Assembly: GCA_919902235.1 (NCBI GenBank)
Contig: CAKKQX010000017.1
Coordinates: forward strand, 1-40,762
DNA length: 40,762 nucleotides
Reading direction: 5' to 3'
DNA from: Burkholderiales bacterium
Lineage (GTDB): Bacteria > Pseudomonadota > Gammaproteobacteria > Burkholderiales > SG8-41
Under the pieces are notes generated by a model. It did no database searches. It had not been told where the DNA came from and was given only the letters and a program-made list of their open reading frames with translations. The position numbers and the translations under genes were made by a program. Shown here piece after piece: positions 1 through 40,762 of the stretch (within the stretch, counting starts at the first letter, position 1; every line of letters begins with the position of its first letter).

Positions 1-294
1 GGCGTCGTCCTCGCAGCCGAAGAAGAAGCTCTTGCAGTGCTGCGTGGCCATGCCGAGCCAGGGCTGGCCTACCGCGGCGGCGGTGCATAACTGCTGCATC
101 AGCAGCGACTTGCCGAGCCCCCCGTCGCCCGAGAGAATGGCGACCGTGCCGCGCAGGAAAGCGCCATCCACGATCCAGTCGTAGGGCGGCGGCGTCGCGC
201 CCTGCCAGCGCGCGGGCGACCATGGGGCCAGTTGCTCGATCTGCCGCCTGGGCGCTATCTCGCCCGGCCACGGCCCGCGCACCGTATCGCCCAT
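1..294 (-). CDS. RepA/AAA_25-like replicative ATPase, N-terminal part (continues at 40704 across the circular junction)
   Basis: Reverse complement from ATG at 294 gives MGDTVRGPWPGEIAPRRQ...GTVAILSGDGGLGKSLLMQQL...FFFGCEDDA (Walker A GDGGLGKS). TGATG overlap with the upstream gene; frame runs off the window start. Confidence 0.85.
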   Translation of the reverse strand, partial: MGDTVRGPWPGEIAPRRQIEQLAPWSPARWQGATPPPYDWIVDGAFLRGTVAILSGDGGLGKSLLMQQLCTAAAVGQPWLGMATQHCKSFFFGCEDDA

Positions 295-851
295 CAATCC
301 TCCATCGTGTGAACAGCAATGCCGCGTTTGCGGCTCTCGATCGCCAGGAGCGCCAAGCGCTCCGGCGTGTGGTGCATCGAGCGCGACACGAACACATCGC
401 GCATGGTCTCGGGCCATTCGACATAGGCGAAGCGCCGGTAGTCCATGCAGGCCAGCGCCGGAAGCCCCATCGCCTGCGATGTCTTGAGCGCCACCAGCGG
501 CTCGATCGCCAGGACCGCCGCATCCACCGGCTTGCCGAACAGCACGGCCGCGCCCTCGGAACTGCCGCTATCCACGATGTCTACCAGCGCGCCGTCCGGC
601 GCGATGACGTAGCGGCGGCAGCCGAACAGGCCTGTGCCGTCGTCGCAGGTGAACGGCAACACGATGGCGGATAACTCCGCGTGCCACAGCAGCATCGAGG
701 ATGGGCGCAGGGCAAGCGAAGCCAGGAACGCGCGCGGCCGCGCCTCGTCGCGCATGGGACTCGCGGTATGGACGATTCGGCGGTAGGCGGGGAAGTCCAG
801 GCCCGCAGGAAACGGCCCAGGTAGATCGGCGAATGAAATATCGGAGAACAT
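294..851 (-). CDS. Toprim/primase-like protein (possibly divergent)
   Basis: 185 aa ORF; 'RRYVIAPDGALVDI...VLAIEPLVALKTSQAMGLPALAC' resembles the DUF7146/Toprim_3 segment (EGIExAL...TGLPVWA). Directly upstream of the ATPase. Confidence 0.45.
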   Translation of the reverse strand: MFSDISFADLPGPFPAGLDFPAYRRIVHTASPMRDEARPRAFLASLALRPSSMLLWHAELSAIVLPFTCDDGTGLFGCRRYVIAPDGALVDIVDSGSSEGAAVLFGKPVDAAVLAIEPLVALKTSQAMGLPALACMDYRRFAYVEWPETMRDVFVSRSMHHTPERLALLAIESRKRGIAVHTMED

Positions 852-943
852 GGGCCGCAGTTCCCACCGCAGGAGAGGAAGTGGGGACAGCCGCCTGCGT
901 GCGGTTATCGGGAGCTACCCTAGCCCCCACTCTCGTCGGGAGA

Positions 944-1423
944 TTATTTCTTGGGCGCGGCGGCGTCAACAGGCGCGTCCATCTCCACGACGCCCACCCG
1001 CGCGCCCTGCACGGTTTTCTTGCCGCTGTTCTGCGCCGCCCACACCGCGCGCACGTCCCACACCAGGCTGTCGTCGGTCAGCACGCCCATGGTCTGCAAC
1101 AGGTCCAGCACCGGCTTGATTCGGTTGTCCACGTCCGCCTTGCCGACCGAGGGGCGCTCCAGGCGGATGTTCACGCGCACGCGGCCCTTGAGCTTTGGCA
1201 CGCGCTGGCGGCGCAGCTCCCATCCCGCCTCGTTGATCCAGGCGTTGTAGGCTTCGCTGCGCGCGCGGCCGCGCCCGGTGTTGATGAACATGTTGTTGGC
1301 GCTGGGCGGCATCGGCAGCGTGAAAAACGCGGCGCGGCGTCCCTGCTTGTCGAGATAGCCGCCGCCAACGGGATCAAGGCGCTGGCGGCGCGGCCACGAC
1401 ACGGGCGGCACGGCGATGGGCAT
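944..1423 (-). CDS. rusA: RusA-family Holliday junction resolvase
   Basis: MPIAVPPVSW...FTLPMPPSANNMFINTGRGRARSEAYNAWINEA...KADVDNRIKPVLDLLQTMGVLTDDSLVWDVRAVWA: typical PPS.N and D.DN..K.vlD.L motifs. Start at 1423 chosen from the TAATG overlap with the upstream ORF. Confidence 0.85.
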   Translation of the reverse strand: MPIAVPPVSWPRRQRLDPVGGGYLDKQGRRAAFFTLPMPPSANNMFINTGRGRARSEAYNAWINEAGWELRRQRVPKLKGRVRVNIRLERPSVGKADVDNRIKPVLDLLQTMGVLTDDSLVWDVRAVWAAQNSGKKTVQGARVGVVEMDAPVDAAAPKK

Positions 1424-1635
1424 TATTTCCGGTGCGCGAAGTAGGAGAGCAGCGCGTCGGCCTTGACCTTGCCGCCGGTGCCCTTCTCGATCCGCTGCGC
1501 CGTCTTGGTGGTGATGAACGCCACCTTGTCGTCGCGGATGTTGTAGATCGTGCCGACGCTGGCGCCGATGCGCTGCGCCAGGAGATAGGCGCGGTCGTCC
1601 TCGGTGTCGAGATATGCGGCCAGCGGATTTGCCAT
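1423..1635 (-). CDS. small HTH (Cro/CI-like) transcriptional regulator
   Basis: MANPLAAYLDTEDDRAYLLAQRIGASVGTIYNIRDDKVAFITTKTAQRIEKGTGGKVKADALLSYFAHRK; HTH pattern AxRIGxSVGTIYNIRD. Adjacent to the divergent control region. Confidence 0.75.
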   Translation of the reverse strand: MANPLAAYLDTEDDRAYLLAQRIGASVGTIYNIRDDKVAFITTKTAQRIEKGTGGKVKADALLSYFAHRK

Positions 1636-1643
1636 CGCGCGCT

Positions 1644-1671
1644 ACTGTAGCAGAAATTTTCCGGTTGACAA
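1644..1671 (-). promoter_or_regulatory. candidate leftward sigma70-like promoter
   Basis: Minus strand TTGTCA (1671-1666) - 16 bp - TACAGT (1649-1644); predicted start site within a few nt of the ATG at 1635. Confidence 0.5.
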
Positions 1672-1693
1672 CATAAATTCCATTCTGTACGGT
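1665..1693 (+). promoter_or_regulatory. candidate rightward early promoter
   Basis: TTGACA (1665-1670) - 17 bp - TACGGT (1688-1693), preceded by TTTCCGG; predicted start site a few nt before the ATG at 1703. Confidence 0.55.
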
Positions 1694-1702
1694 TGACCGG
1701 AA

Positions 1703-1894
1703 ATGAGCCTGTTGCAAAAACTCCGCCAGCCGATCCTGACAGCCAAGTGGCTGCTGCTGCGTTGGTGGATGTACCGCAACGGCTTCCGGGTGCCGCGCGA
1801 CGTGTGGGGCATCGACGGCAAGCCCGAGGGCATGCGCGGCCTGGCGCTGCACATCGAGGGAGCGGGCGGCGCGAGCCCGAGGGAGTGGCGATGA
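1703..1894 (+). CDS. hypothetical early protein
   Basis: 63 aa ORF (MSLLQKLRQPILTAKWLLLRWWMY...) immediately downstream of the candidate promoter; ATGA overlap with next ORF. Confidence 0.6.
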   Translation: MSLLQKLRQPILTAKWLLLRWWMYRNGFRVPRDVWGIDGKPEGMRGLALHIEGAGGASPREWR

Positions 1895-2100
1895 TCGACC
1901 TGTTGGGCGCCGCATTCTCCGCGTATCTGCTGCTCGGGCAGCCGAACGACGGCGTTCCTTCTTCGCGCGCCAAGTTCGACACGTCGGCCGAGTGCGCCGC
2001 CGCCCTGGCGCGAGACGCGAAGAAATTCAGCCTCGACCCGGCGCGCTTCGAGTGCGTTCAGAACGGCGAGACGTGGATCATCAAGGGGAAGCTGAAATGA
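1891..2100 (+). CDS. small protein, hydrophobic N-terminus, two Cys
   Basis: MIDLLGAAFSAYLLLGQPNDGVPSSRAKFDTSAECAAALARDAKKFSLDPARFECVQNGETWIIKGKLK; ATGA overlaps both sides. Confidence 0.6.
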   Translation: MIDLLGAAFSAYLLLGQPNDGVPSSRAKFDTSAECAAALARDAKKFSLDPARFECVQNGETWIIKGKLK

Positions 2101-2894
2101 CCGTCCTGTTCGACCTGACGCCCGAGGAAAAGCTGGAGCGCCGGAAATACATCGGCGGCTCCGAGGCTGGCAAGATCATGTCCGGCGAGTGGTACGACCT
2201 TTGGCGCGAGAAAAAAGGTTTGCAAGAGCCGGACGATCTATCGAACGTGCTGCCCGTGCAGCTCGGCAAGTGGACCGAGGAGTTCAACGCCGCGTGGTAC
2301 GAGAAGCAGTTCAAGGAGCCGGTGACGCAGCGCGGCAAGGTCATGGTCAGCCGCTCGCACACCTACATGCGCGCCAGCCTGGACGGCATTGTGGGCGACG
2401 CGATCTGGGAGGCCAAGCACGTCTCGGGCTTCGAGGACATGGACACCATCGTGCAGCGCTACATGCCGCAGCTTCATCACAACATGCTGTGCTCTGGCGC
2501 GCGCCGTGCCGTGCTCTCCGTGCTGGTCGGCACCCGCGCCTTCGAGCGCGTCCTGGTGGACTTCGACAGTTTCTACGGCGAGACGCTGTTGCAGATGGAG
2601 GAAGATTTCTGGCGCTTCATGGAGGGCGACGACGCGCCGCCGAACGGCAAGCCCGCGGAGCCGCCGGCGCCGCCCAAGGAGTTCCGCGACGTGGACATGC
2701 AGGGCAACAACGCCTGGGCGCACAACGCCGGGCTGTGGCTGGCGAACAAGGACGGCGTGGCGATCTTCAAGAGCGCCGAAAAGGAACTGAAGGCCCTGGT
2801 CGAGGCCGATGTCGGCAAAGCGACCGGCCACGGCATCGTGGCGAAGCGCGACAAACGTGGGTTGAGTATCAAGGAGGACAAGAATGGCCGTTGA
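2097..2894 (+). CDS. YqaJ-like viral recombinase/exonuclease
   Basis: MTVLFDLTPEEKLERRKYIGGSEAGKIM...YMRASLDGIVGDAIWEAKH...YMPQLHHNMLCSGA: IGGSE, LDG and WExK motifs of the YqaJ/lambda exonuclease fold. Confidence 0.85.
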   Translation: MTVLFDLTPEEKLERRKYIGGSEAGKIMSGEWYDLWREKKGLQEPDDLSNVLPVQLGKWTEEFNAAWYEKQFKEPVTQRGKVMVSRSHTYMRASLDGIVGDAIWEAKHVSGFEDMDTIVQRYMPQLHHNMLCSGARRAVLSVLVGTRAFERVLVDFDSFYGETLLQMEEDFWRFMEGDDAPPNGKPAEPPAPPKEFRDVDMQGNNAWAHNAGLWLANKDGVAIFKSAEKELKALVEADVGKATGHGIVAKRDKRGLSIKEDKNGR

Positions 2895-3774
2895 TCCCGA
2901 GACCGGCGAGGTCCGCGACGAAATGCCGCAGCCCGCGCCCGCGCCGCGCACGACGCCGCCGCAGGTGGCGGCCGCCGTCGTGGCGGTGATGAAAAAGGTC
3001 AAGCAACTCGGCTACGACGACACGAATCAGCATCAGCGCTACGGGTTCGTGTCGATCGACAAGTTCCTGGCCTTCATGGGGCCGCTGCTGGCGGAGGCCG
3101 GGCTGACGCTCGATGTCGAGGAGGTCGGCTACGACATCAGGCGCCAGGGCGGAACGGACCGGGACACCGGGAACGCCAAGGAAAGCGCGTGGCTGTACGC
3201 GCAGTACCGGCTCTGGCTGGTGCATGAAAGCGGGGCGATGAGCGCGCCCTACAGCCGCTCGATCCTGGTGCCGGTCAGCGGGCCGCAGGCGTTCGGCTCG
3301 GCCGAAAGCTATGTGGTCAAGCGGTTCCTGCGCACCAAGTTCTTCGTGCCCACGGGCGACAAGGACGACGCCGATCTGACGGCCGCCGGCGAGGTGCAGC
3401 CCAGGGGCGCGCAGACGCGCCAGGCCGCCCGGTCGGGGGCTGCCTACCAGCCCGGCGCTCAAGACGTGCCCATGGCCCAAAAACCGGCCCCCTCGCCCGC
3501 TCCGGCAGCCCCGGCCGGGAAAGCCCTCGGGCCGGACGATCCGGCATACGACAAGGCCCTGCGCGATTTCGAGACCATCAAGGCGCGGGCCGGCGCGGCG
3601 GCGGACCATGCCGCGCTGGAAACGGTGCTGCTGGAGAACCAGAAGCGGCTGGAGGAGATCGGCGAGCTGGGGCTGCAACCCAGGCAGGCGGTCGAGACGC
3701 TGCTGGGGCGTATCCAGGACAAGATGAACAAGCTGAAGGGCGGCTTCGACGCGACCACGGGAGCGCGCATCTAA
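2884..3774 (+). CDS. ERF-family single-strand annealing protein
   Basis: AVMKKVKQLGYDDTNQHQRYGFVSIDKFLAFMGPLLAEAGLTLDVEE...GSAESYVVKRFLRTKFFVPTGDKDDAD: ERF signature, adjacent to the YqaJ exonuclease. Confidence 0.85.
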   Translation: MAVDPETGEVRDEMPQPAPAPRTTPPQVAAAVVAVMKKVKQLGYDDTNQHQRYGFVSIDKFLAFMGPLLAEAGLTLDVEEVGYDIRRQGGTDRDTGNAKESAWLYAQYRLWLVHESGAMSAPYSRSILVPVSGPQAFGSAESYVVKRFLRTKFFVPTGDKDDADLTAAGEVQPRGAQTRQAARSGAAYQPGAQDVPMAQKPAPSPAPAAPAGKALGPDDPAYDKALRDFETIKARAGAAADHAALETVLLENQKRLEEIGELGLQPRQAVETLLGRIQDKMNKLKGGFDATTGARI

Positions 3775-3775
3775 C

Positions 3776-4198
3776 GTGACCGACACCTCGGCCCCCGATG
3801 CGCTGGACCAGTTCCTCGGCGAGTTTCGCGAGGAGTTGAAAAAGCGCGCCGGCCTGCGGGCGCTGGTCAAGGAGGCCGACGAACGGCGCGAGGCGGTGCT
3901 GGCGCAGCAGGCGCTGGCGGCGCGCAAGAGGCCGGACTTTGGCATTCATCCCGGCGGAATAGTGCCCGAGGGCGACCCGCGCATGGTGCTGGCCAATGCC
4001 TGGAAGCCGCCGTCCCTGGACGAGGCGAAGCTGGCGGCGAAGGCCAGCGCGGAATACGCCCAGGCGACGGCGCGGTGGCTGGAGCAGTACAAGGCGCTGG
4101 AGCATGTCGAGGCGACGATCAAGCACATGGAGACTCGCTGGGAGACTTGGCGCACCCGCGCCGCCAGTGCGCGGCAACTGCGAAGGATGGAGGGATAG
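3776..4198 (+). CDS. hypothetical protein
   Basis: 140 aa ORF with GTG start, tightly packed between neighbours. Confidence 0.6.
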   Translation: MTDTSAPDALDQFLGEFREELKKRAGLRALVKEADERREAVLAQQALAARKRPDFGIHPGGIVPEGDPRMVLANAWKPPSLDEAKLAAKASAEYAQATARWLEQYKALEHVEATIKHMETRWETWRTRAASARQLRRMEG

Positions 4199-4408
4199 AT
4201 GCGTGTCGCGTTGCGCGAGGACCAGATCGACCTGATCCGCGATTGTCTCGTCCATCTGTCCGGTCGCATGGAGGAACGCCTGCGTCCGGCATCCAACAGC
4301 ACGGTGACGGACAATCTCTCGCACAAAATCTGCCGCAAGCGGATCGCCGAAATTCTCGCAACCCTACCGATGGAGAAGCCCAATGCCCTGGAAACCGAAC
4401 GAAGCTAA
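4199..4408 (+). CDS. hypothetical protein
   Basis: 69 aa ORF in operon order (MRVALREDQIDLIRDCLVHLSGRMEERL...). Confidence 0.55.
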   Translation: MRVALREDQIDLIRDCLVHLSGRMEERLRPASNSTVTDNLSHKICRKRIAEILATLPMEKPNALETERS

Positions 4409-4571
4409 ACGCTTCACCAAAAAGGCCGACACGCCGAAGCGCAAGCGGCAGTTTGCGAAAGTCGCAAACTCGATGCTCAAGCGCGGCCAGAGCGAGGGCA
4501 GCGCCGTGCGCGCGGGCAACGCCGCGGTGAAGAAGGCGCGGGCCAAGCGGCTCGCCAAGGCAAAGCTGTGA
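4383..4571 (+). CDS. small basic phage protein
   Basis: MPWKPNEAKRFTKKADTPKRKRQFAKVANSMLKRGQSEGSAVRAGNAAVKKARAKRLAKAKL; resembles a small basic protein common in phages. Confidence 0.65.
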   Translation: MPWKPNEAKRFTKKADTPKRKRQFAKVANSMLKRGQSEGSAVRAGNAAVKKARAKRLAKAKL

Positions 4572-4762
4572 GGCTCCGCGCATTTGAGATCGGCGCCGTG
4601 GTGGTAGGCCATTTCCTCGGCGCAGCCGTGATCTCTATGGCTCTTTCGAGCGCCATAGATGCGGTGTTCATGGGCTGGCGCGCGCACGCATTCGCTTGGG
4701 TTTCGATAGCCTTGGCGATACTTAGTTGGGGCGCTGCTTTTTGGTTTGAGGTGCTGTCGTGA
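4568..4762 (+). CDS. small membrane protein
   Basis: 64 aa with two hydrophobic stretches; ATGA/GTGA-type overlaps with neighbours. Confidence 0.55.
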   Translation: MRLRAFEIGAVVVGHFLGAAVISMALSSAIDAVFMGWRAHAFAWVSIALAILSWGAAFWFEVLS

Positions 4763-5034
4763 CCGCGCCCGCAGCTCCGCCTGCGCCGGCCCAGATGCTG
4801 GAGCCGGTGAGGCCGTACAGCATCATGATCTGGACGAAGCGCGGCGCGTGCTACACGTTCACGGGCCTGGTGATCCCGTGGCCCGCGCTCATCAAGCTTA
4901 TCCGCGCCGATGGCTACGCGATCTCGGACGGGGCCTACATCCCGCACGACTGCATCAGCGAGATCGTGCGGCCCGACATGACGATGCAGGCCCCGGCGTT
5001 GACGGGCGCTCTGGAAGGGATGGCGCGGGCATGA
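4759..5034 (+). CDS. hypothetical protein
   Basis: 91 aa ORF, GTGA/ATGA overlaps with neighbours. Confidence 0.55.
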   Translation: MTAPAAPPAPAQMLEPVRPYSIMIWTKRGACYTFTGLVIPWPALIKLIRADGYAISDGAYIPHDCISEIVRPDMTMQAPALTGALEGMARA

Positions 5035-5429
5035 CCAACCTCGTATCCGTGTTGCTCATCATCGGCGCGGCGGGAGCGGGCGTTGCTGCTGGCGTGTGGG
5101 TAAAGCAACACCGTCTAATATCGCGCTTCCGGGGGTTGGCTCGCTACCCAGCGGTCTCCCCTGCGGGCAAATCCAGCATCGATTCGTTGCTGTATTCTGA
5201 CGGGCGGCTCGCCATTCGATTTATCACCGGCGAGACATGGATTTACAGCGGCATCCCCCACGCGGTTTACAAGGCATTGCTACGCTCCCCCCATCCCGCG
5301 ACATTCTACAACGGTAATATTCTTGATAAATACCCGAGGATATACGGCCTTGTGAGTATAACTGAAGAATGGCGCTTTAAAGATGTTGTTATTTCTTGCA
5401 TCCCCGCCCCCACGGGATACCGGAAGTGA
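5031..5429 (+). CDS. membrane-anchored KTSC-domain-like protein
   Basis: MTNLVSVLLIIGAAGAGVAAGVWV (TM) then SSIDSLLYSDGRLAIRFITGETWIYSGIPHAVYKALLRSPHPATFYNGNILDKYP (KTSC-like). Start from ATGA overlap at 5031. Confidence 0.65.
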   Translation: MTNLVSVLLIIGAAGAGVAAGVWVKQHRLISRFRGLARYPAVSPAGKSSIDSLLYSDGRLAIRFITGETWIYSGIPHAVYKALLRSPHPATFYNGNILDKYPRIYGLVSITEEWRFKDVVISCIPAPTGYRK

Positions 5430-5908
5430 ACTTTCGCATCATCACCTACATCGACACGCTGGGCATGATGGCGGGGCTCTGGCGCCGCCGCGCCGACATG
5501 CCGGGCACTCCCGGCGTGCTGCCGCTGCGGGAATGGCGCGACGGAGCCGGACACGATCTGCCGGTGCTGGCGGCGGGCAAGGATGCGTGGCACGGCGCGC
5601 GCAACGTCATCAACCGGGTGCAGCGCGCGCTCGCCGCCGACATCGTGGCCGCCGCCAGGATCGAGGCGCTTCAGCCAGCGACCGTGCAGCCCTGGGGCAA
5701 GGACGTGGAAGCCGCCGAGTTCGACACGTTTCTGCTACCGCTGGCGACGAATCCGGGATGCTTCAACTACTGCGGCAGCGCGACCATGCACTTGCCGGTC
5801 GGGCACTTGGTCTGGCTCAACGCCGCCATGCCGCACAGCGCCTCGAATTTCGGGCTGCACCCGCGCTATCATCTGGTGATCGAGGTCAAGAAGCCGGAGG
5901 TCGCATGA
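5426..5908 (+). CDS. Asp/Asn beta-hydroxylase-like cupin protein (putative)
   Basis: GTG start overlapping upstream TGA. 'FDTFLLPLATNPGCFNYCGSATMHLPVGHLVWLNAAMPHSASNFGLHPRYHLVIEV' resembles the AspH core (Ge.w.ln....HsasN.g..R.hl). Confidence 0.45.
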   Translation: MNFRIITYIDTLGMMAGLWRRRADMPGTPGVLPLREWRDGAGHDLPVLAAGKDAWHGARNVINRVQRALAADIVAAARIEALQPATVQPWGKDVEAAEFDTFLLPLATNPGCFNYCGSATMHLPVGHLVWLNAAMPHSASNFGLHPRYHLVIEVKKPEVA

Positions 5909-6117
5909 AATCCTGGGCCGTGGTGCTGATGCTGTCGCTGCCGGCGGGCGTGGACGCGCCGATCGCGCTGGAGCCCACGCAGATCATCATCGTCTGGGGC
6001 ATCGCTACCGAGACGGACTGCCGCCGCTGGGCGCTGCCGGATTTCCGCGAGCGCGCCGTGAAGCTCGGCCTCAAGGTCGAGAAGGAAGATTGCGAGTACC
6101 GAGAGCAGCCGCGGTGA
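5905..6117 (+). CDS. small putatively exported protein
   Basis: MKSWAVVLMLSLPAGVDAPIALE... signal-peptide-like N-terminus; SD GGAGG upstream. Confidence 0.55.
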   Translation: MKSWAVVLMLSLPAGVDAPIALEPTQIIIVWGIATETDCRRWALPDFRERAVKLGLKVEKEDCEYREQPR

Positions 6118-6120
6118 CGC

Positions 6121-6390
6121 TTGGCCGACAGGAAGGATTTCATCCAGGCCGCGAACACCGGGCAGTTGTTCCCCAACCTGCGGCGCACCAGCGAGCGGTC
6201 GCCGCACTACACGGGCACGATGAACATCGAGGGCGTGCTGTACGACCTCTACGCGCGGGTGAGAAAAATGCGCAACGGCAACGACTTTTTTTTCATCCAG
6301 GCGCGCAAGCGGTCGGATCGGACGTGGCTCAACAGGCTGGACAACCAGGAGCCGGCGGCCAAGACTTTTGGAGACGTGAAATGGGAGTGA
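6121..6390 (+). CDS. hypothetical early protein
   Basis: 89 aa ORF with TTG start, operon context. Confidence 0.5.
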   Translation: MADRKDFIQAANTGQLFPNLRRTSERSPHYTGTMNIEGVLYDLYARVRKMRNGNDFFFIQARKRSDRTWLNRLDNQEPAAKTFGDVKWE

Positions 6391-6809
6391 CGAACGACGA
6401 TCTGCGGGAGAAGGTGGTGCAGGCCATAACGGCCCCAGGCACACGCTTTACCAGAGCCGACGCCGCGATCCGCGCGGTGCTGACGTACTACGCGGAGAAG
6501 GGGTTTTCGGACGCTGTTTATAAAGCGGCAGTAACCGCGCCATACATTGGCGGACAGCCAATAGATCGAATGGCGCGAGCCATGATGCGCGCCGCCCTGG
6601 CGCGCCGCCAGCCCCGCATGAAGCAGAAGCATGATCCGCGAACAGATGCTGTTGCGCGTGCGCTCTACAATTTCAGTGAGTCGCCGTTCTATGACACAAA
6701 ACCAGATACGCCGTGGCGCAAGGCCAAATCCATTAAGAAGTACTTATACACGACACAGGCAATCGTCGCGCTGAAAGCAGCCGAACTGCCGAAGCGGAGG
6801 CGGAAATGA
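6381..6809 (+). CDS. hypothetical protein
   Basis: MGVTNDDLREKVVQAITAPGTRFTRADAAIRAVLTYYAEKGF... 142 aa, ATGA overlap with next ORF. Confidence 0.55.
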   Translation: MGVTNDDLREKVVQAITAPGTRFTRADAAIRAVLTYYAEKGFSDAVYKAAVTAPYIGGQPIDRMARAMMRAALARRQPRMKQKHDPRTDAVARALYNFSESPFYDTKPDTPWRKAKSIKKYLYTTQAIVALKAAELPKRRRK

Positions 6810-7099
6810 CCCTACACAACGCAATCACAGTTGCTGCCAAGGGCGTGACTGATATGGCCGAGCGCGATCCGATGGACGATGTGGTGCACAACAACAAGCT
6901 ATGGGGCGACAAAGTAACTATTCTCGAAGAACGTTACGACGACCTTAAGGCGCTGGTGCGGGAGTTGCGGGCGGCGCTGGAATTGGTACTGCCAATGGTG
7001 AGGGGGTACGTGTCAATTTATCCGGTTGGAAGCAACGCAGAATATCTCCGCGCCGCCAATGAAGCTCTCGCCAAATTCGCCGAGGGAGAAAGCAAATGA
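6806..7099 (+). CDS. hypothetical protein
   Basis: 97 aa ORF with ATGA overlaps both sides. Confidence 0.55.
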   Translation: MTLHNAITVAAKGVTDMAERDPMDDVVHNNKLWGDKVTILEERYDDLKALVRELRAALELVLPMVRGYVSIYPVGSNAEYLRAANEALAKFAEGESK

Positions 7100-7422
7100 C
7101 CGTCCCGACAGACAAGCAGCGCGAGCGGGCGCAAGAGATTGCGATGGAAATCCGCTCAGCTTGGTTCTTGAACGGCGGCGGCGATCCACGCGATGTAATC
7201 GCCCAAGCCCTCGCCGTCCAAGCCGCGCAGACGGAGCGCGAGACGGTGGAGAAGTGTGTATTGAAAATTAAAGTGCGAGCCGAACAATGGAAGCGATCTG
7301 GCAAACCGCCTGATGGACACACAGACGAAACTGTAATGCGGCGTAGGGCAATGACTGACGCAGCAAATGAGTTGTACGCCGATATTCTCGCCCTCGTGCC
7401 AGCGCCGGCGGGTTTGGTCTAA
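7096..7422 (+). CDS. hypothetical protein
   Basis: 108 aa ORF; ATGA overlap with upstream gene. Confidence 0.55.
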   Translation: MTVPTDKQRERAQEIAMEIRSAWFLNGGGDPRDVIAQALAVQAAQTERETVEKCVLKIKVRAEQWKRSGKPPDGHTDETVMRRRAMTDAANELYADILALVPAPAGLV

Positions 7423-7494
7423 CGCGCTTTCGGATAACCGAATCTGGCCGCGCCCTCCTGGGCCGCGTGCGGGCAGAGAAGAAGGGATAAGGAG

Positions 7495-7698
7495 ATGACG
7501 GACGTATGGGCGTATATCACACACAAGGATGGTCGCATTGGCGGCGTCGTTACGCCTGCGGTCGGCAAGCGCGAACTGCGAAGGTTTCTAGGTGACTTCG
7601 CCATCGACGGTTACGAAATCAAGACCGCCCAAAACCGCGAAGAATATCTTGCGTTCATTAAAGGCAAACCGTTCGGCCCCGACAAGAAGGAAGGCTGA
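7495..7698 (+). CDS. hypothetical protein
   Basis: 67 aa, SD-like AAGGAG upstream (gggataaggagATG). Confidence 0.6.
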   Translation: MTDVWAYITHKDGRIGGVVTPAVGKRELRRFLGDFAIDGYEIKTAQNREEYLAFIKGKPFGPDKKEG

Positions 7699-7806
7699 CA
7701 TGACGGGAATTATCACCTTGATGTAGCATGAACTGGCCCTAGTGTTCTACACGACAGGCCGGCGATGTTAACGGGGTGATGGTTCCCTCTTCAAAGGAGA
7801 GGGAAA

Positions 7807-7992
7807 ATGGAGAAGGCTACCAAACGAGAGATCATAACTAAGATTTCGGCTCTATTGAAAGAATGGTTTCCCGGAGGCTACCCAGGTGACCGCAAGCTAG
7901 ATGACGTTGAAACCGCCGTCTTAGCTGAGAAAGTCTTCGACGAGATCGCTGGTCATGTATCTGTACCGAAAACTCCCAAACGTCCTTCTTGA
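7807..7992 (+). CDS. hypothetical protein
   Basis: 61 aa, SD AAAGGAGAGGG upstream; last rightward gene before the convergent late block. Confidence 0.55.
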   Translation: MEKATKREIITKISALLKEWFPGGYPGDRKLDDVETAVLAEKVFDEIAGHVSVPKTPKRPS

Positions 7993-8125
7993 GCTTCAAT
8001 ATGCGACGCTCAGTTGCCGACTGATCCGTACACCCCCGGCTTTGATCGCCAGATGAAGACGTCACTTGAACGCGCTGAAGAAAGCGACCGCGCTGTGAGA
8101 ATTGCACTTACAAAATACGAGGCTC

Positions 8126-8524
8126 CTACCTCACCGCGTCGATGACCTTGGCGGCGCTTCCGTCGCTATCGCCTATCGCCTTCATCAGCTCGGCCAGCCG
8201 GTCCACGCGCCGGTCCTTCATCTTCTCCGAATCCACCCGTGCCTGCAATCCAACGGCCACTTTGGCGGCGTCGTTCTTGGCTTCCACGACGCGCACCGCC
8301 GTGCGCGGGTCGCCCTCCGGCACCGGCATCGCCAACACGGTGTGCAGATGGTCGAGGCCCATGTTCGCCAGCGCGGCGACCTTCTTGGGCTGATCGAGGC
8401 CGGAGAACTCGGCCGGCGTCAAAGCCGCGGGCGCGAGCGGACGCACGGCGGGGAGCTTAGGCGCGTCGATCTCGCCGTTCCAATCACTGGCCGGTTGCGC
8501 GCGGCGGATGGCGTAGTTGCTCAT
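8126..8524 (-). CDS. hypothetical phage protein
   Basis: 132 aa ORF with normal composition at the end of the leftward late block. Confidence 0.65.
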   Translation of the reverse strand: MSNYAIRRAQPASDWNGEIDAPKLPAVRPLAPAALTPAEFSGLDQPKKVAALANMGLDHLHTVLAMPVPEGDPRTAVRVVEAKNDAAKVAVGLQARVDSEKMKDRRVDRLAELMKAIGDSDGSAAKVIDAVR

Positions 8525-8539
8525 GGCGCCACTCGAAAC

Positions 8540-8842
8540 TTACGCCGCCTTTTTCGCGGCGCGGCGTTCGTTCTCGCGCACGGCATCCGCAGCAAGCCAC
8601 GAGGCATTCCAGCGCCGCTTTTTCTTCTCGCGTCGATATGCTGCCGTGGCGCGACCATCGCGCCAAATGCGATATTCGATATAGACCTTCCGACGGTCTG
8701 CTGGGTAGGTGACGGCGCGGAATTGTACGCGATGCACCAGCCCGCAATCGCAGCAAGCGAGCCGGTGCAGTTTCATGTGCGGCTGCTGCCACCTACGCTC
8801 TACGTCTATGATCGGCTGGTATTTGCTTTTCCCGGCCGCCAT
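8540..8842 (-). CDS. small phage protein with Cys/His cluster (possible Zn ribbon)
   Basis: KLHRLACCDCGLVHRVQFRAV...YIEYRIWRDGRATAAYRREKKKRRW. Confidence 0.6.
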   Translation of the reverse strand: MAAGKSKYQPIIDVERRWQQPHMKLHRLACCDCGLVHRVQFRAVTYPADRRKVYIEYRIWRDGRATAAYRREKKKRRWNASWLAADAVRENERRAAKKAA

Positions 8843-11568
8843 CAGCGCGCCTCCGGCGACATCTCACCCTGCGGGCGCGGCTTGCGCTTTTCGGCGAACG
8901 CCGTGCCGCCGCTGCGCATGAGGTAATGCACGGCCTCGCGCGTGGCCTTGGCCTTCGGGCCGCCCTCGCGCAGGCCCTGGGCGATCACCCGCGCGGTCGT
9001 GGGGCTGGACAGGATGGCGTTGGTCAGCCACGCCACGCCAGCAACCTTGAGCGCCAGCGCCCCGCCCGCGAGCGCGCCGGGCACGCCGCCGGTGATGGCG
9101 CCGAACGGCAGCGCGGCCTTGACCGCGCCCGCCGCCAGCCCTGCCGACATGTCGGAGCCTTTTTCCGGGAACAGAAAATTCGCGTTCTTAGCGATCAACC
9201 GCACGTCGTCGTCCAAGCCACCGGGCATCAGCATCCGCTGCTGCGCCATCGAGTAGGGCTTGAGCGCGTCCATCAGCGTGTTGCCCTTGATCGTCTTGCC
9301 CGCGCCGCTGGCCGTGGGCTTGACCGAGGCGTGCAGGATGTCTTTCAGGAACTGCTGGCGCACCAGTTGGATTTCCGGGGAGTTCTCGCCGAAGAACTTG
9401 AGCGCCTGCGCCAGGCGCGCTTCCTGCCCCGGCCGCGCGAGGAAGCCCACCGCGCCGTCCTGCATCTTGCCGGGCTTCGACAGCGCGGCGATGAAATTGT
9501 CCTTGAGGAATCCGTCGAGCTTCGTCTGCGCCGCTTCCAGCCCGCGCATGGTCTGCCCGAACGTGTCGGGCTTGAGCTGCGACGCCGGGATTTTCCCGCC
9601 GCGCGCGGCCACCCGCTCGCTCCACCCCGTCAGGTCGCGGGCGATGGCGGGGCCGTAGGTGATGTCCAGCAGCCCGCGGCGCTCGGCGATGGCGTTGGCG
9701 AGCTTGCGCGCGTCCACCTGCCGCGTGGCGGGCTCGATCGCTTCGCGCAGGATGTTGTCGAAATCGGCGGTGGCGACGCGCCGCCAGACCTGCGCCCCAA
9801 CCATGTTGCGCAGCTCGCGGGCACGGGCCGTGTATTCCGGCTTGAGCACCTGCGAGGCGATGACGCCCGGATCGGGGGCCATGCCGCCGCGCGCCTGCTG
9901 CACCAGCCGGTTCACCGTGGCGTCCTCGAATTTCTTGATGCCCTCGGCATAGAATTTGTCGGCGGTGCGCAGCATGTTGACGGCCGGGGCGGCGCGCGGG
10001 TCGCGCGCGGCCAGCGAGAAAGCCGCATTCACGGCGTCGCGCAGGCGGCCGAACTCGCGCTTGGGAATGCCCGGCGTCAGGTCGGGCGACAGCGCCATCT
10101 CGCCCAGGAGCGTGCGGATGCGCTGCGCGTCGGCGAAGGTCACGCGGTCGTCCAGCTTGGCGAGGTTCTGGATGGTCTGCATCACCTTGGCGTCGCCGAA
10201 GATGGGCTGGCCCTCGGCGGATTTCGGCATGGCGCGCAGCAGGTTTCCGGCCTCACGCATGATCGGCCCCGTGGGCACGACCGGCTCGCCGCCCGCGAGC
10301 TGATCCACGCGGCTGTAGATTTTGGAGGCCGTTCGGCCGAACTCGCTGCGCGCGGTCGAAACGGCATCGGCGACGCCAGCGCCAAGATCCCCCGCTGGAG
10401 CGCGACGTGGGATGGCTTGGAGCCGCTGTAGATCGCTGGCGATGCGCTTGTCGGCCTCGGCCGCTAGGCGCTGCACCTCGCCTTCCATCTGCTTGGCGAC
10501 GGCAACCGTACGCTGGCCCACGGCGGCATCGACCGCGCGGCTGCTGGTGGCCGCGCCGGTCTCGAACACCTCGCGCGCGGCCTGCTCGAGCTGCGGCCCC
10601 CGCAGGCCGGAAGCCTCAAGCACCTCGCGCGCCTGCTTTTCCATCGCCTGGACGTTGCGCTTCTCGATCTGCGAGCCGAACAGCTTCTCGCCGAACGCCT
10701 GGTGCCACTGCATCGCCTTGGCCTCCGGGGCCGAGGACGAGATCGGCGGCACGCCGCCGTAGCGGGCGGTCTGCATGGTGGTCTCGGCGGCTTCCGGCGT
10801 GGTGCCGGACAGGTAGCGCCGCCATCCCTGGACGGCGGCGCGCGGTGCCGAGGAGATGGCCCCCCCCACGGCCTGCCCGGCTCCGGCGCCCAGGCCCGTC
10901 ACGCCCACGTCGAGCGCCGTCTCGCTGGGCGTTTTCTCGAATCGCCCGCGCGCCATCTTGTAAAGCTCGGTGATGCCCTTGCCGGCCGCGCCGCCGACCA
11001 TCGCGCCGGGAATGCCGCCCACGGCCGCGCCGCCGGCCGCGCCCACGGCGGTCGGAGCGTCGGCCTGGAGGTAGGCCATGGCGTTGCGCATGAACCCGGC
11101 GGTGCCGGGCGCGACCAGCTTGCCGTCCGGCGTCTTGACGTAGAACGTGCCGCCCTTGTCCTGGAACACGTTCTCGTTACCGTATTGCTGCGCCAGGTAC
11201 TTGCGCTCCTCCTTGGGAGAGCTGGCCTGGAGCAGCGCCACGGCGTCGTTGTAGTTGGTGCCGGTCTTGTAATCCACGCGGGGGTCGCGACCCTTAAACT
11301 CGTCCACGGTCTTGACCGGGCCCATCAACCCCTTGGCTCCGCTGCGGCCCATTTCCACGGGCTTTTCGCCCATTGGCACGTCCTGGGCGATGGGCTGGTC
11401 CGAGCCCACCGGGGCGGCCTGCGTCGATCCTAGGGCAGCCTGGGAGGGCTGCGGAGCGTCCAGCACGAAGCCGGAAGGGGGCGCGGGAAAGCCCTGGGGC
11501 GGCCGGGGGCGATTCTGGACGGGCTTGTCCAGGACGAACCCCGGGGGCGGCGCGACGGAGGCGGTCAT
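8842..11568 (-). CDS. large internal virion/DNA-ejection protein (putative)
   Basis: 908 aa; N-terminal PPPGFVLD/PPSGFVLD repeats, Gly/Ala-rich hydrophobic segment, long helical body; position matches podovirus ejection proteins. Confidence 0.65.
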   Translation of the reverse strand: MTASVAPPPGFVLDKPVQNRPRPPQGFPAPPSGFVLDAPQPSQAALGSTQAAPVGSDQPIAQDVPMGEKPVEMGRSGAKGLMGPVKTVDEFKGRDPRVDYKTGTNYNDAVALLQASSPKEERKYLAQQYGNENVFQDKGGTFYVKTPDGKLVAPGTAGFMRNAMAYLQADAPTAVGAAGGAAVGGIPGAMVGGAAGKGITELYKMARGRFEKTPSETALDVGVTGLGAGAGQAVGGAISSAPRAAVQGWRRYLSGTTPEAAETTMQTARYGGVPPISSSAPEAKAMQWHQAFGEKLFGSQIEKRNVQAMEKQAREVLEASGLRGPQLEQAAREVFETGAATSSRAVDAAVGQRTVAVAKQMEGEVQRLAAEADKRIASDLQRLQAIPRRAPAGDLGAGVADAVSTARSEFGRTASKIYSRVDQLAGGEPVVPTGPIMREAGNLLRAMPKSAEGQPIFGDAKVMQTIQNLAKLDDRVTFADAQRIRTLLGEMALSPDLTPGIPKREFGRLRDAVNAAFSLAARDPRAAPAVNMLRTADKFYAEGIKKFEDATVNRLVQQARGGMAPDPGVIASQVLKPEYTARARELRNMVGAQVWRRVATADFDNILREAIEPATRQVDARKLANAIAERRGLLDITYGPAIARDLTGWSERVAARGGKIPASQLKPDTFGQTMRGLEAAQTKLDGFLKDNFIAALSKPGKMQDGAVGFLARPGQEARLAQALKFFGENSPEIQLVRQQFLKDILHASVKPTASGAGKTIKGNTLMDALKPYSMAQQRMLMPGGLDDDVRLIAKNANFLFPEKGSDMSAGLAAGAVKAALPFGAITGGVPGALAGGALALKVAGVAWLTNAILSSPTTARVIAQGLREGGPKAKATREAVHYLMRSGGTAFAEKRKPRPQGEMSPEAR

Positions 11569-12878
11569 TGCTTAACGGGAAGCCACGCCTTCCCGTCCCA
11601 CTCCACTTGCTCGCCGGTCTCGGGGTTGGTCGCGGTCGTCCGTTCAGCCCCACCCTCGGCCATCATCGCCTTCAACTGCTTCGACATGTTGCCCAGCGCC
11701 GCCGACACGTCCTCCTGGCTATCCAGGGCGTCGAGGGCGGGCATCAGGCGCTCGAACTCCGTCCGCGCGTTCTTGCTGAAATATTTCGACTTGTAGACCT
11801 GGTTCTTGAGGTTGGTCTGGAGCGCGATGATCCGGTTGCGGAAGTCGGCGATGGACTTGTCGCCTTCCCACAGGCCGGTCTGGCTGCCAACCGAGCCGAT
11901 GACGCGCCTGGCGCCGCCCTTCAGGCCCACCAGCGACGGGTCTTGGCCGACCAGCGCGGCCAGCTCGTCAGCCTCCTCGGAAAGGCGGCCCATGGGCGCG
12001 ACCTCGGCCTCGCGCTTGGTGCGGTCCTTCTCGCCGCGCATCTTCAGCGCGTCGCGCTGGCGCTGTTCCGCCGTGCGCCGCAGTTCCAGGCTTTCCGCGC
12101 CGTGCTTCTCGCGCAAGGCCCGGTTTTCTTCCGCCGATTTCTCGCGAATGCCGGCGACATCGCGCGCCGTCTCGGCGCGCAACGTTCCCATGTCGCGCAT
12201 CACGCCCTCGCGCGAGGTCATCGCGTCGCGCTGCACCTGATTGCGCGCTTCGGCGATCTGGCGCTGGTTCTCAAGCTGCTGCTGCTTCATGTCCTGCATC
12301 ATCCCCGCCCGAAGCGCCAGCATTTCCATCTGCGCCTGCCGCCCCATCGCCGGCATCACTTTTTCGAGGGCGAAGTACAGCGAGCGGTCGTCCATGGCCG
12401 GGTTCTGTGCCCTGATGCGCTGGGCGATCTGATGCAAATCGTCCATGAAATTCGGAACCCCCGCCGTGGGGTTCGGCGCGCCGGCGGGGTTTTGCCGTGG
12501 CAACGCGCCGCCGGCGGGGGCTCCTGCTCCCGAGCCTGGGGGGAGGCCGGGCATTCCTTGCTGCTGCTGCGGCGGCCGCGCCCAGGGAATGATTGGCGTG
12601 GGCGCTCCCGACTGCTGCATGGGCAGCGACGGCTGGCCGGGCGCCGGCGGCTGGGGGCCCATGGGCGGATAGGGCTGCGCGCCGGGCACCATCGGAGAGC
12701 CGAAGTAGCCCCCCAAGGCGGCCTCGCCGCCGCGCCGGACTTCCGCATCGGCCATCGCCTCGCGCGCGCGGGCCATTTCGAGCATCCGCGCCTGTTGGAT
12801 TTGCCGCGCGTCCACGCCCCCGCTATAGCCGCGCGGGACGGCGCTGGAGAAGGCGGCGAGCGCGCCGAGGTCCATCAC
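11565..12878 (-). CDS. coiled-coil internal virion protein (putative)
   Basis: 437 aa with long coiled coil (RQIAEARNQVQRDAMTSREGVMRDMGTLRAETARDVAGIREKSAEENRALREKHGAESLELRRTAEQRQRD). Confidence 0.65.
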   Translation of the reverse strand: MMDLGALAAFSSAVPRGYSGGVDARQIQQARMLEMARAREAMADAEVRRGGEAALGGYFGSPMVPGAQPYPPMGPQPPAPGQPSLPMQQSGAPTPIIPWARPPQQQQGMPGLPPGSGAGAPAGGALPRQNPAGAPNPTAGVPNFMDDLHQIAQRIRAQNPAMDDRSLYFALEKVMPAMGRQAQMEMLALRAGMMQDMKQQQLENQRQIAEARNQVQRDAMTSREGVMRDMGTLRAETARDVAGIREKSAEENRALREKHGAESLELRRTAEQRQRDALKMRGEKDRTKREAEVAPMGRLSEEADELAALVGQDPSLVGLKGGARRVIGSVGSQTGLWEGDKSIADFRNRIIALQTNLKNQVYKSKYFSKNARTEFERLMPALDALDSQEDVSAALGNMSKQLKAMMAEGGAERTTATNPETGEQVEWDGKAWLPVKQ

Positions 12879-13870
12879 GAGAATCCGAAGCTGGACGGCA
12901 TGCCGAACAGGCTATTCCAGTCGAAATTGCTATCCCCGAACGCGCCCGACAGTCCGGCGAGGGATTGGCCGAAGCCCTGGCCCATCGCCTGGAGATTGCC
13001 GAACTGCTGCTGTGCCGCGTTCTGGCCGAGGTAGTTCTGCGCTTGCCCCTGGCCGGTGTACTGGCCGTAATTGCCGAATGCCTGCTGCGGCAACGCCCAG
13101 GTCTGCTGCCCGGCCTGGTTGAGCGCCGACAAGCCGGACAGGTTGTTCTGGATTTGACCGGCATAGGTGTTGTACGGGGCCGCGGCGCCGCTGGCGTAGG
13201 TGTTCATCGCGCCCTGGCCGAGGCCGCCGGCGCGGTCGAAGGCATTTCCCGCCGTGCCGGTCAGGCCACCGTAGCCGTAGGCCCCGGAAATCTGCCGGTT
13301 CAACTGCTGGTTCTGCCAGTCGATGTTGAAGTCCGAAAGCGTCTTGCCCATGACGCCCGCGCCGTAGGGCGTCTGCGCGATGCCCTGGTTCGCCATCCAC
13401 GCGGCGGTCTGGTCCTGCACCTGCTGCTGCGTGCGGCCGTAGAGCGCGGACTGCGGGTCGAAGGCGGTTTGGGCGATCTGGTTCGCCATCGGCGCCGCGC
13501 CCTGGCCCAGGCCGTAGAGCGCGCCGGCACCGCCCATCTGATAGCCAGCGACCTGCGGAGCGATCTGCGATCCCTGCACGGCGCCCTGGCGCGCGAGGGC
13601 GGCGTATCCGAACGGATCGCCCGTCAGGTCGCCGACCTGCTGCTGGAACTGGCCGTAATTCTGCGCGGGGTAATTCTGGACGGGATAGGCGCCCGCGGCG
13701 TTGTAGTATTGGTCCATCAACCCGCGATATTGGTTGAAGTCCTGCTGCTGCATGCCGGCGCCAGGCGTCCACACGGGCGGCGGGTTGGGCGATTGCTCGC
13801 CCGAATCGCCGAACAGCATGTTCGCGCCCGAGATGACCGCCGGGATCGCCGCAGCCGCCACGCCGACCAC
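12875..13870 (-). CDS. Gln/Gly/Asn/Tyr-rich internal virion protein (putative)
   Basis: 331 aa low-complexity Q/N/G/A/Y-rich protein in the ejection module. Confidence 0.65.
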   Translation of the reverse strand: MVGVAAAAIPAVISGANMLFGDSGEQSPNPPPVWTPGAGMQQQDFNQYRGLMDQYYNAAGAYPVQNYPAQNYGQFQQQVGDLTGDPFGYAALARQGAVQGSQIAPQVAGYQMGGAGALYGLGQGAAPMANQIAQTAFDPQSALYGRTQQQVQDQTAAWMANQGIAQTPYGAGVMGKTLSDFNIDWQNQQLNRQISGAYGYGGLTGTAGNAFDRAGGLGQGAMNTYASGAAAPYNTYAGQIQNNLSGLSALNQAGQQTWALPQQAFGNYGQYTGQGQAQNYLGQNAAQQQFGNLQAMGQGFGQSLAGLSGAFGDSNFDWNSLFGMPSSFGFS

Positions 13871-14386
13871 TTAAACCTCCACGAGCTTCCAGTAAGCGGT
13901 TTCCACGGGCTTGTAGCCCAGCCGCTCGAACATCCTGCCTATGGTAGTCTTGCCGCTGGCGGATTGCAATTTCGCGCGCAGGTGCAGCTTCTCGGCCAGG
14001 GAAATTCTGACCATCTTGCGCCCCCGTTCCTTCGCCACCTGGGCCAGCGCCTTCTCGGCCAGCCGGAACAGGGTGTAGCCGGTCAGGCCGCGCCGCATGC
14101 CGGGCCGCAGGTAGAACACGTCGCAGGTCGCGTGCAGCAGGGTCTTGTAGTGGATGTGGTCGTTCAAGAAGAACCAGACGTACCCGGCGAGCGCGCCGTC
14201 GACGCGGCAGACGAAAGCCTTGAACACGCCGATGCGCTCAAGCTGCTGGTATAGCGCCCAATCCGGGTTGAGCGGGACGCGGCCCTTGTCGAGCGCGACT
14301 TCCCACCAATGCTCTATAGCGATGTCCTCAAGATCGTCGGCCAGGAGGCGCGAGATGCTCTCCCAACCGTAGCTCGTCTCGGGCAA
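13871..14386 (-). CDS. GNAT-like acetyltransferase/phage virion-module protein
   Basis: ...VFKAFVCRVDGALAGYVWFFLNDHIHYKTLLHATCDVFYLRPGMRRGLTGYTLFRLAEKALAQVAKERG...FERLGYKPVETAYWKLVEV: GNAT fold pattern. Confidence 0.7.
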   Translation of the reverse strand: MPETSYGWESISRLLADDLEDIAIEHWWEVALDKGRVPLNPDWALYQQLERIGVFKAFVCRVDGALAGYVWFFLNDHIHYKTLLHATCDVFYLRPGMRRGLTGYTLFRLAEKALAQVAKERGRKMVRISLAEKLHLRAKLQSASGKTTIGRMFERLGYKPVETAYWKLVEV

Positions 14387-14388
14387 GC

Positions 14389-14589
14389 CTAGGCGTCGCG
14401 CGGGCCGAGCGTTTTCGGCGACGCAGACGTGCCGGAGCGGATCGCGCCCTCGTTGATGTTGTTCGGCCCCATCTTCATCGAACTGTCGTGACCGGGCGGA
14501 TTGTGGCGCTTCATGCCCGCGTGCAGGTTCGCCATCTTGGTCATCTTGCCGGTGGCGTTCGCGCGGGGCTTCTCGACAGGGTTCTTCAT
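14389..14589 (-). CDS. small basic virion-module protein
   Basis: 66 aa MKNPVEKPRANATGKMTKMANLHAGMKRHNPPGHDSS...; SD AAAGGAG upstream. Confidence 0.6.
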   Translation of the reverse strand: MKNPVEKPRANATGKMTKMANLHAGMKRHNPPGHDSSMKMGPNNINEGAIRSGTSASPKTLGPRDA

Positions 14590-14616
14590 CGTCGTCTCCT
14601 TTGCACGGATGCGCGC

Positions 14617-14644
14617 AGTATAGGCCGAAGCCGGGTTATTTCAA
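14617..14644 (-). promoter_or_regulatory. candidate internal promoter for the ejection-protein module
   Basis: Minus strand TTGAAA (14644-14639) - 16 bp - TATACT (14622-14617), about 28 bp before the ATG at 14589. Confidence 0.5.
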
Positions 14645-15016
14645 CGTCGCGCGCAGGGCGGCGATGTCGGCGTCCAGCTTGGCCAGGACGCCCCCCTCCT
14701 TGCCGAGCGCGGCGGCGCGCATCAGATCGGGCGTCTGCTTGGCAAGCAATGCGTCGATTTTGACCTGCACGGCGACGTTGGCTTTGAACACGGCCATGTC
14801 GAATTTGGCGATCACGGTCCGGGCCGCGCGCGCTGCGGCCATAGCGCCGCCCTGCTTCATTGCTTCGGCAAAATCAGGATACTTGGCCTCCCACGCTTTA
14901 ATATTGGCCTCGGATGCATCAAGAATTTGAGCAAGCTCTTCCCGCGTAGCGCCAAGCAGCATTACGCCGCGCGCTATGTTGGGGGTATCGTCAGTGTAAA
15001 AGCCAGTGCGCTTCAT
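14636..15016 (-). CDS. HTH protein resembling terminase small subunits
   Basis: IARGVMLLGATREELAQILDASEANIKAWEAKYPDFAEAMKQGGAMAAARAARTV: TerS-type HTH (GaT..ElA..L..se..i..W...yPeF.eA...G). Confidence 0.5.
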   Translation of the reverse strand: MKRTGFYTDDTPNIARGVMLLGATREELAQILDASEANIKAWEAKYPDFAEAMKQGGAMAAARAARTVIAKFDMAVFKANVAVQVKIDALLAKQTPDLMRAAALGKEGGVLAKLDADIAALRATLK

Positions 15017-15106
15017 GGTCCTGGTGTAGCCGATGCCCCAGGAGAGGCCCCGTTATTCGCGGCGTTGCCGGATTTGCTCACATAAAAAGTTGCCGTGTTG
15101 ATCTCC
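15013..15106 (-). pseudogene. vestigial beta-helix/pectate-lyase-type spike fragment
   Basis: Minus strand open frame [31 protein letters not shown] with no ATG; resembles the YVSxSGNDxNNGxSPG opening motif of beta-helix spikes. Confidence 0.45.
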
Positions 15107-17146
15107 CTACCTTGTGCACCAATACGCAACGACGGCGGTTCCGGTCGGCGTGCTGGTTTTCGTCCAGTTGAGCGTGAAGCCGTCGGCATCCATGGATTGC
15201 ACGGTCGCGGTTTGGTAAGCCGTGGTGCTGGTGCCGACTTTGATGGCGTAGGATGCCGACGCCTGCGTAAGCCCCGCACCCGCGTCGCCGATAGTCAGCG
15301 AAATGTTGGTCGTGACATCGGACGCGCCGAAGCCGCCGACGTTGGACGACACGCCGTCGAAAAACACACAAACCGCAGGGGCAAACCCAACGCCCGTGAC
15401 CGCTTGGGTTCCGCTGGCCGTGGTCAGGTCGCGCGTCGCGAAAGAGATTTTGTTTTTCGTCGCTCCGCCGACGGTGGCGATGATCGCCGCCGCTTGCGTG
15501 GCGGTGAGATCGGCGGGCGCGCCCGTACCCGCTCCGCTGGCCCGGCCCTTGATCGTCGTTTGGGCCATGTCGGACATGGAAATAGTGCCGGTCGCCACAA
15601 TCGGCGACGGCGAAGCGGTGAGGCCGGTGCCGGCGGCGACGCTGGTGACCGTGCCGCTGCCCGCCGCCGTGGTCCACGACGGATTCGCGCCAGCTCCGGC
15701 CGTCGTCAGCACTTGTCCGTTCGTGCCGGGGGCGAGCGCCGTCCAGGTCGAGGCGTCGCGATAGATGACCGCGCCTTGCGTGGTGGTGATCGGAGTGAAG
15801 TACGGGTCGAGGCCGGTGAGCCCCATGAAGAACTCGCCGGTAGCGCCGGGGCCGGTCGAACTGATGGCGGCGGCGCCGTTCCCCAAAAGCACCGATCGAT
15901 CAATGAATGAAGTCTGCCCGGTGCCTCCAAATCGAATTGGAGAGATGCCCAGCGCCCATCGCGTCGCGCCATTGGAGGTATAGCACACACTAGCGAACGC
16001 GGTGCTGATAGTCTGATTCGAGGAACTGCCGTTGATCGTATCGCCGCCAGTGACTGCAATGGCCAAAGGCGCGGAGGTGGTGAGAACTCCAGCGCTATCG
16101 TAAATGCAAACGGACTGCCCAGCATTCACCGAATTTGCCGCTGCCAACGTCCATGTGCGGGTTGGCGTCAAAGCCACGCTCGTAATAACCGTGCGATCCG
16201 TGGGAAGAATTTGGTAATTGACATCGCCCAACGTGGTCATCTGGTCGATATTCAGGCCCGCCGACGAGCGGGCGCCGGCCGCCGTGGTGTTCGCCGTGCC
16301 GCCGCCCGATAGGCCGAGGGTCAGAAAATCCGGGTCAACCGACGCGCCAAGCGACACTAGCGGCTTGCCCGCCGTGCCAGGCCCGGTGCTGCTGATCGCC
16401 GACGCGCCTTGGCCGAGCAACACGGCATGGTTCGTGTTCGCGATCTGTCCGGTGCCGCCGTAGGGAACCGTGAGCGGAGCGGCCACGTCGGCTGTAAACG
16501 CGCACGCGCCCGACGTGCACGGACTGCCGCCGATGGACAGCGTGGCGTTCGTGCTGCTGATCGTGACGCCGGTAAGCGTTCCCTCGGTCGAGGTGATGGT
16601 CGTGCCGGAAATGGCGAGACCGGCTCCAAGAGTGATTTCCTGCGGGGGGCCGCTGCTGGCCGTGCCGCGCCCCAGCAGCCGCGAAGCCGTCACGTCCTGG
16701 ATTTTGGCGTAGGTCACGGCGGCGTCGATGATTCCGGTCGTCGTGATAGCGTCCGTGGCGACCTTGGCCTGCGTCACCGCCGCGGCCTGGATGTTCGTGG
16801 TGCTGACGCTGTTCGCGCCCAGCGGCCCCAGATCGAACGCGCAATTTCCGCTGACGCAGGGCGACCCGCCCACCGAGAGCGTGCCGTCCGTGCTGCTAAT
16901 CGTGACGCCGGTAACGTCCGCGCCGCTCCCGCACACCTGGAAACTCGGATCGCTCGCGCCGCCGTTCGAGGTCAGGCACCAGCCCGCCGTGCCGGGAGCC
17001 GCGCCGCGATAGCCGACGACGCCGGGACCGGGCGAGATTAGGACAGAACGATTGGTGACGACGCCGGGGTTGGTCTGTGCCAGGGCGCCGACGATGCCCG
17101 CGCACAGGATCGCGGTCGCGACGAGAAGGCGTTGCCACGGCTTCAT
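15107..17146 (-). CDS. tail-fibre-like protein with N-terminal signal peptide
   Basis: 679 aa; [28 protein letters not shown]..., repeated GVTISSTxxTLSxGGSPCxSGxCAF and GGTGQ...[15 protein letters not shown] modules, C-terminus [18 protein letters not shown]...[14 protein letters not shown] before the ATG. Confidence 0.8.
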
Positions 17147-17628
17147 GGAGAAACCTCAACATGCCGCCAAGTGCGTCTGTTCAAAATGCACCACAGCGGC
17201 CCCTGTGTAAGACCAAACATGTAGCGAAGTTCCCTGCCGCCCCACCCTTCTTTTTTCTTGCGGAATATCTCCAAAATATCAGCTTCCGTAACTTTCGCGC
17301 CGACCACCCGGCTCCCCCACCTATGGCGGCGCTTGGCAACTTTATCCGCCACGTTGTCAGCATGCGTTCCGATAAAGAGATGATCCGGGCGCACGCAGGG
17401 AGGATTGTCGCAGCGATGACAGACACAAAGACCATCAGGCACACGCCGCTCGTTTGCCATCTCCCACGCAACCCGGTGGGAAGAAAGCCATCTCTTTTGC
17501 CCGTGTTGGCTTATGGTAAAATTACCCCGGTTCCATTGAGTGCGCGGGCCGCGCCAAATCCAACAGCCATCGGTCTTTTCGACCTTGCTCCAAAATCGTG
17601 CGCGGTCCCTTTCAGTAAGCGCCGTCAT
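17143..17628 (-). CDS. HNH endonuclease (homing-type)
   Basis: [20 protein letters not shown]...[56 protein letters not shown]_3 pattern. Confidence 0.9.
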
Positions 17629-18059
17629 GTGGTTACCCAACCTGTGCCGTCAGGCCGCGGGCGCAGCGCCAGGGCCGCGCGGTCGCCCGCCACGGCGTAG
17701 CTCGAAAGCCCGTCGATGGTCTCGACTCCGGCCGGGTTGACGGTGATGTTGAAGCTCGACGCCACGCCCTTGCTGTCCTTGAAGATCACCGGGAACATCG
17801 GGCCATAGGCCGCGTACCACGAAGCCGAGGTGGGCAGCGTCGCCGTCGAAGCTCCATTGACCGCGGGCTCGATAAAATAGACGAACACCGGCGCGGCGAC
17901 GGTGAACGCGCCGCTCACGGTGCGGATCGTGCCCTGGAAGATCAGGCTCAGGATGGTGATGAAGAAATCCAGATCGTTGATCTGGTTGATGAGGTTGTTC
18001 AGCGCCGCGCGGTTCTGCGTCAGGTCTTGCGGCCCCGAGATGAGCGGAATGCGCGCCAC
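17625..18059 (-). CDS. fibre/appendage-like virion protein
   Basis: [28 protein letters not shown]...[54 protein letters not shown]: typical fibre C-terminal motif. Confidence 0.7.
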
Positions 18060-18063
18060 GACG

Positions 18064-18492
18064 TTATTTCCAGAACAAATTTATCGTGAATACCGAGGCT
18101 GCGGGGATGACCGTGCTGTTGTCGGCCGCGCCCGAGACGACGCAGTAGGCGATGCCCGTGCTGAACGTCTCGCCCCAACCCAGATAGATGTTCGACACGA
18201 CGCCCGTGGTCAGGCTCGGGATCACGAAGCGCGCCTTGGGCGTGTCCGTGCCGCAGGTCGGGGCCGCCGCCTTATCGTAGAGCTTGAGCCATGCCGGGCT
18301 GGAACTGATGCTCGACAGGGACAGGCCATACACCTGGCCGAAGGTCGCCTTGGCGACGCCCGCGTTGTCGCTGGCCGCCGCGATGAAGCTGGTGGTGGAC
18401 AGGCCGCCGGACGTGGGCGGCGGGTTCTGGGCCGCCAGGGGAAGCGCTACGGCCAGCGCCAGGAACAGGCCCGCGACAAAACGACGCAGCAT
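18064..18492 (-). CDS. small appendage-like protein with signal peptide
   Basis: MLRRFVAGLFLALAVALPLAAQNPPPTSGG...; SD GAGGAGGG upstream supports the start. Confidence 0.65.
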   Translation of the reverse strand: MLRRFVAGLFLALAVALPLAAQNPPPTSGGLSTTSFIAAASDNAGVAKATFGQVYGLSLSSISSSPAWLKLYDKAAAPTCGTDTPKARFVIPSLTTGVVSNIYLGWGETFSTGIAYCVVSGAADNSTVIPAASVFTINLFWK

Positions 18493-18512
18493 TATCTCAG
18501 CCCTCCTCGATA

Positions 18513-18533
18513 GCGCGCTCCGGCAGAGCGCGC
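18513..18533. repeat. perfect 8-bp inverted repeat (stem-loop) in divergent intergenic region
   Basis: GCGCGCTC-cggca-GAGCGCGC. Confidence 0.8.
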
Positions 18534-18565
18534 GCATACTATGCCTAGTCGCAAAAGGGGGCAAC

Positions 18566-19873
18566 ATGCCGACATTCGACAAGGGATTGCGCTTCGCCGG
18601 CGCGGCCGCGCTGTTCGCCGCGCTGCTGGTTCCGCTGATCGTCGTGCCTGGGCAGATGTTTCCGTTCATCGCTCCGCGCGCGCAGTTTTTTCGTCTATGC
18701 GTCGATGCGGCGACGGTCTGCCTGGGCCTGCTGATCCTGCGCGGCGTGATGACCTTCCCCCGCTTGGGAGTCATCGGCGTGTGCTTCGGCCTCTACGCCG
18801 CCGCCATGCTGGCGGCCGACCTCATGGCCTGGCGGCCGTCCCTGGCGCTGTTTTCCACCATCGAGCGATTCGACGGCTACATGGCGTTGGTCTGGGCGTT
18901 CGGCTATTTCGCGGCCGCGGCCGCGCTGCTGCGCGGGCTCTGGCGGCACTATCTCGCGGGCATGATGATCGTGGCCTTCCTGGCCCTGGGCGCGGCCGTC
19001 TATCAGCTCGCCGGCTGGTTCGCTACCGGCTTTCCGACGCCGCCCCGCGTGTACGGCTCGATCGGCAACCCGTCCTACCTCGGCACCTATGCCGCCCTGT
19101 GCCTGTTTCTCGCGGCATGGCTCTGGAAGGCGGGCTGGCGGCGCTGGGCTGCCCTCGGGTTCGCCTCAAGCCTGGTGTCATTGGTGCTGTCCCAGACGCG
19201 GGGAGCGGTATTAGGGGCCATCCTGGGCGGTTTGGCGGCTATGTGGCTCTCCGGCCGCTGGCGCGCCAAGCAAATCGCCATTTTCGGCCTGGCGTCCCTG
19301 GTCCTGGCCGGAATGGTGGCCTACGCCCTGCCCGACTGGCCTTCGCTTGCCCGATTCCGCCCCACAATCGCCAACGAGCGATGGGAGGTCTGGGCCGTGG
19401 CGCTCGATGCCTTCACGCGCCATCCCGTGCTGGGATGGGGCCACGAAGGCTTCGCGCAGGCTTTCCTGATGCTGGCGGACAAGGGCGCGCCGCAGGGGAT
19501 GCTACCCTACGACCGCGCGCACAACCTGCTGCTGGACAAAATGGTGGAAGGCGGCTTGCTGGGGGCGGGCGCCTACGTGGCCCTCTTCCTGGCCGCTGCC
19601 TCGGCTGCCCGCAAGCAGCCCATCCTGATCGGGTTCCTGGTCTGCTACGCCGTCTCGAACATGTTCCTGTTCGAGGTTCTGGTCACGCAGGCCGCGTTCC
19701 TGGCGTTCCTGGCGATGCTAGTAGGCGGGGACGTAGCGCAGCGCCCCGGTGTCGTCGCGCACGGTGAACCACTTCACGATGGTCGTGCTCGCTCCCGTCG
19801 GGCCGAGCGAGGTCGTGGTCACGGCCACGGTGCCGTTGGCCGTCCACGCGCCGGTTCCGGCGAACTGGACTAG
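18566..19873 (+). CDS. O-antigen ligase/polymerase family (Wzy/WaaL-like) membrane protein
   Basis: 435 aa polytopic protein; GSIGNPSYLGTYAAL, LSQTRGAVLGAILGG, NERWEVWAVALDAFTRHPVLGWGHEGFAQAF, RAHNLLLDKMVEGGLLGAGAYV are Wzy_C hallmarks. SD AAAGGGGG before the ATG. Confidence 0.9.
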   Translation: MPTFDKGLRFAGAAALFAALLVPLIVVPGQMFPFIAPRAQFFRLCVDAATVCLGLLILRGVMTFPRLGVIGVCFGLYAAAMLAADLMAWRPSLALFSTIERFDGYMALVWAFGYFAAAAALLRGLWRHYLAGMMIVAFLALGAAVYQLAGWFATGFPTPPRVYGSIGNPSYLGTYAALCLFLAAWLWKAGWRRWAALGFASSLVSLVLSQTRGAVLGAILGGLAAMWLSGRWRAKQIAIFGLASLVLAGMVAYALPDWPSLARFRPTIANERWEVWAVALDAFTRHPVLGWGHEGFAQAFLMLADKGAPQGMLPYDRAHNLLLDKMVEGGLLGAGAYVALFLAAASAARKQPILIGFLVCYAVSNMFLFEVLVTQAAFLAFLAMLVGGDVAQRPGVVAHGEPLHDGRARSRRAERGRGHGHGAVGRPRAGSGELD

Positions 19874-20137
19874 GCCGGGATTGGACAGGCCGCCGGTGAT
19901 GAGGAAATTGGTGCGCGGCGTGCCGGTGCCCCCAGGAGCCACGGTCGAGTTGATGTTGTTGATGAGCGTGTTCAGATCGCGCAGCGCGGCGGGGAACTGG
20001 ACCGACGTGGTGGCGGTGCCTGGGCCGGTGAACAGCGACAGGCTGCCCGCATAGACGCCGGGGATGACCAGCACCCCGACCATGAGGCCCAGGCCGACCA
20101 CGATGCCCGAGAAGATTTTCCGCAGAAAGTCCTTCAT
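19718..20137 (-). CDS. appendage-like protein with signal peptide
   Basis: MKDFLRKIFSGIVVGLGLMVGVLVIPGVYAGSLSLFTG...ALRDLNTLINNINSTV...; SD TGGAGG upstream. Confidence 0.65.
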   Translation of the reverse strand: MKDFLRKIFSGIVVGLGLMVGVLVIPGVYAGSLSLFTGPGTATTSVQFPAALRDLNTLINNINSTVAPGGTGTPRTNFLITGGLSNPGLVQFAGTGAWTANGTVAVTTTSLGPTGASTTIVKWFTVRDDTGALRYVPAY

Positions 20138-20172
20138 CGTCGCCTCCAGCGATCAAGCCCTAGGGCCGTTGC

Positions 20173-20192
20173 GCGGGGGACAATACCCCCGC
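20173..20192. repeat. perfect 7-bp GC stem-loop between lysis and appendage genes
   Basis: GCGGGGG-acaata-CCCCCGC. Confidence 0.75.
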
Positions 20193-20199
20193 TTGTACG

Positions 20200-20820
20200 C
20201 TACCGCAAGGGCCCGAGCATGCTCCGCCAGCCCTCGCCGTCGGGAGACGGCCGCCACAGATCGGCGGCCGCGACCAAACTGCCGTGCGTTTCCTTGGGAT
20301 AGTAGACGTTCTCGGCGCATAGCGGCATCGCCTGGTTGATCTTGCCGCCCAGCGTGTTCAGGCCCAGCTCGCCCAGGCGCTGCCACGGAGTGCCCTTTTC
20401 CTCGTCGGTGTAGATGTGGACCCAGCGCAGCGAGCGATCGCGCAGCGCCCGGTATTCGTCGCCCATGTCCGCGCGCACGGGCGTCGCGACCGTGACGACA
20501 GTATCTATCCGCAGGCCGAAACGCGCGGCATAAGCCGCGACCTGGCCGCCATGGGAATGCGCGATCAGCGAAACCATGCGACCGGGGCATTTGAGAGCCG
20601 CGTACCACGCCAGCGCGCGGCCGGCCGCGTCCCAATGGAAGTTGTTCCTGTCCACGCCATCCAGCGCGGTGCTCCAATAAAACGGGTCGCTGTCGTCGAG
20701 CGGCTGATAGCCGCCCTCCTTGAGCATCCGCCAGAACTCGGAGCCGGGACGCCACCAATCGGCGTTAGCCCCCGTCTCCAGGCCCCATGTGCCCGCTATC
20801 GTTACGACCGGAGCGGCCAT
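20200..20820 (-). CDS. alpha/beta hydrolase (lipase/esterase-like)
   Basis: MAAPVVTIAGTWGLETGANADWW...MVSLIAHSHGGQVAAYAARFG...VVTVATPV...KETHGSLV: nucleophile elbow and late His. Confidence 0.8.
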   Translation of the reverse strand: MAAPVVTIAGTWGLETGANADWWRPGSEFWRMLKEGGYQPLDDSDPFYWSTALDGVDRNNFHWDAAGRALAWYAALKCPGRMVSLIAHSHGGQVAAYAARFGLRIDTVVTVATPVRADMGDEYRALRDRSLRWVHIYTDEEKGTPWQRLGELGLNTLGGKINQAMPLCAENVYYPKETHGSLVAAADLWRPSPDGEGWRSMLGPLR

Positions 20821-21350
20821 TACAGGCCTGGGATGCCCACCGACATCAGCGCGCCGCGCACCCCCACCTTCCCGGCGATGGCGAGGATGGCCTGACGCTC
20901 GTCCATGATCAGCGGCGCACACGCGATGGTCAGTTCGTTATGCGTGTTCTGCGAGTTCGGGCTGTTCAGCAGGTCGCGCTTCTTCTGGAAGGCCGAGAAC
21001 GCGCCGGCCACCTGCCCGACCGTGGCCTGCGGATCGCCCAACCCCTTAACCTTCTCCAGCAGCTTTTCCCAGCACGGGGCCGATACCGTGTCGTTGTGCG
21101 CCCGCGCGTCGGCTAGGGCCACGGTCAGATCGGCCGCCGTGAACGCCAGGAGAAACTTCACCGGATCCACGTCGCCCTCGGCGTCCGTCGCAGCCAGCTT
21201 GGCCTGCTCGCGGTTCGCCTGGATGCCGCCGCACGACGCCATGACGAGGGCCACGACGAACAGCGCGGCGGACAGGAGGAGGCCGCGGCCCACGGCGCGC
21301 GCGTCGCGCATGCCGGCGGCCATTTCTTCCAAGAACGACAGCGACTTCAT
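20820..21350 (-). CDS. phage lipoprotein, lysis module
   Basis: MKSLSFLEEMAAGMRDARAVGRGLLLSAALFVVALVMASCGGIQANREQ...: lipobox VMASC|G; TAATG overlap with the hydrolase. Confidence 0.7.
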   Translation of the reverse strand: MKSLSFLEEMAAGMRDARAVGRGLLLSAALFVVALVMASCGGIQANREQAKLAATDAEGDVDPVKFLLAFTAADLTVALADARAHNDTVSAPCWEKLLEKVKGLGDPQATVGQVAGAFSAFQKKRDLLNSPNSQNTHNELTIACAPLIMDERQAILAIAGKVGVRGALMSVGIPGL

Positions 21351-21703
21351 TTCGTGCCCCCTTGCGGCGCCGGGATTGGCGCGGCGGCTGGCGCGATGTC
21401 CTTGCGGGCGCTCCCGGCCGACGAGCCCAGGTAGTAATTGACCACCTGCGTGAACGAAGCGGTCAGGGTGCCGATGTTGATGAGTAGGATTTTTTCCATC
21501 GTCTCGGACATCTGGATGCCCGGCCGCGCCAGCAACACGAAGATCAGCGCGAAAAACCCCAGCACCACCATGATCGTGACCGCCACCGCGCCGTAGGCCA
21601 TCAGCTTGTTGGCGCGGTCCAGCGAGATTTTGTGGATCAGCGAGCGCGACGGGCCATTGGAGGCGGCTGGCGCGGACGGCGGCGGGACGGCGCTGGCGGT
21701 CAT
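21347..21703 (-). CDS. putative holin
   Basis: 118 aa, charged N-terminus then two hydrophobic segments (MAYGAVAVTIMVVLGFFALIFVLLA; ILLINIGTLTASFTQVVNYYLG), next to lysozyme. Confidence 0.65.
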   Translation of the reverse strand: MTASAVPPPSAPAASNGPSRSLIHKISLDRANKLMAYGAVAVTIMVVLGFFALIFVLLARPGIQMSETMEKILLINIGTLTASFTQVVNYYLGSSAGSARKDIAPAAAPIPAPQGGTK

Positions 21704-21712
21704 GGATTTCTC

Positions 21713-22195
21713 CTAAACCATCGGCCTAGGTGTATCACCCGGCCAGTTTCCGGTCAAAAGCATGTCCGCGACCGCCCTCGCGCGCGCTGGCGTCTGCCGC
21801 GCCCACCGGCTCGCCAGTGCCTCGTCGCGCGCGCGGTCCCAATCCCCACGCCGAATCGCGTCCAGCATGAGATTGAAGCCTTCCAGCCTCTGCCGGCCCA
21901 TCTGATAGGCCATGTCCGCCAGAGCCGCCTGGCGCGCGGGCGCGATCGTCTTGAACGCCTCCCGCCCGACCGCCAGGGCTGCATCGTTGGCCGCGCCGGA
22001 CAGCCGGATCGCCAGTAGAATGCCGCACTCGCCCTGCGTCGCCGGATTGACGCTCAAGGCGAAGCCCCAGCCGAAGGTAGGGTTGCCCTTGATCCTGTCA
22101 CCAGGCCCGAGCTTCTCGCCCGTGGCGTCGTCGTAGATGTAGCCGCGAAAGCCCTCGTGAAGCTTTATCAGGTCTTCCAGGCTGCGGATTGCCAT
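21713..22195 (-). CDS. GH24 lysozyme (endolysin)
   Basis: LIKLHEGFRGYIYDDATGEKLGPGDRIKGNPTFGWGFAL: E...D...T catalytic arrangement of T4-type lysozymes. Confidence 0.9.
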   Translation of the reverse strand: MAIRSLEDLIKLHEGFRGYIYDDATGEKLGPGDRIKGNPTFGWGFALSVNPATQGECGILLAIRLSGAANDAALAVGREAFKTIAPARQAALADMAYQMGRQRLEGFNLMLDAIRRGDWDRARDEALASRWARQTPARARAVADMLLTGNWPGDTPRPMV

Positions 22196-22276
22196 CCCGA
22201 TCCCCCTGTGTTAAAAAGATGCCGTGCGGTCGCTCCGCGTGACCGTGCCTCTGACGATTTCCTCCCTGTTGAACTA

Positions 22277-22303
22277 GCCCCGCTTCGGCGGGGCCTCTTT
22301 TTT
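22277..22303 (+). terminator. intrinsic terminator oriented on the + strand
   Basis: GCCCCGC-TTCG-GCGGGGC followed by CTCTTTTTT; UUCG tetraloop. Confidence 0.75.
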
Positions 22304-22671
22304 CAAGTGCCGCTGCCGAAGAACTTCATCAGTTTCTCGACCCACACGATGCCCGAGCCGCCCGCCGTTGGAATGCCGACGCCAAACGCGATGCCCGTGG
22401 CCCTGGCCTTTAGGCGCTCCATGTCCTCGCGGTGCTTCTTCAGGCCGCTCACGTCGTGCTTGACCGCCTCGACATCCTGGACGAAGCCGCGCAGTCCGAG
22501 CAACTCGACGTTCATCACATCGAGCTTCTGCTTGAACGCGCCCCAATCCTTCAGGAACTCGTCGCCCTGCTTCATCCGCATTTCCATGATCGTCTCGATC
22601 TTGGTCAGGCGGTCGCCGAACTGAATTGCCAGATCGGCCGCGCCGTTGCGATGGCGGGGAGGCACGGTCAC
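22303..22671 (-). CDS. XhlA-like coiled-coil/C-terminal membrane protein
   Basis: Coiled coil (LTKIETIMEMRMKQGDEFLKDW...) then hydrophobic ATGIAFGVGIPTAGGSGIVWVEKLMKFF. Confidence 0.55.
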   Translation of the reverse strand: MTVPPRHRNGAADLAIQFGDRLTKIETIMEMRMKQGDEFLKDWGAFKQKLDVMNVELLGLRGFVQDVEAVKHDVSGLKKHREDMERLKARATGIAFGVGIPTAGGSGIVWVEKLMKFFGSGT

Positions 22672-22676
22672 ATCAC

Positions 22677-23765
22677 CTAGTTGCGAATTATCTTGTTCAC
22701 GACGGCGGTTGGCTGCACGTTCTCGCTCGACCCGCCGGCGCCGCTCGATACCGCGCCCGACGCGCCCGTGACCGCCCCGTTGCTCGGCCGAACGATGTCC
22801 AGGTTCGGCGGCGTGCCGACAGCTCCAAACAAGGAGCCGACGCCATCGGCGGTCACACGCAAAGGCGTGGGAGTCGAGCCCGTGGAGATTCCTCGCGCCG
22901 CCGCGCTATCGACATAGGTTCCCGCCGCATGGGTGTGCGCCTGCATCCGCTGATCGCCGCAGGTCGCCCCCAGCGTCGTTCCGGTGCAGCCGCTCGTCGC
23001 CGTGAGACGGCTCGCCGCCGACCCGCCCATGTCGTCCTTGCCGGCCGCCAAGCGCCCGCGCAGGTCCGGCAGCCGGAAATTCCCCGCGCCCTCGCCGCCC
23101 GTGTTCCAGTTGGTCGAGATCGCCGTGTAAAGCCCGGCATAGCCCGCCTGGGCCACGATCTGGCCATAGGTCAACTGCCAGCCAGCCGGGGCGGTAGCCC
23201 CGGCGAAGTCCTTGACGACCCCCGGATCGTCGGTAACGGACGGATTCAGCAGCAGATAGCGGCTGCCGTCGTACATCAGGTTGTAAAGGCCGCCCGAGAC
23301 GATCTCGCCGCCGCCCAGCGTCGTCACGCCCGCGCTGCCGGTAGCCCGGTAGATCGCCGTCGCGCCCGTGGAGACCGCGTTCATCGTGGTCGCGCCAGTG
23401 TTCGACACCGTGGAGATGAACGACAGGATTTTCCCGGCCACCAGGGTGAAAGCGTTGGGCGAGACCGTCGTGACCACCAGCGTGTTGGGCGTACTGGTGA
23501 CGGCGGTGGCGTAGTAGTTGTTCGTGCCGCCCTGGGCCGCGCTCAACGGCGTGGTCAGCCCGGACAGGCTGGTGATGTCGCTGTTCGCGCCGTTGGCCGC
23601 CGCGTTGGCGTTCACGCAGGCTATCGTGGCGTTGAAGTTCGCCATCACCTGCGTCGCGCTGGCGGTCGTGCCTTCCTGCAAATTGAACGGAGCCGAACCG
23701 CAGATCACCGCCTGGGCGGGCGACGCAAACAGCAGCGCCGCCAGGAGGGCCAGAATTTTCTTCAT
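22677..23765 (-). CDS. tail-collar-domain fibre protein with signal peptide
   Basis: MKKILALLAALLFASPAQAVICG...; FAGATAPAGWQLTYGQIVAQAGYAGLYTAI...GNFRLPDLRGRLAAGKDDMGGSAASRLT = phage tail collar domain. Confidence 0.85.
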   Translation of the reverse strand: MKKILALLAALLFASPAQAVICGSAPFNLQEGTTASATQVMANFNATIACVNANAAANGANSDITSLSGLTTPLSAAQGGTNNYYATAVTSTPNTLVVTTVSPNAFTLVAGKILSFISTVSNTGATTMNAVSTGATAIYRATGSAGVTTLGGGEIVSGGLYNLMYDGSRYLLLNPSVTDDPGVVKDFAGATAPAGWQLTYGQIVAQAGYAGLYTAISTNWNTGGEGAGNFRLPDLRGRLAAGKDDMGGSAASRLTATSGCTGTTLGATCGDQRMQAHTHAAGTYVDSAAARGISTGSTPTPLRVTADGVGSLFGAVGTPPNLDIVRPSNGAVTGASGAVSSGAGGSSENVQPTAVVNKIIRN

Positions 23766-23766
23766 G

Positions 23767-25389
23767 TCACGTCCCCGTGTCCTGCAAGAGGTAGCCCAAC
23801 TGCTCGAAGCGCATGTAGAGGTTGCCGATCCGCACCTGGCCCGACGAGTTGCCGTGCAGCAGCAGCGACCCCTGCTTGAACACCAGCGGCTTTTCCCACG
23901 GAATCTGGCGCTGCTTTAAGACCGAGGTTGAGCCCCATGTCGCGGCGCCCCAGGTGAACGATCCCCACACCGGCCCGGCGCTGGCGCTGTTGAATAGCGA
24001 CACGCTGTTCAACACCGTCCCGTCCTCGTCCTGGAACGAGCAATCGACCTGCTGCTGCGCCGGAAGCTGCATCATCACGGCCGTCTCGTTCAGGCAGTTC
24101 TCGTTCATCCCGCCGCTGTCCGGCAGCAGCACCGTCTGGAAATCCCAGGTCAGCGTCGCGCCGTCCTCGGTGAAGATGGCGAGTGCCGAGGGATAGGCCG
24201 CGCTGGTGTAGAGCGCGATAGTGTCGAACTGCGGCGCCATCACGAAGGTCGAGCCCCAAGGCTGGATCGCCGCCGCCGCGCAGGTGTGCGGCCCGGTCCA
24301 AATCTTACGCGAGAAATCGAACCAGTATTCCTGCCAGGGCGTCCCGGCCGCGACGTTGTTCTGCACCGAGAAGCGCAGCGTATCGGCCGTGGACGCGCCG
24401 ACGATGCGCGAGGGCGTCACCGCGTTGATGAACGGATTGGTGATGCCGTCGCCGCCGTCGCCGATCGGTTCCGACACGTTCGCGCCGTAGTCGATCAGGC
24501 GCAATCCGTCCGGCGAGATGAAGGCGATGCCCGCAGGCGTGTCGCAGATCGACAGCGGCGCGTCGGTGCCGGTCGCCACGTTCAACTGGTTCACGGCCCA
24601 GGTGCTGGTCGCGAAGTCGCCGGTGATCTGGTACATCGTGACCGCGCCCTTGAACGCGATCAGCGATTGCACGACGCCGCCCGAGGTCGTCGCCAGGGGA
24701 AGCTGCGCCAGGGCCGTCACCGCCGTGCTGTCGCCGATGGTCAGCACCTGCGTCGCGTTGGTGATGACCAGCGGATTGCCGCTGTCCGAGGCGTTGAGCG
24801 CGTTGCCGCAGATGTAGTAGGCCCGGCCGCCGAACTGCGCCACGCCCGTCGGCACGCTCGGCAGCACGTTGGTCGCGGTGTTGCCAGCACTCCAAGCCGG
24901 GGCGCTCGGCGTCGAGATGTTGATCCAGCCGACATAGTTTCCCGAGGCCGCGCTGAAACCGGGATGCGTCACCACGATACGCGTGCCCACCAGCTTCATT
25001 ATCGGCGGCGTCCATGCGCCGGTGGACAACTGGCTGGTCGGGCAGTTCGCGCCGCCGCCACTCGGCACCACGCCCGAGACCGCCACGAAGGCGTTGGCCG
25101 ACAGGTCGTAGCAGTAGGGCCGGTCCACACCGCCCGATATGCCCGCCATGAAATAAATCTGGTTGCCCACCACCAGCGACGCGCTGATGAAGGCGGTGAT
25201 CGCCGGGCTGGGCGGGAAGCCGGCGAGCGCCACCGCCGCCGGGCGGCACATGAACAGGCCCTTGGTCGTAGGATCGGGGATCAGATTGGCGAGCTGCGTC
25301 ATCGCCCCAGGGAAAGCGTTGCCGCCGTCGAGCGCGTCGCTGATGCCGCTCGGCGTCCATTTCAGCGGGCGCGAGTTGCGGATCGCCAT
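23767..25389 (-). CDS. podovirus-type tail/stopper structural protein
   Basis: 540 aa beta-rich protein (MAIRNSRPLKWTPSGISDALDGGNAFPGAMTQLANLIPDPTTKGLFMCRPA...). Confidence 0.65.
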   Translation of the reverse strand: MAIRNSRPLKWTPSGISDALDGGNAFPGAMTQLANLIPDPTTKGLFMCRPAAVALAGFPPSPAITAFISASLVVGNQIYFMAGISGGVDRPYCYDLSANAFVAVSGVVPSGGGANCPTSQLSTGAWTPPIMKLVGTRIVVTHPGFSAASGNYVGWINISTPSAPAWSAGNTATNVLPSVPTGVAQFGGRAYYICGNALNASDSGNPLVITNATQVLTIGDSTAVTALAQLPLATTSGGVVQSLIAFKGAVTMYQITGDFATSTWAVNQLNVATGTDAPLSICDTPAGIAFISPDGLRLIDYGANVSEPIGDGGDGITNPFINAVTPSRIVGASTADTLRFSVQNNVAAGTPWQEYWFDFSRKIWTGPHTCAAAAIQPWGSTFVMAPQFDTIALYTSAAYPSALAIFTEDGATLTWDFQTVLLPDSGGMNENCLNETAVMMQLPAQQQVDCSFQDEDGTVLNSVSLFNSASAGPVWGSFTWGAATWGSTSVLKQRQIPWEKPLVFKQGSLLLHGNSSGQVRIGNLYMRFEQLGYLLQDTGT

Positions 25390-25392
25390 CGA

Positions 25393-25668
25393 TCACGCCA
25401 AACGGAGGCCACGAACCGGAGCCATCGTAGCCCCCGCCGTGAAGCATACGCCGCGCATCAACATGCCGGCCGCCTTGTCGATGTCCGGCATCGATCCGGC
25501 GACATAAAGCCTTCCTTCACGATCGATCCCGACCAATACAAGATCGGAAAGGCCGGCTTTCTTCGCGCCGTCGAGAACGCGGCCAACCTCCACCGCAAGC
25601 CCAATATCCCGGCGCTCCACTCCCGGAAGTGTGTAGATTTTGGCCGCCTTCTTTCGGTTTTTCGCCAT
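25393..25668 (-). CDS. hypothetical structural-module protein
   Basis: 91 aa ORF, TGATG overlap with upstream ORF. Confidence 0.6.
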   Translation of the reverse strand: MAKNRKKAAKIYTLPGVERRDIGLAVEVGRVLDGAKKAGLSDLVLVGIDREGRLYVAGSMPDIDKAAGMLMRGVCFTAGATMAPVRGLRLA

Positions 25669-25832
25669 CAGGCATTCCTGGGGATGAATCCGGTCCCGAC
25701 TTTCTTGGCGTCCTTGATCGCCTTGGCGGCGATCTTCGAGCCGCGCTTCTTCAACTTGCGGAGCGCCGTCAGCATGATCGTGCGCTCATCCTCAAGCTGC
25801 CCGAACGGGTCGGTGATCGTCGGTTTGCCCAT
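25668..25832 (-). CDS. small basic structural-module protein (below the ORF-track cutoff)
   Basis: Reading by eye: MGKPTITDPFGQLEDERTIMLTALRKLKKRGSKIAAKAIKDAKKVGTGFIPRNA*; fills the gap with stop/start overlap. Confidence 0.6.
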   Translation of the reverse strand: MGKPTITDPFGQLEDERTIMLTALRKLKKRGSKIAAKAIKDAKKVGTGFIPRNA

Positions 25833-25833
25833 C

Positions 25834-26571
25834 TCACCACCCCACTAGCTTTGTCGAAGGCAGGCTGCTGAAGTTGTTCTTGAACCTGCGGCCGTCCAGC
25901 TTCACCGTCTGCGAGCGGTTCGACTGGTTATCCTTCATCTTGAGATACCGCAGCAGCATCCCTTGAGCGCCCGCCGGGCCGTCGCCCAGGAACGTCTCCC
26001 AGCGCGTGTCGCCCGTGATCTTCATCAGCTCGCCCGAGAGCCGCGTCACCATGTAGGTGTCCATCGGGAACCACGGACTGCTGCCGCTGCTCTCCGGCGT
26101 CGCGATGGTCGCGCCCTTCTTGCGGTAGCGCATGAAGAACGTGTAGACACCGCTCGGCGCCGGATAGAAATACGCGCCAGGCGGCGACGTGCTCATGTCC
26201 ACCGCCATGAAGTACGGATAGCTCTGCAACCCGGCCTGCGTCACCTGCTGATCCAGCTCGGCGATGTCGATGGGGATCAGCGGATAGGGCACGTTCTGGA
26301 GGAACCACATTGCGTCGCCGGCGATGGCGCGCAAAAAGTTCGCCGGCAGCGGATACGGGCCCATACCGTTCGAGATATTCGGGTTGTCGGACGTGGAGAT
26401 CAGCGCGGGATTGAAGGCGAAGCTGGTGCTGCCTTCCGACAGATCGAAGTCGTAAGTGAAGGCAAGCTCCTCAAGGATCGCATTGAAGAACTGACCGGCC
26501 TGGGAGGTGTAGCCAGGACACTTCGCCGTTTGGACGGCGAGGGTGATGATCTGGGTCGCGGTCAGCGCCAT
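25834..26571 (-). CDS. head-tail adaptor/tail accessory protein
   Basis: MALTATQIITLAVQTAKCPGYTSQAGQFFNAILEELAFTYDFDL...: resembles podovirus adaptor proteins. Confidence 0.6.
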   Translation of the reverse strand: MALTATQIITLAVQTAKCPGYTSQAGQFFNAILEELAFTYDFDLSEGSTSFAFNPALISTSDNPNISNGMGPYPLPANFLRAIAGDAMWFLQNVPYPLIPIDIAELDQQVTQAGLQSYPYFMAVDMSTSPPGAYFYPAPSGVYTFFMRYRKKGATIATPESSGSSPWFPMDTYMVTRLSGELMKITGDTRWETFLGDGPAGAQGMLLRYLKMKDNQSNRSQTVKLDGRRFKNNFSSLPSTKLVGW

Positions 26572-26576
26572 CCGGC

Positions 26577-27200
26577 CTATTCGGCCGCGTTCAGCAGCCG
26601 CCCCTTGTCGGTCTTCTGCTTCAATAGACCGGCCCGGTCCTCCTCGCAACGCTCGAAGGTCTGGGCCATCTGGCTCTCGTGCTGCTTGCGCTCGTTCTCG
26701 ATCTTCTCGATCTCGGCCCTAGCGCGGTTGATGTCGTTGGCGAAGGCATTCACCTTGCCCAGCGCGCGCTGGCTGATCTGGTACGCGCCGCGGCGCCCGG
26801 TGCTTTCATGGTTCGCCGCGTCCTCGTTCCTGATCTTGGCCTGCTCCGCCAGGCAGTCGGCGATCTTCTTCTCCCAATGGTTCTTCTTGCCCTGGGCCTC
26901 GGCGTCGGCCTTGGCCTTGTCCTCGCGGTAGCGTTTCAGCAGCCGGTCGAGCTGCGCCAGCTTGTCCTCGATCGCCTCCAGGTCGTAGCGCGCCTTCACC
27001 CGGTCGGCCGCCAGGAACATGCGGTCGAGCAATTTGTTCTGCTGCGCGACCGTGGCTTCCTGGGCGAAATGCGTTTGCAGCACGAACACGCGCCCGTCGC
27101 CGATCTGCACCTGGAGCGACGTGCCGATGGCCGGAGCGGCGCCGTCCTTCTTGAGCGGGACGATATTGGCGTTCGGGTTGTTCGCGGCTTTCCCGTCCAT
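26577..27200 (-). CDS. coiled-coil structural-module protein
   Basis: 207 aa, extensive heptad-like helices. Confidence 0.55.
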   Translation of the reverse strand: MDGKAANNPNANIVPLKKDGAAPAIGTSLQVQIGDGRVFVLQTHFAQEATVAQQNKLLDRMFLAADRVKARYDLEAIEDKLAQLDRLLKRYREDKAKADAEAQGKKNHWEKKIADCLAEQAKIRNEDAANHESTGRRGAYQISQRALGKVNAFANDINRARAEIEKIENERKQHESQMAQTFERCEEDRAGLLKQKTDKGRLLNAAE

Positions 27201-27201
27201 G

Positions 27202-27780
27202 CTAGAAGCCCGAGCCGAACTGCGGCGCGCGGTTGACGACGCCGCTGCGACCGTGGATGACCGTCTCGCGGTGGCGCGGATCGCCGAACACCTTCTCGCC
27301 CTTGATCTCGCGCTCGTGCTTGTAGGCGTGCGCCATCTTGTCGCGCAGCGTGTCGGCCACCATACGCTGCACGGTATAGGTCCGGCCGTATTCGTAGGTG
27401 CGCCCGTCGAGCACGATGCCGGTGCGCGTGCCGCCGATGGCGGCTCCGGGCGGCACGTTGACGGTGATCTTCACCATCTCGTAGGCCGTGGCGGGCAGCG
27501 CCGGAACCTTCCCGTGGCGCCCGCGCGCGCGACGCAGCGCCTGCTCCTCGGCCTCGCGCTTGGCCTTGGTCTTTTCCTCGGCCGCGGCCTTGACCTCGGC
27601 TGCGCGCTCGATTTCCTTGATCTCGTCGACCGAGAGAATGCCATCCTCGGCCACGGCGTCCAGGCCCTGGGGCGCGTCCATTTCCTCGGCGCGCGCGGCG
27701 CCGGGCCCGGACATTGGAACCGGCGCGATTTCCTCGACCGGCTTAGCGATCTCGGCCTCGAAGCCCTTCTTCTCGTCCAT
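27202..27780 (-). CDS. structural-module protein
   Basis: MDEKKGFEAEIAKPVEEIAPV...; start at 27780 chosen over the longer ORF because it begins after the 97-aa ORF. Confidence 0.55.
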   Translation of the reverse strand: MDEKKGFEAEIAKPVEEIAPVPMSGPGAARAEEMDAPQGLDAVAEDGILSVDEIKEIERAAEVKAAAEEKTKAKREAEEQALRRARGRHGKVPALPATAYEMVKITVNVPPGAAIGGTRTGIVLDGRTYEYGRTYTVQRMVADTLRDKMAHAYKHEREIKGEKVFGDPRHRETVIHGRSGVVNRAPQFGSGF

Positions 27781-27791
27781 GAAGCTTCCCC

Positions 27792-28085
27792 TTAGCTGTG
27801 CGTCCAGTCGGACGCGGCGGCGATGGAATAGGCACTCACCAGGATCGGCCAGCCCTTCGCGTCCACGCCGATGTAGTCGCCCGGCAGCACCTTGAGCACG
27901 CCGCGATTCGGGACGTGGAGCAGGCCGTTGAAGCCGAACGCGCCGGGCCACGTCGGATGCGACACGTTCACGTCGTCCTTGATGGCCTGCTGGATCGTCG
28001 CCATGTCGGCCGCAAGATTGGCCGCATCGAAGGCCAGCGCCGTCAGGGTCGTAGTCGCGTCCGTGCCGAGGGTGATAGTCGCCAT
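27792..28085 (-). CDS. small capsid-associated protein (putative)
   Basis: 97 aa MATITLGTDATTTLTALAFDAANLAADMATIQQAIK... directly downstream of the capsid gene. Confidence 0.55.
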   Translation of the reverse strand: MATITLGTDATTTLTALAFDAANLAADMATIQQAIKDDVNVSHPTWPGAFGFNGLLHVPNRGVLKVLPGDYIGVDAKGWPILVSAYSIAAASDWTHS

Positions 28086-28143
28086 GCGCCGGTCCTTAGT
28101 GGTGGGGGCCTACATGGCCCAGCGGGTTACAGCCCCTGCTCTA

Positions 28144-29490
28144 TCAACCGAACGTGGTGGAGAAGGCCGAGGTGCTTTCGATGATGGCGGCGAATTGATT
28201 ATTCTCAATCAAAGTGCCGTAGAAGCATTTCCAGCCAACGATGCGCAACTGGTTCAGCGGGTCGCTCTTGTCCGCGTCCTTGAGGTAGCTGAACTGCGCG
28301 TTCTTCAACACGACCTGGCCGTAGGCGCCGCGCCCGATCACATAGGTCGGATACACGGTGATGCCGGTAGCTGGGGCCGCGGGCGGCGTCTGCGCCGTGC
28401 CCGTGTTCGTGATCGTCACGGTCTGGTTGCCGGTCAACTGCACGGCCATGCCCTGCAACGGGCCGGAGGTCGGGCCGGCCGAACACACTCCCAAGTTCGC
28501 CGGGCTCGTGGTCGTGCCGATATAGACGCTCCAGGTGAAGCCGGTCGGGGTCGAGGGGATTACCACATCGACCGAGCCGTTCGGCCCGACGACGGCGATC
28601 GCGGCCGAGACCTGATGGATCCGACTCTCGTACTGGTTTTGCGTGTCGGAGGCCGTAAGCTGGATGTAGTAGGTGTTGGTCGCCAGCGAGCCGGCAGCCG
28701 TGACGGCGCCGTTCACGGCGGCGACGCCGGTGAAACTCGGCACCATGTTCGAGGCGCAGAAGCGAGCGCCCGACCATTCGCCGATTTCGTAGTTGTAGAG
28801 CCGGTTGAGGTCGCTGTAGGTGCGCGCCAGCACGACGGTCGAGTTCTGCGACCAGTCGCCGACCACCAGCGTGTGGCAGATGGCCGTGTAGTGCGGCATT
28901 CCGCGCGGGTTGTCCGAGGCGCGCGCGCCGCCCGCGTCCGCTTCGAGCTTCGTGTCGGTCTGCTCGTCGCCCATGAAGCGCGGAGCGCCCAGGGTTTGCA
29001 GCGCCGCCACCGTGCGAATCACCGTCGTGGTGTCCAGCACGTCGCCCGCAACCAGAGCCGCGCGCGACCCGCGCGAGTTGACGTAGTTCACCTGGGTGAG
29101 ACCGTTCAGGCTGTTGTAGCAGTTGCGCTCCAGCGTCTCGCCGATCTGCAACGCCGTCAGCGAGATGGCCTGCTTGAACAGCGGGTGCTTGATCGTGAGT
29201 TCCGCCACGTCGGTGATCGTCACCTTGTCGCCCCATTGCTGGGCAACGGCGCTGACCTGGCTGATCGTCATGGTCTCGCCGACGGGCGGCACGCCCTCGG
29301 ACAGAGGCGCGAAGGGCAGCGGCAGGCGATTGAAGCGCGCGCCGGTGTAGGTGGTGCCGCGCCCCTCGGGGAGCGTCAGCGGATCGCCGAACTGGTACGC
29401 GACCAGTTGCCGGCGCGCGAGAGGCAGAACCTCGTCCGCGATATAGGCTTCGATATCGGCGGAAAATTGCGACGCGACGTTCGTGGGCAT
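28144..29490 (-). CDS. N4-gp56-family major capsid protein
   Basis: MPTNVASQFSADIEAYIADEVLPLARRQLVAYQFGDPLTLPEGRGTTYTGARFNRLPLPFAPLSEGVPP...YGQVVLKNAQFSYLKDADKSDPLNQLRIVGWKCFYGTLIENNQFAAIIES. Confidence 0.9.
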   Translation of the reverse strand: MPTNVASQFSADIEAYIADEVLPLARRQLVAYQFGDPLTLPEGRGTTYTGARFNRLPLPFAPLSEGVPPVGETMTISQVSAVAQQWGDKVTITDVAELTIKHPLFKQAISLTALQIGETLERNCYNSLNGLTQVNYVNSRGSRAALVAGDVLDTTTVIRTVAALQTLGAPRFMGDEQTDTKLEADAGGARASDNPRGMPHYTAICHTLVVGDWSQNSTVVLARTYSDLNRLYNYEIGEWSGARFCASNMVPSFTGVAAVNGAVTAAGSLATNTYYIQLTASDTQNQYESRIHQVSAAIAVVGPNGSVDVVIPSTPTGFTWSVYIGTTTSPANLGVCSAGPTSGPLQGMAVQLTGNQTVTITNTGTAQTPPAAPATGITVYPTYVIGRGAYGQVVLKNAQFSYLKDADKSDPLNQLRIVGWKCFYGTLIENNQFAAIIESTSAFSTTFG

Positions 29491-29509
29491 CGTTCAAGCC
29501 TCCAAGAAC

Positions 29510-29528
29510 AGCCGCGCCATCCGCGGCT
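29510..29528. repeat. perfect 7-bp stem-loop upstream of the major capsid gene
   Basis: AGCCGCG-ccatc-CGCGGCT, 20 nt before the capsid ATG. Confidence 0.75.
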
Positions 29529-30306
29529 AGATTAGCACATTCTCCAGGCGCTTCGCTCGCGCCTCCGGGGTGTTTTCATCGCCGCCGCGCCGGCGCTCGG
29601 CCCGAGCGTCGCCGCGCGGGCTGGCGGCCCGGCCGCGCTCGCGCTCGACGGCCTCGGCAGCGCGCTTCTTGGCCTTTCCGTTGACCAGTCCGTTCCGCGC
29701 CAAGGCTCGGTCGCCGATGAGGAATTTCAAAACCACGTCCCTCGCTGCGTTCTGGCCCTTGGCGCGCATCTCCGCCAGTTTTTCCTCCACCGCGTCGGCC
29801 AGCTTGGCGGCGGTGGGGTTGCGCGCGCATAGCGCCTCGAATTTCGTCACGTCGGACTGCTCGGCCATCTGCTGCTGCAATCCGCCGAACGCCCTGCCGA
29901 ACTCGCCCCGGTCCTTCGCCCGGTAGTGTTCGATCTTTTCGTCCGCCGTCATCAGCGCGACGCGCTGTCGTTCCTGCTCCTCGGTCTCCTGCGGGGCCTG
30001 CGGCCGTTGGCGCAACTGGTCCCGTTCGGTTTCCGCCTGCTGGGCCCTGCGGCGCAGCGCCCGGATCGTCTCGCTCGCGCCGCCTTTCGGCGCGCGGGCT
30101 ACTTGGCGCGACGCTCCTTCATCTTCGGAAACATCTTCTCCTGCATCGTCTTCTTCGAGATCAGCGCCCTCGTCGCCGGAAAGCTCGTCTTGTTCGTCGT
30201 CCCCGGCCTCGGGCTCATTACCGTCCTGTTCCTGCTCATCGGCGCCGGTCGCTGCATTCGCACCCTCCTTCGGGTCGGGCTTCTGGTCTTCGTTTTCCTT
30301 CGGCAT
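29527..30306 (-). CDS. acidic scaffolding-like protein
   Basis: Acidic N-terminus and helical body between portal and capsid. Confidence 0.7.
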   Translation of the reverse strand: MPKENEDQKPDPKEGANAATGADEQEQDGNEPEAGDDEQDELSGDEGADLEEDDAGEDVSEDEGASRQVARAPKGGASETIRALRRRAQQAETERDQLRQRPQAPQETEEQERQRVALMTADEKIEHYRAKDRGEFGRAFGGLQQQMAEQSDVTKFEALCARNPTAAKLADAVEEKLAEMRAKGQNAARDVVLKFLIGDRALARNGLVNGKAKKRAAEAVERERGRAASPRGDARAERRRGGDENTPEARAKRLENVLI

Positions 30307-30402
30307 CTGCTCTCTCCATCAGGTTACGCCTGACATGCGGTCGGCCCGGTTACGGGAGCCACTCGATATAGGGCGCGAAGATATGCCGCACCCAATATGT
30401 TG

Positions 30403-30498
30403 TCAAACTGCGGCAAGCGCGAACACGAACGCCAGCACGCAAACGATGGCCCAGACCGGGCCGGTGTCGTAGTAGCCGTCGCGGAAGGGCCGCGTCAC
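30403..30498 (-). CDS. 31-aa single-TM microprotein
   Basis: GTG start overlapping the portal stop (ATGTGA): (M)TRPFRDGYYDTGPVWAIVCVLAFVFALAAV*. Confidence 0.45.
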   Translation of the reverse strand: MTRPFRDGYYDTGPVWAIVCVLAFVFALAAV

Positions 30499-32618
30499 AT
30501 TTTCCTCGGCATGCCGACAGCGCCGGCTGCCGGCATGCGATCCTGATGGATCGAGCCGTTCGGCCCTCTGGGCCGCATCGGCCCCGGCTGGCTGCCCGGC
30601 CTCGGCGTGCCCGCGACGCCCGGCGCGGCGCCGCCGCCCGGCTGGCCGCCCCCCGGAACGCCGGGCTGGCCCGGACCCTGCAACATGCCGCCCATCAGCG
30701 CGGCGGACTTCATGCGCATCGCCATCTTGTGCTTCTGCATGTGCGCCTCGATCTGGCGGTGCGGGTCGCCCGCGCGCATCGCCTCCATGTGCGACTGCAA
30801 ATGCTTCATGTCGTCGTCCAGCGGATGCACGTCGAGATCGAAGCCATCGGCCAGCAGCGGATTTTCCTCCAGCGGATCGGCCGCCAGCTCCTCGCGGATG
30901 TCCTTGAAGATCAGCGGCGCGAGACGCGGCCCGAAGGCGTTCTCCGCCAGGTGCTCGATGAAGGGCACGACATCGAGCGTGCGGCCTTGGTAGAGCTGCT
31001 GCGGAATGCCCCGGATGACGTTGATCGCGGCGATCTGCTGCTGGATTTGCGCGGCATTGCGCGCGGCCTCGACCCCGAACCAGCGGAAGAAATACCGATT
31101 GCCCATCTGGATCGGCTCGACGCTATCCATTCTAGCGCGCCGCCCCATCTGGCCGAACTGGCGCACGGTGATGTCCTCGTCGCGAAACTGGTGATCGAGC
31201 CACATGAACCACTGAAGCATGGGCGTGAAGATGCCCTCCTCCAGCACGGTCACGGCGTCGGCGGTGGTGAGGATGTCCACCTGCTGCTCCTGCGCGGCCT
31301 CGGCCTGGTTCTTCTTGCCCTTGCCGCCGGTCTGCTGCGTAATCATCGCCGTGTTCACGCCCAGCGTCTCGAATATCTGGTTCTTGACCCCGGCGACGTA
31401 GGCGAAGGCTTCCTTCCAGATTTCCGGGAAGGTGGCGAACTGCGTGTCCTGCGGGCTGGTCATCCAGACCGCCGCCAGGTCCATCACCATCGAGCCGACG
31501 TTCGGGTTCTTCTCCGGGTTGGTCATAATGATCGGCAGCATCGAGTAGGTCGCACTGTCGGCGCCCTGGTTCACGATGTCGTTGGCGTTGTATTGCAGCT
31601 TGGCGACGGCCTTGATCTTGCTGACGCCCTTGAACGAGCCGGAGACCTTCTCCACCGGAGCAGAAATCAGCGGCACCATGTCGTACCAGTACGGGTTGAG
31701 CTTGCAGCCCAGGATCAGATCGTTGCCGCCGTAGAACGCGCGGCACAGGCGGTCCTTGCCGTCCACCTCCAGCATGGTCCAGGTTTCATAGACCTGGGCG
31801 ACGTTGCCGTTGGCCTTGATGCCCGCCGCGTCGGCGTGTTCCTTCTTCGCGTCCTTGCTGCGGTTCCCGGCTTCGGGCCGCATGCCGTCCACGATCTTGT
31901 CGGCCGTGCTCTCCAGCACCAAGCCCTCGCGCCGCGCGGCCTTGACACGCGCCTTGGTCCAGCGCCGGATGATCGTGACGGAGCCGCCGGACGCCAGCGC
32001 CTGCGAGATGTTGTCGCAGGTCGCGGGCAGGATCAGCACGTCGCTGTCCGGCACGACCTCGACATAGGGGCCGGCTTCGACCACGGTTTCGTTCTCGACC
32101 GTCACGACTGGCTCCAGGTCTTGGAACTCCAGGCCGCCGATCTTGGGCGGCTTCTTGGTGCGCACGGCGGTGTAGCGCGAAGTTTCCTGCCAGCCGACAT
32201 AGAGGTTGTACTGGCCCTCGATGTCGCCGTTGCGCACCAACGCGGGCGCGACCTCGGTGCGCAGGCGCAACGCGCGGACATAGTGCTCGCCCAGCGCGAT
32301 CAGGGGATGCGGGATATCGCCGTTCTCGGTCGTGACCTCGACGTTGCGGCCGGTCTGCGGGAATAGCTGGTTGACGAAGCGGGTGACGCGGGCGTTGACC
32401 GCGTTGCGCACGATGGGGACGAAGATGCGGGAGTTGCCGTCGTAAGCCTGCTGGCCGCCGAGCTTGGCGTCGTAGATGTCCCACCAGTCCATCGTGTCGT
32501 TGGCGCGCTGCCACTGATCGGAGAAGCCCTTGTCCACGTCGGCGAACGTGTCGAGCAGGGCCTTGCGGATTTCCTTGCGATCCGAAATGTCCTCGTCTCT
32601 TTTGGTTTTCTTAGCCAT
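30495..32618 (-). CDS. portal protein
   Basis: 707 aa; DTMDWWDIYDAKLGGQQAYDGNSRIFVPIVRNAVNARVTRFVNQLFPQTGRNVEV..., Gly/Pro-rich C-terminus; between TerL and scaffold. Confidence 0.8.
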   Translation of the reverse strand: MAKKTKRDEDISDRKEIRKALLDTFADVDKGFSDQWQRANDTMDWWDIYDAKLGGQQAYDGNSRIFVPIVRNAVNARVTRFVNQLFPQTGRNVEVTTENGDIPHPLIALGEHYVRALRLRTEVAPALVRNGDIEGQYNLYVGWQETSRYTAVRTKKPPKIGGLEFQDLEPVVTVENETVVEAGPYVEVVPDSDVLILPATCDNISQALASGGSVTIIRRWTKARVKAARREGLVLESTADKIVDGMRPEAGNRSKDAKKEHADAAGIKANGNVAQVYETWTMLEVDGKDRLCRAFYGGNDLILGCKLNPYWYDMVPLISAPVEKVSGSFKGVSKIKAVAKLQYNANDIVNQGADSATYSMLPIIMTNPEKNPNVGSMVMDLAAVWMTSPQDTQFATFPEIWKEAFAYVAGVKNQIFETLGVNTAMITQQTGGKGKKNQAEAAQEQQVDILTTADAVTVLEEGIFTPMLQWFMWLDHQFRDEDITVRQFGQMGRRARMDSVEPIQMGNRYFFRWFGVEAARNAAQIQQQIAAINVIRGIPQQLYQGRTLDVVPFIEHLAENAFGPRLAPLIFKDIREELAADPLEENPLLADGFDLDVHPLDDDMKHLQSHMEAMRAGDPHRQIEAHMQKHKMAMRMKSAALMGGMLQGPGQPGVPGGGQPGGGAAPGVAGTPRPGSQPGPMRPRGPNGSIHQDRMPAAGAVGMPRKM

Positions 32619-32712
32619 CGTAGTGGCGATCCTCCATCTCCATGAGGGAGATGGCGATAACGGCGACGCCGCACACCATGCCGAGCATGGCGATCAGGAG
32701 GAACCAGCCCAT
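32611..32712 (-). CDS. 33-aa single-TM microprotein
   Basis: MGWFLLIAMLGMVCGVAVIAISLMEMEDRHYDG*; bridges the upstream stop (32715) and portal start (32618). Confidence 0.45.
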   Translation of the reverse strand: MGWFLLIAMLGMVCGVAVIAISLMEMEDRHYDG

Positions 32713-32714
32713 GC

Positions 32715-32933
32715 TCACAGCTTGGCCTTTTCCAGCCGGGCGATGCGCTGGAGCCGCTCGCGTTTCGTCTGCGCCAAGGTCTTGATGCGCTTCATCAGCG
32801 GCTTGTCGGCGATGTGTTCCTGCGCGCGCATGATGGTGTCGAGCGCGCTGGAGACGCGCCATTCGTCGTCCGACTTGCCGCAGGCGGTTTCCGGCGACGG
32901 CATCGACTTGAACTTGGCTTTTCGCTTGGCCAT
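32715..32933 (-). CDS. small basic packaging-module protein
   Basis: 72 aa; TGATG overlap with TerL stop. Confidence 0.6.
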   Translation of the reverse strand: MAKRKAKFKSMPSPETACGKSDDEWRVSSALDTIMRAQEHIADKPLMKRIKTLAQTKRERLQRIARLEKAKL

Positions 32934-34927
32934 CAGCGGGGCCTCCTCAATGCCGAGACGTAACGGGTTCCGTCCTTGGCGAGGGCGTAATTGATACTCC
33001 GGTCCTCCTCGCCTGTCGAGGCGGCCATCATTCCGGCGAAGCTCTCAAGCCCTTCCATCAGCACGGTGTAGGCGCCCGGCTCCGGCATGTCCTGCACGAC
33101 GCCACGCCGGTCGGCCGCACGGCAGAAGCCGCCCGCCATCGCGTTGAGCGTCCAGCGCGCACCGGCGGCGATCTGGAGCGCCGGCATCTGGCGCAGGCTG
33201 GTGCGCATGAGCCGCACGATTTCCTGACGGCCCAGGATCGGCTGGACGCCCACGCGCACGTCGCTCGCCGCCTTGCGCGCGGCCTGCGCCAGGCCGACGT
33301 TGTTCCACTGCTCGAAATGCTGCGGCCCGGCGACCAAGCGCAGATCGCGCCGCCCGGCCTCGGCCTGTGCCTCCTGCACGATGCGGTGGAGCGCCGTCCC
33401 GGCGTCGCCTTCCTGCAACCAGTCCGCCGTCACGCGCAAGCCGCCCTCGATGAATTGCGCGAGGACCGCCGTCGTGAGCGCGCCGGTAGAGCCCAGCGCC
33501 AGCCACGACACGCGGCGCGGGTCGGCCTTGAGGCCCTCCACGACATGCTTGCCGTCGAAGTCCTCGTAGACCGGCTGGCCGGGGCGCAGGCGCAGCGCGT
33601 AGGCCAGCGCGTTCGGCACGTCGATGCGGCCCTTGGGGAACGACAGAAGCTGCATGCGCAAGTCCGGGAACTCCTCGTTCCAGATGATCTCGCCCGCGCG
33701 GTGGAAGGGTTGCAGGCCGAGGATGAAGTCTATCTTGTTGCGCGGCGCGTTGACCGCACGCACGGGGATGATGCGCTGGCGCTTCTCCATCGCGTGGCGC
33801 AGCGGCTGCATGATGAACTCGTTGAGGCCGGTTTCCTCCACGCCGATCAACACGGGCGAGAACTCCTCGTCCAGCCGGAAGATGGCGTCGATGATCTCGT
33901 CGGGCCGCAGGAACGCACCGTAGGCCCGCCAGATGCGCAGGCGCCGGCCGATCCAGGACCAGGCGCAAACGCCGGTATGCGCGCTGGTGTCCTTGACCGT
34001 GCGCGCCGGGTCAATCATGCAATAGACTGGCTCCCAGGTGCGCCGGTAAATCTCCACGCGGATACTCTCCGGCTTGAAGGATTTCTCCACCGGCCGGTCG
34101 GCCTGGCACATGTACTCGCGCTCGAACTCGGCCAGCTTGCCCTCCCGCGCCATGTCGGCCTTGATGCGGTCGATCTCCTCCAGTGGATACAACTCGGGCC
34201 AGAGCGGCAGGCGCCTGCCGTCGTCGTCCACCGTCTCGACAGGATACACCTTGGTCTGCCAGCCGGGGTTGCGCTTCAAGCGCATAGGCAGACCATCCGG
34301 GTCGCGCGGCGTCTCGGCCACGCGGATGCGGGTGTTCGCGGTGCGCGCGGCGGCGGGCAGCAGCGTCGCCAGCACCCAGGTGATCGACTTCTCGCGCACC
34401 GTTTCGTCGCGGCTTTCCTCGTCCTCCTCGATGTCGTCCAGGAAGATCAGCTCGGGCCGCCATTGCAGATACTTGATGCCACGCATGGACTGGCCGCGGC
34501 CGATCGCCTGGATGCAGGCCCCGTTCTTGAGGATGATCCGGTCCTCGGCCCAGGCGTCGCCGCGCTGGTCGCCGAACAGCTCGGCCAGATAGTCGTTGGT
34601 CTCGAACTCGTGCTTGATCGCCTCTAGGCGCTTGAGGGCCTGGGGCTTGGTCGAGCCGACGATCAGGCAGTAGTGGTACTCGGCCAGGGAGCCGCGCAGG
34701 ATGATGGCCTCCTCGGCCAGCGTGGTCTTGGCCCCGTGGCGGAAGGCCATGGTGAGCACGCGGGGATGGGGCCCGTGCCAGTCGTCGATGATCTCGCCAT
34801 GGAAGACGGGGGTGGCGGCTTCGTGGCGGCCTCGGAAAATCACCGAGTGCGCCAGGCGGCGGTCGGCCATGAAGCGCGCGATGATCGCGGCGCGCTTCTG
34901 CTCGTCAGTCGGCTGCGGCTCTGACAT
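32933..34927 (-). CDS. terL: terminase large subunit
   Basis: MSEPQPTDEQKRAAIIARF...VLTMAFRHGAKTTLAEEAII...ELIFLDDIEEDE...RIRVAETPRDPDGLPMRL...YCMIDPARTVKDTSAHTG: ATPase and nuclease motifs. Confidence 0.9.
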   Translation of the reverse strand: MSEPQPTDEQKRAAIIARFMADRRLAHSVIFRGRHEAATPVFHGEIIDDWHGPHPRVLTMAFRHGAKTTLAEEAIILRGSLAEYHYCLIVGSTKPQALKRLEAIKHEFETNDYLAELFGDQRGDAWAEDRIILKNGACIQAIGRGQSMRGIKYLQWRPELIFLDDIEEDEESRDETVREKSITWVLATLLPAAARTANTRIRVAETPRDPDGLPMRLKRNPGWQTKVYPVETVDDDGRRLPLWPELYPLEEIDRIKADMAREGKLAEFEREYMCQADRPVEKSFKPESIRVEIYRRTWEPVYCMIDPARTVKDTSAHTGVCAWSWIGRRLRIWRAYGAFLRPDEIIDAIFRLDEEFSPVLIGVEETGLNEFIMQPLRHAMEKRQRIIPVRAVNAPRNKIDFILGLQPFHRAGEIIWNEEFPDLRMQLLSFPKGRIDVPNALAYALRLRPGQPVYEDFDGKHVVEGLKADPRRVSWLALGSTGALTTAVLAQFIEGGLRVTADWLQEGDAGTALHRIVQEAQAEAGRRDLRLVAGPQHFEQWNNVGLAQAARKAASDVRVGVQPILGRQEIVRLMRTSLRQMPALQIAAGARWTLNAMAGGFCRAADRRGVVQDMPEPGAYTVLMEGLESFAGMMAASTGEEDRSINYALAKDGTRYVSALRRPR

Positions 34928-35453
34928 CGGCGGCCGCATTGAACTTGGTTGTCTCATTGCCCCACGCACTCCAGCCGGGGCGCTCCTGGCGCGCGAACAT
35001 TTCCAGGTATGGGCCGCCCACCAGCGCCTCGATCCTCGCGTATTGCTCGTCCGGTTTCCGGCTGTGTTCGCGCCTCGGAGCCTCGATGATCTCGCGCACT
35101 CCCTTGGACTTGCGCCGGGGCTTGCCGCGCGTCGCCAGCAGGCACATCTCGCTCTGCTTGCGCGTCCAGTAGCCCATGCCGATGTTGCCGGTCTTGACCC
35201 AGGTGAATGCCCTGGTCTTGAACTTGAAGCCCCAGACTTTGAACAGATCGAGAGCCGCGTCGAGGTGCGAGTCCACGACCCACATGAACAGCGCGCAGTC
35301 CCGCGCCGCCAGTTCCGACACCGGCAACCCGGCGATCTGATGCAAGTCCATCGTGCGATAGTGGTCATTCGCCGAGCGGTGGGCAATCGTGTTTCGGCCC
35401 GAGTAGGTCTTGAAGGCCCAGGGCGGATCCATCAGGATGCAGCCGTATTTCAT
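34905..35453 (-). CDS. MT-A70-family DNA adenine methyltransferase
   Basis: MKYGCILMDPPWAFKTYSG...AARDCALFMWVVDSHLDAALDLFKVWGFKFKTRAFTWVK...: DPPW motif. Start set by ATGA overlap with the upstream gene. Confidence 0.9.
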   Translation of the reverse strand: MKYGCILMDPPWAFKTYSGRNTIAHRSANDHYRTMDLHQIAGLPVSELAARDCALFMWVVDSHLDAALDLFKVWGFKFKTRAFTWVKTGNIGMGYWTRKQSEMCLLATRGKPRRKSKGVREIIEAPRREHSRKPDEQYARIEALVGGPYLEMFARQERPGWSAWGNETTKFNAAADVRAAAD

Positions 35454-35860
35454 GCCGCCTCCCCCTGTGCCGAGCGATAGCAAATCGCGGCGTGCTTGGC
35501 GCAGTAGGGGCCGTGCACAACCTTCTCGCAGCAGAAGCGGAATTCGTGCGCCTTCGGATCGCCGAAGGGATAGCGGCACAGGCCCGGCGCGGTTTGCCGC
35601 ATCAGGCTGTCGATCCGTGCGCGCGAGGCCCCCAAGAAGCACCCATAGAACGGTGTACGGTAGTCCTTTCGGCTCCGGTTATGCCCGCGCACCCGGTCGT
35701 CGGCGATGCGGCGCGCGAGGACGGCGAGGACGGTGTTGCGCGAGAGGCCCATATCCCGTGCGATCTGGCCACCGCTCAAGCTCGGATCGGCCAGCTTCAT
35801 CGCCACGATCTGGTCGTTGCGTTCCTTGGTCTCGGCCTTCGGCTTTCCTACCATCGCCAT
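35450..35860 (-). CDS. GcrA-like cell-cycle regulator
   Basis: HTH ADPSLSGGQIARDMGLSRNTVLAVLARR plus GcrA-type C-terminus CRYPFGDPKAHEFRFCCEKVVHGPYCAKHAAICY. Confidence 0.8.
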   Translation of the reverse strand: MAMVGKPKAETKERNDQIVAMKLADPSLSGGQIARDMGLSRNTVLAVLARRIADDRVRGHNRSRKDYRTPFYGCFLGASRARIDSLMRQTAPGLCRYPFGDPKAHEFRFCCEKVVHGPYCAKHAAICYRSAQGEAA

Positions 35861-36027
35861 AGCCCCCAGCCCAGGTCGAACAGGCGCGTCAGTCCATGTC
35901 CGACGAACCCGGCCGCGACGATGAACGCCGGCCACAGCCCGAGCCACAGCGTCAGAAAACCCCACCAGCCCCACGCCTCGCTCGGAGCCGTTTCGGCCGG
36001 CCGTAGTCGGCGCCGCCAGAACGCCAT
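35848..36027 (-). CDS. small membrane protein
   Basis: 59 aa MAFWRRRLRPAETAPSEAWGWWGFLTLWLGLWPAFIVAAGFVGHGLTRLF... Confidence 0.5.
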   Translation of the reverse strand: MAFWRRRLRPAETAPSEAWGWWGFLTLWLGLWPAFIVAAGFVGHGLTRLFDLGWGLWRW

Positions 36028-36233
36028 CACGCGCCCCCGTCGTCGGAATACTTGCCCCGGATGAACTGCTGGAAGAACGCGCCCTTGCTCGGCGCGCTCA
36101 TCATGCGGTCGAACAGGGCGCGCGAGACGCCGGTGTAGCGGTAGGTCTGACCGCTGGTGAACTCGACGGCCAGGATGTTGCCCTCCCAGCCCACGGCGGC
36201 GATGTTCGAAGAGGCGACCGGAACCATGTTCAT
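36027..36233 (-). CDS. KTSC-domain protein
   Basis: SSNIAAVGWEGNILAVEFTSGQTYRYTGVSRALFDRMMSAPSKGAFFQQFIRGKY: KTSC signature. Confidence 0.85.
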   Translation of the reverse strand: MNMVPVASSNIAAVGWEGNILAVEFTSGQTYRYTGVSRALFDRMMSAPSKGAFFQQFIRGKYSDDGGA

Positions 36234-36234
36234 G

Positions 36235-36723
36235 TCACGCCACCCGCTGCACGACGACCTCGGGAGCGCCGTCCGCCCCCTTCCGCACGCTCCACTTCCC
36301 CTTCCCCTCCGACTTGGCGCGCTTGTACGCGATGGCCCCCAACCGCGCTACAACCTTTGCGATGTCCTCGCCGAACTCCACCGGCACCACGAACGCATCG
36401 CCGACCGTGCACTCGGCCCACGGATACTTCGCCCGGAGCGCCGGAGAACCGCCCCGCGCCGCCGGAACCGGAATGTCCCGCCGAATCTCGTACTCCGCCT
36501 CGATCGGCCGCTCGGGCTTGCCGGCCAGGTCGCCCGCCACAGCCGGAACCGCAATCCGCGGCGCTTCGCCGTCCCGGCCGGCTGCCTCCGCAGGCCGGCT
36601 TTCCGCCACGTCGAGGGGGACAATCCGAGGGCACCCCGGCTGGTGCAGGCCGCCAAGTTCCAGACAATCCGGGCAAAGCCCCCGCGCACCGCCCATCCCG
36701 CCCCCTCCACCGCCGCTAGACAT
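36235..36723 (-). CDS. conserved phage protein (DUF7303-like)
   Basis: Start at 36723 with SD TTGGAGG; C-terminal ALRAKYPWAECTVGDAFVVPVEFGED... pattern. Confidence 0.6.
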   Translation of the reverse strand: MSSGGGGGGMGGARGLCPDCLELGGLHQPGCPRIVPLDVAESRPAEAAGRDGEAPRIAVPAVAGDLAGKPERPIEAEYEIRRDIPVPAARGGSPALRAKYPWAECTVGDAFVVPVEFGEDIAKVVARLGAIAYKRAKSEGKGKWSVRKGADGAPEVVVQRVA

Positions 36724-36844
36724 GCCCTCAGTCCTCCAAGGTTGACCCGTGGTGCGCCGAAACCCCCTCGGAGCCCCCCACCCTAGCCAAAAGTACCTCA
36801 AAGCTCGCTGGCGGGCATCCTGGGAGGTCGGCGCTTCTCACACC

Positions 36845-36879
36845 ACCCTACCACAGCCCTAACTCCTGTCAACCGGAAA
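36845..36879 (-). promoter_or_regulatory. candidate late-operon promoter with TTTCCGGTTGACA element
   Basis: Minus strand TTTCCGGTTGACA (36879-36867) - 16 bp - TAGGGT (36850-36845). Confidence 0.5.
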
Positions 36880-37191
36880 GTGGAAAAGATATATGAACTA
36901 TGGATGGCATAGGCAACTTTCTCTCACCCCCGTCGGAATACCAACCGTTCTCCCCACACACATTCACATCTACCCATTACCCACTACCATAACCACCCAC
37001 CCAGGCTTTGGAAACTAATACAGACAGTACTATATACTCTATCTAGCTTACTATAACTCTATGCTTTCAGGTAGGTGGTACTATCATACACAACTCTACA
37101 CTAAGCTACATATAGCGATATATACTCTAAACTATCTATCATCAACTACTACTTACATAACTCATAACTCTAAACTACTTATACTCTACTC

Positions 37192-37221
37192 TAGTTCTTT
37201 CTTTTATCTTAAGAAGAACTA
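37192..37221. repeat. central inverted repeat of the AT-rich island
   Basis: TAGTTCTT (37192-37199) ... AAGAACTA (37214-37221), nested with TTCTTTCTTTTAT ... ATAAGAAAGAAAGAA. Confidence 0.75.
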
Positions 37222-37341
37222 TAAGAAAGAAAGAATAGAAGTAGTAATAGGTGTATATATTCTAGGTTCTACCTTCCTTACTCTTGTCTTATCTTGCACA
37301 TGTTAGACTCTATAGAACTAGATAGAGTACATAATATATAA

Positions 37342-37370
37342 TTGACAGGTTAGGGTTATAGGAGTATAGG
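37342..37370 (+). promoter_or_regulatory. candidate rightward promoter for the pentapeptide/SNF2 operon
   Basis: TTGACA (37342-37347) - 17 bp - TATAGG (37365-37370). Confidence 0.45.
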
Positions 37371-37696
37371 GTTATGAGTATGCAGTTAGCAATGGGGAGT
37401 ATAGAGAGATGAGTAAGGCCAGAGTGAGGAAGCGGAGTTGGATGGTACGACGGGCCGGCTGTCCGCGGGCTGGGACGATGGGACATTGCCACGTCTACAA
37501 CTCTAGCGGGCAATTCGCTGGGCTGGTCTGCGTGAACAGCCTGGCGCCTATCGCGCTGCGCTGACCCCTCCCCAAGGCCAGGTAGGCCGCCCTTCTCCCC
37601 AGGATCGTCCGTGGTGCGCCTGGGATGGGATGGACAGGGGACACAGGCCGATAGAGGCTCGACACGCGCCACGGCTCAAACAACGGGGAAATCGAA

Positions 37697-38299
37697 ATGA
37701 AATTCGAGGTTAAAAACCGCCTTACCGGCGCGGTTCAATTCGTCGCGGAAATCGAGTGCGAGGAGGGCGCCACATATTCGCTGAAGCTCGGTCTGGCCGT
37801 CAGGTGGGGTTTCAAAAATAATGCCTGCCTGGGCGGGGCCGACCTGCGCGGGGCCGACCTGGGCGGGGCCTACCTGGGCGGGGCCTACCTGCGCGGGGCC
37901 TACCTGGGCGGGGCCTACCTGGGCGGGGCCGACCTGCGCGGGGCCTACCTGGGCGGGGCCGACCTGCGCGGGGCCGACCTGCGCGGGGCCGACCTGCGCG
38001 GGGCCGACCTGGGCGGGGCCGACCTGCGCGGGGCCTACCTGGGCGGGGCCTACCTGCGCGGGGGCAAACTCGCGGACAACAACCCGCTGGCGATGCTTGG
38101 CCAACCCGATGGATGGGACGCTTTCACCTACTTCACCGAGAAGGGCGAGCAACGTGCGCTTGTCGGCTGCCATGACTTCACGCTGGCCGAGGGCCGCGCG
38201 TATTGGGCCGGCAAGGAAAATCGCCGCGAGGTCATGGCCGCGCTGGGCTATGCAGAAGCGATTAGTCGGATTCGTGGCTGGACCAAGAACCGCGCGTGA
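37697..38299 (+). CDS. pentapeptide-repeat protein
   Basis: 200 aa with 15 perfect L[GR]GA[DY] pentapeptides and a degenerate 16th, plus a C-terminal domain (VGCHDFTLAEGRAYWAGKENRREVMAALGYAEAISRI). Confidence 0.85.
   Translation: MKFEVKNRLTGAVQFVAEIECEEGATYSLKLGLAVRWGFKNNACLGGADLRGADLGGAYLGGAYLRGAYLGGAYLGGADLRGAYLGGADLRGADLRGADLRGADLGGADLRGAYLGGAYLRGGKLADNNPLAMLGQPDGWDAFTYFTEKGEQRALVGCHDFTLAEGRAYWAGKENRREVMAALGYAEAISRIRGWTKNRA
37829..38068 (+). repeat. 15-bp tandem repeat, about 16 units
   Basis: Unit ctg[g/c]gcggggcc[g/t]ac with two variable bases per unit. Confidence 0.9.
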
Positions 38300-39957
38300 A
38301 CATCACCTACCACAGTCCGCTCCACCGCTTCGAGGCGTTCGTTCCCTTCGAGGCGGCGCGGGAGCGCGAGACGATCAAACGCGCGGGCTGGTCCTGGGAC
38401 AAGCAGCGTCGTTGCTGGTGGACCGTCGTGCGCGAGCGCGTCCAGCCGTTCCTCGCGGCCTGCGATGTCGCCGCGCGCATGGAGCTGACCGTCAACCCCT
38501 TCGAGGCCCATGCCGCCGAACTCGCCAGCCAAGGCTCCGATGTCGAGCTTGATGTGCCCGCGCCCGCGGGCCTGCAATACCGGGGCTATCAGCGCGCCGG
38601 CATCGCCTATGCCCTGGCGCGCGAGCGCGTGTTGCTGGCCGACGAAATGGGCCTGGGCAAAACCATCCAGGCCATCGGCTGCGTGAACATGCGCCGCGAC
38701 GTGCGCAAGGTTATCATCCTCTGCAATGCTTCGCTTCGGCTGAACTGGCGCAGGGAGTGGGCGCGCTGGAACACCACGGGGATATTCCCCGCGCTGGTCA
38801 ACACGTCCTGGCCGCGTGAGGCGCGCGCTGGCCTCGCGGACGCGCCCATGGCGCTGATCGTCAGCTATACCAGCGTCCACAAATGGCGGCGCTTCATCGA
38901 CGCCTGGGGGCCGGACGCGGTGATCTGCGACGAAAGCCACGCGCTCAAGAACTCTAAGACGCGCCAGGCCCGCAACGTGCTGGGCTTCCAGCGGCCGGGC
39001 CACGCCATGCACCGCCCGCGCATCCCCGCCAAATACTGGATGCTGCTGACCGGCACGCCGATCCTCAACCGGCCGGCCGAACTGTGGACGACGTGCCGCC
39101 TGCTGGATCCGCAAGGTCTCGGCCGTGACCGCCAAGCCTACATGATGCGCTACGCCGAAAGCCCCGCGCGTTTGGGCGAACTCCACCGCCTGCTGCGCCA
39201 GCGGTTCATGGTGCGCAGGCTCAAGGCCGACGTGCTGAAGGAACTGCCCCCCAAAACGCGCGAGCTAGTGACGGTCGAGCTGGACGACGAAGCGCCGCTG
39301 CTGGCCGAGCAAGAGGTGATGGAAAAGGCGCGCCAGCGCATGGCGGCGCTCAAGGGCGCGCTGCCCCAGCGCGGCGCCCAAGGCTACGCCGAGGCCGTGC
39401 GCGAGTTGCAGGAAGGCCGCCACATGGCGATGACGGAACTGGCGCACGCGCGTTACGTCACGGCGATGGCGAAGCTGCCGAAAGTGATCGACCACCTGAA
39501 AGGGGTTCTGGATGAGCAAACGAAAATCGTCGTCTTTTGCTGGCACCATGACGTTCTCGACGGCCTTCGATCGGCGTTCGCTCAAGACTGCGTTACGGTC
39601 GATGGCCGCGTCGATCCTCAAGACCGCCAAGCCGCTGTGGATAGTTTTCAGCGACCGGAAGGGCCGCGTGTGTTTCTCGGCTCTATACGAGCCGCCGGAC
39701 TCGGCATCACCCTTACCGCCGCATCCTATGTCGCCTTCGCCGAACTCGACTGGACGCCGGCGATGATGATGCAGGCCGAGGACCGCCTGCATCGCATCGG
39801 CCAGGACAACGCCGTGCTGGTGCAGCACATCGTCGCGGATCGCTCGATCGACGCGAAAATGGCGAAGATGCTGGTGGACAAGCAGGCCGTCATCGGCCAG
39901 GTGCTGGACGGCGCGCCCGAGCGCGAGGCCGCGATGGTGGACGAATTGCTGGCCTAG
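38296..39957 (+). CDS. SNF2-family DNA-dependent ATPase/helicase
   Basis: VLLADEMGLGKTIQAIG, DAVICDESHALKN, WMLLTGTPILNRPAELW, LTAASYVAFAELDWTPAMMMQAEDRLHRIGQ. Confidence 0.95.
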   Translation: MNITYHSPLHRFEAFVPFEAARERETIKRAGWSWDKQRRCWWTVVRERVQPFLAACDVAARMELTVNPFEAHAAELASQGSDVELDVPAPAGLQYRGYQRAGIAYALARERVLLADEMGLGKTIQAIGCVNMRRDVRKVIILCNASLRLNWRREWARWNTTGIFPALVNTSWPREARAGLADAPMALIVSYTSVHKWRRFIDAWGPDAVICDESHALKNSKTRQARNVLGFQRPGHAMHRPRIPAKYWMLLTGTPILNRPAELWTTCRLLDPQGLGRDRQAYMMRYAESPARLGELHRLLRQRFMVRRLKADVLKELPPKTRELVTVELDDEAPLLAEQEVMEKARQRMAALKGALPQRGAQGYAEAVRELQEGRHMAMTELAHARYVTAMAKLPKVIDHLKGVLDEQTKIVVFCWHHDVLDGLRSAFAQDCVTVDGRVDPQDRQAAVDSFQRPEGPRVFLGSIRAAGLGITLTAASYVAFAELDWTPAMMMQAEDRLHRIGQDNAVLVQHIVADRSIDAKMAKMLVDKQAVIGQVLDGAPEREAAMVDELLA

Positions 39958-40118
39958 CGCGGCGGCGTCGAGGTAATGTGCGGCATGAACACGGCGGGAG
40001 GACAAATGCCGCCCATCGTCGCCATGCTCTCCATGCTTCCCGCGTTGTGCCCTTCCTGATAGGCCATCAAGGCGATGAACCCGGCCAGCATCAGGCTCGC
40101 GACGATCTTGACGAGCAT
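39954..40118 (-). CDS. 54-aa membrane protein at the end of the leftward replication operon
   Basis: Reading by eye: MLVKIVASLMLAGFIALMAYQEGHNAGSMESMATMGGICPPAVFMPHITSTPPR*; stop shares CTAG with the SNF2 stop. Confidence 0.5.
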   Translation of the reverse strand: MLVKIVASLMLAGFIALMAYQEGHNAGSMESMATMGGICPPAVFMPHITSTPPR

Positions 40119-40119
40119 G

Positions 40120-40762
40120 CTACCAGCCCTCCGCCGCTTCGCTGAAATCCCTGGCCCGCGGCGCGTCGGCCGGCACGAAGCAGCCGCGCCGCCACTCCAG
40201 CTTGAGCTTCCCGCCGTTGGCCGAGTAGTTGCTTTTCATGGTCTTGAGCCAGCGCACATACTTGTCGCCCTCGTCCTTGTTGCCGTCCTTGGTGAGATAC
40301 AGGCGCGAGCGCACGCTGTTGTTCCACGCCCGGTTGCCGCTGATCCCGCTGCCGCTGTTCAAGCCCTCGTTCGATGGATGGGCCGTCAGGATCACCACGC
40401 CCTGTATCTTGATCGCCAGGGCGCGCAAGGCGGTGATGAACCGGCGGACCTGGTTGCGCACGATCTCGTTGCCGCTGAACACGTCCGCCACGGTGTCCAG
40501 CACCACGATCTGCGCGCCGTGCTCCTGAACGACATGGGTTAACTGACTCATCAGCGGCTCGGGTCTGCCCCAATCCGTGCGCCGGTCGAAATCCATCAGC
40601 GCGTTTTCCTTGCCCGCGCGCTCGACCATCAGCATGTCGTCCAGGTCGCCCATCTCGATGCCGTATTGCGCGTTGATGTTGAATTGCCGCCGGTGCAGCT
40701 CGTCGGCGTCGTCCTCGCAGCCGAAGAAGCGGTCAGCGAGATCGTGCCGGTCAACGGCGAGG
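40120..40762 (-). CDS. RepA/AAA_25-like replicative ATPase, C-terminal part (joins 1..294 across the ends)
   Basis: FFGCEDDADELHRRQFNINAQYGIEM...IVVLDTVADVFSGNEIVRNQVRRFITALRALAIKIQGVVILTAHPSNEGLNSGSGISGNRAWNNSVRSRLYL; in frame with the left-end fragment when the 25-bp overlap is merged. Confidence 0.85.
   Translation of the reverse strand, partial: LAVDRHDLADRFFGCEDDADELHRRQFNINAQYGIEMGDLDDMLMVERAGKENALMDFDRRTDWGRPEPLMSQLTHVVQEHGAQIVVLDTVADVFSGNEIVRNQVRRFITALRALAIKIQGVVILTAHPSNEGLNSGSGISGNRAWNNSVRSRLYLTKDGNKDEGDKYVRWLKTMKSNYSANGGKLKLEWRRGCFVPADAPRARDFSEAAEGW

Follow-up and report, generated by a model that had tools for sequence, protein, structure and literature searches.

Why would a phage keep a gene of the O-antigen ligase/polymerase family among its tail-fibre genes, and why on the opposite strand? 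The question arises in the window, by which we mean the whole stretch of 40,762 nucleotides analysed here. The original prediction had described a polytopic 435-aa open reading frame (ORF) of this kind, taken it for a moron, and suggested that it remodels the host surface glycan. We verified the coordinates and strand of this ORF, here called wzy (18566 to 19873, + strand; 435 aa plus stop), and the motifs quoted for it (GSIGNPSYLGTY, LSQTRGAVLG, RWEVWAVALDAFTRHPVLGWG, and HNLLLDKMVEGGLLG) were all present in frame. When a codon model was trained on the genes of the window itself, the sole + strand gene that it called between approximately 8.1 and 37.7 kb was wzy, in agreement with the claim that it runs against an otherwise minus-strand late block and fibre cluster.

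The window is a circular phage genome

The window is one contig of a MAG of 390 contigs. Its ends share 25 bp (positions 1 to 25 and 40705 to 40729), which fall within one AAA ATPase gene that is split on the contig into 1 to 294 and 40120 to 40653; the contig also has a 33-bp variant tail. Joining the ends restored a single unbroken frame, which contains a Walker A motif and is similar in part to phage primase/helicase. Because the frame becomes continuous in this way, the contig is a circular phage genome of approximately 40.7 kb. Recognisable genes include those for the terminase, portal, major head protein, tail collar fibre, and endolysin, as well as a RecE-like nuclease, an Erf-like annealing protein, RusA, and a DNA helicase. 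In agreement with the original prediction, no integrase was detected in the window by PHROG scans of the genes or by searches of the contig for tyrosine (PF00589) and serine (PF00239) recombinases. A 70-aa repressor-like protein is encoded at 1423 to 1635, with which non-integrative (integrase-free) lysogeny may be possible.

Sampling of other genomes in the same class turned up no related portal gene; a portal relative is carried by a contig that belongs to an Acetobacteraceae MAG. Two stretches of low GC content (7000 to 8000 and 36500 to 37500; 51 to 55% versus approximately 66%) lie on either side of the late block, both where the coding strand changes, and are candidate regulatory or replication regions. 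The gene at 37697 to 38299, which adjoins the DNA helicase gene, encodes a protein in which pentapeptide-type repeats, A(D/Y)LxGA, follow one another in a run.

The genuine wzy gene is shorter than its ORF

The coding signal of the wzy frame ended at about 19720 to 19735. Beyond this point the codon model scored as coding the antisense frame of gX (19718 to 20137, minus strand), a gene for a small fibre-cassette protein with an N-terminal signal/transmembrane (TM) segment and a conserved C terminus. The stop codon of gX lies at 19718 to 19720, and the wzy ORF and gX overlap tail to tail by 156 bp. Since the signal switches to the antisense frame at the gX stop, the body of Wzy comprises approximately 386 aa (18566 to 19723, + strand), and the C-terminal ~49 codons (roughly 50; 19724 to 19873, + strand) are antisense read-through across the 3′ end of gX. 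This tail is probably not an evolved domain. The predicted 435-aa frame thus exists, but only its first ~386 aa are genuine Wzy.

The ribosome site that had been claimed for the gene is present but weak to moderate (AAAGGGGGCAAC-ATG). No sigma-70-like promoter was found near wzy, and its codon usage falls within the range shown by the phage's other genes. The divergent gap upstream holds a GC-rich inverted repeat (GCGCGCT...AGCGCGC, 18513 to 18533; folding z-score, −2.0), which has no T-run and was not seen in the relatives L086 and L087 described below.

Wzy has the family signature, fold, and active-site residues of O-antigen ligases

The Pfam profile PF04932 (Wzy_C, O-antigen ligase) matched residues 198 to 337 of the protein (E = 1.4e-21; 77.3 bits versus a cutoff of 31.7), which bears out the predicted family. 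Wzy_C was the sole Pfam domain above cutoff. The predicted polytopic character was likewise supported, by nine hydropathy segments and by a WaaL-like fold in an AF2 model. This model, built from 30 sequences, had a pLDDT of 71.6 and a pTM of 0.68, with a low-confidence N-terminal third; a first model, for which 10 divergent sequences from phages had been used, was discarded, as its pLDDT was 55 and its fold search meaningless. The sole significant fold match in the PDB was WaaL 7TPG (E = 4.5e-6; TM-score, 0.45). A search of PDB sequences with a profile that took in cellular homologues returned 7TPG at 4e-50 and, second, the oligosaccharyltransferase 9RMK at 6e-22.

Residues R212, R272, and H319 of Wzy align with two arginines and a histidine of 7TPG. 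In WaaL the two arginines are phosphate binding, and the histidine is the proposed activator of the acceptor (PMC10920833). It is practically certain that the window ORF encodes an O-antigen ligase/polymerase (Wzy_C) family protein residing in a phage. The two sister proteins, of approximately 300 aa and encoded at the same locus (L079, 1285 to 2202; L082, 1270 to 2166), have tyrosine at the position of the catalytic histidine, and catalysis is therefore not conserved throughout the window's lineage; the sisters may lack activity or may compete with an active enzyme.

Wzy_C genes recur in the fibre cassettes of related phages

Direct searches with the window protein were empty: it matched no PHROG family, tblastn found nothing in 50,697 annotated phage records, and pattern searches of IMG/VR and of GTDB genomes gave no confirmed relative. 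Relatives were therefore reached through the portal protein. Among isolated phages, the portal found two records, over 12% of its length, and none is close. In IMG/VR it found 69 loci with 40 to 57% identity. When 50 related uncultured phage records were searched with PF04932, Wzy_C-like genes were detected in 10 of them (4 above the Pfam cutoff, the rest below), two at the same locus as in the window. A profile of the window protein and these 10 recovered the same 10 from the 50 records and no more. Among records of at least 38 kb, 8 of 27 carry such a gene; a further wzy-bearing phage, L125, was found later. The phage Wzy proteins share the hallmark blocks; two of them, L083 and L084, miss an E value of 0.01 when searched individually against Pfam.

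The relatives keep the structural order g39-g36-g35 (collar fibre), variable cassette, g24-g23-g22-g21-g20. In six of them wzy lies in the variable cassette. In the others (L035/L093, L092, L095, and L125) it directly follows the portal gene, and the fibre-like genes then lie between portal and scaffold. Hence wzy accompanies fibre genes at two genome positions. In G065 and G064 (L086 and L087), wzy is reversed at the window's own locus and overlaps the 3′ end of a gX homologue by 84 and 93 bp, respectively; these gX homologues are 54 to 60% identical to gX over the last 50 aa. The portals of the two phages are only 40 to 41% identical to that of the window. Because locus, strand, and overlap are the same despite this divergence, we conclude with high confidence that wzy is long resident there. 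The recurring tail-to-tail overlap therefore reflects an old shared arrangement, which rules out a recent 3′ truncation in which the native end was lost by recombination at the gX stop. The original prediction had called wzy a moron; if the term is taken to mean a recent insertion with its own promoter, then long residence, phage-like codon usage, and the lack of a detectable promoter speak against it.

In a tree, the window protein and those of L086 and L087 formed one clade (support, 96/94), and the other seven phage proteins, whose genes lie on the late-gene strand, formed a second (90/87). D3 Wzy-beta stood apart. In the second lineage, the HN(D) motif is retained by all seven proteins or by nearly all of them. 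From this topology, Wzy_C genes probably entered the phage clade at least twice; long branches make the deeper placement unsure, and a single origin is the less likely alternative. No integrase was found in the wzy-positive relatives. Close wzy pairs among the relatives are nearly identical, and there are no intermediate relatives usable for dN/dS.

On the cellular side, the best matches to Wzy among 399 genomes of the phylum were approximately 30% identical over parts of the protein, and there was no close relative. The MAG carries a PF04932 gene of its own elsewhere, on a different contig, and this gene is only weakly similar to wzy. None of seven clade Wzy proteins scanned matched a PHROG family, and neither of two searched had a match in the 50,697 annotated phage records; current phage annotation therefore misses the clade's Wzy proteins.

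Genes around wzy in the fibre cassette

The neighbours of wzy described in this paragraph lie on the minus strand. Divergent from wzy across a gap of 72 bp is g28 (18064 to 18492), which encodes a fibre-cassette protein and has a homologue in the wzy-bearing cassette of L092. An HNH endonuclease gene (17143 to 17640; PHROG 1872, E = 3e-26) adjoins the cassette, and 15107 to 17146 encodes a long fibre-like protein (DUF5907 repeat below cutoff; tail tip PHROG, E = 0.001). On the other side, the endolysin gene (21713 to 22195; PHROG 7, E = 1.4e-12) belongs to a lysis group adjoining the cassette. The tail collar fibre (22677 to 23765; Pfam Collar, E = 4.8e-14; PHROG tail proteins) begins with a textbook-like signal peptide, MKKILALLAALLFASPAQA, and is kept in wzy-positive and wzy-negative relatives alike.

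Sec-signal-like N termini, called by a crude heuristic and not by SignalP, are a clade-wide feature of fibre-like proteins. In the window they occur on the products of 22677 to 23765, 19718 to 20137, 18064 to 18492, and 15107 to 17146, and they recur in the cassettes of L086 to L105. Tailed phages assemble in the cytoplasm, and Sec signals on fibre-like proteins are therefore odd. Signal-peptide fibres are also borne by wzy-negative relatives, so we ruled out that they are a wzy-specific trait. A search of an open-access literature library for signal-peptide tail fibres and phage-encoded oligosaccharyltransferases returned nothing relevant.

Three further observations concern this region. The 20200 to 20922 protein, in the lysis/fibre region, is weakly alpha/beta-hydrolase-like (PGAP1-like, below cutoff) and is a possible esterase. 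The 20820 to 21350 product has a lipobox-like LVMASCGG near its N terminus and is a possible lipoprotein beside the lysis genes. A GNAT-type acetyltransferase (13871 to 14386) is kept beside the fibre cassette in most relatives.

Comparison with known systems

The best analogue of wzy is the gene for Wzy-beta of the Pseudomonas phage D3 (NP_061525), and the window gene may work in a similar way. D3 Wzy-beta is a Wzy_C-type membrane protein of 386 aa, like the ~386-aa core described here, and its gene likewise runs against the late genes and is flanked by those for a tail fibre, an HNH endonuclease, and an endolysin. It is the beta O-antigen polymerase of serotype conversion, and its Arg and His motifs are essential (PMC4815439). 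Despite the motif, it failed to complement waaL, that is, transfer to lipid A-core (PMC4815439); the motif alone is therefore not decisive. The two proteins show no detectable homology beyond the motif (BLASTP, E = 0.028 over 22 aa; hhalign probability, 0.3%), and the window protein scores 77 bits against PF04932 versus 22 bits for D3 Wzy-beta. D3 is temperate, with an integrase and with Iap and Oac genes nearby, whereas none of these was recognised in the window phage. No acetylase gene (oac) was recognised among the cassette genes; an iap of ~31 aa would escape these scans.

Another prophage protein, VG_p25 of VarioGold, is an O-antigen ligase family protein with Wzy_C and about 10 TM segments; it is approximately 31% identical to D3 Wzy-beta, and its function is only proposed (PMC9658991). 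Like wzy, the VG_p25 gene is opposed to the late genes, and it adjoins the lysis genes; unlike the window phage, VarioGold is temperate with a tyrosine recombinase. The Acinetobacter prophage genes wzy1Ph and wzy2Ph are reported to alter the linkage of the host surface polysaccharide (capsule) (PMC13228068). They are carried by prophages and act in lysogens, and we liken them to wzy by description, not by sequence. WaaL (PDB 7TPG/7TPJ; CAZy GT121) has its fold, two arginines, and histidine in common with the window protein, at the modest TM-score given above, but it is a cellular ligase, whereas Wzy is phage borne.

A proposed role in remodelling the host surface glycan

Since the Wzy gene is real and many related viruses carry one, infection by such viruses probably changes the sugars on the host cell surface. 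By analogy with the systems above, we favour the reading that the window wzy does so, although with moderate confidence. We infer the membrane orientation, substrate, linkage, timing, and benefit as follows. Wzy would be an inner-membrane transferase of the O-antigen ligase/Wzy_C superfamily with its active site facing the periplasm, where it would use the undecaprenyl-pyrophosphate (Und-PP)-linked glycan units of the host; this enzymatic role is assigned because it is established for the superfamily. Wzy would join these units differently from the host enzyme, acting either as an alternative polymerase in the manner of D3 Wzy-beta or, with lower probability, as an alternative ligase. The outcome would be a changed surface polysaccharide, the very one that the phage's own fibres would recognise. 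Superinfecting phages could thereby be excluded, and fewer progeny would be trapped on cells and debris.

Several findings count against remodelling. No integrase was detected here or in the wzy-positive relatives, yet the precedents act in lysogens. Likewise, no iap or oac was recognised, the sisters have tyrosine for histidine, and no homology to D3 Wzy-beta was detectable beyond the motif.

Alternative explanations

An alternative that we regard as unlikely is that Wzy is a ligase or protein O-glycosyltransferase (WaaL/PglL-like) which puts a host lipid-linked glycan on a phage acceptor, for example, the adjoining Sec-exported fibre-like proteins. Wzy_C is common to WaaL, PglL, and Wzy, and a PglL-type oligosaccharyltransferase was the second PDB sequence match. 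Pilin O-oligosaccharyltransferase genes typically adjoin the gene of their substrate, and the fibre-like neighbours with Sec-signal-like N termini are candidate acceptors; in L090 and L091, wzy overlaps a signal-peptide fibre-like gene by 4 bp. However, such fibres also occur in relatives lacking wzy, and in the window's lineage wzy lies on the opposite strand and is not co-transcribed with the fibres. PglL-type O-oligosaccharyltransferases have an extra C-terminal PglL-type domain besides Wzy_C, although not every enzyme of this type needs it. In the window protein, which ends approximately 50 aa past Wzy_C, no such domain scored above the Pfam cutoff.

Equally improbable is that Wzy is a noncatalytic or competing homologue that blocks the host polymerase or ligase through its substrate or partners and so inhibits receptor synthesis. 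The two sister proteins, shorter (~300 aa) and without the catalytic histidine, would fit, and an inhibitor that acts on the host polymerase is encoded by D3 as well, albeit a different and tiny protein (PMC12826054). Against this, the window protein retains R212, R272, and H319, and the HN(D) motif persists in the other phage lineage.

Somewhat less probable still is a combined reading, in which the integrase-less clade would keep a periplasmic glycan transferase as the working partner of exported fibre-like proteins with signal peptides. The enzyme would decorate these proteins, or the receptor glycan to which they bind, in the periplasm before lysis and would be inherited with the receptor-binding cassette wherever that is sited.

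We also doubt that wzy is merely carried along as a neutral passenger, a gene once captured from a host and retained by chance although it does nothing for the phage. Its presence is patchy (8 of the 27 long relatives), and the intermediate relatives from which selection could be measured are missing. On the other hand, frames and active-site blocks are intact in ten divergent phages of two lineages, one of which has kept the same locus, strand, and overlap despite deep divergence.

Contamination with host DNA, or a chimeric assembly that put a bacterial ligase gene into a phage contig, which the fragmented MAG (390 contigs) with a PF04932 gene elsewhere might suggest, is scarcely credible, as homologous genes lie at the same locus in independent metagenomic viral contigs, the 3′ junction falls on the stop codon of a phage gene (gX), codon usage is phage-like, no close cellular relative exists among the 399 phylum genomes, the MAG's own ligase is weakly similar, and the contig closes into a circle. 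Neither outcome that the original prediction had named as refuting, a missing Wzy_C hit or host contamination, was borne out.

Significance for phage biology

The phage glycan polymerases described in the papers that we found are lysogeny genes of temperate phages. Here, an uncultured clade in which integrases are almost lacking maintains two Wzy_C lineages within its receptor-binding cassette. If Wzy works when infection is lytic or in a carrier state, then lysogens are not alone in remodelling receptors, and the pairing of fibre and wzy would be a readable record of each phage's glycan. Beyond this clade, the best viral fold match to the AF2 model was an uncharacterised protein of the Arthrobacter phage Faja (BFVD A0A3G2KG04; E = 0.007, probability 1.00), which is possibly another phage Wzy_C-like protein.
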